From NCBI RefSeq assembly GCF_023921125.1, contig NZ_CP099466.1, positions 186,001 to 250,000 on the forward strand: 64,000 nucleotides of DNA, given 5' to 3'. This stretch comes from Arthrobacter caoxuetaonis. GTDB lineage: Bacteria > Actinomycetota > Actinomycetes > Actinomycetales > Micrococcaceae. The position numbers and the translations under genes were made by a program. The notes below the pieces were generated by a model, which was not told the origin of the DNA, ran no database searches, and saw only the letters and a list, made by a program, of their open reading frames with translations. Below are positions 1 through 64,000 of the stretch, one piece after another. Positions within the stretch are counted from its first letter, which is position 1, and the number at the start of each line of letters is the position of its first letter.

Positions 1-65
1 GCCGCGGACGGGCCCTGCGGACCCACGGCCACGGGAACGGAAGTTTGCTGGGAATTGCTGCTCAT
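1..65 (-). CDS. 5' end of a downstream gene, probably ABC transporter permease (SsuC-like), partial
   Basis: An ATG at 65-63 overlaps the TGA stop of the SsuA-like gene in an ATGA arrangement. Only about 21 codons (MSSNSQQTSVPVAVGPQG...) are inside the window, so the product cannot be read from sequence. The assignment as the sulfonate permease rests only on context: an ATPase and a binding protein of an SsuABC-type importer lie just upstream on the same strand, and the permease is the missing component. Translational coupling to the upstream gene is directly visible. Confidence 0.5.
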   Translation of the reverse strand, partial: MSSNSQQTSVPVAVGPQGPSA

Positions 66-1153
66 CAGGATTCCTTAACGGCCGCCGGATCGGCCTTCTG
101 CACGAAGGAGTCATCCAGCAGGGAGGCAACGGCGTCGTCGATCGCCTTCTGACTGGCGACGTCGCCGGTCTCGACGAACACGGGTCCCACCTTTTCCAGG
201 ACCTTGCGCTGGGCGTCGCCCGGGGCGGCGTCGACGTCGAGGTTGCTGCGTTCCAGAATGACGGTGCGGGCCACTTCGAGGTCCAGGCCGGCGACGTCGG
301 CGAGGATCTGCGCGGTTTCTTCCGGGTTCTCGGCTGCCCAGGCACGCGCCCTTTCATAGACGTTGACCACGGTCTGGGCTACTTCCGGCTGCTCTTCCAG
401 GAAGGACTCGGTGGCGTTCAGGAAGCCGTAGGTGTTGAAGTCCAGATTGCGGTAAAGGAACTCGGCACCAGCGTGCTCGGCGCCGGCCATGATCGGGTCC
501 AGGCCGGACCAGGCGTCCACGGCGCCGTTTTCAAGGGCAGTGCGGCCGTCCGCGTGCTGCAGGTTCTCAACCGTCACGTCGGAGGTGCTCAGCCCGGCCT
601 CTTCCAGCGCCTGGACCAGGAAGAAGTACGGGTCGGTGCCCTTGGTGGCGGCGACGGACTTGCCGGCCAGGTCAGCCACGGAAGTGATGTCCGAGTCGGA
701 AGAGACGAGGAGTCCGGCCCATTCCGGCTGCGAGTAGATGCTGATGGTCTTGATCGGGGAGCCGTTGGACCGGGCCAGCAGGGCAGCCGAACCGGCGGTG
801 GAGCCGACGTCGATCGCTCCGGCACGCAGTGCCTCATTGGCCTTGTTCGATCCGGCGGACTGCACCCAGTTCACGTCCACGCCCTGCTCTTCAAGGGTGG
901 CTTCCAGCCAGCCCTGGTCCTTGATGACCAGGCTGAGCGGGTTGTAGGTGGCGAAGTCAATGTTCAGGGTGCCGCCGTCGGCTGCATCATTGGCGGCAGC
1001 GCCGGAGGAGTCTTCGCCGGCAACGCAGCCCGTGAGGGCCAGCGAGAACGCTGCGGCAGCGGCGGCCAGGACGGCGAGGGGACGGCGGGAGAAGCTGGGC
1101 GGGCGGCGGGAGAAGCTGGGCGGGCGGCGGGAGAAGCGGGAACGGCTGTTCAT
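65..1153 (-). CDS. ssuA: Aliphatic sulfonate ABC transporter, substrate-binding lipoprotein (SsuA-like)
   Basis: Extracytoplasmic binding protein that would capture alkanesulfonates or related organosulfur compounds for import. 362 aa. A signal peptide with a hydrophobic run (residues about 24-42) ends in a lipobox, LALTGC, so the mature protein is likely a lipoprotein. The rest has the SsuA/TauA/NMT1-like fold signature, with segments such as DLAGKSVAATKGT and ALENGAVDAWSGLDP. The start at 1153 is preceded by an AGGA about six bases upstream; a longer in-frame extension lacks signal character. The n-region carries a direct repeat of RRPPSFS. It sits between SsuB-like and the truncated permease gene, and the riboswitch upstream of ssuB probably governs all three. 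Confidence 0.85.
   Translation of the reverse strand: MNSRSRFSRRPPSFSRRPPSFSRRPLAVLAAAAAAFSLALTGCVAGEDSSGAAANDAADGGTLNIDFATYNPLSLVIKDQGWLEATLEEQGVDVNWVQSAGSNKANEALRAGAIDVGSTAGSAALLARSNGSPIKTISIYSQPEWAGLLVSSDSDITSVADLAGKSVAATKGTDPYFFLVQALEEAGLSTSDVTVENLQHADGRTALENGAVDAWSGLDPIMAGAEHAGAEFLYRNLDFNTYGFLNATESFLEEQPEVAQTVVNVYERARAWAAENPEETAQILADVAGLDLEVARTVILERSNLDVDAAPGDAQRKVLEKVGPVFVETGDVASQKAIDDAVASLLDDSFVQKADPAAVKES
1080..1140 (-). repeat. 21-bp tandem repeat inside the ssuA signal-peptide n-region
   Basis: Two nearly identical 21-bp units and a partial third occur in frame and encode RRPPSFS, RRPPSFS, RRPLAV. Changing the unit number would lengthen or shorten the arginine-rich n-region without a frameshift. 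Confidence 0.8.
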
Positions 1154-1262
1154 GGGGAATTCCTTCAGGAAGTGGAGGGCAGGGAAGAAGGGCGGTGCGG
1201 GCACGGATCGCCCGCGGCATCCGCCGCGGGAATGCCCGCGGCGGTGGGGGAGGAGGGGTCGC

Positions 1263-2090
1263 CTAGTGGCGGTCGACGCCGAGGCTCGCCAAGAGCTCTC
1301 CGCGCATTCGTGCCAGTTCAGCCGAGGCACGGTCCCGCGGACGGGCGCCCGGGACGGTGATGGTCTGCGTGATGGTGGCACCGGGCTTGCCCGGTTCACG
1401 GCCGAGGATAATGATCCGGTCCGCGAGCTGCAGCGCCTCGTCGACGTCGTGCGTGACCAGCAGGACAGTGGCCGGAGCTGCGCGGTGCACGTCCAGCAGC
1501 AGGTCCTGCATCTTGAGGCGGGTCAGGGCGTCGAGGGCGCCGAACGGTTCGTCGAGCAGCAGCACGCCGGGCTTGCGGGCCAGCGCCCGGGCCAGCGACG
1601 CGCGCTGGGCCATGCCGCCGGACACGGCGCGGGGCTGGTGCTTCGCGAAGCTGTCCAGCTCAACCAGCTTGAGGAGCTCGGCGACCTTGGCCTTGCCCTC
1701 GGACGCACTGGTGCTCTTGGGCAGGCCGATGGCGACGTTGGCCTGCAGGGTCTGCCACGGAAGCAGCCGCGGTTCCTGGAAGGCAACGGCACACCGGTCA
1801 TCGATGCCGCGGACGGCAGTACCGTCGATCAGCACCTGCCCGGTGGAGGCGGCGTCGAGTCCGGCGGTCGCGCGCAGCAGCGTGGACTTGCCGCAGCCGC
1901 TGGAGCCGAGGATGGCCAGGACTTCGCCCGGACGGACCTCGAAATTGATGTCGCGCAGCACCACGTGGGCGTTTGCGCCCGAACCAAAGGCGCGGCCAAC
2001 GCCGTCGAACGTTACCGGCAGCGCAGAGTCAGGGGTGGGGCGCGGGGCAGTGGAAACGGCATGGGAGCCGGAGGACAGTACTGCAGTCAT
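1263..2090 (-). CDS. ssuB: Aliphatic sulfonate ABC transporter ATP-binding protein (SsuB-like)
   Basis: Cytoplasmic ATPase that powers sulfonate-type import. 275 aa. Visible motifs in order: Walker A GSSGCGKST (about residues 62-70), Q-loop VAFQEPRLLPW, ABC signature in the variant form VSGGMAQR, Walker B VLLLDEPFGALD, and the switch histidine in LLVTHDVDEAL. The QEPRLLPW segment is typical of the SsuB/TauB/NrtD group. It is the first gene of an operon with ssuA and a permease-like gene. The start codon lies ten bases from the 3' strand of a riboswitch P1 helix, and the SD sequence GGAG overlaps that helix, so translation is likely SAM-controlled. Confidence 0.88.
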   Translation of the reverse strand: MTAVLSSGSHAVSTAPRPTPDSALPVTFDGVGRAFGSGANAHVVLRDINFEVRPGEVLAILGSSGCGKSTLLRATAGLDAASTGQVLIDGTAVRGIDDRCAVAFQEPRLLPWQTLQANVAIGLPKSTSASEGKAKVAELLKLVELDSFAKHQPRAVSGGMAQRASLARALARKPGVLLLDEPFGALDALTRLKMQDLLLDVHRAAPATVLLVTHDVDEALQLADRIIILGREPGKPGATITQTITVPGARPRDRASAELARMRGELLASLGVDRH

Positions 2091-2099
2091 GTGAACACT

Positions 2100-2258
2100 C
2101 CATCGGTCCTGGCAGTAGCACCCTACGGAAAACGTCCTGGGCCGGGTTAGCGGCCTCCTGCGACGTCCACCTCGCTATCGCAGTGCCTCAAGGAGGAAGC
2201 ACTCCGACCAGGGTTGCTGCGGCTTCACTGATCCAGGTCTCTCAGCCGCTCGGGATGG
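2100..2258 (-). promoter_or_regulatory. S-box (SAM-I clan) riboswitch upstream of ssuB
   Basis: Read on the minus strand, the region contains GAGCGGCTGAGAGACCTGG, then TGAAGCCGCAGCAACC and, near the 3' end, GGGTGCTACTGCCAGGACC. These blocks follow the order of the S-box core. The terminal P1 helix is visible as CCATC (5', 2258-2254) pairing with GATGG (3', 2104-2100). The 3' strand of P1 runs into the GGAG used as the ssuB ribosome binding site, which suggests that ligand binding blocks translation initiation. The insert between the conserved blocks is longer than in the second copy at 8039-8135. Confidence 0.82.
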
Positions 2259-2345
2259 TCAAGTGCAACTAAACGCCCTCGGACAGCCTGCGGGCAAGTC
2301 CCCGCGTAACATTCCGAATCCGGGTCCCTCCGGCCCTATTTCCCG

Positions 2346-2403
2346 CCGAGAGGCCACTTACGGCTCTTTTGAGCGCCCAAACCAGCCGTAAGTGGCCTCT
2401 CGG
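2346..2403. repeat. Long intergenic palindrome, family A copy 1
   Basis: Perfect 20-bp arms, beginning CCGAGAGGCCACTTACGG at 2346-2365 and returning at 2384-2403, enclose an 18-base loop. It lies between two divergent riboswitch leaders, where a transcription terminator is not expected. Related copies occur at 15821-15888 and 16932-16987. Confidence 0.9.
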
Positions 2404-2520
2404 TGGTCGTTGAGGCGGCGCGGCGGCGGGCGGAGTTGGAAGTACGACGCCGGGCGTTACGCCGCGTGACACGGCCGGGGTTGCGCCGGCCCCGGCTCAG
2501 GGGCCCATACTGGAGCCGCA

Positions 2521-2640
2521 GGATCATGAGTCCCAACGCAAAGCTCTGGCTGGTTGGGCGGCAACCCTCTTTCCGTAGCGGGGTGCCCCAGATGACGATC
2601 CGGTCGCCCGGCGAATCCGCCGGCGGCAAGTACGGCGCTC
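2521..2640 (+). promoter_or_regulatory. SAM-IV type riboswitch upstream of the FMN monooxygenase gene
   Basis: The sequence has GATCATGAGTCCCAAC, a CTCTGGCTGG hairpin arm, GGCGGCAACCCTC and GGGGTGCCCCAGATGACGATC in the order seen in actinobacterial SAM-IV aptamers. P1 is visible as GGATC (2521-2525) pairing with GATCC (2597-2601). A further hairpin 3' of the core (about 2602-2640) matches the extra 3' element of that class. It ends about 35 bases before the start codon, so it likely controls expression of the monooxygenase in response to SAM. This is a different architecture from the S-box copies nearby. Confidence 0.82.
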
Positions 2641-2675
2641 CGTCCCCGGTGCGTCGCCTGGGAAAGGATTCTTCG

Positions 2676-4067
2676 ATGACCAGCGCTCCCCGCCAGATCC
2701 GCTTCAACGCCTTCGACATGAACTGCGTCGGACACCAGTCACCCGGCTTGTGGCGCCACCCCGAAGACCGGTCGGCGGACTACACCAGGCTTTCCTACTG
2801 GACCCACCTGGCGAAGACCTGCGAACGCGGGCTTTTCGACGGAATCTTCATTGCCGACGTGCTGGGCACCTACGACGTCTACGGTTCCTCCAACGAAGCC
2901 ACCCTCCGCCAGGGCACGCAGGTGCCGGTGAATGATCCGCTGCTGCTGGTCTCCGCGATGGCCCTGGTCACCGAAAACCTGGGCTTCGGCGTCACCGCCG
3001 GCACCGCCTATGAGCATCCGTACCCGTTCGCCCGCCGGCTCTCCACGCTGGACCACCTCACCAACGGGCGCGTCGGCTGGAACGTCGTTACCGGCTACCT
3101 GCCTTCGGCCGCCCGCAACATGGGCCAGGAGGACCAGCTCGAGCACGACGAGCGCTACAACCACGCCGACGAATACCTCGAAGTCGTCTACAAGCTGCTT
3201 GAGGGTTCCTGGGAAGACGACGCCGTCGTCCGCGACAGGGAAACCGGCGTCTTCACGGATCCGTCCAAGGTCCATGACATCAACCATGAGGGCAAATACT
3301 TCAAGGTCCCCGGCATCCACATCTCGGAACCGTCTCCGCAGCGCACCCCCGTGATCTACCAGGCAGGCGCATCGCCGCGCGGCATCGGCTTCGCGGCGGA
3401 GAACGCTGAAGCAGTGTTCGTGGGCGCGTCCACGGTGGAGAAGCTCAAGACCACGGTCACGAAGATCCGCGACGCTGCGGAAGCCGCCGGCCGGGACCGG
3501 CACTCGATCCGGATCTACACCCTGCTGACCATCATCACGGCCGCCACCTCCGAGGAAGCCGAAGCCAAGCACCTGGATTACCAGCGCTACACCAGCGACG
3601 AAGGCGCCCTGGCGCTGATGTCCGGCTGGATGGGTGTGGACCTCTCCACCTATGAACTCGACCAGCCGCTCGGCGCCGTGAAATCCAACGCCATCCAGTC
3701 GGCGGCTGCGAACTTCCAGAAAGTGAAGGACGACGGCGAGCCCTGGACAGTGCGCGACATCGCCGAGACCGCCGGGATCGGCGGACTGGGCCCGCGGCTG
3801 GTCGGCTCCGGTGCGGAGGTGGCCGAGGAGCTGATCCGCTGGGTCGAGGAGACCGACGTCGACGGCTTCAACCTGGCTTACGCGGTCACGCCCGGAACCT
3901 TCGAGGACGTCGTCGAGTTCGTGGTGCCCGAGCTGCAGAAGCGCGGCGCGTACCCTACGGAGTATGCCCCCGGAACCCTGCGCCAGAAGCTCTTCGGTGC
4001 AGGTGACAAGCTTCCGGAGGACCACCGCGGCGCGCGGTTCCGGCTGGACCCTGCGGTCCGCCGCTAG
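2676..4067 (+). CDS. FMN-dependent monooxygenase, NtaA/SnaA/DszA (SoxA) family
   Basis: A luciferase-like flavin monooxygenase that uses reduced FMN from a separate reductase to oxidise an organic sulfur or amine substrate. 463 aa, the usual length for this family. Family landmarks include the N-terminal FNAFDMNCVGH, FDGIFIADVLGTYD, the segment STLDHLTNGRVGWNVVTGY, and a C-terminal GTLRQKLFG close. The start at 2676 follows GGAAAGGA and coincides with the homologous N-terminus; the open frame upstream runs through the riboswitch and is not coding. The SAM-IV element upstream and the sulfonate importer next door suggest sulfur scavenging. The exact substrate cannot be read from sequence. Confidence 0.85.
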   Translation: MTSAPRQIRFNAFDMNCVGHQSPGLWRHPEDRSADYTRLSYWTHLAKTCERGLFDGIFIADVLGTYDVYGSSNEATLRQGTQVPVNDPLLLVSAMALVTENLGFGVTAGTAYEHPYPFARRLSTLDHLTNGRVGWNVVTGYLPSAARNMGQEDQLEHDERYNHADEYLEVVYKLLEGSWEDDAVVRDRETGVFTDPSKVHDINHEGKYFKVPGIHISEPSPQRTPVIYQAGASPRGIGFAAENAEAVFVGASTVEKLKTTVTKIRDAAEAAGRDRHSIRIYTLLTIITAATSEEAEAKHLDYQRYTSDEGALALMSGWMGVDLSTYELDQPLGAVKSNAIQSAAANFQKVKDDGEPWTVRDIAETAGIGGLGPRLVGSGAEVAEELIRWVEETDVDGFNLAYAVTPGTFEDVVEFVVPELQKRGAYPTEYAPGTLRQKLFGAGDKLPEDHRGARFRLDPAVRR

Positions 4068-4102
4068 GCCGGCCCTGCGGGGGTTCCGTTAGGCTCGTGC
4101 GC

Positions 4103-4465
4103 ATGACAAATGCGGGGAACACCAAAGCTCTCAGTCTGAACGTCACCTCCAAGCGCGCCCGGGCCCGCGGGGAAATGGTGGTCGCGGCGCCTGTCTCGGC
4201 GCTCCCTCCTGCCGTCGAACGGGCCGGGGTGAGGCTTCCACGGATGACCCTCACCGGGATCTGGCAGGAGCGGGCAGAGCTGGTGGCGGGAACCACGTGG
4301 AAGACGTTCGGCGAAGACATTGTGCTCACCTTCGAGCCGGTGGACGCTGCAACCACACGGGTGGTGGCCACCAGTACACCCCACGTTCCGACCACCATCT
4401 TCGACTACGGGCAGGGCAAGGCCGACGTCACCGAGGTGCTGAACGCCGTGGCTGCGGAGCTCTAG
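4103..4465 (+). CDS. Hypothetical protein
   Basis: Small protein of 120 aa with no family I recognise. It lacks a signal peptide or membrane segment. The central part (TLTGIWQERAELVAGTTWKTFGEDIVLTFEPVDAATTRVVATSTPH) alternates polar and hydrophobic residues in the manner of beta strands, reminiscent of SRPBCC-type small proteins, but this is a guess. A GTG two codons upstream is an alternative start; ATG at 4103 is preferred because an AGG lies about ten bases upstream. It follows the monooxygenase by 35 bases and may be cotranscribed. Confidence 0.65.
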   Translation: MTNAGNTKALSLNVTSKRARARGEMVVAAPVSALPPAVERAGVRLPRMTLTGIWQERAELVAGTTWKTFGEDIVLTFEPVDAATTRVVATSTPHVPTTIFDYGQGKADVTEVLNAVAAEL

Positions 4466-4473
4466 CCAGGACA

Positions 4474-4508
4474 GCAGGAAGCGGCGGCACGCAGCCGCCG
4501 CTTCCTGC
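4474..4508. terminator. Bidirectional hairpin terminator between convergent genes
   Basis: A perfect inverted repeat with arms AGGAAGCGGCGGC and GCCGCCGCTTCCT and a five-base loop lies between a rightward gene ending at 4465 and a leftward gene ending at 4518. No U-tract is evident. Confidence 0.7.
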
Positions 4509-4517
4509 CGGCAGGAT

Positions 4518-5267
4518 CTAGTAGATCTTGATCGAGCCGCCGTCGGCCATCAGCGTCTGGCCGGTCATGTACTGGGACTGTTCGCTGGCCAGGAACACCA
4601 CGATCGGAGCGATGTCCGTCTCCGGATCGCCCAGACGGCCCAGGGGAATGCCGTCCACCACTTCCTGGAAGGCCTCCGGGAACGCCTGGCTCCACTGGGC
4701 GATGCCCGGGGTGAGCGCGATCGGGGAGACCACGTTGACGCGGATGCCGTCCTTGGCCCATTCGTTGGCCGCCGTGCGTGAAATGGCGCGGATGGCTTCC
4801 TTCGCGGCGGCGTAGGTGACCTGGTTGGGAAGGCCCTTCATGCCCGCACCGGAGGCAAAGTTGATGATGCTTCCACGGGTCTTCTTCAGCTCTGGATAGG
4901 CAGCGCGCATCAGGTGGAACGTGGCCATGGTCCCGGTATTGAAGGACAGGTCCCACATCTCCTGCGTAGTCTCCATAATCGGAGCCTGCTTGGAAGCATG
5001 CGCGTTGTTGACCAGGACATCCAGGCCGCCAAAGCGCTCCACGGTCTCCGCCACGATCTCCTTGGTGCTCTCCTCCTTGGAAATGTCCTTGGCAATGAAA
5101 ATAACGTCGCCCTGGCCATCGAGTTCAGCCAGGAGCTTGTCTCCCTGCGCCTGGTCAATGTCGACGACGGCAACCTTAGCCCCTTCGGCCAGGAAGCGGC
5201 GGACGATTCCCTGCCCGATCCCTCCGGCGCCGCCCGTGATGATCGCGGTCTTATTTTGCAGTTGCAT
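4518..5267 (-). CDS. Short-chain dehydrogenase/reductase
   Basis: Classical SDR of 249 aa that would carry out NAD(P)-dependent oxidation or reduction of an alcohol/ketone. The nucleotide-binding motif TGGAGGIGQG is near residue 12, VNNAH near residue 87, the catalytic Ser in NFASGAG, and Tyr/Lys in TYAAAK about residues 150-154. It ends in the common TGQTLMADGG. The start at 5267 gives the expected N-terminus MQLQNKTAIITG. It overlaps the upstream TetR gene by 17 bases and is therefore probably the target of that regulator. Substrate unknown. Confidence 0.85.
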   Translation of the reverse strand: MQLQNKTAIITGGAGGIGQGIVRRFLAEGAKVAVVDIDQAQGDKLLAELDGQGDVIFIAKDISKEESTKEIVAETVERFGGLDVLVNNAHASKQAPIMETTQEMWDLSFNTGTMATFHLMRAAYPELKKTRGSIINFASGAGMKGLPNQVTYAAAKEAIRAISRTAANEWAKDGIRVNVVSPIALTPGIAQWSQAFPEAFQEVVDGIPLGRLGDPETDIAPIVVFLASEQSQYMTGQTLMADGGSIKIY

Positions 5268-5958
5268 GGTCTTCCTTCCGTAATGCCGGTGCCCTTTCGG
5301 AATCCGGCGGGTGGGTGAGGGATTGTTCAACCCCGGCGATGAAGTTCGCTACGAGGAAATCCAAGGAGCGGCGCGACGCGGCGTAGCTGATGCCCTGGTC
5401 CCGGAAACCCAAGGCCTGCGGGTAGGGGGCGACGGCGTCGTCACCCCAGCGCTGGTCGCGTTCCGTTCCGGTGCGCTCGGGGCCCGTGAGAGCTGCAGCG
5501 GTAATGGAAGCGGTGCCGATGACGGCGGCAGAAACGCCCAGCAGGCAATCGAAGCCCTGCTCGCTGGTTAGTCCTGCCTTCCGCAGCCGGGAGAGCAGCA
5601 GCTCGATCTCTTCGGGTGTTGCCACGTTCACCAGCCGCCGCGGCGTCAGGATGATGCGCAGCAGCCACGGATGTGCCTGGAATGCACGCCACTGGGCATC
5701 GGCCATGTGCTGGAGCATCTCCTGCCAGGCGGCGTTCGGGGTGGGGAGCAGTTCATAGTCGCGGGCGGCAGCGTCGGCCATGAGCAGCAACAGGGCCCGC
5801 CGGTCAGCCACATGGCGGTAAAGTGCCATTGCGGAGACCCCGAACTCGGCGGCGACCCGGCGCATCGAGACGCCGTCCAGGCCGTCGGCGTCGGCAATCC
5901 GGACGCCGGCTTCCGTGATGGCGGCGGCGTTCAGTGGTTGCGGTTGCTTGTGGGGCAC
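5251..5958 (-). CDS. TetR family transcriptional regulator
   Basis: DNA-binding repressor of 235 aa with a GTG start. The N-terminal HTH is clear: ITEAGVRIADADGLDGVSMRRVAAEFGVSAMALYRHVADR, where the recognition helix is around VSAMALYRHV (split here by the family pattern). The C-terminal ligand domain has no family I can name. It is the first gene of a two-gene unit with the SDR, which starts inside its 3' end. A near-palindrome GTTTAC-AGT-GTATAC lies 21 bases upstream of the start and is a plausible self-operator. Confidence 0.85.
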   Translation of the reverse strand: MPHKQPQPLNAAAITEAGVRIADADGLDGVSMRRVAAEFGVSAMALYRHVADRRALLLLMADAAARDYELLPTPNAAWQEMLQHMADAQWRAFQAHPWLLRIILTPRRLVNVATPEEIELLLSRLRKAGLTSEQGFDCLLGVSAAVIGTASITAAALTGPERTGTERDQRWGDDAVAPYPQALGFRDQGISYAASRRSLDFLVANFIAGVEQSLTHPPDSERAPALRKEDHATAK

Positions 5959-5978
5959 GACCGTCCCTTCCGTAGCGT

Positions 5979-5993
5979 GTTTACAGTGTATAC
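5979..5993. promoter_or_regulatory. Candidate operator for the divergent TetR gene
   Basis: GTTTAC, three bases, GTATAC form an imperfect palindrome in the intergenic space between the TetR gene and the rightward hydrolase gene. Position and symmetry fit a TetR operator; no experimental or comparative support is available. Confidence 0.4.
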
Positions 5994-6110
5994 CTCAAGG
6001 CCTGCACGAGCGCTTGATGACCGTATCTTTAGGAGCATTGACCCAGCCTGCACGCGCTCCTACGGTGGAGGCAGGGCCGACGGCGGCCCGCCCCAGCGAA
6101 GGAGAATCCC

Positions 6111-6884
6111 ATGGATCCAGCAGCTGACGCATCGGGACGCGTACTGTCCGCGGACGGAACGCCCATCGCCTGGGAACGTCACGGCCAGGGTCCGCCGCTG
6201 GTGGTGGTGGATCCCATCATGATGGACCGGACCACCTCCGGCCTGGCCGGGGTTGCCGAACTGCTGGCAGAGGGCCACACCGTCTACACGTATGACCGCA
6301 GGGGTAAGGGCGAAAGCGGGGACGGGGAGGAATACACCCCCGAATCCGAGGTGGATGACCTGCTGGCCGTCGTGCAGGCCGCGGGTGGATCGGCGGACCT
6401 GCTGGGAACCTCCTCGGGAGCGATCCTTGCCCTCCGCGCCGCTTCGGAATCAGCGGTTGTCTCCAGCGTCATTGCCGTCGAACCGCCGCTCTCCCAGGAA
6501 GGCGCGGCAGGGCCTGACATCCGGCCGCAGCTTGAAGCCCTGATCGACGCCGAGGACCGGGCGGGAGCCGTGCGCCTGTTCCAGGAGTCCATCGGTGTTC
6601 CGGAGGAACTCATCGAGCAATCCGAACCCTCACCTTTCGAGCCGGCGGCGCACACCATCTCCTACGATCTCACCCTCATGCTGGAAACCGACATCCAATC
6701 CCTCACCGGCATTCATGTTCCGGTCCTGGTGCTGGCCAGCAGCGGCAGCGATGCCCGGCTGCAGGGCTGGGCCCGCGAGACGGCCGAAATCCTCCCGGAG
6801 GGTTCTTTCCAGTTGCTCGAGGGATCCTGGCACGGACTGGACGATGCAGTGCTTGCCGAGGCGGTCAACGACTTCCTGGAATAA
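6111..6884 (+). CDS. Alpha/beta hydrolase
   Basis: 257-aa cytoplasmic hydrolase. The nucleophile elbow is visible as LLGTSSGA near residue 103, and the likely catalytic histidine in GSWHGLDD near the C-terminus. YDRRGKGESGD about residue 63 is the conserved DRRGxGxS segment of this fold. A strong SD, GAAGGAGAA, precedes the ATG. It is divergent from the TetR/SDR pair and may share its regulation. The reaction (esterase, lactonase or other) cannot be told from sequence. Confidence 0.82.
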   Translation: MDPAADASGRVLSADGTPIAWERHGQGPPLVVVDPIMMDRTTSGLAGVAELLAEGHTVYTYDRRGKGESGDGEEYTPESEVDDLLAVVQAAGGSADLLGTSSGAILALRAASESAVVSSVIAVEPPLSQEGAAGPDIRPQLEALIDAEDRAGAVRLFQESIGVPEELIEQSEPSPFEPAAHTISYDLTLMLETDIQSLTGIHVPVLVLASSGSDARLQGWARETAEILPEGSFQLLEGSWHGLDDAVLAEAVNDFLE

Positions 6885-6967
6885 AGGCCGCGGACGCCTG
6901 ATCGACCCGTCGCAGGACGGCGCGTACGCTGTAGACCCGTTGAGTTCCAACCGGAGGGAGGGCCAGA

Positions 6968-7384
6968 ATGGCACACCGCAATGATCCCGAGGTTATATCC
7001 CGCCTGCTCTCATCCAAGGGACGCTGGGCAGTGGTAGGTCTCTCGAACAATCCGCTGCGTCCGGCAGTCGGCGTCTCCAGATTTGTCCAGGACTCGCTGG
7101 GGATGGAGATCGTCCCGGTGAACCTGGCGGGCGACGACGTCTTCGGCAATAAGGGCTACACCAGGCTGGCCGAGATCCCGGGCCAGATCGACGTCGTCGA
7201 CTGTTTCGTGAATTCGGCCCGGGTGGGGGACATTGTGGACCAGGCCATCGATATCGGTGCCAAGGCCGTCTGGCTGCAGCTCGGCGTCGTGGATGAGGCG
7301 GCCGCCCAGCGCGCCGCCGAAGCGGGGCTCGACGTCGTCATGGATACCTGCCCCGTCATTGAAGCGGGACGCTTCGGGCTCTAA
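6968..7384 (+). CDS. CoA-binding protein (YccU-like)
   Basis: 138-aa single-domain protein of the CoA-binding Rossmann type related to the N-terminus of succinyl-CoA synthetase alpha. Visible features are WAVVGLSNNPLRPA near the N-terminus, IPGQIDVVDCFVN and the terminal VVMDTCPVIE. SD GGAGGGAGG sits ten bases upstream. Its stop codon overlaps the end of the convergent SAP-domain gene by four bases. The cellular function of this widespread family is not established. Confidence 0.85.
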   Translation: MAHRNDPEVISRLLSSKGRWAVVGLSNNPLRPAVGVSRFVQDSLGMEIVPVNLAGDDVFGNKGYTRLAEIPGQIDVVDCFVNSARVGDIVDQAIDIGAKAVWLQLGVVDEAAAQRAAEAGLDVVMDTCPVIEAGRFGL

Positions 7385-8028
7385 GGCCCCGCCGGACCGG
7401 CCGGGCGCAGGTCCACCGGCAGTGAACGGTGGGTTTTCCACGCCGTGAGCATCTGGTCCCGGGTGCCGCCGGGGTGGGAGGCGTGCCAGTCCCGGGAGAA
7501 CCGGTTGAGCTCAAACTGCGGCCCGATTGGCCGGGCATCCCCTGACCGGGTGGCATGCCAGTGATCCAGTGCCGCGGCGAGCGTCGCAGTGCCGTCATTG
7601 CCGGCGAAGAACGCCCGCATGGGCGCATCAAACCGGAAACCGGGTCCCAGCGCATTGACGAAGAACTCCCGGAGCACCTGGCTGCACGGATGCCCGGCAG
7701 GAACCACCGTATGAATCGTCAGCGGCGGGACCAGCGGCGCAGGCCGGCGCGGTGGGCGGGCGGGCGCTTCGGTCCGGGGCCGTCCGGCCAGGCAAGCCGC
7801 GACGCGTGAGCTGACAGTGGCCTTTGAGCCGGCAGCGCTGAGGCCGTTTGCCCGGGCGAAGCCCTGCAATTCCTCCTTCAGCCAATACCAGCGGAGGAAC
7901 TCCGTCTCGCTGAGATCCCGCGCCGTAGACGGAAAACTCTTGGTGACCCAGGTGATGCACGTCACGCACGGACGCACTGCGTCATGTGCGGTCACAACAT
8001 TGCGCGGGCTCCCGCCAGCGGTCAGCAT
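7381..8028 (-). CDS. SAP domain / DUF6434-like protein
   Basis: About 215 aa. The segment FLRWYWLKEELQGFARANGLSAAG followed by SKATVSSRVAACLAGRP looks like a SAP-type putative nucleic-acid-binding helix pair. The C-terminal part (FVNALGPGFRFDAPMRAFFAGNDGTATLAAALDHWHATR) resembles the DUF6434 module that often accompanies SAP domains in actinobacteria. The true start is uncertain: ATG at 8028 is given because the longer frame would overlap the riboswitch on the other strand. GTG codons further in are possible, since family members usually begin close to the SAP motif. Confidence 0.68.
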   Translation of the reverse strand: MLTAGGSPRNVVTAHDAVRPCVTCITWVTKSFPSTARDLSETEFLRWYWLKEELQGFARANGLSAAGSKATVSSRVAACLAGRPRTEAPARPPRRPAPLVPPLTIHTVVPAGHPCSQVLREFFVNALGPGFRFDAPMRAFFAGNDGTATLAAALDHWHATRSGDARPIGPQFELNRFSRDWHASHPGGTRDQMLTAWKTHRSLPVDLRPAGPAGP

Positions 8029-8038
8029 GAACCCGTAA

Positions 8039-8135
8039 CCATCCAGAGCGGCTGAGAGACCTGGCTCCGTGACGCCGCAGCAACCCCTTCCGTAATTCAT
8101 TCGGAGCAGAGGGGTGCTACCGCCAGGACCGATGG
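8039..8135 (+). promoter_or_regulatory. S-box (SAM-I clan) riboswitch upstream of the metNI operon
   Basis: The core blocks GAGCGGCTGAGAGACCTGG, TGACGCCGCAGCAACC and GGGTGCTACCGCCAGGACC repeat those of the element at 2100-2258 almost exactly. P1 is CCATC (8039-8043) with GATGG (8131-8135). About 100 bases separate it from the metN start; that stretch has GC-rich inverted repeats (GGCGCGC/GCGCGCC around 8178-8210) that could form an expression platform. It is expected to shut off the operon when SAM is high. Confidence 0.83.
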
Positions 8136-8234
8136 AGAAGCACCCGCTATCTTTTGGTCCCCTTCAAACGTGCTCCGGCGCGCTGAAGCTGTGGACTCCG
8201 CGGCGCGCGCCTTCACAACCTGAAGGAGGAGAGC

Positions 8235-9026
8235 ATGATCCGGATCGAGAATGTTTCGACCGTTTTTGACACCGGCGGATCCAGTTTCACCGCCGTGGAC
8301 AACGTGTCCCTGGACATCCCCAAAGGCAGCATCCAGGGCATCATCGGGTTTTCCGGTGCGGGCAAATCCACGCTGCTGCGCAACATCAACCTCCTGGAAC
8401 GTCCCACCTCGGGCCGGGTCCTGGTCGACGGAACGGACCTGACCGGCCTGGCGGATGCCGAGCTGCGCGCAGCACGGCATGAGATCGGGATGATCTTCCA
8501 GCACTTCAACCTGCTGAACAACCGCACGGCCGCGCAGAACGTGGAGCTCTCGCTGAAATTCGCGGGAGTGAAGAACGCTGCCGAGCGCCGGCGCCGCGCA
8601 CTGGAGGCGCTCGCCGTCGTCGACCTCTCGGAGAAGGCAGGAACCTACCCGGCCAAGCTCTCCGGCGGGCAGAAGCAGCGGGTTGCCATCGCCCGGGCCC
8701 TGGCCACCCGGCCCAAGGTGCTGCTGTGCGATGAGCCGACCTCCGCCGTCGACCCCCGCACCACCGCGTCCGTGCTGCAGTACCTTTCCGACGTCAACGC
8801 GCGGTTCGGCATCACGATCGTGGTGGTGACGCACGAAATGAACGTCATCAAGGCCATTGCGGACAACGTGGCCGTCATGGAGGAGGGACGGGTCGTGGAA
8901 CAGTTTGCGCTCACGGAGCTCGTCCGGCCCGGGTTCACCCCGGCCACCTCGATCGGACGGTACCTGATCTCCGACGAGATCACCCTGGACCGGGCTGCCC
9001 GCCGGGAAGGAGCCCGCGTTGCTTGA
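8235..9026 (+). CDS. metN: Methionine-type ABC transporter ATP-binding protein (MetN-like)
   Basis: Cytoplasmic ATPase of a methionine-uptake family importer. 263 aa. Walker A GFSGAGKST (about residues 38-46), Q-loop MIFQHFNLL, signature LSGGQKQR, Walker B VLLCDEPTSAVD and the switch THEMNVI are all present, and the block IFQHFNLL is typical of MetN. It is clearly shorter than standard MetN (about 340 aa) and lacks the C-terminal regulatory domain, so feedback by methionine at the protein level is not expected. A strong SD, GAAGGAGGAG, precedes the ATG. First gene of a five-gene operon behind an S-box. Confidence 0.9.
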   Translation: MIRIENVSTVFDTGGSSFTAVDNVSLDIPKGSIQGIIGFSGAGKSTLLRNINLLERPTSGRVLVDGTDLTGLADAELRAARHEIGMIFQHFNLLNNRTAAQNVELSLKFAGVKNAAERRRRALEALAVVDLSEKAGTYPAKLSGGQKQRVAIARALATRPKVLLCDEPTSAVDPRTTASVLQYLSDVNARFGITIVVVTHEMNVIKAIADNVAVMEEGRVVEQFALTELVRPGFTPATSIGRYLISDEITLDRAARREGARVA

Positions 9027-9684
9027 GCGCATTGCCGAAGTCTGGCCCGAACTGCTCGCGGCACTGGGCCAGACCGGAACCATGCTCGTCGTCGCCATTC
9101 CGCTGGCAGTTCTGATCGGAACCCCGCTGGGAGTCCTGCTCTTCGCCCTGGGACCGGACGGACTGGTCCACAAACCCCGGCTTCACCGGGTGCTGGATTC
9201 ACTGGTCAACCTGGTCCGGTCCTTTCCGTTCCTGATCCTGCTGATCGCCATCATTCCGTTCACCCGGTTCGTGGTGGGCACCACCATCGGCACCGCGGCG
9301 GTAATCGTGCCGCTGACCATCAACGCCATCCCCTACTTCGCCCGGTTCGTGGAACAGAACATCACCGCTCTCGGCGGCGGCGTGGTGGAGGCCGCCCGGT
9401 CCATGGGAGCCACCCGCGGGCAGATCGTCCGCGATGTCCTGCTGGTCGAAGCGCGTCCGGCCCTGATCAGCTCCGTCACCATCATGACCGTCAGCTTCAT
9501 CTCCTACTCCGCCATGGCCGGCCTGGTGGGCGGCGGCGGAATCGGCGACTTCGCCATCCGGTACGGCTACTACCGCTACGAAACCGGGCTGATGTTCACC
9601 GCGATTGTGCTGATGGTCCTGCTGGTCCAGGCCGTGCAGCTGGGCGGCTCCTGGTTCTCCCGCCGCGCTGACAAGCGCCTCTAG
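9019..9684 (+). CDS. metI: Methionine-type ABC transporter permease (MetI-like)
   Basis: Inner-membrane permease of 221 aa with about five hydrophobic segments. The conserved cytoplasmic loop EAARSMGATRGQIVRDVLLVEARP (the contact with the ATPase) is near residues 125-148, and GLVGGGGIGDFAIRYGYYRY is characteristic of MetI. Translation appears to start at TTG (9019), eight bases inside the end of metN, with GGAAGGAG upstream. It works with the MetN-like ATPase and the MetQ-like lipoprotein at the end of the operon. Confidence 0.9.
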   Translation: MLERIAEVWPELLAALGQTGTMLVVAIPLAVLIGTPLGVLLFALGPDGLVHKPRLHRVLDSLVNLVRSFPFLILLIAIIPFTRFVVGTTIGTAAVIVPLTINAIPYFARFVEQNITALGGGVVEAARSMGATRGQIVRDVLLVEARPALISSVTIMTVSFISYSAMAGLVGGGGIGDFAIRYGYYRYETGLMFTAIVLMVLLVQAVQLGGSWFSRRADKRL

Positions 9685-9721
9685 CTTCTCCTCCAACCGA
9701 CTTCTACAGAACGGAACCACC

Positions 9722-11146
9722 GTGAGCACTCCGAGTACCCGTTTTTCCGGGCCCCGGCCGCGCCTGCTGCTGAACGCCTTCCTGATGAACACCACCAGCC
9801 ACATCCGCGGCGGCCAGTGGCGCCACCCTGACGCCGGACAGCACCGCTTCAACGAACTGGGGTTCTGGACGGACCTGGCCCGCCAGCTCGAAGACGCCAA
9901 GTTCGACGCCCTCTTCTTCGCCGATGTGGTGGGCCTGTACGGAAACCACGACGGCGGCTGGGCCTCCCATGTGCGCCGCGGGCTGCAGGTGCCGGCCAAC
10001 GATCCGGTCCTGCTCCTCGCCGCGCTGGCAGGTGCCACCCGGAACATTGGGCTGGCCGCGACGTCGTCCGTTGTACAAAGCCATCCGTTCCAGTTCGCCC
10101 GGCAGATGTCCACGCTGGACCACCTCTCCGGCGGCCGTGCCGGCTGGAACATCGTCACCTCCGTCCTGGACAACGCGCACCGCAACTTCGACGGTGACGG
10201 GCTGACCGGGCACGACCGCCGCTATGACTGGGCGGATGAATACACCGACGCGGTCTACAAGCTCTGGGAAGGATCCTGGGACGACGGCGCGCTGGTCCAG
10301 GACAAAGCCAGCGGCGTCCACGCCGACCCGGACAAGGTCCACAAGATCCATCACCGCGGCGAGCGGTACTCGATCGACGGACCGCACCTGAGCTCGCCCT
10401 CCCCGCAGCGCACACCGGTGCTGTTCCAAGCCGGCAGCTCCGGCCGCGGGCAGCAGTTCGCGGCCGCCAACGCCGAAGCCACGTTCATCTTCGCACCCAA
10501 CCACGCCCACGCCGCGAAGGTTGCCGCCGGGGTCCGTGCCCGCGCCGCCGAGGCCGGGCGGCTTCCAGATGACATCAAAGTCTTCACCGGGCTGTCCTTC
10601 GTAGTGGGCGGAACCGAAGCCGAAGCGCAGCGCAAGAAGGCCGAACTGGACGAATACCTGGACCTCGATGCCGTAATCGCGCACATCGGCGGGGGCCTCG
10701 GCATCGACCTCGGCGGGCTAGACCTGGACACCCCGCTTGGTGACGTGCAGACCGAAGGCGGCCGCGGCGTGCTGCAGGCCATCATCGACTCCACACCCGG
10801 CGGCAACCCCACCCTGGCCGACGTGGCGCGCTACCGCACCGAAGCCCAGCAGGTCACCGGCACCCCGGAACAGATCGCCGACGAGCTTGAACGCTGGCAG
10901 GATGCCGGCGTGGACGGTATCAACATCATCAACGGCATCCTGCCCGGCTCCTACACGGACTTCATCGAGGGGGTACTGCCCGAACTGCGCCGCCGCGGCC
11001 TGGCCCAAAGCGAATACGCCCCCGGCACCTTGCGCGAAAAGCTCTTCGGAGCCGGCCCGCTCCTCAACGAGCGGCACCGGGCCGCTCAGTTCCGCGGCGC
11101 CTTCACGTCCGAAAACACCCTTTCAGCTTCAGGAGTTACCCAATGA
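9722..11146 (+). CDS. FMN-dependent monooxygenase, NtaA/SnaA/DszA (SoxA) family
   Basis: 474-aa luciferase-like flavin monooxygenase, paralogous to the protein at 2676-4067. Landmarks are LLNAFLMNTTSH at the N-terminus, KFDALFFADVVGLYG, STLDHLSGGRAGWNIVTS and the closing GTLREKLFGAG. Members oxidise sulfides, sulfones or amines using FMNH2 supplied by a partner reductase; no reductase gene is seen in this window. GTG start at 9722. Its place between an importer permease and an acyl-CoA-dehydrogenase-like flavoprotein suggests oxidative release of sulfur from an imported thioether or its oxides. Confidence 0.87.
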   Translation: MSTPSTRFSGPRPRLLLNAFLMNTTSHIRGGQWRHPDAGQHRFNELGFWTDLARQLEDAKFDALFFADVVGLYGNHDGGWASHVRRGLQVPANDPVLLLAALAGATRNIGLAATSSVVQSHPFQFARQMSTLDHLSGGRAGWNIVTSVLDNAHRNFDGDGLTGHDRRYDWADEYTDAVYKLWEGSWDDGALVQDKASGVHADPDKVHKIHHRGERYSIDGPHLSSPSPQRTPVLFQAGSSGRGQQFAAANAEATFIFAPNHAHAAKVAAGVRARAAEAGRLPDDIKVFTGLSFVVGGTEAEAQRKKAELDEYLDLDAVIAHIGGGLGIDLGGLDLDTPLGDVQTEGGRGVLQAIIDSTPGGNPTLADVARYRTEAQQVTGTPEQIADELERWQDAGVDGINIINGILPGSYTDFIEGVLPELRRRGLAQSEYAPGTLREKLFGAGPLLNERHRAAQFRGAFTSENTLSASGVTQ

Positions 11147-12357
11147 CCGCCAGCCTGCTCACCCGCTACGGTTACAGCCCCGCCCCGGACGCGGCGCGCT
11201 GGTTCGCCGTCGCAGACGAGGTTGCCGCGATCCTCGGCGTTGACGCGCTGGAACGCGACGCCGCCAACAAGCCGCCGTTCACGGAAGTTGAAATCCTGCG
11301 CCGGTCCGGGCTGCTTCCGCTGACCATTCCGGCCCGCTTCGGCGGTACGGGAATCGGCTGGAGCACCGCCTTCGAAATTGTGCAGCGGGTGGCCCGCGCG
11401 GATAACTCGATCGGTCAGCTGCTGGGCTACCACTACATTTTCCAGGCCTTCCCGTTCATTGACCTGGACGAATCCCGCGGCCAGGCCCTGGCGGACGAGT
11501 GCCTGGACCACCAGTGGCTCTGGTCCTCCACAGGGACGCCCCAGGGACCGCAGGCCACCGCCCGGCGCACTGACGGAGGTTACCTGGTCACCGGCCGGAA
11601 ACCCTTTGCCACGGGCAGCCGGGTTGCGGAGAAGATCTACGCGCGGGCAGTGCTCGACGGCGGGGACCGGCTGGCGCTGGTGATCGACACCGCCTCCGAC
11701 GGGGTTCTCCGCCACGACGACTGGGACGTGCTGGGCTCCCGGCTGACCGCCACCAACACCATCGAGTTCCGGGACGTGTCTGTGCCGGACGCAGCCGTGA
11801 TCACCAACCTGGGAGCGCACGACGGCGAGCGGGAACCGCACCAGGTGCTCACCACCCCCGCGTTCCAGCTGCTCTTTGCGCACGCCTATCTGGCGGCCGC
11901 GGAAGGCGCGGTGCTCACTGCCCGGGACTACACGCTGTCCACCGCCAGGCCGTGGTTCCACGCGGAGGTGGAAACGGCGTCGGACGATCCGTTTATCCAG
12001 AACCACTACGGGTCCTTCGCTGCGAAACTCCAGGCGCTTGCCGCCGTCGTCGAGCAGGCCACCACCGCCTTGCAATGGGCCTTCGATGCCGGAGAGACGC
12101 TGACTGCCGCGGAGCGGGCGGGGGTGGCGGAGCAGATTGCAGCCGCGAAGATCACCGCACACGAGGTGTCCCTGGACGTCACGGCGCGGATCTTCGACGT
12201 CACCGGTGCCCGCGCCGCCGGGAGCAAATACGGGTTCGACAGGTACTGGCGCGACGTCCGCACCCACACCCTGCATGACCCGGTGGCCTACAAATACAAC
12301 GAACTCGGCCGGTACTTCCTCAACGGGACCGAACCGGTTCCCTCCGCGTACCGCTAA
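11143..12357 (+). CDS. Acyl-CoA dehydrogenase family flavoprotein (DszC/SfnB-like monooxygenase)
   Basis: 404 aa, starting in an ATGA overlap with the preceding monooxygenase. Landmarks are LTIPARFGGTGIGWSTAFEIVQRVARADNSIGQLLGYHY, VTGRKPFATGS, DDWDVLGSRLTATNTIEFRDVSVP and RDVRTHTLHDPVAYKYNELGRYFL. The pattern, including the ending, fits the DszC/SfnB branch whose members act as flavin-dependent sulfur monooxygenases rather than acyl-CoA dehydrogenases. Presumed role: a step of organosulfur oxidation alongside the NtaA-type enzyme. The exact reaction is inferred. Confidence 0.83.
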   Translation: MTASLLTRYGYSPAPDAARWFAVADEVAAILGVDALERDAANKPPFTEVEILRRSGLLPLTIPARFGGTGIGWSTAFEIVQRVARADNSIGQLLGYHYIFQAFPFIDLDESRGQALADECLDHQWLWSSTGTPQGPQATARRTDGGYLVTGRKPFATGSRVAEKIYARAVLDGGDRLALVIDTASDGVLRHDDWDVLGSRLTATNTIEFRDVSVPDAAVITNLGAHDGEREPHQVLTTPAFQLLFAHAYLAAAEGAVLTARDYTLSTARPWFHAEVETASDDPFIQNHYGSFAAKLQALAAVVEQATTALQWAFDAGETLTAAERAGVAEQIAAAKITAHEVSLDVTARIFDVTGARAAGSKYGFDRYWRDVRTHTLHDPVAYKYNELGRYFLNGTEPVPSAYR

Positions 12358-12396
12358 CCCAACCTCTTTCTTCACCGACCTTTAAAGGACCATCCC

Positions 12397-13272
12397 ATGG
12401 AACGCAGGAACTTCCTCAAGCTTGCCCTCGCCGGTGCCGGCGCAGCTTCACTGACCGCCGCCACCGGCTGCGGCCTCACCGGCGGCGCAGCAGCCTCAGG
12501 GGACAAAACCATCAAGATTATCGCCACCGAATCCGCTCCGTACCAGGAGCCCACCAAGATCGCCGCCGAACTGCTCAAGGCCAAGGGCTGGACGCTGGAG
12601 GCAACCTACGTCACGGACATCATCCAGCCGAACCTGGCGGTTTCCAACGGCGAGTTCGATGCCAACTACTTCCAGCACGGCGCCTACCTGCAGCAGTTCA
12701 ACGTGGATCAGAAGCTCGAGGTGCAGCCGCTGTTCTATGTTTACGGGTCACCGGCGGGGATCTGGTCCAAGCGTTACTCCAGCCTGCAGGACCTGCCCGA
12801 CGGCGCGCGCATCGCCCTGCCGGTGGACCCCGCCAACAACGGACGCGGGCTGGTGCTGCTGCGCGACGCTGGACTGCTGGAACTCAAGGAGGGAGTGGGC
12901 GTTATCCACACCTCGCAGGAAACCATTACGGCCAACCCGAAGAACTTCGAGTTCGTGGAGGTGGACCAGCAGTCCCTCTCCAAAACGCTGCCGGATGTGG
13001 ACGCCGGAGTGCTGTTCGTGCGGCTGGCCGCGGAAATCGGCCTTTCCCCGGATGACGCGCTGGCCTTCGAGAAGGAAGCAGACCAGATTCCGTTCCGCTG
13101 CGTGGTGGCCGGCACCGCGGAGTTCGCGGAGACCGAGAAGGCCAAGGCCCTGCAGGAGGCCTACCAGTCGCCGGAAGTCCGGGAATGGTTCGCGGGCTAC
13201 ATGGACGGCGTGCTGCCCACCCCGTGGGACGCTGATCCGCTGGAGGACCTCAGCTCCTGGTGGGAGGCCTAG
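12397..13272 (+). CDS. metQ: Methionine-type substrate-binding lipoprotein (MetQ/NlpA-like)
   Basis: 291-aa membrane-anchored binding protein. The N-terminus MERRNFLKLALAG carries an RRxFLK pattern suggesting Tat export, and a lipobox ends in ATGC at about residue 28. The body matches the NlpA/MetQ family: ANYFQHGAYLQQF, LFYVYGSPAGIWSKRY, RIALPVDPANNGRGLVLLRDAGLL. It completes the MetNIQ set begun at 8235 and is last in the operon. A Tat signal on a MetQ-like protein is less common than a Sec signal. Substrate may be methionine or a sulfur-containing analogue. Confidence 0.88.
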   Translation: MERRNFLKLALAGAGAASLTAATGCGLTGGAAASGDKTIKIIATESAPYQEPTKIAAELLKAKGWTLEATYVTDIIQPNLAVSNGEFDANYFQHGAYLQQFNVDQKLEVQPLFYVYGSPAGIWSKRYSSLQDLPDGARIALPVDPANNGRGLVLLRDAGLLELKEGVGVIHTSQETITANPKNFEFVEVDQQSLSKTLPDVDAGVLFVRLAAEIGLSPDDALAFEKEADQIPFRCVVAGTAEFAETEKAKALQEAYQSPEVREWFAGYMDGVLPTPWDADPLEDLSSWWEA

Positions 13273-14096
13273 AGCTTCCCGAAGCGTGCCCGGATGAGTC
13301 CCATGTACAAGCCGTAGAAGATCAGTCCCACGCCGACGGCGCCCAACGCCAGCCAGCCCAGCGGTGCTTCGTTCAGGGTGCGGAGGGCGCCGTCGAGCCC
13401 GGTGGATTTTTCCGGGTCCGCAGTTACTGCTGCCGCTATCACCAGGCCGCCCAGGATGAGGAGCGAGATGCCCTTGGCGGTGTAACCGCCGATCCCCGTG
13501 ACAGTCGCCGTGCGCTGCCAGGTCTGCCCGGGGATCGGTCCCAGGTCCTCCCGGAACTTCTGCGTCAAGCCCTTGTAGATGAAGTAGAGACCGATGCCGG
13601 CAATCACGGCTCCGCCCACACCGACGAGCAGCTGGCCTGTCGGTTGGCTGAGGAGACGTGCGGTCCACGTGACCTGGCTCTGCTCGCTGTCGCTCGAGCC
13701 GCCCAGGGCGAAGATTCCGAAGGTGACTCCGATGGCGCCGTAGGCGATGGCCGTTCCGGCGTCGGTGGCGCGCTTTTTCCAGACTTCCTTTTTGTCGCCT
13801 CCGCGGTCCAGGAAAGCCCGCGATGCCTGGAACAGTGCCAGCGCAATGCAGCCGACAAAACAGAACCAGATCAGGAAAATGCCGCCGGGCTGCTGGGACA
13901 GGGCGGCGACGGCGCCGGAGGAATCGGCGTTGCCGCCTCCTCCGGAAGCGATCTGGAACGCAATGATGCCAATCAGGGCGTGAAGCACCCCGCTGGCTAC
14001 GTAGCCCACACGTGCGGCCCGTTCGAACCCCTTCGAATCCGCGGCGCGTTCTGCGGCCTGGGTGAACTTACCTCCGCTGCCGTGTGTACGGTCCAT
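13269..14096 (-). CDS. DUF1206 membrane protein
   Basis: 275-aa integral membrane protein with about six hydrophobic segments arranged as three similar pairs, each beginning with a motif like ARVGYVASGVLHALIG, AIAYGAIGVTFGIFAL and GGYTAKGISLLILGG. This threefold arrangement is typical of DUF1206. ATG at 14096 is chosen because GGAGG lies about ten bases upstream; a longer frame starting at 14174 lacks support. It is convergent with metQ, the two stop codons overlapping. Function unknown. Confidence 0.83.
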   Translation of the reverse strand: MDRTHGSGGKFTQAAERAADSKGFERAARVGYVASGVLHALIGIIAFQIASGGGGNADSSGAVAALSQQPGGIFLIWFCFVGCIALALFQASRAFLDRGGDKKEVWKKRATDAGTAIAYGAIGVTFGIFALGGSSDSEQSQVTWTARLLSQPTGQLLVGVGGAVIAGIGLYFIYKGLTQKFREDLGPIPGQTWQRTATVTGIGGYTAKGISLLILGGLVIAAAVTADPEKSTGLDGALRTLNEAPLGWLALGAVGVGLIFYGLYMGLIRARFGKL

Positions 14097-14221
14097 GGCC
14101 AATACGTCCTCCAAGGGTTGGCGGCGGCCAGTGGGGGCCGCCCAGAACTTCGTGTGCTTACTAATTCCTTCCATCCTGCCATCTGTGGTGTGTTCGGCCT
14201 ACTGCGGGCTAAGGTCGATCC

Positions 14222-14614
14222 ATGGATGCCGCAGCGCTGAGGAAGTACTGCCTGTCCCTCACCGGGGCTTATGAGGACTTTCCCTTTGGGCCGGAATCTT
14301 CAGTGTTCAAGGTTCGTGCCGGCGGGGCCGGGAGGCCTGCCAAGATGTTCGCGCTGACCGCGCTCGCTTCCGAGCCCCTGATGATCAGCCTCAAATGCGA
14401 ACCGGAACTGGCGCTTCAGCTCAGGGCCGCCCACCCGGAGATCAGCGGAGCCTGGCACATGAACAAAACCCACTGGAACCAGCTGGACCTGACCGGCAAT
14501 CTTGAGGACGAGCTGGTGATGAACCTCGTCGAGGACTCCTATGACCTGGTGGTGGCGTCCTTGCCGCGCCGGGATCGGGAAGCCCTGGCGTGGAAGGGCC
14601 TGGCCGAGTCATGA
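14222..14614 (+). CDS. MmcQ/YjbR family DNA-binding-like protein
   Basis: 130 aa, close to the family length. It shows CLSLTGAYEDFPFGPESSVFKV near the N-terminus and SGAWHMNKTHWNQLDL in the middle, both hallmarks of the MmcQ/YjbR (CyaY-like fold) family. The cellular role of the family is not settled. Its stop codon overlaps the start of the next gene (ATGA), so the two are translationally coupled. Confidence 0.85.
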   Translation: MDAAALRKYCLSLTGAYEDFPFGPESSVFKVRAGGAGRPAKMFALTALASEPLMISLKCEPELALQLRAAHPEISGAWHMNKTHWNQLDLTGNLEDELVMNLVEDSYDLVVASLPRRDREALAWKGLAES

Positions 14615-15186
14615 CGCAGCGAAAACTGACCTACCCGGATCCCGGCCTTACCGAGCGCCCGTATCCGGTGGCGCTGGAGGGCGGCTGGCCTCCGCGGTAC
14701 CGTCTAGTGCTGCGCGAAGAACGCGTGTCCGTGCCGGATCCGGCACTGGGATTCCTGCGCTTGGCGGATGGTCTGCTGGGCTGGGCCCTGCACCGCGGCA
14801 GCGGCCTGTGGGTGGATGCCGGCACGCCCCGGGCCCGGCCGGGACTCGAAATGTCCTCCGGGGTGGGCATCGGACCGCTGCGCTGGCACGCGCCGTGCCG
14901 CGTTCTCTGGAGCACTGAGCCGGTGATCGACGGCAGCGGCCGCCCGGTGCCCGGCCAGCGGGCAGGATTCGGCTACGGGACGCTGCGCGGACACCCGGAG
15001 GCCGGGGAGGAAGGGTTTTACGCCGAGCTCAGCGAAGACGGGCAACTGTTCTTCCGGGTCGCAGCGTTCAGCCGCCCCGCGAACCTGCTCATCGCCGTCG
15101 GCGGTCCACTCAACCGGCGCACGCAGGAGCTGATCACCCGGCGGTATTTCCGGGCTGCCCGGCGGCTTGCACTGGGGGAGAAGTAG
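14611..15186 (+). CDS. DUF1990 family protein
   Basis: 191-aa cytoplasmic protein. It contains LTYPDPGLTERPYP at the N-terminus, FGYGTLRGHPEAGEEGFYAELSEDGQLFF in the centre and RYFRAARRLA near the end, which are typical of DUF1990 (YndJ-associated) proteins. The start at 14611 overlaps the upstream stop codon. Likely one operon with the MmcQ/YjbR gene. No biochemical function is established. Confidence 0.82.
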   Translation: MTQRKLTYPDPGLTERPYPVALEGGWPPRYRLVLREERVSVPDPALGFLRLADGLLGWALHRGSGLWVDAGTPRARPGLEMSSGVGIGPLRWHAPCRVLWSTEPVIDGSGRPVPGQRAGFGYGTLRGHPEAGEEGFYAELSEDGQLFFRVAAFSRPANLLIAVGGPLNRRTQELITRRYFRAARRLALGEK

Positions 15187-15270
15187 CCTCACCGCGGGGG
15201 AACGAAGAGCCCGCGGACAAAGTTGACGGCCCTCTGAGTGAGGCCACCAGCCACCAAATCCCGCCGGCGC

Positions 15271-15807
15271 TCAGTCTTCGTCGTCGGGCAGCTGGGCCTC
15301 ACTGTGCAGCACAAAGGCGAGCTCCGGGCCGGAAGACTCCACCGGCATAAAGCCGGTTGTCAGGAGCAGTGATATGGATGCCTCGTTGGTCTCGTCCGTG
15401 TACGCGGTGACGCATTCGACTCCGGGCTGGGCCAGGGCGAACCGGCTGAGCGCGATCACTGCTTCGGTGGCGTAGCCGTGCCCCTGCCGGGAGGGGGCAA
15501 CGTTGTAGCTCATTTCCACGGCGCCGTCGACTGGCGGACCCAGGAATCCAATGGTGCCAATCACGGTGCCGTCGCGCTCGCGTATCATCCGCGCGCCGAA
15601 CGTGCCGGCCCGGGGGTCCAGCAGGCCGGACTGGAAGTACTGCTGGGCAGCGTCTTCATCGACGCCTTGGGGGAAGTCCTCTGCCCAGTCAGCGCAGCGG
15701 ACGCCGACGATGAGGGCATCAACTTCCGCCGCCGTCATCTCAGCCAGTTCGAGCCGCTCAGTGAGAAGGCTGCTGGCCGGCGTCTGCTCATGCGAAAGTG
15801 TGGTCAC
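15271..15807 (-). CDS. GNAT family N-acetyltransferase
   Basis: 178-aa acetyltransferase of the RimJ/RimL-like group. The acetyl-CoA-binding motif reads NVAPSRQGHGYATEAVIALSRFA near residues 107-129, preceded by DGTVIGTIGFLGPP. The start is ambiguous: a GTG at 15837 lies inside the palindrome 15821-15888, so the internal GTG at 15807 is preferred. Acceptor substrate unknown. Confidence 0.82.
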   Translation of the reverse strand: MTTLSHEQTPASSLLTERLELAEMTAAEVDALIVGVRCADWAEDFPQGVDEDAAQQYFQSGLLDPRAGTFGARMIRERDGTVIGTIGFLGPPVDGAVEMSYNVAPSRQGHGYATEAVIALSRFALAQPGVECVTAYTDETNEASISLLLTTGFMPVESSGPELAFVLHSEAQLPDDED

Positions 15808-15820
15808 GGAAGATATTGTC

Positions 15821-15888
15821 CCCCATCGAGAGGCCACTTACGGCTCTTATGGACGCTCATACGAGCCGTAACTGGCCTCTCGATGGGG
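15821..15888. repeat. Long intergenic palindrome, family A copy 2
   Basis: Arms of 26 bp (15821-15846 and 15863-15888) with one mismatch enclose a 16-base loop. The inner part reads CGAGAGGCCACTTACGGCTC. It lies between the start regions of two divergent genes, so it is unlikely to be only a terminator. Confidence 0.9.
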
Positions 15889-15928
15889 TGTGGATAATCA
15901 GATCCGTGGTTTTGGCCGGCGAACCATA

Positions 15929-16900
15929 ATGCTGGTCATGAGAACCCCCAAGGAATTACCAGACGCGCTGGGCCCGCGGTTCTTCACTGTCTACGACTCG
16001 GATGCCCTCGGAGTGAGCAGGGAGCGGTTAAGGCATGTCCGTATTCGGCGGATCAGCCGGGCTATCCGGGCAGTGGATAACCTGGACCAGGCGCACCGTG
16101 AATTGACGGCACCGGAACGCATTGCGGCGTACACCCGGGTCACCTCGTTCTCAGTTGCTTCGCACATGACGGCGGCCGAAGCCTGGGGATTTCCGCTTCC
16201 GTTGCGCTTCGCCGATGCAGCAGACCTGCACATCACCCGACCGGCCGGGCTCGCTCGTCCGCGGAGGGCCGGCGTCGTCGGTCACCGGGCCCGGTTGCAG
16301 GCTGGCGAGGTGACGACGTTGCACGGACTGGTCCTCACCTCGCGGGAACGGACCTGGCTGGACCTGGCGAATATCCTGAATGTCCACGACCTGACGGTAG
16401 TGGCGGACCACCTAATTCGTCGTCCGCGGGAAGCCTTCGAAGGCCGATCGGAGCCGTACTCGACCCAGGAATCCCTTGACGCGATCCTCGGGCGGCACCC
16501 CGGCCAGCGCGGTGTCCGGACCGCACGTGAGGCACTGCGGCTGAGCCGGGTGGGTGCAGATTCGCCGCCCGAGACCCTGCTGCGGCTGGCGCTGGGTGAA
16601 GCCGGCCTGCCGGAACCGGAAGTCAACGCGCCAATTGTCGACGACGACGGCGTCCTGCACCACGAGCCGGACCTGGGCTACCGGAAGTACCGGGTGGCCG
16701 TTGAATATGAGGGGTCCGGTCACTCGGACCCGGAGCAGGTGGCGCGGGACATCAGCCGCGATGAGCGCACCCGCGCCCTCGGCTGGGTAGAAGTGCGGGT
16801 CTCCCGGCGGCACCTGGCCAATGACGCCAAGCCGGCAGTCGAGAAGGTCCGTGCGGCGTTATGGACTGCCGGCTGGCGCGCAGGACGACCTGCCGCCTGA
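15929..16900 (+). CDS. DUF559 / Vsr-like endonuclease-domain protein with N-terminal AbiEi-like region
   Basis: About 323 aa. The C-terminal part shows the PD-(D/E)XK-like pattern of DUF559: VDDDGVLHHEPDLGYRKYRVAVEYEGSGH, then RDERTRALGWVEVRVSRRHL. The central and N-terminal parts (LRHVRIRRISRAIRAVDN, AAYTRVTSFSVASHMTAAEAWGFPLP) resemble AbiEi-like antitoxin-domain proteins common in actinobacteria. ATG at 15929 or 15938 is possible; neither has a clear SD. The gene is bracketed by two copies of the same palindrome (15821-15888 and 16932-16987). Function unknown. Confidence 0.72.
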   Translation: MLVMRTPKELPDALGPRFFTVYDSDALGVSRERLRHVRIRRISRAIRAVDNLDQAHRELTAPERIAAYTRVTSFSVASHMTAAEAWGFPLPLRFADAADLHITRPAGLARPRRAGVVGHRARLQAGEVTTLHGLVLTSRERTWLDLANILNVHDLTVVADHLIRRPREAFEGRSEPYSTQESLDAILGRHPGQRGVRTAREALRLSRVGADSPPETLLRLALGEAGLPEPEVNAPIVDDDGVLHHEPDLGYRKYRVAVEYEGSGHSDPEQVARDISRDERTRALGWVEVRVSRRHLANDAKPAVEKVRAALWTAGWRAGRPAA

Positions 16901-16931
16901 CCCCCCTGCCGCCTGACCCCCCAACCAAGAA

Positions 16932-16987
16932 CGAGAGGCCAGTTACGGCTCGTATGACGCTTCAAACGAGCCGTAACTGGCCTCTCG
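16932..16987. repeat. Long intergenic palindrome, family A copy 3
   Basis: Perfect 22-bp arms (16932-16953, 16966-16987), with the left arm CGAGAGGCCAGTTACGGCTC extended by GT, and a 12-base loop. Here it separates convergent genes (DUF559 and purL) and could also serve as a terminator. Confidence 0.9.
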
Positions 16988-17014
16988 ATGGGATCCCGGA
17001 GGAGGAGGGGAGGG

Positions 17015-19327
17015 TTAGCCGAAGTACTTCGGCAGGGTCCCCTCGTGCGCGGCGCGCAGCTCATCCAGCGGCAGGACAAAGTGGCCCTGGAAGTCCAGCG
17101 CGCCGATCTCGGTATCCACCACGCCGATGCGGGAGTGTGCGAAGCCGCGGGCGGTGCACATGTCCTTGAACCGGACCTCTTCGCTGCGAGCCACGGAGAC
17201 GACCGCGCGGGCCTGGGACTCGGAGAACAGCAGCGTGAACAGGTCCACGCCATCGCGCTCGGCAACCTCGTCCAGCCCGATCCGGGCGCCGACGCCGAAG
17301 CGCAGCGCCATCTCGGACAGCGCGGCCGCGAGGCCGCCTTCCGAGAGGTCGTGCGCGGAGTCGATCATGCCGTCGCGGGAAGCGTTGATCAGCAGGTCGC
17401 CGAGCAGTTTCTCGGCCTGCAGGTCCACCTTAGGCGGCTGGCCGCCCAGGTGGCCGCGCAGGTTCGCGAACTCGGAGCCGTCCAGCTCATCGCGGGTGAC
17501 GCCCATCAGGTAGATGGCCTGTCCGTCTTCGCGCCAGCCCGACGGCGTGCGGCGGGCAACGTCGTCGAACACGCCCAGCACGCCGACCACGGGGGTCGGG
17601 TGGATGGCGACGCCGCCGGTCTGGTTGTAGAGCGAGACGTTGCCGCCGGTGACGGGCACGCCAAGCTCCTGGCAGCCGTCGGCCAGGCCGCGGACGGCCT
17701 CGGCGAACTGCCACATGACCTCGGGATCCTCGGGGGAACCGAAGTTCAGGCAGTCGGTGACCGCCATCGGACGTGCGCCGGAGGTGGCGACGTTGCGGTA
17801 GGACTCGGCGAGAGCCAGCTTGGCGCCCTCGTACGGGTTCAGGTAGGTGTAGCGGCCGTTGGCGTCCGTGGAGATGGCCACGCCCAGGCCGGTTTCCTCG
17901 TCGACGCGGATCACACCGGCGTCGTCGGGCATGGCCAGGGCGGTGTTGCCCTGCACATAGCGGTCGTACTGGTCGGTGACCCAGGACTTGTCGCACATGT
18001 TCGGGGAAGCCATCAGCTCCAGCACGGCCTGCTTCACGGCTTCGCCGCCGAACGGGCGGTCCTCCGCCTTGAAAGAATCAGCCTGCACGCCGTCCAGCCA
18101 CTCGGGGCGGTGGAACGGACGGTTGTAGACCGGGCCTTCGTGGGCGACGGTGCGCGGGTCGACGTCGACGATCGTCTCGCCGTCCCAGTCGATGATCAGG
18201 CGGCCGGTGCCGGTGACCTCGCCGAGCCAGGAGTACTCGACGTTCCACTTGTCCATGATCGCTTCGAACGCTTCAACGTTCTCCGGCGTCACGACGGCCA
18301 TCATGCGTTCCTGCGACTCGGACATCAGGATTTCGCCCGGGGTCAGGGTCGGATCACGCAGCAGGACCTTGGTGAGTTCAACGTGCATGCCGCCGTCGCC
18401 GTTGGAGGCCAGCTCCGACGTCGCGCAGGAGATGCCGGCCGCACCGAGGTCCTGGATGCCCTCGACCACGGAGGCCTTGAACAGTTCCAGGCAGCACTCG
18501 ATGAGCACCTTTTCCGCGAACGGGTCGCCCACCTGAACCGCGGGGCGCTTGGAGGGCTTGGCGTCGTCGAAGGATTCGGAGGCCAGCACGGAGGCGCCGC
18601 CAATGCCGTCGCCGCCGGTGCGCGCACCGAACAGGACCACCTTGTTGCCGGCGCCGGAGGCGTTGGCCAGGCGGATGTCCTCGTGGCGCATGACGCCCAC
18701 AGCGAGTGCGTTGACCAGCGGGTTGCCCTGGTAGACGGAGTCGAAGACGACTTCGCCGCCGATGTTGGGCAGGCCCAGCGAGTTGCCGTAGCCGCCGATT
18801 CCGGAGACGATGCCGTGCACCAGGCGGGCGGTGTCCGGGTGGTCGATCGCACCGAAGCGCAGCGGATCCATCACGGCAACCGGGCGGGCACCCATGGAGA
18901 TGATGTCGCGGACAATGCCGCCGACGCCGGTCGCGGCGCCCTGGTAGGGCTCCACGAAGGACGGGTGGTTGTGGGACTCGACCTTGAAGGTCACTGCCCA
19001 GCCTTCACCGATGTCAACGACGCCGGCGTTCTCGCCGATGCCGACGAGCAGGTGTTCCTTCATCTTCTCGGTGACCTTGTCGCCGAACTGCTTCAGATGC
19101 ACCTTGGAAGACTTGTAGGAGCAGTGCTCGGACCACATGACCGAGTACATCGCCAGCTCGGCCGCGGTGGGGCGGCGGCCCAGGATCTCGACGACGCGGT
19201 TGAATTCGTCTTCCTTCAGGCCCAGTTCAGCCCAGGGCAGCGGGGTGTCCGGGGTGGACGCCGCGTGCTCGACGGTGTCGATGTTGAATTTCTTCTGCTC
19301 GGCAGTGGAGTTGGCAGACGCGGTCAT
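17015..19327 (-). CDS. purL: Phosphoribosylformylglycinamidine synthase subunit PurL
   Basis: 770-aa small-type PurL, the ATP-dependent synthetase subunit converting FGAR to FGAM in purine biosynthesis, acting with PurQ and PurS. Landmarks are [12 protein letters not shown] (about residue 68), [42 protein letters not shown], and [13 protein letters not shown] in the second half. It overlaps purQ in a TAATG arrangement. Gene order purS-purQ-purL is intact. Confidence 0.97.
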
Positions 19328-20100
19328 TATTTGCCTCCGGCAACGAGCGAGGTGAGTACTGAGGTGAAAATGCCGATTCCGTCGGTGCCGCCGCCCAGGG
19401 CGACATCCCCGCGGGCGGAGGAATCCGGACCGAAGCCGGCTTCCACAGCGTGTTCGGGGTGCGGCATCAGGCCGACGACGTTGCCGGCGGCGTTGGTGAT
19501 GCCGGCGATGTCGCGGCGTGAGCCGTTGGGGTTGAAGCCGTCGTAGCGGAACACCACCCGGCCTTCGCCCTCGAGCTCATCCAGGGTCTTTTCGTCGGCG
19601 ACGTACTGGCCGTCCTGGTTCTTCAGTGGAATGACCATGCCTTCGCCCTGGCCGTAGCCGGAGGTCCACGCGGTGGTGTTGTTCTCCACGCGCAGCAGCT
19701 GGTCGCGGCACATGAACTTGAGGTGGTCGTTCTTGATCATCGATCCGGGCAGCAGGTGCGCCTCGGTGAGGACCTGGAAACCGTTGCAGATGCCGAGGAC
19801 GGGCATGCCGCCCTTGGATGCATCCACGACCTTTTCCATCAGCGGCGCGAAGCGGGAGATAGCCCCGGCGCGCAGGTAGTCGCCGTAGGAGAAACCGCCG
19901 GGGATGATGACGGCGTCGACGTCGTGCAGGTTGGCTTCGCCGTGCCAGAGCTCGACGGCGGTGCCGCCGGCCAGGCGCACGGCGCGGGCGGCGTCGCGGT
20001 CATCCAGGGTTCCGGGGAAGGTGATGACGCCGACGCGCACTGCGCGCAGGGCAGCGTCTTCTTCGGCGGCGGAGTAGTCGCCGATCAGGGGGGTGCTCAA
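19327..20100 (-). CDS. purQ: Phosphoribosylformylglycinamidine synthase subunit PurQ
   Basis: Class I glutamine amidotransferase subunit (257 aa) that supplies ammonia to PurL. It shows [34 protein letters not shown], the nucleophile cysteine in [11 protein letters not shown] and the histidine/glutamate pair in [11 protein letters not shown]. Translation seems to start at TTG (20100), two bases after purS ends. This gives an N-terminal extension of about 20 residues relative to the shortest homologues; a GTG just before RVGVITFPG is an alternative start. Confidence 0.95.
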
Positions 20101-20102
20101 GG

Positions 20103-20357
20103 TTAAGCCTCCGAAATAACTTCGACGCGGGTGACGTCTTCGATTACGGGGTTGGAGAGCAGCGTGGCGGCGGCGGTGCGGGCCTGTTCGAGGATCTCGG
20201 GGGTGACGTCGCCGTCCACCGTAAGTTCGAAGCGCTTGCCCTGGCGGACGCCGGTAAAGCCGGTCAGGCCGAGTCGGGGGAGTGCGCCGGCAATGGCTTT
20301 GCCCTGCGGATCCAGGATCTCAGGCTTGGGCATGACGTCAACAACGATCCGGGGCAT
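20103..20357 (-). CDS. purS: Phosphoribosylformylglycinamidine synthase subunit PurS
   Basis: 84-aa small subunit that bridges PurQ and PurL. It begins [22 protein letters not shown] and contains [16 protein letters not shown], both typical. The start at 20357 is supported by AGGAG upstream. First gene of the purSQL operon. Confidence 0.95.
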
Positions 20358-20456
20358 CCGGTAACTCCTGTGAGTGAAAGGGGTGGCCGCGGACCGTGCC
20401 GTCTCACGCTGATTCAGCGCTCCGCGAGCTTGCTCCTTCATTCTACGGCTGCACCG

Positions 20457-20512
20457 CGAGATAGCAGAAAGTGCCCGTTACAGAGCTGAAACGAGCACTT
20501 TCTGCTATCTCG
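20457..20512. repeat. Long intergenic palindrome, family B
   Basis: Perfect 18-bp arms CGAGATAGCAGAAAGTGC (20457-20474) and its complement (20495-20512), extended by CGTT/AACG after a one-base bulge. Ends (CGAGA ... CTCGAT) match the family A palindromes although the interior differs. It sits between the purS upstream region and the end of a co-directional gene. Confidence 0.9.
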
Positions 20513-20545
20513 ATATGGGTGGGTGGAACCCGGCAGGGGGCAGGG

Positions 20546-20968
20546 CTACGCGGGAAGTTCGATCTGGAAACCGCAGGAGCAGCGCAGGATGCTGGTCTCC
20601 AGGACAACGTCCGCCGTGGCGGCCTCCGGCTCCGTGCTCAGCGGCTCAAAGAGCGAGACCGTGCGGTTGTCCTTGGGCTGCATGGGTTCCCCGCAGTGCA
20701 GGTACTCGGTCTCCGCGGGTTCGCTGACGGCGTTACGCGCCCAGACCGGAGAATGCCGGACGGGGTGCCCGTAGAAGCGGTCACATTCGGCGCAGGTGTA
20801 GCTGATTTCCAGGAACTCGGCCGAGTTCGCGGCCTTTGAGGGCTCGACTGATTCGATGATCAGGTATTCATCGGTGCCGCAGTAGGAGCACCAAGGGACG
20901 TACTCCGCGGGAGCTGCCGTCTCGGCTGCGGACAGCTGTGGTTCTTCGGGTGTTGCTTCAATCGACAA
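20546..20968 (-). CDS. Hypothetical zinc-ribbon-like protein
   Basis: 140 aa with several paired cysteines: CSYC near residue 27, CAEC near residue 58, a single C in YLHCGEP and CSC near the C-terminus, suggesting bound zinc. TTG at 20968 is chosen as start because GGAGGA lies about six bases upstream; the longer frame upstream has no SD. No family recognised. Confidence 0.7.
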   Translation of the reverse strand: MSIEATPEEPQLSAAETAAPAEYVPWCSYCGTDEYLIIESVEPSKAANSAEFLEISYTCAECDRFYGHPVRHSPVWARNAVSEPAETEYLHCGEPMQPKDNRTVSLFEPLSTEPEAATADVVLETSILRCSCGFQIELPA

Positions 20969-21110
20969 TCTGGTTCCTCCGGTAAAGCCCGGCGCGCCCC
21001 TGGAGGGACGCTGTCCGTACGTGGATAGTAAGCAAGCTGATTCAATAATAGAACATGCATCCGGAGTCACGGAAGTAATGGCGCACGTCACCTTCGGTTA
21101 GGGTGATCCG

Positions 21111-21659
21111 GTGAAACTCGTTGCCGCCAAACCCTCGGTAGTCCGCAGGTCCATGAACATCTGGCCGCCCTTCGCCTTCTCCGGAATCCACATCACCGAA
21201 CTGCCCGCGGACTTTATGTCGGCCACAGTCAGGCTGCGCCAGCACTGGTGGAACAAGAACGTTGCCGGCGTAGCGTTCGGCGGCAGCCTCTTTGCCATGA
21301 CGGATCCGTTCTGGATGATGCTGCTGCTGCGCCATCTGGGCACGGACCACGTCATCTGGGACCGTGCCGCAGAGGTGGAGTTCATCAAGCCGGGCAAAGG
21401 CGAGGTCTACGCACGGTTCAGCATCAGCGCGCAGGACATCGAGCGGATCCGCGCGGCCGCCAAGGACGGCTCCAAGGTCCTGGAATGGTTCAGTGTGGAC
21501 ATCAAGGATGCCGACGGCGACGTCGTGGCCCGGGTGCGCAAGCAGGTTTACGTGCGCCGCAAGCGGGAGAATGCCGCGGGCGTCCCCGCGTCCGTCGGGA
21601 CGGCTACTGTGCCGCCGTCGCCGGACCGAGCAGGGCGGCCAGGGCTTCCCAACGGCTGA
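21111..21659 (+). CDS. DUF4442 (hotdog-fold thioesterase-like) protein
   Basis: 182 aa. The block RRSMNIWPPFAFSGIHITELPADFMSATVRL followed by GVAFGGSLFAMTDPFWMMLLLRHLG matches DUF4442, a hotdog-fold family related to thioesterases. GTG start at 21111. Its last 56 bases overlap the end of the convergent lipoprotein gene. Substrate unknown. Confidence 0.83.
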   Translation: MKLVAAKPSVVRRSMNIWPPFAFSGIHITELPADFMSATVRLRQHWWNKNVAGVAFGGSLFAMTDPFWMMLLLRHLGTDHVIWDRAAEVEFIKPGKGEVYARFSISAQDIERIRAAAKDGSKVLEWFSVDIKDADGDVVARVRKQVYVRRKRENAAGVPASVGTATVPPSPDRAGRPGLPNG

Positions 21660-22131
21660 TCTGGCAGCCGTCCGTCAACGCGAACTCGGCGTCGACGGTT
21701 TCTCCTTCCACCGTTCCCGTTACTGTGGCCCGCTGCGGTCCGCCCCACTGCATGGTGCAGGAGACGTTGGCGCCGGATTCAGCCATCAGCCCGGGCCCGC
21801 CCTCCGCCAGTGCAACGCACGCTGCCTCGGGATCCGGCGCGCCTGACTGGCCCACGGGCGTGGTGCCCTCGCACTGCAGTGTCCAGGTGTCCGTGACCGC
21901 TTCCCCGTCAGCCATCAGCTCCACGGTCAGGGAGGTGGTGGCCGCGCTGCCCGTCGCGGTGGACGGCGAAGGCGAAGCATCGGGCGACGAAGCATCAGGT
22001 GAGGAGGCCGAGGGAGCAGGGGACTCAGGCGTCGGCGCCGAGTACGGGGAGGAGTCGGTGCATCCGGCCAGGGCAAGGCCTGCGGCAGCCAGGAGCACGG
22101 CAGTGCGGACAGGGCGGAACGGGAACTGCAT
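21604..22131 (-). CDS. Lipoprotein with subtilisin-inhibitor-like (SSI) domain
   Basis: 175 aa. A signal peptide ends in the lipobox LALAGC (about residue 24), followed by a Ser/Pro/Ala-rich linker of about 35 residues. The C-terminal domain has the SSI pattern: TWTLQCEGTT..., PDPEAACVALAEG and four cysteines (TLQC, AAC, VSC, DGC) placed for two disulfides. Probably a surface-tethered serine protease inhibitor. A strong GGAGG precedes the ATG at 22131. Confidence 0.78.
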   Translation of the reverse strand: MQFPFRPVRTAVLLAAAGLALAGCTDSSPYSAPTPESPAPSASSPDASSPDASPSPSTATGSAATTSLTVELMADGEAVTDTWTLQCEGTTPVGQSGAPDPEAACVALAEGGPGLMAESGANVSCTMQWGGPQRATVTGTVEGETVDAEFALTDGCQISRWEALAALLGPATAAQ

Positions 22132-22198
22132 GGTGAGACCTCCCACGTTGGATGCGGTCCAGCCTAGCCAATCCTTGGCTTGAAGTGCGGACGGCCCG

Positions 22199-23182
22199 TC
22201 AGGACCCCGCGCCGCTCTCCACGGCAGCCTGGGCCTGGGCCGCCGGTTGGTTCTGGGTGCACAGCTGCTCCTGAAGGGGTGCCAGCAGGTCCAGGATGCG
22301 GGCCCGCAGCTGCTGCGATTCTTCGCTAAAGGCACGTTGCGCGGCCGCATACTCCGCGCGCCCGGCAGGTGTTTCCACCGGGATTGGGTCATATCCCCAG
22401 TCCTGCAGGTCGTACGGGGAAGCGCGCATGTCCATCTCGCGGATGCGCCAGGCGAGCTCGAAGCAGTCCATCACCAGTTCCCCGGGGAGCACCGGTACCA
22501 GCTTGTAGGCCCATTTATAGAGGTCCATATTAGCGTGCAGGCAACCCGGCTGCTCCAGGTCGCGCTGGTTTTCCCGGGTGGGCCTGAGTTCGTTCAGCCC
22601 CACCGCCTGGGGGGCGTAGAAGCGGAACGCATCGAAGTGGGTGCAGCGGATCCGGCTTTGCTCCACGAGCCGGTCCGTGCCCCCGGCGCCCAGCCGCAGT
22701 CCCAGGTATTCGTGCCGGATACCGTTGACCTCCGACTTGTAGGCCATGGCCCACTCGTGCATGCCGAAACAGCCCAGCGACGCTTTGCGCCCGGCGGTCC
22801 GGGAAAGCAGCATCTGCGTGAATTCCAGCGCGGGCCCGCGGGCGGAAGCGAAAGCGGGGAGGTCGACGGCGACGGCGACTGTCCCGGCGTCAAGCCCTGC
22901 TGCATGCAGTCCTGCCGCGTCCAGCTGCCGGTAAAACTTCCAGTCAGTGCGTTCGGCTGCGGCCGCTCCTGCCAGGACGACGCCGGCGCCCGGGTGCCAG
23001 CGCAGCAGCTGGCCGGGTTTCTGGGAGTAGTAGGTGAAGAGGAAATCCTCTACCGGATGTTTCCGGCCGGCGGAGCGGCGGGACAGGAAGCCGTCAGTGA
23101 ACGGGCGGACCCGTTCCTGGTAGGCGGCCTGCCGGGGAAGCCACTGGTCCTCGGTCAGCACGGCGGAATAAGGGAGGCTCAC
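22199..23182 (-). CDS. Protein annotated in relatives as 3-methyladenine DNA glycosylase
   Basis: 327 aa. KHPVEDFLFTYYSQKPGQLLRWHPG, GCFGMHEWAMAYK, RCTHFDAFRFYAPQA, LEQPGCLHANMDLYKWAYKL and DMRASPYDLQDWGYDPIPVETPAGR define a conserved actinobacterial family usually given this name. I see no classical HhH or AlkA/MPG motif, so the enzymatic label is weak. GTG start at 23182, preceded by a GG-rich stretch. It is not obviously in an operon. Confidence 0.72.
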   Translation of the reverse strand: MSLPYSAVLTEDQWLPRQAAYQERVRPFTDGFLSRRSAGRKHPVEDFLFTYYSQKPGQLLRWHPGAGVVLAGAAAAERTDWKFYRQLDAAGLHAAGLDAGTVAVAVDLPAFASARGPALEFTQMLLSRTAGRKASLGCFGMHEWAMAYKSEVNGIRHEYLGLRLGAGGTDRLVEQSRIRCTHFDAFRFYAPQAVGLNELRPTRENQRDLEQPGCLHANMDLYKWAYKLVPVLPGELVMDCFELAWRIREMDMRASPYDLQDWGYDPIPVETPAGRAEYAAAQRAFSEESQQLRARILDLLAPLQEQLCTQNQPAAQAQAAVESGAGS

Positions 23183-23214
23183 GGCCCCATTATCCCGCCG
23201 TGCTGCCCTGGGTC

Positions 23215-25287
23215 CTAGCCGACGGGGGCAGAACGGTGATCCCCGGCCGCCCCGCTGCCACCGTCCTGGTCGGAGTCCGCGTTGCCGGCGCCTGACTCCG
23301 CTGCTGATTCCGCGGCGGCTGCGGAGTCGTCCTCGGACGTCCAGCCGTCGGCATATTCCCCCGACTCGTAGTCGTACTCCACGGGCTTTCCGTCTTCGTC
23401 GGTGCGCTGGTACCACTCCGTGACGGTGCGGTCATGGGAATCGAAGTCGGCCCCGGCACCCTGCCCATGGGCTGTCTTCTCCACCGTGAAGGCGAAGTCG
23501 TCGCCGTGCTCGTCGATGCCCGCGCGGACTGCATTCTCCAAGGCGGCCGTTGCATACTCCCGGCGGATAATCATCGGGTCGGTCTGCAGGTCCCGGATGA
23601 GGGCGACCATCATCAGCAGCAGGATCACGGCGAACGGCAGGGCCGAGACGATGATCAGGTTCTGCAGGCCGGACAGGGCCTGGTTTCCTCCCACCAGCAG
23701 CATGACCACGGCAATACCCATCATGGCCAGGCCCCAGAAGACAGTGACTTTCCGGTCAGGGTCCGGTTTGCCCCGCTGCGACAGGCTGCCCATGACCAGG
23801 GAAGCGGAGTCAGCCGAGGTAATGAAGAAGATGGCGATGCAGAACATCGCCAGGATCGGTGTGATGGTACTCAGCGGCAGGCCGTCCAGGACCTGGAAGA
23901 AGAGGGCTTCCGGAGCGCTGTCGGCAGAGATATCCATGCCCTGCATGCGCATCCAGATAGCCGTTCCGCCGAAGACGCCGAACGCGATGACAGAGACCAG
24001 GGTGGGCACCACGAGCACGTACTGTACGTATTCACGCAGTGTCCGGCCGCGGGAGATCCGTGCCAGGAAGATGCCGACGAACGGGGACCAGGAAATCCAC
24101 CAGGCCCAGTAGAAGACCGTCCAGTTGGCTGAGAAGTCCGCTGCTTCGGCACCCCAGGACGGGCCCTTGCTCATCAGGTGCAGGAGATCGGACAGGTATT
24201 CGGCCAGGGAAGAGGGAATGAGGTTGAGCAGGAACAGTGTCGGCCCGGTCAGGAAGATGAAGGCCACCAGGACAAGGGCAAGGGAAATGTTGATGTTGGA
24301 AAGCCAGCGGATGCCCTTGCCGATTCCGGAGACGGCCGAGGCGATGAACGCTGCCGTCATTATGGCGATGATGCCGATCAGGACGGCGTTGGGAAGCTTA
24401 CCGATGCCGCTGATAATCTCCACGCCGCGGCCAATCTGCAGGGCGCCGATACCGAGTGACGCCGCCGTGCCGAAGAGGGTTGCGACGATTGCGAACATGT
24501 CGATCAGGCGTCCGGCGACACCTTCGGTCTTCCGGCGTCCGAGCAGCGGGGTGAAAATGGCACTCATGAGGGGAACGCGGCCGCGCCGGAAGGAGCCGTA
24601 AGCAACAGCGGCGCCGACCAGGGCGTAAATGGCCCAGGCATTAAGGCCCCAGTGGAAGTAGGACTGTGCCATGGCCTTGTGCAGCGCCACCGTCGTTTCA
24701 GCGGCTGCCTCACCGGGGTTTGGTGTCATGAAGTAGGTCAGCGGCTCGTACGGTCCGAAGAAGAACAAGCCGATGCCGATTCCGGCGGAGAACATCATGG
24801 CGACCCAGGAGAAGGTTGAATACTCCGGCTTTTCGCCGTCAACACCGAGGGGAATCTTGCCGTAGCGGCTGAAGCCGACGAAAAGCATGAAGACCAGGAT
24901 CACGGCGATAAGTGAGCTGAAGAGCCAGCCGGTGTTCGTCACAACCCAGCCCAGGGCCACATCGGAGATCGACTTCAGCGATTCCGTAGAGAACACGCCC
25001 CAGGCGACGAAGCCCAGAATGAGCACGGCAGCAACGCCGAAAACCAGGGGATCGGTTCCGTAGCGCACGCGCTGCTCGTCGACGGCGATGCCCGGAACCA
25101 GTCCGGGATGCGTGTCGTGCGGGTATTCCTTCTTATCCCTGCGCAGGGCACGGGCAGCGCGCTGGCTTATTGAGGCCTTCAGCGATGTTTCCCCCCTGGT
25201 CCCGGGACCGTTCGGGGGTCCGGCTGCCCCGCTGCCGGAGGGTTGCGCCGAGGGCGCTTGGTGCCGTGATGAAGGCGGTGTTGCCAC
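23215..25287 (-). CDS. BCCT family betaine/choline/carnitine transporter
   Basis: 690-aa sodium- or proton-coupled osmolyte transporter with about 12 membrane segments. Family blocks: TFSWVAMMFSAGIGIGLFFFGPYEPL, HWGLNAWAIYALVGAAVAYGSFRRG, WTVFYWAWWISWSPFVGIFLARISRGRTLREYV, and TSADSASLVMGSLS. Long hydrophilic tails occur at both ends; the C-terminal tail (about 100 residues, acidic) resembles the osmosensing tails of this family. GTG at 25287 is chosen because AAGGAGA lies seven bases upstream. A 24-bp palindrome lies upstream of it. Confidence 0.9.
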   Translation of the reverse strand: MATPPSSRHQAPSAQPSGSGAAGPPNGPGTRGETSLKASISQRAARALRRDKKEYPHDTHPGLVPGIAVDEQRVRYGTDPLVFGVAAVLILGFVAWGVFSTESLKSISDVALGWVVTNTGWLFSSLIAVILVFMLFVGFSRYGKIPLGVDGEKPEYSTFSWVAMMFSAGIGIGLFFFGPYEPLTYFMTPNPGEAAAETTVALHKAMAQSYFHWGLNAWAIYALVGAAVAYGSFRRGRVPLMSAIFTPLLGRRKTEGVAGRLIDMFAIVATLFGTAASLGIGALQIGRGVEIISGIGKLPNAVLIGIIAIMTAAFIASAVSGIGKGIRWLSNINISLALVLVAFIFLTGPTLFLLNLIPSSLAEYLSDLLHLMSKGPSWGAEAADFSANWTVFYWAWWISWSPFVGIFLARISRGRTLREYVQYVLVVPTLVSVIAFGVFGGTAIWMRMQGMDISADSAPEALFFQVLDGLPLSTITPILAMFCIAIFFITSADSASLVMGSLSQRGKPDPDRKVTVFWGLAMMGIAVVMLLVGGNQALSGLQNLIIVSALPFAVILLLMMVALIRDLQTDPMIIRREYATAALENAVRAGIDEHGDDFAFTVEKTAHGQGAGADFDSHDRTVTEWYQRTDEDGKPVEYDYESGEYADGWTSEDDSAAAAESAAESGAGNADSDQDGGSGAAGDHRSAPVG

Positions 25288-25379
25288 GGGAATCTTCTCC
25301 TTGGGGCGGACATCCGGCCCGCCCATCGGGTGCTTTATTCGGGACGCGAAGAAGAGTAGTTCGATTCGTTTTGCGGTTT

Positions 25380-25403
25380 GGTATATAAGCCGGCTTACAT
25401 ACC
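25380..25403. promoter_or_regulatory. 24-bp operator-like palindrome upstream of the BCCT gene
   Basis: Half sites GGTATATAAGCC and GGCTTACATACC abut without a spacer and differ by one base. It lies 93 bases upstream of the transporter start and overlaps AT-rich promoter-like sequence in an otherwise GC-rich region. The regulator is unknown. Confidence 0.55.
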
Positions 25404-25474
25404 ACATGCTGATCGTTACCGGTTCGTTATTCTTTACGCACTATTGTGCTCCTTCGACCCGCCAACTTGCACAT

Positions 25475-25939
25475 TCACTGTCCGGTATGGTGATCCGGAA
25501 GCTGGGTCGCCTGAATGAGCCGGCGCATGGTGGTGTTCAGCTGATGGACTTCCTCCCGGGTCAGCTGCAGCCGCTCCAGCATGGTGGCCGGAATCTGCGT
25601 GGCCTGCTGGCGAAGCGCCTGCCCTTTGCCGGTCAGGTTCACGGCGAGGGCGCGGTCGTTTCCAGGGGCGCGGTTGCGCTCCACCAGGCCCGCACTCTCC
25701 AGCCGCTTGAGCATGGGGGACAGGGTGGCCGGTTCCATCAGCAGGGTGTCCCCGAGGTTGCGGACCGTGCGCGGGGATTCTTCCCAGAGGGCCAGCAGGA
25801 CCAGGTACTGCGGGTGGGTGATGCCGAGCTCGTCGAGCACGGGCCGGTAGGCCCCGACGACGGAGCGCGAGGCGACGGACAGGGCGAAGCAGAGTTGGTG
25901 TTCGAGCAGCAGATCGTCGTCTGCGGTGCCGGTGTCCAT
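25475..25939 (-). CDS. MarR family transcriptional regulator (OhrR-like)
   Basis: 154 aa with a winged-helix domain: LGITHPQYLVLLALWEE, TVRNLGDTLLMEPATLSPMLKRLESAGLVERNRAPGNDRALAVNLT. The N-terminal LEHQLCFALSVASR has a cysteine in the position of the redox-sensing cysteine of OhrR proteins. A perfect 12-bp palindrome upstream suggests autoregulation. No Ohr peroxidase gene is adjacent, so a peroxide role is uncertain. Confidence 0.85.
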   Translation of the reverse strand: MDTGTADDDLLLEHQLCFALSVASRSVVGAYRPVLDELGITHPQYLVLLALWEESPRTVRNLGDTLLMEPATLSPMLKRLESAGLVERNRAPGNDRALAVNLTGKGQALRQQATQIPATMLERLQLTREEVHQLNTTMRRLIQATQLPDHHTGQ

Positions 25940-25986
25940 TGAGGTCCTTCTTCCCTGAGCGCCGGTCCCAGCGGCTCAACAAATAC

Positions 25987-25998
25987 TTAGTGCACTAA
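25987..25998. promoter_or_regulatory. Candidate MarR operator
   Basis: TTAGTGCACTAA is a perfect palindrome in the divergent intergenic region. It is followed at 26002-26012 by a second, imperfect site TTAGCGTACTA, whose start lies 15 bases downstream. Symmetry and location fit a MarR/OhrR-type operator controlling both directions. Confidence 0.55.
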
Positions 25999-26046
25999 TG
26001 ATTAGCGTACTATGAATCACAGATACACCTCGGAAGGGACGTCAGA

Positions 26047-26262
26047 GTGGCAGCCAGGGAAAGCTTCACCGCAAAGTTCATGCGCGCAACGGGCAAGGCA
26101 CGGATGTTTTTCGGTCCGGCCCAGTCGTCCTCGCTGACCCATGACATGACCGAGGAGAACAAGCAGCTGCTCGCCGCCCAGCAGGCCGAGGAAAAGGCCA
26201 AATGGGAAACCGTCACACGGGCCGACGGCAGCAGCTACATCCTGCCGCGCAAGCAGGACTGA
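26047..26262 (+). CDS. Small hypothetical protein
   Basis: 71-aa basic, charged protein (start MAARESFTAKFMRATGKARMFFGPAQ; end TRADGSSYILPRKQD). GTG start with AAGGGA upstream. It is divergent from the MarR gene and close to the candidate operator, so it may be a regulated target. No family recognised. Confidence 0.65.
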   Translation: MAARESFTAKFMRATGKARMFFGPAQSSSLTHDMTEENKQLLAAQQAEEKAKWETVTRADGSSYILPRKQD

Positions 26263-26351
26263 CACAGCTTTTTTATGCAGGACCGGTTTCTTCCGAAGCC
26301 GGAAACCTATCCTTAAGGAACCCCAATCCGGCCCTTGAAGGAGGGGTTCCG

Positions 26352-26588
26352 ATGGCAGCAAATGTTCCGGATCCTGGCAGCAGCGGCGAACCGCGACTGC
26401 CCGAGGACGAGATTCCCCGGCCTGCGGAAGCGGACCTGCCAGAGATCGTCGTCGAAACAGACGACGCTGGCCACCACTACGGGGTGGACCGCGAATTCCT
26501 GAACGGCAAGCCCCACCGCGAGCCTGCTGAACCGGTGGTGTACCAGGACTACTTCCACGCCCCTAAGTTCACAGAGGATATGTACTAG
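26352..26588 (+). CDS. Small acidic hypothetical protein
   Basis: 78 aa, rich in Pro, Glu and Asp, with GHHYGVDREFLNGKPHREPAEPVVYQDYFHAPKFTEDMY at the C-terminus. SD GAAGGAGG sits before the ATG at 26352. No membrane segment. Function unknown. Confidence 0.7.
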   Translation: MAANVPDPGSSGEPRLPEDEIPRPAEADLPEIVVETDDAGHHYGVDREFLNGKPHREPAEPVVYQDYFHAPKFTEDMY

Positions 26589-26616
26589 GCGCTGCCTTTA
26601 AGCTGCCTTTAAGCAG

Positions 26617-26648
26617 CCAAGGACGCCCGGTTGCCCGGTCGTCCTTGG
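26617..26648. terminator. Hairpin between lysC and the convergent small gene
   Basis: Arms CCAAGGACG (26617-26625) and CGTCCTTGG (26640-26648) lie between two gene ends facing each other. On the minus strand it is followed by a short pyrimidine stretch. It likely terminates both transcripts. Confidence 0.55.
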
Positions 26649-26664
26649 GAAAAGCTGCGTGCTG

Positions 26665-27951
26665 TTAGCGCCCGGTGCCGCCGTAAACGGTTGCTTCGGC
26701 TTCGCCGTCGAGTCCGAATGCTGCGTGGACCGCGCGGACAGCGTCGTCGAGCAGGGCAGCGTTGGTAACCACGGAGATGCGGATTTCCGAGGTGGAGATC
26801 ATGTCGATGTTCACCCCGGCCAGGTGCAGTGCCTCGAAGAAGCGGTGCGAAACGCCCGGGTTGGAGCGCATGCCGGCGCCGATCAGGGAGAGCTTGCCGA
26901 TCTGCTCGTCATAATCGATGCTGTCAAAGCCCACCTCAGCCTTGGCGGCATTCAGCGCAGCCATGGCAGCCTGGCCGTCCACGATCGGCAGGGTGAAGGA
27001 AATATCCGTCTTGCCCGAGCCCTTGGTGGAGACGTTCTGCACGATCATGTCGATGTTGGTGTTCGCGCCGGCGACGACGCCGAAAATTTCCGCGGCCTTG
27101 CCGGGAATGTCGGGGACGCCGACCACCGTGAGCTTGGCTTCGGAACGATCGTGCGCAACGCCGGAAATGATGGGCTGTTCCAAGGGTTCTCCCTCTTGAA
27201 TCTTGATCTTGTCATCGGGGCTGGGCAGGACCCAGGTTCCCTCATGCTGGCTAAAGGAGGAGCGAACGTGCAGCGGCACCCCGAAGCGCCGGGCGTACTC
27301 CACGCAGCGCAGGTGCAGGATCTTCGCGCCGGAGGCAGCCATCTCCAGCATTTCCTCGCTGGAGATCTTGTCGATCTTCTGGGCCGTGGGGGCCACGCGC
27401 GGATCAGCGGTGTAGACACCGTCGACGTCGGTGTAGATTTCGCAGACGTCGGCATCCAGTGCGGCGGCCAGGGCGACGGCGGTGGTGTCGGAACCGCCGC
27501 GGCCCAGGGTGGTGATGTCCTGGCTGTCACGGCTCATGCCCTGGAAGCCCGCGACGATCGCGACGTCGCCCTTCTCAATGGCGGTCTTGATCCGGTGCGG
27601 GGAGACATCGATGATCCGGGCCTTGCCGTGGATCGCGTCGGTGATCATGCCGGCCTGGCTGCCGGTGAAGGACTGTGCAGACGCGCCGAGTTCGTTGATG
27701 GCCATTGCCAGCAGCGCCATGGAGATGCGTTCTCCGGAGCTGAGCAGCATGTCCATTTCCCGCGGGTACGTCCCGACGGTGATCTGGCCGGCAAGGTCCA
27801 GCAGTTCATCGGTGGAGTCGCCCATCGCGGAGACCACAACGACGACGTCGTTCCCGGCCTTTTGGGTGTCGACCACCCGTTTGGCGACGCGCTTAATGCC
27901 TTCGGCGTCCGATACGGAGGAACCGCCGAATTTCTGCACTATAAGGCTCAT
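26665..27951 (-). CDS. lysC: Aspartate kinase
   Basis: 428 aa; phosphorylates aspartate, the first step to lysine, threonine, methionine and diaminopimelate. It starts [13 protein letters not shown] (the kinase signature) and shows [16 protein letters not shown] around residue 150. Two ACT domains occupy the C-terminal third ([47 protein letters not shown]), so feedback inhibition is expected. Unlike many actinobacteria, asd is not the next gene downstream. Confidence 0.97.
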
Positions 27952-28184
27952 GCGTACACGCTCTCTGGAACTGTTCTCAGTGGCTGTCAGGCGGCGCGGG
28001 GCCGCCCCAGCTCAGGCTATCCGTGGAAAAGGCCGCATCGCGGCGGCCAATGGTCAAGAGTCTATAACTCCCCCGCAGCGGCGCCGAAATGCCATAGACA
28101 CGGCGCTCAACGTCGACTTAACGAATGGTGCCGAGCGCAGGTGCCCGTGCAGCGGTCTCCGCGCAGGCTTTGGACTCCGCGAGC

Positions 28185-28781
28185 CTAGTTGAGGCTGCGG
28201 CGGCCCTCGAAGGCCCGGCCGAGGGTGATCTCGTCGGCGTATTCCAGGTCTCCGCCCACGGGAAGGCCCGATGCCAGGCGTGTGACCGTGATGCCTAGGG
28301 TCTTGAGCATGCGGACCAGGTAGGTGGCGGTGGCTTCGCCTTCGAGGTTCGGATCGGTGGCGATGATGATTTCGCTGATCTGCTCGTCGGAGAGCCGGCT
28401 CAGCAGTTCGCGGATGCGCAGCTGGTCGGGGCCGATGCCGGCAATCGGATTAATGGCGCCGCCCAGCACGTGATAGCGGCCGCGGAAGGAACGGGTGCGT
28501 TCGACGGCGATGACGTCCTTGGACTCCTCCACCACGCAGATCATCGTGGGATCTCGGCGCGGATCACGGCAGATGTTGCACGTTTCCTGCTCGGTGACGT
28601 TGCCGCACACCTGGCAGAACTTCACCTTTTCCTTTACCGTCGTGATCGCCGAGGCCAGCCGGGACATGTCCTCAGCGTTGGACTCAAGGATATGGAACGC
28701 GATCCGCTGAGCCGACTTGGGACCCACTCCGGGGAGTCGGCCCAGCTCGTCGATCAGTTCCTGAACCGCACCTTCGTACAC
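28185..28781 (-). CDS. recR: Recombination protein RecR
   Basis: 198 aa, full length. The N-terminal HhH segment is [20 protein letters not shown]; the four-cysteine zinc finger is [16 protein letters not shown]; the Toprim motif is [15 protein letters not shown]; the C-terminus contains [19 protein letters not shown]. It acts with RecO and RecF in gap repair. It follows dnaX by 35 bases, the common arrangement. Confidence 0.97.
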
Positions 28782-28816
28782 GTGGCCTTCTTCTGGAGAA
28801 TAGTGGTTGTACCGGT

Positions 28817-31800
28817 TTACCGGCGGATGTCGTGGCCGTCGAGACCGCGTTCTTCGATCAGCCGGCCGCCCAGGATCCGTTCGATCGCCTTGCGGCCGAC
28901 CAGGCCGGAATCCTCAAGGGTCACGTCGTCGGCACTGGGAACGTCTTCGACCAAGTCTACTTTGCCGCGGGCCGCGGACGACGGCGCCGAGCCGTTGCGC
29001 GCGGCAGCTTCGTTGAGCAGTTTCTGGTAGCGGCTCAGCGGACGGCCGTCATTTCCAGGGGCCTGCTGAGCGGGACTGGACTGGGCCGGGCTGGGCTGCG
29101 CCGGGCTGGACTGGCGCGGACTGTTTTGGGCCGGGCGCGCGCCCGGCGCTTCAGCCAGCTGGACGTTACCGGAGCCCGGCGCGGAACCCATCTGGCCTGA
29201 TGCTGCCGGTGCGGCATTGGCAGGCCCTGAGCCGGAGCCCTGCGGCCGTCCGCCGGGACGGGACGCAGTGGTGCCGGCCCAGTTGGTGGTGGACCATTCC
29301 GCGTCGCTGACTGCACTGGTCGCGTGGATGTCTTCCGGGACGGCTGCTGTTTCCCACGCGTTGCTTTCCGGCATGTCAGCCGGTTCCGACGGTTCCTGAG
29401 GCCAGTCCTCGGGCAGGGGAGCAGCAGCCCGAACCGCTGTTGACAGGGCAGGGGCACCAGGGGCACCAGGGGTGCTGGGCGCCGCCGGGGTACGCGTAGC
29501 CGGGGCACCGGGGGCACCGGGGGCACCGGGGGCCACGGGAGCCCGCGTAGCCGGGGCGCTGGGCGTAGCCGTCGGGTTTGGCTGAGGACGCGTCGCCTGT
29601 GTTTGCGGTGCCGTCGAAGGGGACTCCGGTGCTGCCGGCTGAGTCGTGGATGCAGCAGCAGGCCGGGCCGCAGCGGATGCAGCAGCGGGGCTGGTCTTTA
29701 CGTTGGCCGTGCTGACAGGTGCGGCAGTTCGCGGCCAAGCGGGAGCGGGCTCGCTCGCTGGAGCAGCGGCTGCCGGAGCCGGAGCACTTGCCTGAGCCTG
29801 TGCGCCTGCCGGGGCCGGTGCAGCTGCCGGAGTCTGTGCCGGCGCGGTCTGCCGGCTACCAGCTTTTGGGCCGGGTTCACCCGCTGACGCGGAGCTGTCG
29901 TGCACGGCGTTGACTTGGCAATCCACACCGAGCACCTGGTGGATGGCCCTGCGCAGGTTCTCGAGATGGTCGGGCCGGTTGAAGTTGGTGGCCGCACCCG
30001 GATTCGAGAACGCCAGCTCCAGCACCTTGCCGTCAAAGGCCCGCGGAGACGCATTCTTGCTGACATTGAGCCACGTCGCCCGTCGAATGCTCGTCAGGGC
30101 ATCCATGATTTCGGGCCAGGCTCGGCGGATCATCTCCACCTGTCCTCCACCGGCAACCGGTGCTCCGCCCTGACCCGCAGGTGCAGGTGCGGATGCAGCG
30201 GCCCGTGCGGGCGCGCCCGGATCAGGTGCGGTGGTGGGTGCTGCGGCGTCGTTCGACGGAGCGATGCTTGGGGCAGGCTCGCGCGCCGGGGCGGTCGCCT
30301 GGCGGCCGTCTGCCTGCTGGACTGCGCCTGCCTGCTGCGCGGCGGCCTGCTGTGCGGGCCGCTCCTGGCCCTGCTGTTCCGGACGCCCCTGTTCCGGACC
30401 TGGCTGCTCCTGTGTCCGTTGTTCCGAAGAGCCCGTCCCGGACGCCGGAAGGCCGGAGGCTGAGGACTCCTGTGCCGCGGCTTCCTTGGAGACGTCGTCC
30501 CACGACTTTCCAGCGGCAGCTGCAGCACCGGCACCAGATGAAGGCGCCGGGGCCGGGGTAGCCCACGTGCCTCCCCAGTCTGCCGACCCGTTCGACGGCT
30601 CGGGTGCTGAAGAGGACGCAGCGCCCGCAGCCGGACCGGGAGCAACAGCTGAAACAGGCTCCGCAGCCGCCGGCTCGGCGGCGGGAGTGGCCGTGCGCCA
30701 CTGCGCCGCAGCGGAAGGTGCCGCGATTGCGGACTCCCGTTCCGGCGTCGTACGCGTTGCGTTTGCGGGGGCCGCAGCGGCGGAACCGGAGTCGCCTGCG
30801 TAGCTCAGGCGGCGTTCGATCCGGTCCACGCGTGCTGCCGTGCCGCGCTCCGACTGGTCCGCAGCGGGCAGCAGGACGCGGGCGCAAAGCAGTTCGAGGT
30901 GCAGGCGGGGTGAGGTGGCGCCTGTCATTTCAGTCAGTGCGGTGTTGGTGATGTCCGCGGCGCGGGAGAGCTCGGCGCCGCCGAACTGGGCTGCCTGCGT
31001 GCGCATCCGGCTGATCTGGTCTTCGGGGACGCCCCGAAGCACGGCTGCGGCGCTGTCCGGCATGGCGTTGACCACGATGAGGTCGCGGAAGCGTTCCAGC
31101 AGGTCTTCCACGAAACGGCGGGGATCCTGTCCGGTCTGGATGACGCGGTCCACGGCGCTGAAGACTGTGGCGGCGTCGCCGGCGGCAAAGGCATCGACGA
31201 CGTCGTCGAGCAGTGCCACGTGGGTGTAACCGAGGAGGTTCACGGCCAGCTCATAGTCCAGCCCGGCTTCCCCGGCACCCGCCATCAGCTGGTCCAGGAC
31301 GGAGAGCGAGTCGCGCACCGATCCGCCGCCGGCCCGGATGACCAGGGACAGGACGCCCGGAGCGACGGGAACGTTCTCCTGGACGCAGAGCTTGTCCAGG
31401 TAAGCCAGCAGCGGTTCCGGCGGAACGAGCCGGAACGGGTAATGGTGTGTGCGGGAGCGGATGGTGCCAATGACCTTGTCCGGCTCCGTGGTCGCGAAGA
31501 TGAACTTGATGTGTTCCGGCGGCTCTTCGACAATCTTCAGCAGCGCGTTAAAGCCGGCGGAAGTGACCATGTGGGCTTCGTCGATGATGAAGATCTTGTA
31601 GCGGTCGCGCACCGGGGCGAAGGTGGCTCGTTCGCGCAGGTCGCGGGCATCGTCCACGCCGCCGTGGCTGGCTGCGTCAATCTCGATGACGTCCAGGCTG
31701 CCCGCACCGTTGCGGGCCAGTTCAACGCAGCTGTCGCAGGTGCCGCAGGGAATCGGCGTCGGGCCCTCGGCGCAGTTCAGGCACCTTGCGAGAATGCGTG

Positions 31801-31960
31801 CGGAGGTTGTTTTGCCGCAGCCGCGCGGGCCTGAGAAGAGGTATGCGTGGTTGACACGGTTCTTGGAGAGGGCCGCCATCAGCGGCTCGGTGACATGCTC
31901 CTGGCCGATCACGTCCGCGAAGCTCTCGGGACGGTAGCGGCGGTAAAGGGCTGTACTCAC
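28817..31960 (-). CDS. dnaX: DNA polymerase III subunit gamma/tau
   Basis: Clamp-loader ATPase, 1047 aa. The first 370 residues are the conserved AAA+ core: Walker [13 protein letters not shown], zinc-binding [19 protein letters not shown], Walker [10 protein letters not shown], and [17 protein letters not shown]-terminal tau-like block follows ([30 protein letters not shown], then [33 protein letters not shown]). These are separated and followed by long Ala/Pro/Ser/Gln-rich, repetitive linkers ([25 protein letters not shown]). The protein is much longer than E. coli tau (643 aa). GTG start at 31960. Confidence 0.94.
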
Positions 31961-32043
31961 AGATAGAACCTTATCGGTTGGCACTGACGGTTCGCATCCG
32001 GGCCCGGGGCGGGGGATAACCCGCTGTTTCCGGATAAATTAAA

Positions 32044-32131
32044 GACCCCCCATGCACCTGCCAGAGCCCGCTTACCCTTGCTACCTTCCGGTCCTGGGGG
32101 AGTTCACAGGATGACACCACATGAGGGGCCA
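32044..32131 (-). ncRNA. ffs: Signal recognition particle RNA, small bacterial type (4.5S)
   Basis: Read on the minus strand, the centre has GGACCGGAAGGTAGCAAGGG, the conserved SRP apical domain that binds Ffh. The ends pair (GGCCCCTCATG with CATGGGGGG) to give the long hairpin. It lies just upstream of dnaX on the same strand, the common actinobacterial position. A TAGACT -10 box is at 32143-32138, seven bases before the expected 5' end. Confidence 0.92.
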
Positions 32132-32560
32132 GGAACAAGTCTACCCGATTTTTCGGGTGCCTCATCCGGGGTCAGCGGACCCCGGATGGAGCCGGAACGC
32201 ACGACGCCGGCACCCAGTCCTGTGGCTGGCCGCCAGCAGGTGGACAGCGGCAGGGTCGTTCCGTCGTGGCAGACCACAGGCCAGCCGGACCGCATCCCAT
32301 ACAGGGGTGCTGCACGGACTCCTCTATACGGACTCCTCCATAGGGGATCGCTATTCAGGAGGTCCCCGGTGAGGGTCCGCGGGTGCCTCATGCCGCGGCT
32401 GTCACGAATTCCAGCGGTGGCACCAGAGGATTCCTCTTCCTCCCTTTTCAGAGGTAAGGCTGCGACGTAGCCTCACACGCCACCGGCGCCGCGGTGCCGA
32501 CGGTTCCGAAGCTCACGGCTTCGGGTGTCCAAAGAGGCCGAGACTGAAAGCAGGAATCCT
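32131..32560. other. Intergenic region between ffs and the surface-protein gene
   Basis: About 430 bases without a supported gene. It holds the ffs promoter, an 11-bp perfect hairpin at 32163-32188 (arms CATCCGGGGTC and GACCCCGGATG), and a short direct repeat, ACGGACTCCTCTAT/ACGGACTCCTCCAT, around 32313-32342. Open frames here on both strands lack a ribosome binding site. Confidence 0.6.
32138..32143 (-). promoter_or_regulatory. Candidate -10 box for ffs
   Basis: TAGACT on the minus strand ends seven bases before the predicted 5' end of ffs. The -35 region (GATGAG, 17 bases further upstream) is weak. Confidence 0.45.
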
Positions 32561-34330
32561 ATGAGTCTGCGTCACCAATCGGAACGTGTCGGGGGGAGGA
32601 AGCGGAGCAGGAGAGGTTTCGCAGGCTCCTCCGTGGGCAGCGCCGTCGTCGGTGCCTTTGTTTTTCTGTTTATGCTGCTGCAGTTCGCCGTGCCGGCGCA
32701 GGCCGTGTTTTCGGGTGAATCGCCGGGGGAAGAGGTCCCGTCGGACCTGACGGAAATCACCATGACCGGTACCGGGGCGGGTCAAGCCGTGGCCGGCGGG
32801 CTGCCTCCAGTCGGTACGCCGTTCGATCCCACAACCGGGTATCCCGAGGACGTGCCGGAGGACTACGAGGCCGCAGATGAGGGGTTCGCCGGCGTCATCA
32901 CCACTGTTGACGCCGTCGGCAATCCGCAGCAGATGTACTGCATCGACATTCGTACCTCCACCTACACCGGCCTGGGTTACGAGAGCGGCACCTGGGACGA
33001 ATCCAATGTTCCGAACATCGGCTACGTCAACCGGGTGCTGAACAGCTACTACCCGGACCAGCCGGGGCTGCCGGATGCGCCGTCGGACAATATTCGGGCA
33101 GCAGCGGTTCAGGCAGCTGTATGGTTTTTCAGCGATGGCTACGTCCTTGAAGACACTGACGCCGTGCGCCCCTATACCGCAGCCATTGTTGCCGCGGTAG
33201 TCGATGCGGGTCCGCTGACTGAGCCGCCGGCCCCCAACGTATCGATTGATCCGCCCACAGCGGCCGGCCCCACCGATGGAGTCACCGGGCCATTCACGAT
33301 TACCTCCGACGCCGCCACAGTCACCGTCGCGGTGCCCGCCGGCTACACCCTGTATACGGATCCGGTCGGCACGGTCCCGCTTGCCGGTACGACCGTAACC
33401 TCCGGCACTCAGCTGTGGGTCCGAAACGACAACCAGACCACGGATCCGGTTGTTCTGACCGCCACAGCCGTGGTTCCGGTCCAGACTGGCAATGTCTACC
33501 TCTATGCCGGCAATAATCCAGGCGTCACCACGGCCCAAAAACTGATCCTCGCGGCTGACGCGCAGATTGACTCCAATGCCCAGGCAACGGCCGAGTTCTT
33601 TGTAGCCGGAGACCTGACGGTCAGTAAGGCGTTTGCGGGTGAAGGAGCCGGACTGCAGGGCGACATTTCCCTGGTGGTGGACTGCGGAGCATCCGGCGTC
33701 TTCACCTTCGGCATCCCCGCCGGCACGACTGAGGCAGTGACTGAGACTGTCGCAGGACTTCCCGTTGGCACCGTCTGTTCAGTCACTGAACCAGTCACCG
33801 GATCAACTTCCGAAGTGACGGTTACTCCAGTGCTCCCGGAACCCGTGACCATAACGGAGGGAGAGAACGTCCTCGCTGTCACGAACACGGTTGACTTCAA
33901 TCCGGGGAGCCTGCTGGTTACCAAGACCATCACCGGTACTGGCGCTGGATTGCAGGACGACATTGTCATCCACGTCCAGTGCGGTGAGGGAATCGTGGAC
34001 GAAGTCTTTGTACTGGCAGCCGGCACAACGGCAGGCGAATACACCCAGCTCTACGAAGGGATCCCTGCAGGGACGCTCTGCAACATCTCCGAACCGACCT
34101 CCGGCGCCAACGAAGATGTCACCGTTGAATCAACGTTTACCGGTGAAGTGGCAATCCTGCCCGGGGCCACCCAGGCCACCGCAGTCACAAACCTCTACGC
34201 GCCGGTCCCCGTCAGTCAGCGGCTGCCCAAGACAGGCGCAGAATCGACGAATCTGGCCCTGATAGGCGGAGGGGCAGTAGCCGGCGGTTCCATACTGGTC
34301 CTGGCTTCACTGCGACGCCGCCAGAGCTAG
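32561..34330 (+). CDS. Sortase-anchored surface protein with thioester domain and DUF5979 repeats
   Basis: 589 aa. An N-terminal signal peptide ends at about residue 48 (VPAQA). A TQXA/thioester domain follows, with Cys127 (MYCIDI) and Gln184 (AAVQAAVWFFSDG), the residues that form the internal thioester in host- or surface-binding adhesins. Two similar DUF5979-type domains come next, each starting LxVxKxxxGxGAGLQ-D (about residues 350-420 and 450-530). The C-terminus is LPKTG, a hydrophobic segment and RRRQS, a sortase signal. ATG at 32561 has AGGA upstream; an upstream GTG at 32525 does not. Confidence 0.9.
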   Translation: MSLRHQSERVGGRKRSRRGFAGSSVGSAVVGAFVFLFMLLQFAVPAQAVFSGESPGEEVPSDLTEITMTGTGAGQAVAGGLPPVGTPFDPTTGYPEDVPEDYEAADEGFAGVITTVDAVGNPQQMYCIDIRTSTYTGLGYESGTWDESNVPNIGYVNRVLNSYYPDQPGLPDAPSDNIRAAAVQAAVWFFSDGYVLEDTDAVRPYTAAIVAAVVDAGPLTEPPAPNVSIDPPTAAGPTDGVTGPFTITSDAATVTVAVPAGYTLYTDPVGTVPLAGTTVTSGTQLWVRNDNQTTDPVVLTATAVVPVQTGNVYLYAGNNPGVTTAQKLILAADAQIDSNAQATAEFFVAGDLTVSKAFAGEGAGLQGDISLVVDCGASGVFTFGIPAGTTEAVTETVAGLPVGTVCSVTEPVTGSTSEVTVTPVLPEPVTITEGENVLAVTNTVDFNPGSLLVTKTITGTGAGLQDDIVIHVQCGEGIVDEVFVLAAGTTAGEYTQLYEGIPAGTLCNISEPTSGANEDVTVESTFTGEVAILPGATQATAVTNLYAPVPVSQRLPKTGAESTNLALIGGGAVAGGSILVLASLRRRQS

Positions 34331-34353
34331 CCGCACCACCTCGAATCGCGTGA

Positions 34354-34385
34354 CCGGAACCGGCTCCCGAGGGGGCCGGTTCCGG
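34354..34385. terminator. Hairpin after the surface-protein gene
   Basis: Arms CCGGAACCGGC and GCCGGTTCCGG lie 24 bases after the stop codon. There is no strong U-tract, but the stem is 11 bp and GC-rich. Confidence 0.6.
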
Positions 34386-34400
34386 CGCGTTCAAGCCGAT

Positions 34401-34429
34401 TTGCACGACCCCGCAAACCTGTGTAAAGT
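34401..34429 (+). promoter_or_regulatory. Candidate rrn promoter P1
   Basis: TTGCAC (34401-34406), 17 bases, then TAAAGT (34424-34429). The spacing is optimal, and it lies about 475 bases before mature 16S, the usual range for distal rrn promoters. Confidence 0.6.
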
Positions 34430-34621
34430 CTTCTGAGTCGCCGCGGCCGGGACGCTCCGCTGAAAAGCTGGAAGCAACCGAAGCATGGCGGCCAAACCCC
34501 AAACTTCCTTACCGGGAAATCTTGCGCGCTCTAGGGTGCGAAGGAAAATCCTGGGACTGAATGCTGGGTTCGGAGTGATGGTTTGACCGGTTCGAAACGA
34601 TTTCCACGGAAATCCGCCGAA

Positions 34622-34650
34622 TTGCTAAAACCGGATCGATGAAATAGAAT
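34622..34650 (+). promoter_or_regulatory. Candidate rrn promoter P2
   Basis: TTGCTA (34622-34627), 17 bases, then TAGAAT (34645-34650), followed by an A/T-rich start region. It lies about 255 bases upstream of mature 16S. Confidence 0.6.
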
Positions 34651-34730
34651 TATGAAACACCGCAGCGGTGCGAAAAGAAAAAGAATCAGCCGGAAACGGA
34701 AATGGTTTTTCTGAGTAGACCGGATGCGCC

Positions 34731-34750
34731 TGTTGTTTGAGAACTCAATA
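34731..34750 (+). promoter_or_regulatory. rrn leader antitermination/processing element (boxA-like)
   Basis: TGTTGTTTGAGAACT in the leader is repeated at 36768-36782 in the 16S-23S spacer. The same motif before both 16S and 23S is what is expected for boxA-type antitermination and RNase III processing signals in actinobacterial rrn operons. Confidence 0.55.
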
Positions 34751-34904
34751 GTGTGCCAAGTTTATTGATACCAATTATTTTGATTGGTTGAACTGGCTGT
34801 TCGGCCCACCCCGTGGGCTGGAGCAGCTTTTTTAGCTGGTTTCGAATTTAGTGCATGACTGTGCAGCCAATTTTCCTTGGCTCCGGTTGTGTGTCTGTAA
34901 CACA

Positions 34905-40034
<5,130 letters not shown>

Positions 40035-40251
40035 ACACCAACACCTGGGAAACACGACTTCAAACGGTTTTCCCAACGTACAGGGTGTTGTGATCATGCT
40101 GCTTGCGTCCACTATGTGGTTCCCAACCAACAACCCGCCAGGGTTGTTCTGGTTGCAGGAACTAATTGAATACACGGTTATCGTGTAATCCACTGATTTA
40201 CCCGCCATACCACCGGACTCGGTCCGGGTGGGTGTGTGCCGGGTTGGTAGG

Positions 40252-40370
40252 GTTACGGCGGTCATTGCGCGGGGGAAACGCCCGGTCCCATTCCGAACCC
40301 GGAAGCTAAGACCCGCAGCGCCGATGGTACTGCACCTGGGAGGGTGTGGGAGAGTAGGTCACCGCCGGAC
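40252..40370 (+). rRNA. rrf: 5S ribosomal RNA, copy 1
   Basis: 119 bases beginning GTTACGGCGGTC and ending GACCGCCGGAC-like (GGTCACCGCCGGAC). The core CCCATTCCGAACCCGGAAG is the conserved loop B/C region. It closes the rrn operon about 220 bases after 23S. Confidence 0.98.
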
Positions 40371-40402
40371 AACCATTAGAACCCCCTGGGGGTTCCGGGC
40401 TA

Positions 40403-40437
40403 CGGGCCCCGCACTAGGTGCGGGGCCCGACCTGTTT
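40403..40437 (+). terminator. rrn operon terminator
   Basis: A 12-bp perfect stem (arms CGGGCCCCGCAC and GTGCGGGGCCCG) with a three-base loop is followed by ACCTGTTT. A smaller hairpin, AACCCCCTGGGGGTT, lies just before it at 40380-40394. Confidence 0.9.
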
Positions 40438-41310
40438 AACCCGCAAAGTATGGGTGCCGGGTGCGCAAAATCACCGGCACTCCCTGGGTCAGGCAACGCA
40501 TGCAGGTCCACACCGGGCCACTGTTCCCCCTCCCCGTTACTCCCGTTGCGGGAGTAACCTCGCGGCGCAGCGCACCAGTAACCAGGGCTGGGAACCCGGT
40601 GCCCGAACACCCGGCACAGCACCGTTTCCTCCCAAGGCACCCCAGTATCGTGCCTGTGGTGCCGCGGCATGGGGGCTAAGGTCCTGAGCGCCCATGCCGG
40701 CGCCGCCCCCAGGGTGAAACGCTGGATCCCGGGGTGCAGGCACTGCACTGTGGGTAAAACACTGCCTCCCGGCCAAAGACACTACGTCCCGCGGCAAACG
40801 CGCTGCATCCCGGCCAAAACACTGCACTTTGGGGAAACACTGCACTTTGGGTCCGGAAGCACTGCGCTCGGGGATTTCGCTGCACCCTGTGGCATGGTTT
40901 CACTGCGTTTCGGGACAAACCGATCGTCCAGGGAAAATCTGGGTACGGCGCCGCGCAGCAAATTCCCACAGCACACGATTCAGCCCCAAACGCAGCAAAA
41001 CCACATCGCCGAGTTGCTGCTTCATGGTTGTCGAACCCGTCCGGCCGGCCAGCCGACCCGAATGGTCACCTGCGCTGTCCGCCTGTCCGCCCGCCCCGGC
41101 TCTTCACCACTTGAGCCAGCAGCATCCATCCCATGCGGGGTGCGCCCAGCGGCGTTTTTGCCCATCTCGGCCCGAGTCGCGGGATCCTACCCAGCAGCCC
41201 CACCCGGTTGAGATTCACTCAGCCGAACGATCCAGGCCTGACACCCGACACCCAGCTGGGTGACGATACCCGGCATCCCTGCTCGCCACCTCGCCCCATC
41301 TCGGCCGTGG
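40438..41310. other. Non-coding region between the two 5S genes
   Basis: About 870 bases without a supported gene. The middle (40718-40925) is a degenerate tandem array listed separately. The rest is GC-rich with scattered simple repeats. Open frames on both strands mirror the repeat period and lack ribosome binding sites, so I do not call them genes. Confidence 0.65.
40718..40925. repeat. Degenerate tandem repeat, units of 19-22 bp
   Basis: About ten consecutive imperfect units follow the pattern AAACACTGCAYYYYGGGNC. Clear ones begin near 40757, 40795, 40817 and 40836 (for example AAAACACTGCACTTTGGGGA and AACACTGCACTTTGGGTCC). Unit length drifts between 19 and 22 bp and identity is moderate, so the array is old or evolves under loose constraint. 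Confidence 0.75.
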
Positions 41311-41339
41311 TTATGAGCGCCTAAAAAACAGGGTAAGAT
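41311..41339 (+). promoter_or_regulatory. Candidate promoter for 5S copy 2
   Basis: TTATGA (41311-41316), 17 bases, then TAAGAT (41334-41339) in a locally AT-rich patch. It lies about 98 bases upstream of the second 5S gene, which would allow transcription independent of the rrn operon. Confidence 0.55.
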
Positions 41340-41436
41340 TTAAGAGCATCACCGCCGCAGGCACGAATCAGCTGAGAGGCTGCAGAGAGCACGCGGCGCG
41401 TGACCCGAAGATTTCCCGCGCAAGCGAGGACAAAGG

Positions 41437-41555
41437 GTTACGGCGGTCACAGCGTGGGGGAAACGCCCGGTCCCATTCCGAACCCGGAAGCTAAGACCCA
41501 CAGCGCCGATGGTACTGCACTCGGGAGGGTGTGGGAGAGTAGGTCACCGCCGGAC
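41437..41555 (+). rRNA. rrf: 5S ribosomal RNA, copy 2 (outside the rrn operon)
   Basis: 119 bases, nearly identical to copy 1 with a few substitutions (for example ACAGCGTGGGGG in place of ATTGCGCGGGGG, and CCCACAGC in place of CCCGCAGC). The paired changes keep the helices (GTGGG with CCCAC; GCGGG with CCCGC), so it looks functional. No 16S or 23S accompanies it. Confidence 0.95.
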
Positions 41556-41570
41556 ATACCGTGATGAGTT

Positions 41571-41603
41571 GGACCCGTACAGAGACGTGCGGGTCCTTCC
41601 CTG
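41571..41603 (+). terminator. Terminator of 5S copy 2
   Basis: GGACCCG pairs with CGGGTCC (41571-41596) and is followed by TTCCCTGTTT. Position and U-rich tail fit an intrinsic terminator. Confidence 0.8.
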
Positions 41604-41653
41604 TTTAAGGCCCGGCTGCTGACCCGTGCGCTTGAACGGCCCACAATGATGCA

Positions 41654-42301
41654 ATGACGGAGAAGAAGGATCCGTTCAGCCGGCGTCTTGATTCCGGAGC
41701 CGACCTGGACCGCACGATGTTCTTCAGCGATGCCGTATTCGCGATCGCCATGACGCTGCTGGCCGTGGACATCAAGGTGCCGGAAGTCCCTGCCGGCCAG
41801 CTCGGCCATGCGATCCTGGAGCAGCGCCCGGAGTTCTTCGCGTACGCCCTGTCCTTCGCGGTCGCCGGCGCCTATTGGCTGAGCCATCATCGGCTGTTCC
41901 GCCTGCTGAAGGGTTACACCGGAGGTTTGCAGCGGCTAAACCTGCTGCTGTTGTTCTTTGTGGCGCTGCTCGCCTATGCCACCGACATGCTGGCGCTGCA
42001 CGACGACACGAGCCTCGGCGTCGTTATTTATGCTGCTGCCCTGGGACTGATCGGCTCGGTGAACACGTGGATGTGGTCTTACTGCCGCAGGCGAGGACTT
42101 TTCCGGGACGACGTCAATCCAGGACTGCTCAGGTATGCCCGGGTCCGCGCTCCCGTCACCCCGGCGGTTTTCCTCCTCTCCATTCCCATTGCACTTGTCA
42201 GCCCGTCGGCGGCGGAGCTGTCCTGGCTGTCGATCCTGGTCATCAACCTGGGTCTGCGGCTGGCAGGCCGGCGCCGCATGGGTGCCGCCGCGGGGTCGTG
42301 A
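41654..42301 (+). CDS. TMEM175 family potassium-channel-like protein (DUF1211)
   Basis: 215-aa membrane protein with about six hydrophobic segments. The signature RTMFFSDAVFAIAMTLLAVDI near residues 20-40 contains the FSDxxxAI motif that lines the pore in TMEM175 channels; YWLSHHRLFRLLKGYTGGLQRLNLLLLFFVALLAY follows. Bacterial members are leak-type potassium channels. No operon partner is seen. Confidence 0.85.
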   Translation: MTEKKDPFSRRLDSGADLDRTMFFSDAVFAIAMTLLAVDIKVPEVPAGQLGHAILEQRPEFFAYALSFAVAGAYWLSHHRLFRLLKGYTGGLQRLNLLLLFFVALLAYATDMLALHDDTSLGVVIYAAALGLIGSVNTWMWSYCRRRGLFRDDVNPGLLRYARVRAPVTPAVFLLSIPIALVSPSAAELSWLSILVINLGLRLAGRRRMGAAAGS

Positions 42302-42378
42302 GGCCGTCGTCGGCCCTCGATTCGGTAATCAGGGCGATGTCCGGTAGTCTTATATCTGCTCTTGACGAGCAAAAGCCT

Positions 42379-42466
42379 GGAGGATTCGCCTAGCGGCCTA
42401 TGGCGCACGCCTGGAACGCGTGTTGGGTTAACGCCCTCGGGGGTTCAAATCCCCCATCCTCCGCCA
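42379..42466 (+). tRNA. tRNA-Ser (anticodon GGA)
   Basis: 88 bases including the encoded CCA end. Acceptor strands GGAGGAT/ATCCTCC pair, the anticodon loop reads CTGGAAC with anticodon GGA, a long variable arm (class II, as in serine tRNAs) is present, and the T-loop reads GGTTCAAATCC. It reads UCC/UCU codons. Confidence 0.95.
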
Positions 42467-42481
42467 GGTGAGAAATCATCA

Positions 42482-42517
42482 CAGAAACGCCCCGGTCTTC
42501 GGACCGGGGCGTTTCTG
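42482..42517. terminator. Terminator between tRNA-Ser and the convergent permease gene
   Basis: A perfect 16-bp stem (arms CAGAAACGCCCCGGTC and GACCGGGGCGTTTCTG) with a TTCG tetraloop. It can serve both the tRNA and the leftward ABC permease gene ending at 42529. Confidence 0.9.
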
Positions 42518-42528
42518 CGTCCGGGCCC

Positions 42529-45003
42529 TTACCCGTTGCGCTCCGGCCGCAGTGCAAAGCGGGTGGCCGCCGCAACCGTGCCCATGCCCAGCAGGGCGGT
42601 TCCGCCCGCCAGCGCCAGGTACACCAGCGGCTGGATCGTGGGAACCGGCTGTCCGGAGACATTCAGGGCAATGCTCATCAGCGGCGGCAGCGCCAGCACC
42701 GTTCCTACTACGACGGCGGCGGCAACCATCAGCGCCGACTCCGCGCCGGTCATGCGGCGCAGCTGCGCGTTCGTGGCTCCGAGCCGGCGCAGCAGCAGCA
42801 TTTCGGGGCGCCGCCGTGCGGTGGACATAACCAGTGAGTTCCCCACAGACACCGCCAGATACCCCAGCAGGATCAGCATGGCCAGGATGTTCACCCAGGA
42901 CTCCGCACCGCGCTCCGCCGCACCGGCTGCGTCCAGTTCCTCCCGGTCCAGGACAGTCAGGCCCAGGCCTTCAAGTGCCGGCACCAGTTCCGCCGGATTG
43001 GCGTCCGGTGCCGTGAGCAGCAGCTGGTCGTTCAGCCCGGAAGTGGTGTGCGGGAGCAGGGCCGCGTTGTCCATGGTTACGTCGCCGAATCCCAGCCCGC
43101 GTTCATAGACGGCGACGACGACGGCGGTGCCCTCAGCCCCGTCCCCGTAGCGGAACCCGAACTCATCCCCGGGCGCCAGCCCGGATTCGTACGCAAGCGC
43201 GGTGCTTACCGCTACTGTTCCGGGTTCGGCGAGCCGGTCCAGCGACCCCTCCCGGACCCCCAGGTCCAGCGCGGCCTCCAGATTTTCAGGTGCAACACCC
43301 TGCACTCCGACGGGCTGCACCCCGTCATCCATGCCCAGGAAACGCGTTTGGGCGAGGAGCGCGGAGGCGGCCATCGGCGTCGAAGTTTCCACCCCCGGCA
43401 GTGCGGCCACCGCGTCCGCCAGCTCGGGAGAGATTCCGCCCGGAGCGCTGGCCAGGTAGCCGGCCACGACGCCGTCGCGGGACTGCCGCTGTGCTTCGGA
43501 CTCCACGGTGGCTGGCATGAAGAACTGTACGGAGCCGAGCGCCAGGGCCAGAGCCAGCGGCACGATTCCCGCCGCGAGCCGCCGCGGGAATGCCTCGGCG
43601 CCGGCTCCGGCCAGGACCAGCGGCGCGGAACTGCTGCTCCGCAGGAGCGGCGCCATCAGCTTCAGCGAACCGGTCACAATCCACGGACCCAGCACGCCCG
43701 CACCGACCACGAGCAGCAGGATGCTCGACGCCGCTGCCGCCAGCCCGGCGCTGCCGGGGACCGCCGCAGGCAGCAGCGCTGCGAGGAGACCGGCAGCCAG
43801 CAGGGTCAGTCCGGTAATGATGCGCCCGCGGCCCAGCCGGCCGGATTCGGTGACGGCCTCCCGCAGCGCCGTCACGGGAGCTGCGCGGACCGTGCCGCGG
43901 GCCGAGACGAGCGAGGCACCCACAGCCGCTGCGACGCTGACCAGGACGGCGCCCACCGCCGGCAGCGGGCTGAACGCGAGCTGGAACCCCTCCGGAATCA
44001 CTCCGGCGGCGGTGAACTGGCCACCGAGGAAACCTGCCAGCCAGAATCCGGGAAGGGCTCCCAGCACGGCGGCGGCGCTGGAGACCAGCAGGACTTCGCG
44101 AACCAGCAGGCCCAGCGTCTGGTTGGCTCCGGCCCCCACTGCCCGCAGCATCGCGAACTCGCGGCGGCGGGACAGGATGGAGAGCGAGAGGGTTCCGGCA
44201 GTCACAAAGACCGCGGTCATCATGGCGACTCCGGCCAGGGACCCGCTCAGGAGCAGCAGCATGGACCGCGCCCCGGCTCCGCCGAGGTTCTCCACATCAC
44301 CGCGCCGGTCGCCGGTGTAACTGACGACGCCGGATACCCCGGCTTCGATGTCCGCGGCCAGTTTCGCCGGGCTGACACCCGGTTCGGCCAGGACACCGAC
44401 CGTGGCCACGGAATCGCCGTGCGGCCAGAGGACTGCCGCGCCGGCGGTGCTCAGGAAGACGGCCGGCCCTGAATTGTCTCCTTCCGCCGGCTCCACGGTG
44501 CCGGACACGGTGTACTCGGAGGGGACACCGCCGTGGCTGAGCACGATGCTGCTGCCCGGCTCCGTGTTGAAGGAGGCATCCACCGCCACCTCATCAGACG
44601 CCTGCGGGGGCTCACCGGCTGTGAGGTCATAGGGTGCCAGGGCTGCCGAGTCCCAGGCCGCGGCGGCAACGGGGTTCCCGTCGGCGGTGGCCAGCGGAAT
44701 CTCCACGCTGCCGACGGCGCTCTGGACGCCGGGCACGGCTTCGATCTCCTCCACTGTCCCGGCGGGCAGCAGGACCCGTTCGGGAAAGACGGCCGGAAGG
44801 TCCTCCGGAACCGGAATGGACTGGGGAGCGCCCACTACGACGTCAGCCGCCTGCAGGCGCTGCGGGGAGGTGCCTCCGCGCAGTCCGGATTCAATGAGCA
44901 CGCCCATAGCGGTGATCAGTGCAGCGCAGAGGAACACGGCGATGAACACACCGGCGAACCCGCCGCGGTGGTGCCGGATGGACGCTTTGGCGAGGCTGAG
45001 CAT
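42529..45003 (-). CDS. ABC transporter permease, FtsX/MacB type
   Basis: 824-aa membrane protein with two FtsX-like units. The N-terminus is LAKASIRHHRGGFAGVFIAVFLCAALITAMGVLIESGLRGG; the cytoplasmic-loop motif RRREFAMLRAVGAGANQTLGLLVREVLLVS is near residue 280, and its counterpart RRRPEMLLLRRLGATNAQLRRMTGAESALM is near the C-terminus. It likely moves lipids, peptides or antibiotics across or out of the membrane with the ATPase encoded just upstream. The adjacent divergent two-component system suggests it responds to cell-envelope stress. Confidence 0.88.
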   Translation of the reverse strand: MLSLAKASIRHHRGGFAGVFIAVFLCAALITAMGVLIESGLRGGTSPQRLQAADVVVGAPQSIPVPEDLPAVFPERVLLPAGTVEEIEAVPGVQSAVGSVEIPLATADGNPVAAAAWDSAALAPYDLTAGEPPQASDEVAVDASFNTEPGSSIVLSHGGVPSEYTVSGTVEPAEGDNSGPAVFLSTAGAAVLWPHGDSVATVGVLAEPGVSPAKLAADIEAGVSGVVSYTGDRRGDVENLGGAGARSMLLLLSGSLAGVAMMTAVFVTAGTLSLSILSRRREFAMLRAVGAGANQTLGLLVREVLLVSSAAAVLGALPGFWLAGFLGGQFTAAGVIPEGFQLAFSPLPAVGAVLVSVAAAVGASLVSARGTVRAAPVTALREAVTESGRLGRGRIITGLTLLAAGLLAALLPAAVPGSAGLAAAASSILLLVVGAGVLGPWIVTGSLKLMAPLLRSSSSAPLVLAGAGAEAFPRRLAAGIVPLALALALGSVQFFMPATVESEAQRQSRDGVVAGYLASAPGGISPELADAVAALPGVETSTPMAASALLAQTRFLGMDDGVQPVGVQGVAPENLEAALDLGVREGSLDRLAEPGTVAVSTALAYESGLAPGDEFGFRYGDGAEGTAVVVAVYERGLGFGDVTMDNAALLPHTTSGLNDQLLLTAPDANPAELVPALEGLGLTVLDREELDAAGAAERGAESWVNILAMLILLGYLAVSVGNSLVMSTARRRPEMLLLRRLGATNAQLRRMTGAESALMVAAAVVVGTVLALPPLMSIALNVSGQPVPTIQPLVYLALAGGTALLGMGTVAAATRFALRPERNG

Positions 45004-45004
45004 G

Positions 45005-45760
45005 TTAGTTCCCTCCCAGAGAGGCCATGCGGTCGGTGACGTCGCGGGCCGAGGCGCCGCTCACGCTGCCGTCAATGCGTCCGTCGGCCAGGAAAACGAC
45101 TGTGTCCGCGTAGCTGGCCGCCACCGGATCGTGGGTCACCATCACCACTGTTTGGTTAAGTACCGAGACCGTGTGCCGCAGCAGTTCCAGGACCTGGCGG
45201 GCAGTGCCGGAATCCAGGGCCCCGGTAGGCTCATCCGCGAAGACCACGTCCGGGCGCGTGATGAGGGCCCGGGCAATGGCCGCGCGCTGCTGCTGCCCGC
45301 CGGAGAGCTCCTGCGGCTTCCGGTTGCCCAGTCCGGTCAGCCCGACGGCGTCGAGCACGTACTCGAGCCAGGCCCCGTCCGTTCCGCGTCCGGCGAGCAG
45401 CAGCGGCAGGGTGACGTTGGCCGTCACTGAGAGCTGCGGCAGCAGGTTGTAGGACTGGAAGACGAAGCCCACATGGTCCCGCCGGAAGCGGGTGAGTGCC
45501 TTGCCTCCCAGCCGGGAAATCTCGGTGCCGCCCAGCCGCACCTGCCCGTCGTCGGGCCCGTCCAAGCCCGCGGCGCATTGCAGCAGCGTGCTTTTGCCGG
45601 ACCCGGACGGGCCCATCACCGCGGTGAAGGTGCCTGCCGGCACGGCCAGGGACACCTCGCGGAGGGCTGCGACGGCGGTAGTCCCGGTGCGGTAGCTCTT
45701 GGAAACGCCGGTGAGCTCGAGGGCTGCCGGACCTGGGAATTCGGAAGAGTCTGTGTACAT
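45005..45760 (-). CDS. ABC transporter ATP-binding protein (LolD/MacB type)
   Basis: 251 aa. Walker A GPSGSGKST (about residue 51), Q-loop FVFQSYNLLPQLSV, signature LSGGQQQR, Walker B VVFADEPTGALDS, switch VTHDPVAA. The FQSYNLLP and DEPTGALDS blocks are typical of the ATPases that pair with FtsX/MacB permeases. It stops one base before the permease start. Confidence 0.9.
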   Translation of the reverse strand: MYTDSSEFPGPAALELTGVSKSYRTGTTAVAALREVSLAVPAGTFTAVMGPSGSGKSTLLQCAAGLDGPDDGQVRLGGTEISRLGGKALTRFRRDHVGFVFQSYNLLPQLSVTANVTLPLLLAGRGTDGAWLEYVLDAVGLTGLGNRKPQELSGGQQQRAAIARALITRPDVVFADEPTGALDSGTARQVLELLRHTVSVLNQTVVMVTHDPVAASYADTVVFLADGRIDGSVSGASARDVTDRMASLGGN

Positions 45761-45831
45761 GGTTTGTGTCCTTTGAACGGTGGCGGGGAACTGGTTTCAA
45801 CGCTACGCAGCGCAGGAATCGGTTCCGATAC

Positions 45832-45863
45832 AGCCAGCAGCCCAGTTCATGGTGTAGCTGGCT
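45832..45863. promoter_or_regulatory. Inverted repeat in the exporter/two-component intergenic region
   Basis: AGCCAGC (45832-45838) and GCTGGCT (45857-45863) flank an 18-base centre between the ATPase gene and the divergent histidine kinase gene. It is a plausible binding site for the LuxR-type response regulator that would control both directions. Confidence 0.45.
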
Positions 45864-45902
45864 ATACCGACAGACCCGGGGCGCTCCGGCATAATCGAGG
45901 AA

Positions 45903-47378
45903 ATGAGATGGCCAACCCAAGCCGGCCTGCGGGCCCGCACCGCTGACGCTGCCTTCCTGCTGCGCGAGGCCGCCTACTGGCTGGCATCCTTGGCAGCTCT
46001 GGTGGCGGGACTGGTGCTGCTGCCCTTCCTGTCCCTGGGCATCGGGCTCTACGCCCTGCCCGGCGCACTGAGGATCCTGGACTTCCTGGCAGCACATGCG
46101 CAGGAGCGCTCTGCCGGCTTTGCCGGGGCTGTGATTCCCTTTGACCGCCGCCGCCTCAGCGGGCGGTATTCCTTTGGCGAACTGGCGTCGCTGGTGACGG
46201 CTCCGGAAACCAAGCGGGACCTGTCCTGGCTGCTCTTCCATGCCGCGTTTGCCCTGCTGGCCGGTGCCGTGGCCCTCGCCCTGCCGGCCGGAGCGGCGCT
46301 GTATCTGCTGGTTTCTCCGCTGTGGATGCTGTTTCCGCCCGAGTCGCCGCTGGAAATGACCATCACCATCACCAGCTGGCCGGAAGCATTCCTGGGCATG
46401 CTGCTCGGCGTCGCCTATGCAGTCCTGGCCTGGTTCCTGCTGCCGTGGATGGCGCGGCGGCTCAGTGAGGGAACACTCGCGATCCTTTCCCCGCGCCGTT
46501 ATGACGAGCTCTCCCGAAGGATCCAGGACCTCTCCACAGCCCGGGCCAGCGCGCTCGCCGCACACGCCGCCGAGCTGCGCCGGATCGAGAGGGAACTGCA
46601 CGACGGCGCGCAGAACCGTTTGGTGGGTGTGGTCATGATGCTGGGGCTGGCCCAGCGGGCCGCGGAGACCGACCCGGCCGCCGCGCTGCCGTTCCTGGCC
46701 CGGGCGCAGGACGCCGCCTCTGAAGCGCTGACCGGACTCCGTGCAGCTGTGCATGACATCTATCCCCCGGTGCTGGATGAGCTGGGGCTGGGCGGTGCTG
46801 CCTCGGCCCTGACCAGCCGCTCGCCCATTCCCTGCAGCCTGGACGTCGGGGGATTGCAGCGCGCCCCTGCTGCTGTTGAATCCGCCGCCTACTTTGTCCT
46901 GGCCGAAGCGTTGACCAATGCTGCCAAGCATTCCGGTGCGTCCCGGATCGAGGTGGTGCTGCGCACCGAATCGACGCCGCGGGAGGACGTGCTGGTGGTT
47001 GAAGTGACTGACGACGGGCGCGGCGGGGCGGAAGCTTCCTCCGCGGACGCCGCTTTCGCGGAGTTCGCACCGGCACCGGGGAGCCCTGCTGTCCCGCCGG
47101 CGTTGGCCGCTGACGCAGCCGCCGACACCGAAACTTTCGCAGCCGCCGGAACCGCCCTCGCTACCAACACTGTCGCTACCAACACTGTCGCTACCAACAC
47201 TGTCGCTACCGAAACTGTCACAACCCCCGCCGGGGCCGCACGTGCCGCCGGTGGCGGCTCGGGGACCGGCCTGACCGGCATCGCCCGGCGCGCAGCCGCC
47301 TTTGGCGGCAGGCTGGTGCTCACCAGCCCCGCAGGGGGCCCAACCAACCTGAGAGTGGAGCTGCCGTGCGCGTTCTGA
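45903..47378 (+). CDS. Sensor histidine kinase (NarX/DesK type, HisKA_3)
   Basis: 491 aa. Four or more N-terminal membrane segments (about residues 15-180) carry the signal input. The phosphoacceptor is in IERELHDGAQNRLVGVV (about residue 226), the N-box is VLAEALTNAAKHSGAS, and the ATP-binding G1 box is VTDDGRGG. The G2 box GTGLTGIARRAAAFGG comes about 80 residues later, separated by an Ala/Thr-rich low-complexity insert with four ATNTV-like repeats. Its last 13 bases overlap the response regulator gene. Probable control of the adjacent ABC exporter. Confidence 0.9.
   Translation: MRWPTQAGLRARTADAAFLLREAAYWLASLAALVAGLVLLPFLSLGIGLYALPGALRILDFLAAHAQERSAGFAGAVIPFDRRRLSGRYSFGELASLVTAPETKRDLSWLLFHAAFALLAGAVALALPAGAALYLLVSPLWMLFPPESPLEMTITITSWPEAFLGMLLGVAYAVLAWFLLPWMARRLSEGTLAILSPRRYDELSRRIQDLSTARASALAAHAAELRRIERELHDGAQNRLVGVVMMLGLAQRAAETDPAAALPFLARAQDAASEALTGLRAAVHDIYPPVLDELGLGGAASALTSRSPIPCSLDVGGLQRAPAAVESAAYFVLAEALTNAAKHSGASRIEVVLRTESTPREDVLVVEVTDDGRGGAEASSADAAFAEFAPAPGSPAVPPALAADAAADTETFAAAGTALATNTVATNTVATNTVATETVTTPAGAARAAGGGSGTGLTGIARRAAAFGGRLVLTSPAGGPTNLRVELPCAF
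47160..47219 (+). repeat. 15-bp tandem repeat in the kinase ATP-lid insert
   Basis: Three identical units GCTACCAACACTGTC and a fourth with a single change (47205-47219) occur in frame and encode ATNTV, ATNTV, ATNTV, ATETV. Confidence 0.95.
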
Positions 47379-48010
47379 TTGCCGAAGATGATGCCCTGCT
47401 GCGGGCGGGGCTTGAACTGCTCCTCAAGGGCGAGGGGTTCGAGGTGGCAGGATCCTGGGACAACGCGGATGATCTTTTGGCCGTGTTCGAGCCGGGTATT
47501 GCCGACGCCGCGCTGCTCGACGTCCGGATGCCGCCCACCTTCACCAATGAAGGCCTGAAAGCTGCGCTGGAACTGAGGGCACGGGTCCCGGATTTCCCGG
47601 TGCTGGTGCTGTCCGCGTATGTGGAGGACCGCTACGCCAGCCGGCTCCTGGGTTCCGGCGCCCAGGGTGTGGGCTACCTGCTCAAGGAACGGGTGGGGAA
47701 GGTCGGTGACTTCGTCGACGCGCTGCAGCGGGTCGCGGCCGGCGGGACCGTAATGGACCCCGAGGTCATTGCCCAGCTCTTCAGCCGCCGCGGAACCCGG
47801 GATCCGATCCGCTCGCTCACGCCGCGCGAGTTCGAGGTCCTGGGGCTGGTCGCCGAGGGTCTGGGGAATACTGCGATTGCGCAGGCCATTTCCGTGTCGG
47901 AGACGGCTGTCAGCAAGCACATTGGCAACATCTTCGCGAAGCTGGGGCTCTCGCCGTTGGACAGTGGACACCGCCGGGTTCTCGCCACCCTGGCGTACCT
48001 GCGCTCCTAA
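47366..48010 (+). CDS. LuxR family DNA-binding response regulator
   Basis: 214 aa, NarL-type. The receiver has acidic EDD near residue 8, the phosphoacceptor in AALLDVRMPP, VLSAY and KERVGKVGDF. The C-terminal HTH reads LTPREFEVLGLVAEGLGNTAIAQAISVSETAVSKHIGNIFAKL. GTG start inside the end of the kinase gene, so the two are coupled. Cognate partner of the kinase at 45903. Confidence 0.93.
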   Translation: MRVLIAEDDALLRAGLELLLKGEGFEVAGSWDNADDLLAVFEPGIADAALLDVRMPPTFTNEGLKAALELRARVPDFPVLVLSAYVEDRYASRLLGSGAQGVGYLLKERVGKVGDFVDALQRVAAGGTVMDPEVIAQLFSRRGTRDPIRSLTPREFEVLGLVAEGLGNTAIAQAISVSETAVSKHIGNIFAKLGLSPLDSGHRRVLATLAYLRS

Positions 48011-48052
48011 CCTTGCCCCAACCCCACCTTGATGGGGAAAGAGAGGGACGGG

Positions 48053-48652
48053 TCAGGCCGGAACAGGCCGGAAAAGCCGTTCAGCCAGCAGTACCGCACG
48101 GCGTTCGAGTACGGCCGGATCGTCCGGAACCAGCGAGGACGCGATCTCGTATTCGTAACCGTCGAAGAAGGCCAGGAAAATGGCCACCAGGTCGTCCACC
48201 GACTCCGGGTCGACGCCGAGTGACCCGTCCGCGGCACCGCGCTGCACTGCGGCACGGACGTGCGTGTCCCAGAGCTCGTACACGCTGTCCAGCCGCCCGC
48301 GCAGTTCGGGGTGCCTGCGGACCAGGCTGGACATTTCCAGCCAGAGCAGCCCGCGGCCGTGCAGGCTCGGCATGCCGCAGACGACGCCGATCATCCCCCG
48401 CAGCTCCATCCACGGGCTGAGACGGGCCGGGTCCAGGGCGGCGAAGTGCTCCACGAGCTCACCGCTGGCGTGGCCAAGGGCTTCGCCCAGAAGCTGCTCC
48501 CGGGTTCCGAAGTAGTGCTGGAGAACGCCGATCGAGACGCCCGCAGATTCGCTCACATCACGGAGACGGGTCGCTTCGTAGCCGTGCCTGGAGATACTCT
48601 CCAGCGTCGCTTCGAGAATTACACGCCTCTTGGCCTCTTGGTTGCGGGCCAC
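48053..48652 (-). CDS. TetR family transcriptional regulator
   Basis: 199 aa with a GTG start. HTH: RRVILEATLESISRHGYEATRLRDVSESAGVSIGVLQHYFGTREQLL. The C-terminal domain (GEALGHASGELVEHFAAL..., FLAFFDGYEYEIASSLV) resembles the BetI-like group. It lies 59 bases after the cupin gene on the same strand and is probably co-transcribed with it. The AT-rich palindrome at 49091-49114 upstream of the cupin is the likely operator. Confidence 0.87.
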   Translation of the reverse strand: MARNQEAKRRVILEATLESISRHGYEATRLRDVSESAGVSIGVLQHYFGTREQLLGEALGHASGELVEHFAALDPARLSPWMELRGMIGVVCGMPSLHGRGLLWLEMSSLVRRHPELRGRLDSVYELWDTHVRAAVQRGAADGSLGVDPESVDDLVAIFLAFFDGYEYEIASSLVPDDPAVLERRAVLLAERLFRPVPA

Positions 48653-48711
48653 CCGCTGCTCCGTCCCGGGGCAGGATCCGGCGCCCGCCCCTGTCCAACT
48701 CTAGTTACCGG

Positions 48712-49071
48712 TCAGCTGTACATGACGTAGACCTTGGACAGCGCCTCCGTGACGTTCCAGGTGCCGGTCCAGCCCTGCGGGAAGACCGCCAGGTCGCCCG
48801 GGCCAACTTCCTTGGGCTCTTCGCCGTCGCGCTGGACGGTCATACGGCCGCTGAGCACGTAGATGACCTCGCCGCCGTCGGAAAAGTTCCACCGGGAGAG
48901 GCCGACGGCGGTTTCCCAGGTGCCGGCGTGGATGCTCTCATCCTTGGTGGAGAACAGGTTGTAGGTTTTGGTCTCAATGTCCGCACCCAGCGGGTCGGCC
49001 AGCGGCAGCGCAAGCGGCTCCACGTCCTTCTCGGACTCTTCAACTTCGGCGATGGTGCGGACAATGGCCAT
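48712..49071 (-). CDS. Cupin domain protein
   Basis: 119-aa single cupin of the (S)-ureidoglycine aminohydrolase-like/DUF861 type. WETAVGLSRWNFSDGGEVIYVLSGRMTVQRDGEEPKEVGPGDLAVFPQGWTGTWNV covers both cupin motifs. It lacks the full HxH metal triad of the first motif, which is typical of this subgroup. First gene of a unit with the TetR regulator, so it may be the enzyme or sensor whose level that regulator sets. Confidence 0.85.
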   Translation of the reverse strand: MAIVRTIAEVEESEKDVEPLALPLADPLGADIETKTYNLFSTKDESIHAGTWETAVGLSRWNFSDGGEVIYVLSGRMTVQRDGEEPKEVGPGDLAVFPQGWTGTWNVTEALSKVYVMYS

Positions 49072-49090
49072 GGATGCTCCTCAATAGTCA

Positions 49091-49114
49091 AAACCAATAT
49101 TTTGATATTGGTTT
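49091..49114. promoter_or_regulatory. Operator-like palindrome upstream of the cupin-TetR unit
   Basis: Perfect 10-bp arms AAACCAATAT and ATATTGGTTT around TTTG, 20 bases upstream of the cupin start. It is conspicuously AT-rich against its surroundings. Its place fits autoregulation by the TetR protein at 48053-48652. Confidence 0.65.
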
Positions 49115-49223
49115 GTTCACGGTACTGACGCGCACCGCCTCATCCCAACTTCGTTACGCTCCGGTTCTCCCTCCACAGGCTGCCAAAGCCGCAGGCGGAT
49201 AGAGGTTCCCAGTCCACACACCC

Positions 49224-49251
49224 TTGACGCAGCAAACCGGCGGGATAACGA
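49224..49251 (+). promoter_or_regulatory. Candidate promoter of the FabL/ligase/KAS operon
   Basis: TTGACG (49224-49229), 16 bases, then TAACGA (49246-49251). It lies about 135 bases before the first gene in a 314-base intergenic region that otherwise shows no gene. Confidence 0.5.
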
Positions 49252-49385
49252 TTTACGGATCAAGGGGACGTGGGCAGCTGGCGGAGACACCGGCGTCGAA
49301 CATCCCCGCCCGGTTCGCGCGCTGTGCGGGAGCCGCAGCCTGAATCGAGACGCCGGCGCCGGGCTCACGGTGCGGAAGGTTGCAC

Positions 49386-50222
49386 GTGGAACAGCGGCCG
49401 CAGCACGAAGGCAAGATCGCCCTGATCACCGGAGCGTCCCGCGGGATCGGCCGGCGGGTGGCGGAGCGGCTGGCCGCGCAGGGCGCCCAGGTGGTGGTTG
49501 GCTACCGGAAGAACGCGGACCTGGCCAAGGACACTGTCGCGGAACTGCAGCGCCTCGGCGGCGGCGGACTGGCGGTGCAGGCGGACATCGAGAATCCCGA
49601 GGACATCGTCCGGCTGTTCGACGCCGCTGCCGCGGAATACGGACGGCTGGACTACTACGTGAACAACGCCGCCGCAGCCGCCTTCAAGAAGGTGGTCGAC
49701 CTGAAGACCCACCACCTGGACCGGGCTTACGCCGTGAACGTGCGGCCCTTTGTGCTCGGGTCCCAGGAGGCAGTGAAACTGATGGACGACGGCGGCAGGA
49801 TTGTGGCGCTGAGCAGTTACGGCAGCGTCCGCGCCTTCCCCACCTACGCGGCGCTGGGTTCCTACAAGGCCGCCGTCGAGTCCTTTGTCCGCTTTATGGC
49901 GGTGGAGTTCGCCGGTTACGGGATCAACGTGAACGCGGTGAACGGCGGGCTGATCGACTCCGACTCGCTCGAGTACTTCTACACCATGGACGGCATGGCG
50001 CCCATGGACAGCGTGATCTCCCGCATTCCCAAACAGCGGCCCGGCACCGTGGATGAGATGGCTGCCACCGTCGATTTCCTGCTCTCCCCGGGCGCGGAGT
50101 ACATCACCGGGCAGTCCCTGGCGGTCGACGGCGGCCTCTCCGTCATCGCCCCGCCGTTCTTCAGCGACACCACCGACCCCGTAGCGCTTCCCCAACGGCC
50201 GCGGCGGCCGCAGGGGAACTGA
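49386..50222 (+). CDS. FabL-like enoyl-[acyl-carrier-protein] reductase (SDR)
   Basis: 278 aa. Cofactor motif ITGASRGIGRRV near residue 14. The active site has LSSYGSVRAFPTYAALGSYKAAVESF, in which Tyr and Lys are six residues apart as in FabL/FabI enoyl reductases rather than three as in ordinary SDRs. NAVNGGLIDSDSLEYF also follows FabL. GTG at 49386 has GGAAGG upstream; a TTG two codons earlier is possible. First gene of an operon with an AMP-binding ligase and a ketoacyl synthase, hence probably reduces an acyl chain built by that set. Confidence 0.8.
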   Translation: MEQRPQHEGKIALITGASRGIGRRVAERLAAQGAQVVVGYRKNADLAKDTVAELQRLGGGGLAVQADIENPEDIVRLFDAAAAEYGRLDYYVNNAAAAAFKKVVDLKTHHLDRAYAVNVRPFVLGSQEAVKLMDDGGRIVALSSYGSVRAFPTYAALGSYKAAVESFVRFMAVEFAGYGINVNAVNGGLIDSDSLEYFYTMDGMAPMDSVISRIPKQRPGTVDEMAATVDFLLSPGAEYITGQSLAVDGGLSVIAPPFFSDTTDPVALPQRPRRPQGN

Positions 50223-50236
50223 GAAAGGACACCTGG

Positions 50237-51940
50237 ATGCAGTACGACGCCGGACGGTTCAAGGACTACTTCGAGCACCAGATGACCTATGGCGCAGGGT
50301 TCCGGCGCAACGTCGCCCGGTACGGCAGCGCCGTCGCCATGATTGATCCGCCCACCGGCCGGCAGTGGACCTACGCAGAACTCGGCGCCGACGTCGAAGC
50401 CTGCGCCAAAATGCTGGCCGACCGTGGGGTGGGCCGCGGGGACCGGGTGATGTACCAGCTGTTCAACGGACCCGAGTTCGCGCTGCTGTACCTGGCGACG
50501 CACCGGCTCGGCGCGATCAGCGTGCCGGTCAACTTCCGGCTGGCTCCGGGGGAAACGGCGCACATCCTCCGCGACAGCCGGCCCTCGGTCTTCATCGTCG
50601 ACGCCGACTGTGCCGCCGCAGCGGCCCGGGCGCTGGAGATCGCGGAGATGAGCCCGCTGGTGCTCGTCGCCGGAACGCCCGACGGCGGACTGCCGGGCGG
50701 CTGGGAAGACTTCGGGACGGCGCTGGAACAGGCGCGGCTGGAACTGGCCGCCGCGGAAAGCGGGGATCCGGCGTCGTCTGCCTTGCCCCCGCTGCCGGCG
50801 GATTATTCGACCTATGAGGAGAGCACCCGGCTGTACACCTCGGGTACTACGGGCATGCCGAAGGGCGTGGCGCTGCCATCGATCGCGGAATTGATGAGCG
50901 CCCACGACGTGATCATGCACTTCCCGCTGACCCCGTATGACCGGACGCTGAACATGACCCCGTGGTTCCACCGCGGCGGCCTGCATTCGGGCGGACCGAA
51001 CCCGTCCTTCTACATTGGCGCCGGGGTGGTACCGCTGCGCAGTTTCCATCCGGCCACGGTGCTGGACTGGGTGGGGGAGTACGGACTGACGTTCCTGATC
51101 GGCGCGCCCACCACGCTGGAGCTGATCGCCGAGGAGCAGGAGAAGCGGCCGCGGGACATCAGCACGCTCAAGGGCATCGTGACCATGGGGGCGCCGCTGG
51201 ACCGGGCGGCGGCGCTGCGGTACCAGGAACTGCTCACGCCGCGGATCTTCAACGGGTACGGCACCACGGAGGCGTTCTGGAACACGTTCCTGCGCCCTGA
51301 GGACCTGCCGGAACGGGCGGGCACTGCGGGGCGTGCGTGCACGGATGACGACGTGGCCGTCGTCAAGGTCTTCCCGGACCGCCGCGCCCGCCCGGATGAG
51401 CTGGCGGCGCAGGACGGCACCGAGGCCGGGGAAATGATCATGCGCTCGCCGAAGGCCGGGTACAGCTACGTGAACCTGCCCGGCGCGGATGAGGAGAAGT
51501 TCGTGAATGGGTGGCTGTATCCGGGGGACATGGCCACCTGGGATGCGGACGGCTTCGTCACGATCCTGGGGCGCAAGGACGACATGATCATTTCCGGCGG
51601 CGAAAACATCCATCCGGTGCAGGTGGAAGGCGTGCTGGCGGAGCATCCCGAGGTGCTGGATTCGGTGGTGGTCAGCGTGCCTGATCCGCAGTGGGGGCAA
51701 CGGGTGGTGGCGTACGTGGTGCCGCGCAGCGAGGCGGCGACGGCGGATGCCCTGGATGAATTCTGCCTCGCCCATCCCGGACTGGCGAATTTCAAACGGC
51801 CGCGCGCCTACCGGTTCGTGGACTCCGTGCCGCTGACCGCAACCGGAAAGAAGATGCACTTCAAACTGGCTGAGACGGCGGTGGAGGACCTGGGTGCCGG
51901 GAACCTGGTGGTGCCGGGCGGGGCTGTGGACACCGAGTGA
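50237..51940 (+). CDS. AMP-dependent acyl-CoA/acyl-acid ligase
   Basis: 567 aa ANL-superfamily enzyme. P-loop LYTSGTTGMPKGVALPS (about residue 196), adenine motif NGYGTTEAFWNTF, hinge region YPGDMATWDADGFVTILGRKDDMIISGGENIHP, and the catalytic lysine in PLTATGKKMHFKL. It activates a carboxylic acid as AMP ester and CoA thioester. SD AGAAAGGA precedes the ATG, 14 bases after the reductase gene. The substrate class cannot be read, but HRGGLHSGGP near residue 240 may help in specificity comparison. Confidence 0.87.
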   Translation: MQYDAGRFKDYFEHQMTYGAGFRRNVARYGSAVAMIDPPTGRQWTYAELGADVEACAKMLADRGVGRGDRVMYQLFNGPEFALLYLATHRLGAISVPVNFRLAPGETAHILRDSRPSVFIVDADCAAAAARALEIAEMSPLVLVAGTPDGGLPGGWEDFGTALEQARLELAAAESGDPASSALPPLPADYSTYEESTRLYTSGTTGMPKGVALPSIAELMSAHDVIMHFPLTPYDRTLNMTPWFHRGGLHSGGPNPSFYIGAGVVPLRSFHPATVLDWVGEYGLTFLIGAPTTLELIAEEQEKRPRDISTLKGIVTMGAPLDRAAALRYQELLTPRIFNGYGTTEAFWNTFLRPEDLPERAGTAGRACTDDDVAVVKVFPDRRARPDELAAQDGTEAGEMIMRSPKAGYSYVNLPGADEEKFVNGWLYPGDMATWDADGFVTILGRKDDMIISGGENIHPVQVEGVLAEHPEVLDSVVVSVPDPQWGQRVVAYVVPRSEAATADALDEFCLAHPGLANFKRPRAYRFVDSVPLTATGKKMHFKLAETAVEDLGAGNLVVPGGAVDTE

Positions 51941-51948
51941 GGGACGGC

Positions 51949-53184
51949 ATGGACACTCAGCGGGTGGTCATCACCGGGATGGGGGCGCAGACTCCGCTCG
52001 GCGGTTCCTGGCCGCTGACGTGGGAAGCCCTGAAGGAGGGTAAATCCGGCGTGGACCGGATCACTGCGTTCGACGCTTCGGACTTCCCGACCCGGATCGC
52101 CGCCGAGGTCAAGGGCTTCGACCCGGCCGCCTGGCTGCCGGTCAAGCGGATCAACCGGTCCTCGCGCGCTTCGCAGCTGGCTGTCGCCGCGGCACGGGAG
52201 GCGGCGGCCGACGCCGGACTGGGCGAGTCGCTGGAGGACGTCGACGCCGCCGTGATCATCAACAGCGCCGTGTCGGGTTATCCGGAAATCCAGGACGCCA
52301 CCCGGCTCTTCGACGCGGAGGGCATCCGGCCGGTCAGTCCCAGTTTTGTGGCGTCGTCGCTGACCAATATGCCCGCGTGCGAAGTGGCGATCGACCTCTC
52401 CGTGCACGGTCCGGTGAACGCCAGTGCGCTCGCGTGCGCCAGCGGAACGCACGCCCTGCTGGAGGCGCGCCGGCTGTTGCTGGCGGGGGACGCCGACGCC
52501 GTTGTTGCCGGTGGGACCGACGCCGCGATCACCCCGGTGATGTTCGCGGGTCTGACCACCATGCGCGGACTGTCGCGGAACAACGACGTGCCGCAGGAGG
52601 CCAGCCGCCCGTTCGACGCCGACCGGGACGGTTTTGTCTTCGGCGAAGGCGCCGTGGTGTGCATGATGGAGACGCTGGCGCACGCGCGGGCCCGCGGTGC
52701 AACGGTGTATGCGGAGGTGTTGGGCGGGGCGATGACGTCGGACGCGTTCCACATAGTGGCACCGGAGCCAAGCGGAAAGTACGCGGCGGAGGCGATTTCG
52801 CGGACGCTTGTGCAGGCGCGGCTGGACCCCGCGGACGTGGATCTTGTCTGCGCGCACGGCACGTCGACCAAGGCGAACGACCGGACGGAGACGCTCGCAC
52901 TGCATACGGTGTTCGGCGAGCATGCCGGGTCCCTGGCGGTGACCGCGCCGAAGTCGATGACCGGGCACCTGATCGGGGCGGCGGGCACGCTGGCGTCGCT
53001 GCTGTGCGCCATGTCGATTGGCGAGGGGGTCATTCCGCCGACCATCAACTATGCGACGCCGGATCCCGAGTGCGACCTGGACTATGTGCCGAACACCGCC
53101 CGGGAACAGGACGTGCGGTATGCCGTGACGAACGCGTTCGGGTTCGGCGGGCAGAACTGTGTGGTCGCGTTCGGTCGGGTGTAG
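51949..53184 (+). CDS. Beta-ketoacyl-ACP synthase II-type (FabF-like)
   Basis: 411-aa condensing enzyme. Catalytic cysteine in ACASGTHALLEARRLL (about residue 165), histidines in CAHGTSTKANDRTE and KSMTGHLIGAAGTLA, and the closing NAFGFGGQNC, all in the usual spacing, so it should be active. The ATG at 51949 is preferred to the overlapping GTG at 51937 because GAGGGA lies just upstream. No acyl carrier protein gene is adjacent. Confidence 0.9.
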   Translation: MDTQRVVITGMGAQTPLGGSWPLTWEALKEGKSGVDRITAFDASDFPTRIAAEVKGFDPAAWLPVKRINRSSRASQLAVAAAREAAADAGLGESLEDVDAAVIINSAVSGYPEIQDATRLFDAEGIRPVSPSFVASSLTNMPACEVAIDLSVHGPVNASALACASGTHALLEARRLLLAGDADAVVAGGTDAAITPVMFAGLTTMRGLSRNNDVPQEASRPFDADRDGFVFGEGAVVCMMETLAHARARGATVYAEVLGGAMTSDAFHIVAPEPSGKYAAEAISRTLVQARLDPADVDLVCAHGTSTKANDRTETLALHTVFGEHAGSLAVTAPKSMTGHLIGAAGTLASLLCAMSIGEGVIPPTINYATPDPECDLDYVPNTAREQDVRYAVTNAFGFGGQNCVVAFGRV

Positions 53185-53217
53185 CTGGTCCGCCCGTAGC
53201 TGGTCCGCCTGCGGACG

Positions 53218-53895
53218 TTACTTCGACAGTGCCTCGTCCAGCGGTTCCTGGATCTCGCTGTAGTCACCGGTTTCCAGCTGCAGCGTCTGGCCGTCGAGAT
53301 AGAGCGTAGGGGTGCCCTTGACCTGAAGGTCCTGGGCATCCTTGAGGTCCCGGGCTACGCGGTCCTTGATGGTGTCCGAGTTGTAGTCGGCCGTGAACTG
53401 GTCCATGTCCAGGCCGAGCTCTTCGGCATAGCCCGCGAAGATCTCGTCCACGTTGGAGGCGGACTTCCAGTCCTGCTGGTGCTCGAAGACCTTGGCGGCC
53501 ATCTGCTCCAGGGCACCCTGCTCCGCGGCGGCTTCGACCGCGCGGGCGGAGGGCTCGGCGTTCTGGTGCTTGGGCAGCGGGTAGTTCCGCACCACGATCC
53601 GGACCTGGTCGCCGTAGTCGGCCTTGGCCTGCTCGATCAGCGTGTCCATCTTGGCGCAGTACGGGCACTGGTAGTCGGTGAAGAGGACCAGGGTGGCCTT
53701 CGGGTCAGCCGGGTCGGTGATCGTCCGGGCGTCTGCGGGGACCAGCTTGTCCATCTGGTCCGCCGGCAGGGACGCTTCCGCGGAGGCGCTGACTGATGTT
53801 TCCGGTGCAGGGGACTCAGACGAGGTCCCGCAGGACACCACGCCGCCGCTCACCAGCAGCCCAGCGATGATCAGTGAGGGTACAGCCTTGCGCAT
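53218..53895 (-). CDS. DsbA/thioredoxin-fold disulfide oxidoreductase, lipoprotein
   Basis: 225 aa. Signal peptide with a Cys after GGVVS (residue 21), then an acidic linker. Active site TDYQCPYCAKMD (CPYC) near residue 74 and the cis-proline in VKGTPTLYLDG near the C-terminus. Acts outside the membrane in disulfide formation or exchange, resembling the DsbA-like proteins with a four-helix insert. AGGAAAGGA precedes the ATG at 53895. Confidence 0.87.
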   Translation of the reverse strand: MRKAVPSLIIAGLLVSGGVVSCGTSSESPAPETSVSASAEASLPADQMDKLVPADARTITDPADPKATLVLFTDYQCPYCAKMDTLIEQAKADYGDQVRIVVRNYPLPKHQNAEPSARAVEAAAEQGALEQMAAKVFEHQQDWKSASNVDEIFAGYAEELGLDMDQFTADYNSDTIKDRVARDLKDAQDLQVKGTPTLYLDGQTLQLETGDYSEIQEPLDEALSK

Positions 53896-54134
53896 GGTTC
53901 CTTTCCTGTATGGGGGGAGGCGCGCAGCGGCGCGCGCCAATACGGGTAGGGAGGTTGCTGCTCTTTTAATGGTTCCACCGGGCCCGGTGGAACTGGAAGA
54001 GTTTTGTGACGCAGTTCACGCGATTTCCTGAGGGGCCGAGTTCCTGAGGGGGCGGCCAGCGGGCCGGCCCGTGGTTGCCGGGGTGCCCGGCCCGGGGTCC
54101 GGCGTTCAGCGTGGGGGCCGGCTGCCAGCGGTCA
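53896..54134. other. Intergenic region upstream of DsbA-like gene
   Basis: About 240 bases that hold the promoter of the leftward thiol-disulfide oxidoreductase gene and GC-rich sequence. I see no gene. The regular repeat array follows it at 54135-54318. Confidence 0.5.
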
Positions 54135-54318
54135 AACCTTTGGGGAGTTAATGCCCTGTCGAGGCCCTGCCGTTCAACCTTCGGGGAGTAAACGTCCTTT
54201 GGGCGCCGGTCAAGCAGCGTTATCTCCCCGAAGGTTCAGGCGGGAAGTGGCTAGGGGACGTTATCTCCCCAGAAGGTTCGGTGGGACTCGGCCACGCGAC
54301 ATTATCTCCCCGAAGGTT
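54135..54318. repeat. Regularly spaced array of five 19-bp repeats (41-bp period)
   Basis: Five copies of AACCTTYGGGGAGWTAAYG: two direct (54135-54153, 54176-54194) and three inverted (54218-54236, 54259-54278, 54300-54318). Start-to-start distances are 41, 42, 41 and 41 bases. The 21-23 base spacers do not resemble each other. The array ends 13 bases from the stop of the DUF2236 gene. Confidence 0.85.
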
Positions 54319-54331
54319 TCTGGGTCAGGGA

Positions 54332-55255
54332 TCAGGCCTGCCTGCGTTCCTCAGTTTCCTGGGCCAGCCTCGCGATGCGCTCGCGGGCAGAGCGCTCCGA
54401 CGGACCCATGTTGCCGAGCCCGAACCGGATGACCCGCAGCACCAGTTTCACGGGGACGTGCACCGGCAGCTTGAACGGACCCAGATGCGGGTCGCGGAGA
54501 CCGAGCAGTTCCCGGTGCCGCGGTTCCAGAGACGCGACGGCGCCGGCGAACAGAACGCGGTAGCCAATCAGCTGGTTCTTCGGCAGGGGCGGACGGCGGA
54601 GGAAGCCGACGACTTCCTGCACCGTGGGGCTGGAACGCAGCTCGGGGTCGAAGGCTGCCATCTGCTTCCGCAGTCCGGCGAGATCGCGGGGCGGGTTATC
54701 GATCCGCATGAGCTCACCGGCGGTGGCCCACTCGGCTACGTACGCATCCGGGCCGCCGGGAATGGGCCCGCCGAACTCCATGTGCGAAGTCAGGAACGCA
54801 TCCGTGAACGCCAGATGGACCCAGCGGGCGAGCTCGGGATCGTTCGCCGAGTAGGGCCGCAGCGTTCCGGAAGCATCCTCATAGGTGCCCTGCACCCGTT
54901 CATGCAGCCGCAGCACCCATTCCGAGGCGCTGCGTGCCGCCGTCGTATCCCCGTAGGTGACGGTGAAGATCCAGCGGATGGTGCCCGCCAGCCTGCCCAG
55001 CGGGTCCTCCTTGTAGTTGGAGAAGTCGCGGACGCCGGCCATCGCGCCCGGGTGCAGTGCCTGCAGCAGGAGGGCCCGGATACCGGCGATGATCGTCGTC
55101 ATGGACCCGTGGACTGCCCAGACTGCGGAGCCTGGCCCGTAGTAGCCGCGGTCGGTCCCGTTGGCGAGTTCCAGTTCCCATTCCGGGATGGTCTCGGAAT
55201 TGTTGCTGAATGTGCCGACCAGCTGGCGGCGCCAGGATTCAAGAAGCTTGCCCAT
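54332..55255 (-). CDS. DUF2236 (MpaB-like) oxygenase family protein
   Basis: 307 aa. AGIRALLLQALHPGAMAGVRDFSNYKEDPLGRLAGTIRWIFTVTYGDTTAA is the defining block, including the conserved QALHP histidine; WVHLAFTDAFLTSHMEFGG carries a further conserved His. This family includes latex-clearing protein-like and MpaB oxygenases that may bind haem. ATG at 55255; the SD is weak. Substrate unknown. Confidence 0.83.
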   Translation of the reverse strand: MGKLLESWRRQLVGTFSNNSETIPEWELELANGTDRGYYGPGSAVWAVHGSMTTIIAGIRALLLQALHPGAMAGVRDFSNYKEDPLGRLAGTIRWIFTVTYGDTTAARSASEWVLRLHERVQGTYEDASGTLRPYSANDPELARWVHLAFTDAFLTSHMEFGGPIPGGPDAYVAEWATAGELMRIDNPPRDLAGLRKQMAAFDPELRSSPTVQEVVGFLRRPPLPKNQLIGYRVLFAGAVASLEPRHRELLGLRDPHLGPFKLPVHVPVKLVLRVIRFGLGNMGPSERSARERIARLAQETEERRQA

Positions 55256-55313
55256 CGTCCCAGTATGGTCCCGCCGGCTGGGAGGAGTCAGGGTGACCGG
55301 CGCCCCGGGCGGG

Positions 55314-55934
55314 CTAGAAGGGTGGGAGGACGTCCACGTTCATGGGGGCGCAGGCATCGACCAGCCAGCTGAAACCGGCAGGACTATCGAGCGCGAGCTG
55401 GCTCACTGTGGACAAATCTTGTTCGGAAGCCCTGTCCCCGAAGACCACAGCGGCCTGGTTGCCGTTGAGCTGGTGGCTCATCCAGAGGGCACCGTCCAGG
55501 CCTCCCGCATGAGCGGCGGCCGCCCACTTGCGTGTCTGGGGGTAGTTCGCAGGCGGCGTGTCAGTCAGCTGTTTGGCCTGGAGGCCGAACCTTCGCAGTC
55601 CCTCACTGTGGAACAGGGCGAACGTCAGCTCCCGTTCAACCGCCACCTCGGAGATGATCCTGCCGCGGTAGGCCGCTGCCGGCAGCCGGGTGGGTGAACC
55701 CGCGGGCGTGTAACGCAGCAGGGTTTCGCACAGGGCAGTTTCCGGCGTCTGAGCGAAGTACAGGACGGGCACGGCTGGAGTGCCGAAGAAGTTGAACCGT
55801 CCCGCACCCCTGGGACCGGGATTGGCTTCCCCTGCTCGAAATGCAGCGCCGTGGCATCGAAAGAGGCGCGTTCCGGCGGGAAGGGGAACTGTGAGAAGAG
55901 AGCACTGGTCCGGCGGATCGGGCGTTTTGGTCAC
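55314..55934 (-). CDS. RES domain toxin (MbcT/ParT-like)
   Basis: 206 aa. The RES fold is recognisable: GTRLFRCHGAAFRAGEANPGPRGAGRFNFFGT, VLYFAQTPETALCETLLR, and RRFGLQAKQLTDTPPANYPQTRKWAAAAHAGGLDGALW. Characterised relatives attack NAD (phosphorolysis or hydrolysis) or ADP-ribosylate host enzymes. The conserved Arg, Tyr and Glu are all present, so it is probably active. Its GTG start overlaps the upstream antitoxin gene by four bases, the usual arrangement for this toxin-antitoxin class. Confidence 0.85.
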   Translation of the reverse strand: MTKTPDPPDQCSLLTVPLPAGTRLFRCHGAAFRAGEANPGPRGAGRFNFFGTPAVPVLYFAQTPETALCETLLRYTPAGSPTRLPAAAYRGRIISEVAVERELTFALFHSEGLRRFGLQAKQLTDTPPANYPQTRKWAAAAHAGGLDGALWMSHQLNGNQAAVVFGDRASEQDLSTVSQLALDSPAGFSWLVDACAPMNVDVLPPF

Positions 55935-56524
55935 GGTGCCTCGAAAGCATCCGCCGCCGCAGCCAGCACGAGTTCCACGTCATTAAGGTGATCCACCGGC
56001 CGGGTTCCTCCCGGGAAATACGTGTTGGGGTTCGTCAGCCAGGCCAAGAGGTCTACGTCCTCCCAGCCATTCTTCCGGGCCAGGCGGATCAGAGCAGGCA
56101 TGACCGAGCGGATCTGGCCGCCGGTTTCGGTGAATTGGAACGCGGGGATACGGTCGGAGTTGCCGCGGCGGTAGGTGATGATCTGGCCGTTGTTTTTGAG
56201 GTCGCCGGCCATGGAACGGTTGGTGCCTTTGGCTCCGCGCAGCTGCGCGACCTCCTGGCGGCTGTAGGTGCCGAACTCGGTTTCGATGTCCCGCAGCCAG
56301 TTCTCCCTGGCCTGAAGACTGCGGGCCAGCTGAGGTGAGACCTGTGTCTGGGCCGTTTCCATTGCCGGCGCCAGGTTCCGGCGGGCGACCCACTGCATCA
56401 CAACGTGGTTGAGTTCGTCCGCGGGAATCACCGAATCGGCCAGCACGGCAGCGACTTCCGGTTCCAGATGCCCCCGCACCCGGACGGGTACGGTTTCTGT
56501 TTCCTGTTCATGGGACACGCTCAT
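55931..56524 (-). CDS. Antitoxin, MbcA/ParS-Xre type
   Basis: 197 aa. The C-terminal segment (RLARKNGWEDVDLLAWLTNPNTYFPGGTRPVDHLNDVELVLAAAADAF) matches the toxin-binding domain that partners RES toxins. The central part (TYSRQEVAQLRGAKGTNRSMAGDLKNNGQIITYRR) resembles an HTH or nucleic-acid-binding region. An N-terminal extension of about 60 residues is longer than in minimal MbcA. It likely represses its own promoter and neutralises the toxin translated after it. Confidence 0.78.
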   Translation of the reverse strand: MSVSHEQETETVPVRVRGHLEPEVAAVLADSVIPADELNHVVMQWVARRNLAPAMETAQTQVSPQLARSLQARENWLRDIETEFGTYSRQEVAQLRGAKGTNRSMAGDLKNNGQIITYRRGNSDRIPAFQFTETGGQIRSVMPALIRLARKNGWEDVDLLAWLTNPNTYFPGGTRPVDHLNDVELVLAAAADAFEAP

Positions 56525-56654
56525 GGCTGCTCCTAACGACCCTTACACGTCAGAGTAACGTCACATTCGTAAGAGCGTTAGGGGCCGACGCCGGTGAATG
56601 ACGCTGACGGGTGCGTCGCAGGTGGCCCCGGCCCGGTATGACCGAGCTGCAACG

Positions 56655-56799
56655 CCATCCTGTGTCGCAATAACGCTGGTTAGACCCTCCTTGCAGAATC
56701 TGCTGCTGCAATAAAGTCCTTCTGGGTCGTTCAAAGCGACGTTAGCGCAGCAGAAGAATTCCAGGATCCTCCAGAGCGACGTTATTGCAGCAGAGGATG
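56655..56799. repeat. Array of four about 22-bp repeats, spacing about 41 bp
   Basis: Consensus GCGACGTTATTGCAGCAGRGGA. Copies at 56736-56758 and 56776-56799 are direct, those at 56655-56676 and 56696-56718 are inverted. The core offset is 41 bases between the inverted pair, 40 between the direct pair, and 35 across the change of orientation. It lies upstream of the antitoxin gene. Confidence 0.75.
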
Positions 56800-56904
56800 A
56801 ACGCGCCGGGCAGGGCGTGGCGCTGCGGGTGACGTGTGCGGCACGGTGCAGTGGGCACGGCGGTATGCGGGCACCCCGCAACGATCACGTTTAGGGTGGG
56901 GGGC

Positions 56905-57075
56905 ATGACGTCAGGCACGGCAGCTGGATATGAGACCTTCGCCGCAGTGGAAGCCCGTGGCGTGTCACCGCTCTACGAGGAGTGGGCGGCTGCGGAAGGC
57001 CGGCTGGTCCTGTCTCAGGGCGGTGTTCCCCAGGCGTTCACCGGGCCGCACGGCCAGAGCTACGAAGCGCTCTGA
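56905..57075 (+). CDS. Small hypothetical protein
   Basis: 56 aa (MTSGTAAGYETFAAVEARGVSPLYEEW... GGVPQAFTGPHGQSYEAL). A GGTGGGG SD precedes the ATG. The codon use matches neighbouring genes. No family recognised; it could be a fragment of a longer gene. Confidence 0.45.
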   Translation: MTSGTAAGYETFAAVEARGVSPLYEEWAAAEGRLVLSQGGVPQAFTGPHGQSYEAL

Positions 57076-57152
57076 CTTTGCACAGCATCCGTCACCGGTA
57101 CAGTGGCTGGCATTGCGAATTCGATACCGAGAAGCTGACCAGTGAGGTGCAC

Positions 57153-57356
57153 GTGCACGATCCGAAAAGAAGTGAATCGAAGTGGCGCGGACACAATGTT
57201 GCCATCGCGCTGTTCACCGTTACCGGAATAGTCCTTCTATGGCTCCTGTCGGAGGGAAAAATCAACCAGGGAATTGCCCTTTGGGGGATTCCTGCCTGCT
57301 TCCTGGCTGTCGCTGCGACGATCACTCTGGGCGCAGTCAGGAGCTTGAGGAGATAG
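57153..57356 (+). CDS. Small two-TM membrane protein
   Basis: 67 aa starting with GTG, GAGG five bases upstream. Two hydrophobic stretches (NVAIALFTVTGIVLLWLL and ALWGIPACFLAVAATITLGAV) make it a two-pass membrane protein. A GTG at 57147 is an alternative start. It lies tail-to-tail with the jetC-like gene. No family recognised. Confidence 0.55.
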   Translation: MHDPKRSESKWRGHNVAIALFTVTGIVLLWLLSEGKINQGIALWGIPACFLAVAATITLGAVRSLRR

Positions 57357-57390
57357 CCCTGGCCACGGCAGCGGACTAGACGCCAGCCCG

Positions 57391-60300
57391 CTACCGCAGC
57401 AGAATATCCACAGCCCGGGAACCGCCAGAAGACCCCACCGGAACCCGCTCCAGCGTGCCCGACCGGTTGGCGGCGTCGTCGCGCAGGATCTCCGTGACCG
57501 AACCCAGGAACCGGGACAGGTCCACCTTGTCCTCGGGAGCCGCGAGCAGCAGCTGGAAACCGAACTCGTGCAGCGCGTTGATGGACGCCTCCGCGAAGGA
57601 GAGCGACGACTTCACGAACGCCTCATCCATCATCACCGTGCCGTAGGTGCTGAAACCCTGGGACACGATGCCCAGCTGGTACGCCAGCGCGGAGGCCATG
57701 ATGAACGCCGTGAAACGCTGCCCCTCGCCGCCGGACATCAGCGACGCCTGCAGGTTGGTGAACGACTGCCCGTTGGCCAGCTTGTTGGTGCAGGTGATGG
57801 TCACGTGCGCGCGGACGTCCAGGACCTCGGCCCGCCAGCGGCGCTCCTGCGGATCCTTCAGTTTCTCCACCAGGCCCTCGAGCGCGGCGTACCGGGCGTC
57901 CATGTCCGCCTTGTCCTGCCGCACGCCCATCATCGGCAGCGCGTTCTTCAGCTCCATGCGGAACTTGTGCGCGTCGTCCGGGACGGTGGTCTTGACCTCG
58001 ATCTCCAGATGGCTGTCCACGTGGTACGGCACGCGGCGCAGCACCGAGTTCAGCGGCAGCAGCCGCGCGGAGATGCTGCGGCGTTCCTCGTCGAGCAGCT
58101 GCAGCAGGTCGCTGAAACGCTCGTAGGTGCGGTTGTTGAAGTATTCGCGGAACTCGGACTCGTGCTGCGGCAGGCCCTCGGTGACAATGTCCTCGTACCG
58201 GCGCACGTATTCCTCGGCCGAGTCCACGGACGTGCCGAAGTCCGAGCCCCACTTCTCGCTGTACGTCTCGAACGTGCGCTCCAGCCGGGTGTGGGTTTCC
58301 AGCAGCGTCTTATCCAGCCGCGCGGCCTCGGTGAGCAGGTTCCGCTCCACCTGCCCGGCGGCGTCGTTCAGGTGTACGACGTCGGTGATCTCTCCAAAGG
58401 GGGCGAACAGCTCATCGAGCTGGGCTCGCAGGTCCTCCGCCAGGGCATCCGGTCCGCGGCCGGCCAGGGTGTCCCGGCGTTCGGTGGCAGCGGTGAGCTC
58501 GGCTTCGAGCCGGGCCAGGTCGCCCTTGAGCACACCGATCTTCTCGGTCGCGGCGGTGAGGTCCAGCTCTGCGGTGTCCAGTTCGAAGCGGATCTGCTCC
58601 AGGTCCGCGTTGGCATCGCGGGCTGATTCCAGGCGCTCGACGGCGTCGGCGACGGCGGCGCGCTGCTCGCCGGCAGTGATGTCCTCGAATTCGCGGGTGT
58701 CGGCGGCGACCTTGCGGACGGCGGCGAGCCGGCGGATCAGGTCGTCCTGCTCCGAGGCGTGCTTGCGGGAGACGACGTCGGCCTCTTCAAAGCTCGCGCG
58801 CAGGGCCAGCAGTTCACCGGCGAGGGCGGCGATCTTGTCCTTGTTGTCGAAGCCCAGGACGTTGTCCGAGGCCTTGGTGTGCCGGTCGTCCTTCTCCGTG
58901 GTGGAGGAGTTGCGCTTGACGGCACCGCCGAGGCTGACGCCGCGGGAAACTTTGGCGAGCTCGTCCGGGTTCTCGACGCACTCGAAGTCGTAATGCGCGG
59001 TGATCTTTCGGGCCACCCAGTCGCCCATGGCGGAGTCGTAGGTGCTGAGCTTGGTGATGAGGTCCCGAGGTCCCGGCTCGGACGGGCCGTCCACGGGAAT
59101 GCTCACGTCGATGCAGCGCAGGAAGCCGCGCAGGTTGGTTTCGCTGAGGTAGCGGGTGACGGCGGCCATGTGCTCGCCGGGAACCAGCAGTGCGGTGGAG
59201 AGCGGGCGGAGCACGCGTTCGGCGGCGGCACGCCACTGGCTGTGTTCGGCGGGGACGTCGATCAGTTCGCCGGCGAAGGGCATCTCGGCCTCGTCGATGC
59301 CGGTGGCTTCGCAGATCCGGGCGCGCTGTTCCAGGCTTTCCGGGCGGATGTTGCTGCGCCGGCGGCGGAAGGACGCAATCTCGGTTTCCAGCTTCGCGAT
59401 GGACCCCTTCAGCGCCCACGCCTCGCCGTGCGCGTCGGAGCTGCGCTCCCGCGCGGCGTCGACGTCGGCGTTCAGGGTCTTGATCAGCTCATTGGCACGG
59501 CTGCGGGCAGTGACCAGCCCGGCGGGGGAGAGGTCCGTGTCGATGCCGGCGGCGCGCAGGTCGGCGCGGAACGCGTTCTCGATGGTTTCACGGGAAACCA
59601 GCTGCGCCTGCGCGGCGGCAACTTCGCGTTCCAGGGTGGCGATCGCTCCGCCGCCCTCCTGCGTGTACCGGGCGGTGAGCGCGGCGACCTGCTTCTTCAG
59701 CTTGGCGCGCTGGGATTCGGCGGCCTTCAGCGCTTCGCGGCCGGTGGCGGTTGCGGAGGTGAGGCGGTCGACCTCGCGTTCGTGGCTGGCCAGCGCCAGG
59801 CGCCGGCGGTAGGCGGGCAGCCCGTCGGCGGTGAGGGCGCGGACCCGGTCCAGTTCGGCCTTGGTGGTGAGGAAGAGGCGGTGCTGGTCCGGGACGTTGG
59901 CCAGGTGGTCGCGCTGCTGGCGGGCGCGTTCGAGCTGGCGGCGGATGCTGCGCAGGTGGCTGAAGTCCTCCACGGCCTCGTCCGCGGCGGTGAGGGTCTT
60001 GGGGGTGTCCAGGACGTGGTTGCGGAAGAAGTCGTTGACCGTTCCGCCCAGGCCCTTGCCGGTCTGCAGGATGCGCAGCAGGCCAAAGGCCTTCTCGTCC
60101 TCCACACCCAGGGCGGTGCGGTACCGCTCGGCGAAGAGTTTGTGCGAATCGAAGATCTGCGCGCCCGGCAGCAGTGACTCAAGGGCACCCTTGGTGAACC
60201 GGCCACGCATGCCGGTTTCCAGGGCCGTGATGTCCAGGGGACGGTTGTGCACGGCGTAGAACCGGCCCACGTGGTGTTCGGTGCCGGTTGCGGGCAGGTC

Positions 60301-60714
60301 CATGAGCACGGAGAGGCTGGTGATTTGGCCCAGGCCGTTGTCGAAGGTGAGGCAGACGGCGGACCAGGTGGCGCCGGGGCGCTGGTAGGCGGTGCCGTCG
60401 CCGGCTTCCATGCCCTGGGTGCCGAGCCGGCCGCGCATGTAGGAGAACGCGGTGCGCTTTTCCTCGGCTGCGGTGCCGCCGTTGTTCTGCGCGGCTTCGT
60501 TCATCTTGGGCCGCGCGTCCATGACCTGCAGGATGGCATCGAAGATGGTGGACTTGCCGACGCCGGAGTCACCGGTGAGCAGCGTGCCGGCGCGGTCCAC
60601 GTGGATGGTGTGCGCGCCGTCGAACGTTCCCCAGTTCACGATCTGGATCCGGGAGAGCCGGTTCTGGCCGGGGTTGATCAGGTCCCCCATGGGAAGGGTG
60701 GTTTCGATGCTCAT
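57391..60714 (-). CDS. jetC: Wadjet SMC-like ATPase JetC (MksB-like)
   Basis: 1107 aa. Walker A LLTGDSGVGKSTIFDAIL at about residue 48, two long coiled-coil arms around a hinge, signature LMSGGEGQRFTAFIMASALAY near residue 985 and Walker B VMMDEAFVKSS near residue 1020. The size and the DUF3375-DUF4194 neighbours identify it as the condensin-like motor of Wadjet/Mks plasmid-restriction systems. It extrudes DNA loops to sense small circular DNA. It overlaps jetB by four bases. The next gene on this strand is the antitoxin 0.9 kb away, not jetD. Confidence 0.9.
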   Translation of the reverse strand: MSIETTLPMGDLINPGQNRLSRIQIVNWGTFDGAHTIHVDRAGTLLTGDSGVGKSTIFDAILQVMDARPKMNEAAQNNGGTAAEEKRTAFSYMRGRLGTQGMEAGDGTAYQRPGATWSAVCLTFDNGLGQITSLSVLMDLPATGTEHHVGRFYAVHNRPLDITALETGMRGRFTKGALESLLPGAQIFDSHKLFAERYRTALGVEDEKAFGLLRILQTGKGLGGTVNDFFRNHVLDTPKTLTAADEAVEDFSHLRSIRRQLERARQQRDHLANVPDQHRLFLTTKAELDRVRALTADGLPAYRRRLALASHEREVDRLTSATATGREALKAAESQRAKLKKQVAALTARYTQEGGGAIATLEREVAAAQAQLVSRETIENAFRADLRAAGIDTDLSPAGLVTARSRANELIKTLNADVDAARERSSDAHGEAWALKGSIAKLETEIASFRRRRSNIRPESLEQRARICEATGIDEAEMPFAGELIDVPAEHSQWRAAAERVLRPLSTALLVPGEHMAAVTRYLSETNLRGFLRCIDVSIPVDGPSEPGPRDLITKLSTYDSAMGDWVARKITAHYDFECVENPDELAKVSRGVSLGGAVKRNSSTTEKDDRHTKASDNVLGFDNKDKIAALAGELLALRASFEEADVVSRKHASEQDDLIRRLAAVRKVAADTREFEDITAGEQRAAVADAVERLESARDANADLEQIRFELDTAELDLTAATEKIGVLKGDLARLEAELTAATERRDTLAGRGPDALAEDLRAQLDELFAPFGEITDVVHLNDAAGQVERNLLTEAARLDKTLLETHTRLERTFETYSEKWGSDFGTSVDSAEEYVRRYEDIVTEGLPQHESEFREYFNNRTYERFSDLLQLLDEERRSISARLLPLNSVLRRVPYHVDSHLEIEVKTTVPDDAHKFRMELKNALPMMGVRQDKADMDARYAALEGLVEKLKDPQERRWRAEVLDVRAHVTITCTNKLANGQSFTNLQASLMSGGEGQRFTAFIMASALAYQLGIVSQGFSTYGTVMMDEAFVKSSLSFAEASINALHEFGFQLLLAAPEDKVDLSRFLGSVTEILRDDAANRSGTLERVPVGSSGGSRAVDILLR

Positions 60715-61448
60715 GCCGGCTCCTCGCCGTCGTGCTCTGTTTCAGTGACCGCGTTCTCGGGCGCATCCGGCTCCGCCGGGGCCTCGGTCAGCGAGTTCAT
60801 GTAGGTGATGATGTCGCCGATGTGCTCGTACGGCAGGGCCAGCGGCAGCGCGTTGGAGATGACCCAAACGTCGTCGAGCTCGGTGGGCAGCAGCAGGCGG
60901 CGTTCGGTGACGAGCTTGCGGACCGCGGCGTCGGCCAGGTCTTCCACACCCTTGGCGTCGTGCGCCTGCGGGTCCACGTACTGCTCGAGGACGTCGATGA
61001 TGTCCTGCCGGGCGATGGTGGCCTCGTTGCCGGTGCCCGAGTGGCGGTCCAGGACCAGGCGCATGCGCAGCAGCAGCAGGGTTTCCTCGCGGGTCATTTC
61101 GCGCTGGCGCTGCAGGGCGGTGGTGTGCGGTTCGGCCATCTCGACCGGGCGCAGCAGCGCGACCTTGTGGTCCTCGTCGACGACCAGTTCCAGGAACAGT
61201 TCGCTCAGCCGGACGCGCAGCTGCTCCTGGTTATCCACCACGGTGTTGTACACGTTGTCCGAGGAGTTGGCGTCCAGGTACGGGCCGCGCAGCAGCCGGA
61301 TGAGGGCCTGGCGCAGCTTCAGCGGCAGGGTGCCGGTGTCGCCGGGGAACAGTTCCGGGCCGTCGATCAGGACGTCGCGGGCAGGCTCGGGGTAGTCCTC
61401 TTCCAACTCATCGTTGTCGAAGTCTTCGGCGGTGGGGTTTTCGATCAT
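60711..61448 (-). CDS. jetB: Wadjet kleisin-associated protein JetB (DUF4194, MksE-like)
   Basis: 245 aa. The core (LRQALIRLLRGPYLDANSSDNVYNTVVDNQEQLRVRLSELFLELVVDEDHKVALLRPVEM and TREETLLLLRMRLVLDRHSG) matches DUF4194, a winged-helix family equivalent to MksE/MukE. It overlaps jetA and jetC by four bases on each side, so the three proteins are co-translated. Confidence 0.9.
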   Translation of the reverse strand: MIENPTAEDFDNDELEEDYPEPARDVLIDGPELFPGDTGTLPLKLRQALIRLLRGPYLDANSSDNVYNTVVDNQEQLRVRLSELFLELVVDEDHKVALLRPVEMAEPHTTALQRQREMTREETLLLLRMRLVLDRHSGTGNEATIARQDIIDVLEQYVDPQAHDAKGVEDLADAAVRKLVTERRLLLPTELDDVWVISNALPLALPYEHIGDIITYMNSLTEAPAEPDAPENAVTETEHDGEEPA

Positions 61449-62911
61449 GGCTGGGGACTTTCGGCGACGGTGAGGACGGGCAGCACCGCGGTGCGGGAAC
61501 TACCGTCGATCTGGAGGAAGGGAATGGACTCGCTCGCGGGCGCCGCCGTCGTTCCTGTGCCCTCGGTGGGGGCAGCGGAGGCGAGGAGCGCGCGGATGCT
61601 GTTGAGGTGGCGGTGTTCTGCGGGCAGCTCGGCGAAGATCTCCGCGACGGTGGCGCGGCCGCGGCGGCTGCCGGCCCGGGTGATCGCGTCGCGCAGCACA
61701 CGCCGGTCGGCCTTTGGCGTGCGGGCGGCGCGGTGGATGTCTGCTTCGGTGAACGACGGCGGTGCGGGCAGCTTCCGCGGTGCGGCGTGCTCGGCGGGGT
61801 CGTAGCTGCGGACCATGCTGAGCGATTCGAACGCGGACGCGTAGAGCCGCGGTGCGGGCACGACTGCCGCGCGGCGGCGTCCGCGCGGTGCTTTGTGGAT
61901 GGCGGTTTCGGCGGTGCGGATGAGTTTGCGCAGCTGGACCGATTCCCGGTACTCGTCGCTCTGGACGTAGGTGTGCAGGCTTTCGGAGAGCCGGCCGTAG
62001 ATCCGCTGGATTTCGGCGGCCTGTTCGCGCATGTCGCTGATCATCCGGTACAGGGCCTGCCGGTCGCCGGGGGTCATGGCGTCGGCGAAGTCGCGTTCCA
62101 GAACCTGCGCGATGGCGTGCCGGAAGCGTCCCTGCTGGTCGGCGTCGTTCAGGAAGGCGGTGAAGCCTTCATAGGTGCGGCCTTCGCTGGTGCTGCGCAG
62201 GCGCTTGTCCGCTTCGAGGATTTCGCCCATGGTCAGGCCCTTGGAGGCCTGCGATTCGACCATTTCCTGGCGCAGGGTGTGCAGCATCTTCTCGAGGCCG
62301 TCGCGCATGCGCTTGAAGTCGGCTGGCAGGGCGGCCGCGAGGTCCAGGATGTCGCGGGCGGCTTCGACGGCGGTGTCATCGTCCAGGGGCGGGGGAGCGT
62401 CGCCGGCGCGGAGGGACCGGATGAGGTCTTCGCGGCGGGCGATCTCTTCTTCGAGGACGGCGATGCGTGCTTCGGGGTCGGGGTTGGATTCGTGCGCCAG
62501 GGTTTCCACGCTGGAGAGCAGGGTGTTCAGGCGGGAGGAGTTGAGGCTGGTGGTGTCGCCGGTGAAGCCGTCCAGGTAGGAGAGGAACCGGACGGCGGGT
62601 TCGGTGAGTTCGTAGACGAAGCGGCCGTCGGCGCGGGGGCGGGCCAGGAAACGGCGGGCCACCCAGTCATCGGCGTAGTTCTTGCCGGTCCAGTCTTCGC
62701 GCAGGCTCTGCCCACTGAGCCGAAGCTGCTGCAGGAAGGAGTCAGTGAGGCTGTGGAATTCGTCCAGGGGGATGCGCGGGCGGGTGCGTGTGAAGGCCTC
62801 GCGGAACAGGGCCAGGACCCAGGGGTTCGCGTTGGTGAGTTTCCAGCCGGGCGAGGCCTGTAGCCGCTGCAGCTCCGCCCAGCGGGCTACGGCGTTTTCT
62901 GTGAAGGACAT
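61445..62911 (-). CDS. jetA: Wadjet kleisin-type subunit JetA (DUF3375, MksF-like)
   Basis: 488 aa. NANPWVLALFREAFTRTRPRIPLDEFHSLTDSFLQQLR at the N-terminus, LTEPAVRFLSYLDGFTG, and ARRFLARPRADGRFVYEL match DUF3375. The middle (SQASKGLTMGEILEADKRLRSTSEGRTYEGFTAFL, then RQALYRMISDMREQAAEIQRIYGRLSESLHTYVQSDEYRES) continues the family pattern. First gene of the operon; kleisin-like bridge of the SMC complex. Confidence 0.9.
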   Translation of the reverse strand: MSFTENAVARWAELQRLQASPGWKLTNANPWVLALFREAFTRTRPRIPLDEFHSLTDSFLQQLRLSGQSLREDWTGKNYADDWVARRFLARPRADGRFVYELTEPAVRFLSYLDGFTGDTTSLNSSRLNTLLSSVETLAHESNPDPEARIAVLEEEIARREDLIRSLRAGDAPPPLDDDTAVEAARDILDLAAALPADFKRMRDGLEKMLHTLRQEMVESQASKGLTMGEILEADKRLRSTSEGRTYEGFTAFLNDADQQGRFRHAIAQVLERDFADAMTPGDRQALYRMISDMREQAAEIQRIYGRLSESLHTYVQSDEYRESVQLRKLIRTAETAIHKAPRGRRRAAVVPAPRLYASAFESLSMVRSYDPAEHAAPRKLPAPPSFTEADIHRAARTPKADRRVLRDAITRAGSRRGRATVAEIFAELPAEHRHLNSIRALLASAAPTEGTGTTAAPASESIPFLQIDGSSRTAVLPVLTVAESPQP

Positions 62912-63695
62912 GCTGCGCTTTCCGCCCGGAACGAAGGGGTAAAACGGGCCTGTCTGATTTTAGCTGAGTGTGGGGGAGGGGCGAGTATCAGAACCTGCTA
63001 TTCAGACGGGAGTTCCCCACGGTGTTTAGATACACCAAAGGTGTGGCACAACCCAAGTCTGAGATGGGCTCAAATCTCACCGCCACCGCATAGAAACCCC
63101 CAGAAAACGGCAGGGACGAGGGCCTGCCGTAGCAGTGATCCGACTACATTCCTGTTGTGCGGATTGACTGGCAGGGAAATGGTCACTGACTGCCCTTCAG
63201 GTTCAGCTGGCAGCAGCCCGGGGCCGTCAGAGCTGCGCACAGTGTCTGTCGGCTTTCTCCGAAGTCGCGGGCCGCTATGCATTAGAAACGCCGCTAAATG
63301 CGCGCTGGCGGGTGCCCGCGCTGCTCGGCATTGAGCTTCACGCGCGGTCCTACGCACCCTCGGTTCGTTGTTCGTTGTTCGGTGCTCGTTCGAGCTGGGC
63401 GGCTGGTGGGAGGACGCCCAACATGAACTCGCCCCGCGGATGCCCGTGTTTTGCCGCCATCGGGGACGTAGACGATCATTTCCTTGAGCGTGCTCTTGGG
63501 TAGCAGTGTTTCCTGCCCCCTGCTCTATCAACAATCTGTCGACCCGTACCGAGTGCTTCCAGCAGGATCGACTCATTGTGGTTGTCAAGTACCCAGACGG
63601 TATGTTGTCGATGACATGCTTGTATATTCGCTCATATCTAGACCCTTTGACGCGTCCAATCTCACTCCATTTGAGGTTCGGCTACGCTAAAGCGG
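62912..63695. other. Gene-poor region at the right edge
   Basis: About 780 bases with no supported gene. It holds the jetA promoter region, a hairpin around 63022-63040 (ACACC/GGTGT), a short GTTCGTT repeat at about 63364-63390 and, towards 63590-63680, lower GC than the rest of the window. Open frames on both strands are short, lack ribosome binding sites and look like remnants. Confidence 0.5.
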
Positions 63696-64000
63696 CTACG
63701 CCCGGTCTGGCGACTCGGAACCCTCAGCCTCGCCTTGAGCCTCGAAGTAGCGTTCCAGCAAGCGGGCCGTGATGCGGGTTGCGGCATCATTCGGCACCAA
63801 AGACATTCCGCGTTGCAGCTGCCCAGTGTTGAACCCTGTGTCCTGCTGTACGTTGTTCACGAACGGCAGGAAGACCGGTTCAGCGATTTCAACTTGCACA
63901 GTCATCGGTACCACCGCTGTGAAGCGGTCCGTGCCACCGGCCCACGGGGCATCCGCTTTGGAGCGCGGCCGACGGGGCATGTCCGTCACGAGTCCGTAGC
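63696..64000 (-). CDS. Hypothetical protein, 5' part outside the window
   Basis: The frame is open from the window edge to a TAG at 63696. Visible C-terminal 101 residues: ...YGLVTDMPRRPRSKADAPW, then GTDRFTAVVPMTVQVEIAEPVFLPFVNNVQQDTGFNTGQLQRG, ending EAQGEAEGSESPDRA. I do not recognise the family. An internal GTG at 63989 could also be its start. Confidence 0.5.
   Translation of the reverse strand, partial: YGLVTDMPRRPRSKADAPWAGGTDRFTAVVPMTVQVEIAEPVFLPFVNNVQQDTGFNTGQLQRGMSLVPNDAATRITARLLERYFEAQGEAEGSESPDRA

What the first reader, a model, noticed from the sequence alone, without database searches (positions are those of the whole stretch)
57391..62911. Wadjet operon jetABC lacking jetD
jetA, jetB and jetC overlap by four bases each and look intact, but no DUF3322/DUF2220 nuclease gene follows jetC or precedes jetA in the window. 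The place of jetD is taken by a rightward small membrane-protein gene, a repeat array and then a toxin-antitoxin pair. JetD cuts the plasmid in known systems, so this locus is inactive, uses a nuclease encoded elsewhere, or uses another effector.
Basis: partly seen in the sequence, partly recalled or inferred. Interest (0 to 1): 0.76.

Follow-up and report, generated by a model that had tools for sequence, protein, structure and literature searches.

The report
Nuclease-free JetABC, core in Arthrobacter
Three genes that look like a plasmid-cutting defence system without its cutter turn out to be an intact DNA-folding motor kept by nearly every Arthrobacter-type genome examined, so it is probably a second chromosome organiser rather than a broken defence.

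Summary
The operon is real: jetA (61445-62911), jetB (60711-61448), jetC (57391-60714), minus strand, 4-base overlaps, intact, ATPase motifs present. JetD is absent from the flanks and, by two JetD probes, from the whole 3.93-Mb genome. This is not local damage. The window's JetABC belongs to a fully supported clade: of 115 genomes with it, 0 has a JetD match within 12 kb of jetA; of 100 loci read in detail, 0 has JetD. In the draws searched, the clade occurs only in the host's family. Its jetA is in 29 of 29 genomes of the host's genus (Arthrobacter by nearest named relatives) and 195 of 198 of a Pseudarthrobacter-type genus; the 3 misses are 63-68% complete. It is under purifying selection, and outside Arthrobacter sensu stricto it sits in a stable context and diverges like its neighbours. 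No JetD substitute is consistently linked. Best reading: a core, JetD-free SMC-kleisin-KITE complex working like Pseudomonas MksBEF, a second condensin. That function is inferred. Against a purely housekeeping reading: in Arthrobacter sensu stricto jetA borders a hotspot of unrelated defence systems and jetABC has low synonymous divergence. JetD-less JetABC operons are in print; my searches found no report of this core lineage.

The parts
61445..62911 (-). jetA / mksF-like kleisin, 488 aa (DUF3375)
   Evidence: PADLOC PDLC00447 4.5e-229, 759 bits; PF11855 8.1e-95
60711..61448 (-). jetB / mksE-like KITE protein, 245 aa (DUF4194; MksE)
   Evidence: PADLOC PDLC00485 2.7e-76; PF13835 3.4e-29 and PF21980 MksE 1.2e-6, both over their cut-offs
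57391..60714 (-). jetC / mksB-like SMC ATPase, 1107 aa
   Evidence: PADLOC PDLC00518 1054 bits; a profile of 16 clade JetC matches solved JetC chains 8dk2_C and 8as8_A over positions 20-1071 and 20-1067 of 1102
60550..60573 (-). Walker A of JetC (residues 48-55)
   Evidence: G48, G51, V52, G53, K54, S55 invariant in 16 of 16 aligned JetC; motif name recalled
57724..57735 (-). ABC signature SGGE of JetC (residues 994-997)
   Evidence: invariant in 16 of 16; motif name recalled
57622..57627 (-). Walker B acidic pair DE of JetC (residues 1030-1031)
   Evidence: invariant in 16 of 16; motif name recalled
57386..62983 (.). conserved block: jetABC plus 57-72 bp upstream of jetA, 94-95% identical in DNA to 7 close Arthrobacter loci
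   Evidence: block edges 57386-57395 and 62968-62983 in 7 of 7 (L061-L067); no blastn alignment of 120 bp or more directly outside on either side
   Evidence: no family over cut-off; short conserved stretch in 4 of 21 relatives, two of them apparently one genome
   Evidence: no array there by TRF
55931..56524 (-). putative antitoxin partner of the RES protein, context
   Evidence: no family over cut-off; not found in 21 of 21 related loci
55314..55934 (-). RES-domain putative toxin, context
   Evidence: PF08808 3.8e-18; not found in 21 of 21 related loci
54332..55255 (-). MpaB/Lcp-like oxygenase, the usual gene after jetC in this genus, context
   Evidence: PF09995 2.5e-49; found downstream of jetC in 18 of 21 related loci

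Best explanation
The operon encodes a complete, ATPase-competent SMC-kleisin-KITE motor of the Wadjet-I sequence families, from a lineage without the JetD nuclease. It most likely binds and loop-extrudes DNA, compacting or segregating the chromosome as a second condensin beside Smc-ScpAB, as MksBEF does in Pseudomonas aeruginosa, and does not cut plasmids. Shown here: intact genes, no JetD, one clade, near-universal presence of its jetA in two genera, purifying selection, neighbour-like divergence outside Arthrobacter sensu stricto, no conserved substitute effector in linkage. Inferred: loop extrusion, chromosomal role, absence of plasmid restriction.
For: JetD absent by two probes. Of 245 genomes of the family, 115 carry this JetA class (667-873 bits); 0 of 115 has a PF09983 match within 12 kb and 78 of 115 have none anywhere, while 29 of the 35 weaker JetA rows listed have one within 12 kb. 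0 of 100 clade loci read in detail has JetD, against 16 of 20 and 10 of 19 comparison loci (limits in Tried and rejected). The 21 clade rows are one side of a branch in the JetA tree (100/100) and the JetC tree (100); the jetD label needs 4 changes over 60 and over 57 rows. jetA prevalence 29 of 29 and 195 of 198, 187 of 187 near-complete. A, B and C full length in 101 of 101. dN/dS 0.05-0.27 among close relatives and 0.08-0.12 in 64 other loci, where jet dS is 0.77 against 0.61-1.11 for plausible neighbours and one neighbour is kept in 63 of 64. ATPase motifs invariant in 16 of 16. ScpA present in the host and 20 of 20 clade genomes. A review says P. [quoted passage not shown] another paper reports that loss of SMC, MksB and ParB together is lethal there (PMC7485682, passages).
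Against: No functional data. Between genera JetA identity to the window (44-50%) is lower than that of the ScpA kleisin (56-70%), so the complex evolves faster there; inside the genus it is the other way round (76-98% against 67-84%). In Arthrobacter sensu stricto jetABC borders a defence hotspot and has dS 0.13-0.26 against 0.44-1.26 for plausible control genes, which suggests exchange between species, though its higher GC3 (0.87-0.91 against 0.67-0.87 in controls) may lower dS too. 37 of 115 clade genomes have a JetD match elsewhere, some of them fragments. Prevalence was tested with the jetA model only. The joins of JetD-less groups may suffer from long-branch attraction (warnings).
Confidence: 0.62

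Rival explanations
1. Nuclease-free defence: JetABC still recognises invading circular DNA and silences or compacts it by loop extrusion without cutting, as proposed for Smc5/6 on viral circles.
For: Wadjet-I families. In 9 of 20 Arthrobacter s.s. loci a clear known or candidate defence gene or system lies within 6 kb upstream of jetA. Low synonymous divergence of jetABC suggests spread between species. The Smc5/6 idea is described in PMC10586767 (passages).
Against: Near-universal jetA, stable context and neighbour-like dS in 64 loci outside Arthrobacter s.s. are unlike a patchy defence system; the hotspot signs were not seen in the other genera sampled. A gene bordering a hotspot may simply be its fixed border.
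Confidence: 0.18
2. JetABC works with an unrelated nuclease or effector encoded elsewhere in the genome.
For: JetD is missing although JetABC is intact; a helicase gene with an RNase_H_2 domain lies upstream of jetA in 5 loci of 3 genera.
Against: No effector-like family is shared by the flanks of most genera: the widest is a generic ABC-ATPase family in 9 of 21 loci, 5 of 9 genera. The helicase gene was seen in 3 of 9 genera only. JetD homologues were not found in 17 of 17 genomes of the genus.
Confidence: 0.11
3. JetABC borrows JetD from a second Wadjet locus in the same cell.
For: 37 of 115 clade genomes have a JetD match elsewhere.
Against: 78 of 115 do not, including 17 of 17 of the host genus. 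In the 245 genomes, 29 of 35 listed weaker-class JetA rows have their own JetD within 12 kb.
Confidence: 0.03
4. Decaying remnant of a Wadjet system that lost jetD.
For: JetD cuts the plasmid in known systems; a jetABC without jetD was called probably inactive in Stenotrophomonas maltophilia (PMC11680222, passages).
Against: Full-length genes in 101 of 101 loci, purifying selection, near-universal retention of jetA, invariant ATPase motifs, long stem of the clade.
Confidence: 0.03

Closest known systems
MksBEF of Pseudomonas aeruginosa
   Same: Three-subunit JetABC-like SMC complex without JetD/MksG, beside Smc-ScpAB; [quoted passage not shown]
   Different: Different host; chromosomal role shown there, only inferred here; no direct sequence comparison or common tree was made
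Wadjet type I (JetABCD / MksBEFG / EptABCD)
   Same: JetA1, JetB1 and JetC1 families, gene order A-B-C with 4-base overlaps, solved JetC matched over most of its length
   Different: No JetD nuclease in the operon, in the genome or in the clade loci; jetA near-universal in two genera
JetD-less 'Wadjet' loci reported in Stenotrophomonas maltophilia and Paenarthrobacter lasiusi
   Same: jetABC without jetD, conserved in S. maltophilia; the P. lasiusi genome also has a Wadjet type I locus with jetD (PMC11680222 and PMC11719660, passages)
   Different: Listed there as defence and, in S. maltophilia, called probably inactive; PADLOC says MukFEB cases are reported as Wadjet 'other' (PMC9252829, passage)

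Membership tests
Wadjet type I | JetA, JetB and JetC of the type I families in one operon | tested here: met
Wadjet type I | JetD nuclease (CAP + Toprim domains) | tested here: not met
   no match genome-wide to PF09983 or to a full-length JetD alignment, none in the flanks
Wadjet type I | Restriction of small circular plasmids | not testable with these tools
   needs transformation assays
MksBEF-type second condensin | SMC + kleisin + KITE genes together, no nuclease gene | tested here: met
MksBEF-type second condensin | Intact SMC ATPase motifs | tested here: met
   Walker A, SGGE and DE invariant in 16 of 16
MksBEF-type second condensin | Kept beside Smc-ScpAB | tested here: met
   ScpA in the host and in 20 of 20 clade genomes; smc and scpB themselves not searched
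MksBEF-type second condensin | Chromosomal and widely kept in the lineage | tested here: met
   among 72,556 plasmid records only two large Arthrobacter ones (0.75 and 1.35 Mb) hold a relative over most of JetA
MksBEF-type second condensin | Role in chromosome folding or segregation | not testable with these tools
   needs Hi-C and deletion strains
MukBEF of enterobacteria | MukB N-terminal family over its cut-off | tested here: not met
   PF04310 14.9 bits, cut-off 23

The most novel reading that the evidence does not exclude
JetABC in this lineage is a standing DNA-shape sensor whose output is no longer a dedicated nuclease: in Arthrobacter sensu stricto it would act with, or recruit, whichever defence module occupies the adjacent hotspot (restriction, Lamassu, retron, Hachiman-like and others), while in sister genera it serves the chromosome.
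Probability: 0.05. Interest if true: 0.9.

Novelty: new member of a known kind. Interest (0 to 1): 0.56.

Why it matters
Defence-annotation software files such loci as incomplete or 'other' Wadjet. If this lineage is a JetD-free condensin, it is a clean case of an anti-plasmid type of machine turned into (or related to) a core chromosome organiser, with JetD-bearing relatives in the same family, sometimes in the same cell, as a natural control. It makes the question of what JetABC does without JetD testable in easily grown soil bacteria, and warns against counting jetABC alone as defence.

Tried and rejected
JetD encoded just outside the window or elsewhere: rejected. Remnant: rejected. Conserved replacement effector next to jetABC: none found in 21 clade loci of 9 genera; the families shared by at least three genera were generic ABC ATPases, aldo-keto reductases, a regulator, and a helicase gene with an RNase_H_2 domain in 3 genera; three further listed clusters look like antisense frames of that last gene. 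The RES toxin-antitoxin pair as replacement: rejected, not found in 21 of 21 related loci.

A mistaken probe: I searched the genome with PF11796, which the answer names DUF3323; the N-terminal JetD family of the finding is DUF3322. That search carries no weight, and I had no genome search left to repeat it (12 of 12 used).

JetB N-terminus as a test of lost JetD contact: a review mentions an IFDR motif at the N-terminus of JetB that contacts JetD. In my alignment, at an LxxGD site, 20 of 26 JetD-plus rows have W and 33 of 34 JetD-minus rows do not (my reading), but this mostly follows the tree, with L173 and L175 against it, and the JetB profile found no PDB chain at E 0.01, so it was not used.

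Limits and dropped rows. The match list was cut, so weaker JetA rows beyond the 35 listed are not counted. Some of the 115 jetA places lie near contig ends (for example G211, G052 and G076), so a JetD behind jetC could be off the contig. The named loci are the best 80 of 372 relatives found, assigned to the clade by JetC identity of 44-98%, not by tree; three (L088, L093, L134) hold only about 1 kb after jetC, where a JetD could be missed. My JetD HMM was seeded with 3 of 8 fetched JetD loci and iterated. 'Full length' means a profile envelope of at least 440, 170 and 1000 aa. Four of the 20 weaker-class family loci were chosen because JetD was missing, so 16 of 20 is not a rate. JetC was missing or too short in L162, L164 and L171, so the JetC tree has 57 rows, not 60. 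Two genomes (G827, G849) have jetA as two matches. In one search two of 15 gene pairs for L184 (49% identity, dS 0.13 and 0.19) look like antisense frames, and one control (dN/dS 2.1) likewise; the ranges I quote leave these out. dN/dS is a simple Nei-Gojobori count in GC-rich DNA. PADLOC was run on 40 hand-picked ORFs upstream of jetA in 20 Arthrobacter loci, not on all of them. L041/L064 and L042/L062 are apparently the same genomes, so counts over named plus unnamed loci include duplicates.
Full report
What is there. The window lies at C1:186001-250000 of a 3.93-Mb, two-contig genome. jetA (61445-62911), jetB (60711-61448) and jetC (57391-60714) lie on the minus strand and overlap by four bases each. 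Family searches name them JetA1, JetB1 and JetC1 of Wadjet with very high scores; JetB also passes the MksE model. A profile of 16 JetC of the lineage matches solved JetC chains over most of their length. Walker A, signature and Walker B residues are invariant in those 16 sequences (motif names recalled).

JetD is absent. The genome has no match to PF09983, a search in which C. glutamicum rang as a control, and none to a 14-sequence full-length JetD alignment at E 0.1; in that search 0 of 17 genomes of the genus, 0 of 13 other genomes with JetD-less loci and 2 of 2 positive controls rang. A search with PF11796 used the wrong family (DUF3323) and is not counted.

It is a lineage, not an accident. 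Among 245 genomes of the family, 115 carry a JetA scoring 667-873 bits; the next rows score 225 bits or less. None of the 115 has a JetD match within 12 kb, 78 have none at all, and 37 have one elsewhere, in some cases a fragment; of the 35 weaker rows listed, 29 have JetD within 12 kb. A few of the 115 lie near contig ends. At E 1e-100 the class appeared in 3 of 394 genomes of the taxonomic class, all three from the host's family, the host included; in 198 genomes of the order the high-scoring rows were 8, all of the same family. Of 20 fetched and 80 named loci (the best 80 of 372; Arthrobacter, Pseudarthrobacter, Paenarthrobacter and one Micrococcaceae genome), 0 of 100 holds JetD by my HMM, while 16 of 20 and 10 of 19 comparison loci do (4 of the 20 were picked as JetD-less, and 3 named loci hold only about 1 kb after jetC). 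With the window, 101 of 101 have full-length A, B and C. In the JetA tree the 21 clade rows form one group at 100/100 and the JetD label changes 4 times over 60 rows; the JetC tree agrees over 57 rows. Both trees warn of long branches where JetD-less groups join, so a single old loss is not claimed.

It is core. jetA of this class is present in 29 of 29 genomes of the host's genus and in 195 of 198 of a Pseudarthrobacter-type genus; the three misses are 63-68% complete, and 187 of 187 genomes at least 90% complete and at most 5% contaminated have it. In 64 named loci outside Arthrobacter sensu stricto (JetC 44-47% identical to the window; mostly Arthrobacter and Pseudarthrobacter by name, not all checked for genus), median dS is 0.77 for each of the three genes, against 0.61-1.11 for the plausible neighbouring genes; dN/dS is 0.08-0.12, and 0.08-0.35 for those neighbours; one neighbour is kept in 63 of 64 loci. 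Among close Arthrobacter relatives dN/dS is 0.05-0.27, and 0.27-0.49 against a more distant group of the genus. Of 72,556 plasmid records, 4 hold any match; the two over most of the length are Arthrobacter records of 0.75 and 1.35 Mb.

No substitute effector by linkage. Neighbours of jetABC differ between genera. Families shared by at least three genera within 6.5 kb are generic (ABC ATPases in 9 of 21 loci, aldo-keto reductases in 7 of 21), a regulator, and a helicase gene with an RNase_H_2 domain upstream of jetA in 5 loci of 3 genera (domains read in two of the five). The RES toxin-antitoxin pair behind jetC was found in 0 of 21 related Arthrobacter loci.

Results against a quiet housekeeping gene. 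In Arthrobacter sensu stricto the 5.6-kb block from the jetC stop to 57-72 bp upstream of jetA is 94-95% identical between species, and the DNA directly outside gives no alignment of 120 bp or more in 7 of 7 comparisons. jetABC dS is 0.13-0.26 there, against 0.48-0.68 for mpaB, 0.49-0.78 for the dsbA-like gene and 0.30-0.40 for a gene beyond the upstream variable stretch, and 0.44-1.26 for plausible genes around scpA in two of these relatives. jetABC has higher GC3 than those controls (0.87-0.91 against 0.67-0.87), which may lower dS, so exchange is likely but not proven. JetA is also more conserved than ScpA inside the genus (76-98% against 67-84%) but less between genera (44-50% against 56-70%). 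The 2.5 kb upstream of jetA is 10-18 points lower in GC than the operon in 16 of 16 named loci of this genus; in the 64 other named loci the difference is -4.5 to +1.1 points. In 9 of 20 Arthrobacter loci the 6 kb upstream of jetA hold a clear defence match: type II restriction-modification in the host genome, Lamassu, PDC-M68, PDC-S54, a type III-A retron with AbiU, PDC-S06, PD-Lambda-1 with a type IV restriction enzyme, a PD-Lambda-2_B relative, and HamB of Hachiman (the host's second gene matches a REase_II model in part, and its NotI match is below the Pfam cut-off). Six loci gave weaker or generic matches and five none. Ten control ORFs gave two generic hits, and ten ORFs upstream of jetA in other genera gave one, a helicase. 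My reading is that jetABC is the fixed border of an exchange site and shares in its recombination; the reading that it takes part in defence is not excluded.

How it most likely works. Established: JetABC senses circular DNA in an ATP-dependent way and JetD cuts it (PMC10586767, passages; also PMC10123090, passages). Without JetD the motor remains. The review says P. aeruginosa MksBEF likely arose by loss of JetD and contributes to chromosome organisation and segregation; loss of SMC, MksB and ParB together is lethal there (PMC7485682, passages), and MksB promotes long-range chromosome contacts in Borrelia (PMC10406323, passages). With near-universal presence, neighbour-like divergence outside Arthrobacter s.s. 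and intact ATPase motifs, a second condensin beside Smc-ScpAB (ScpA found) is the best inference. It is not shown.

Against the literature. Jet operons without jetD are in print: conserved in S. maltophilia and called probably inactive (PMC11680222, passages), listed in a table for P. lasiusi (PMC11719660, passages), and PADLOC states that MukFEB cases are reported as Wadjet 'other' (PMC9252829, passage). A survey finds Wadjet in 42% of Actinobacteria against 7% of others (PMC10482375, passages); whether JetD-less loci enter that count I could not tell. Searches for Arthrobacter with JetABC (0 papers), with Wadjet (5 papers) and with MksB (0 papers), for jetD-less wording and for Wadjet/Mks terms gave no paper that, from the listings and the passages I read, describes this as a core lineage; the library lacks most subscription journals. 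I therefore file it as a new member of a known kind (JetD-free MksBEF-like complexes), not as a Wadjet system, since the defining nuclease was tested and not met.

Noticed in passing
L032:278-2304 (0.3-2.3 kb past the window's right end); L041, L043, L045, L061, L067, L068, L071, L076 upstream of jetA: In Arthrobacter sensu stricto the low-GC stretch upstream of jetA is a hotspot of unrelated defence systems (restriction-modification, Lamassu, retron, AbiU, Hachiman helicase, PD-Lambda and candidate systems); loci there with large unnamed ORFs may hold new ones.
   Followed up: partly
L162, L164, L167 (three genomes of another family of the order): jetA and jetB, and in L167 also jetC, are no longer adjacent but separated by several other genes, with no JetD match in the three genomes: a dismantled operon whose subunits are still kept. 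jetC was not in the fetched stretch of L162 and L164.
   Followed up: partly
L043, 15403-16170; G131:C1:251256-251453: A truncated second jetA start lies on the far side of the PDC-M68 defence genes upstream of the intact jetA, as if the module's arrival duplicated the 5' part of jetA.
   Followed up: no
G010, G040, G064 (one genus) and G139; L152-L155: More distant JetABC operons without a JetD match anywhere in the genome occur in other genera of the same family.
   Followed up: partly
JetB N-terminus, window 61338-61352 (residues 33-37): An LxxGD motif has W after the first residue in 20 of 26 JetD-plus rows but not in 33 of 34 JetD-minus rows; it may mark the lost JetD contact or only ancestry.
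   Followed up: partly
L049:12549-16178, L051:13957-17460 and three relatives: A large helicase gene with an RNase_H_2 domain lies upstream of jetA on the same strand in three genera, 70 bp away in one.
   Followed up: no
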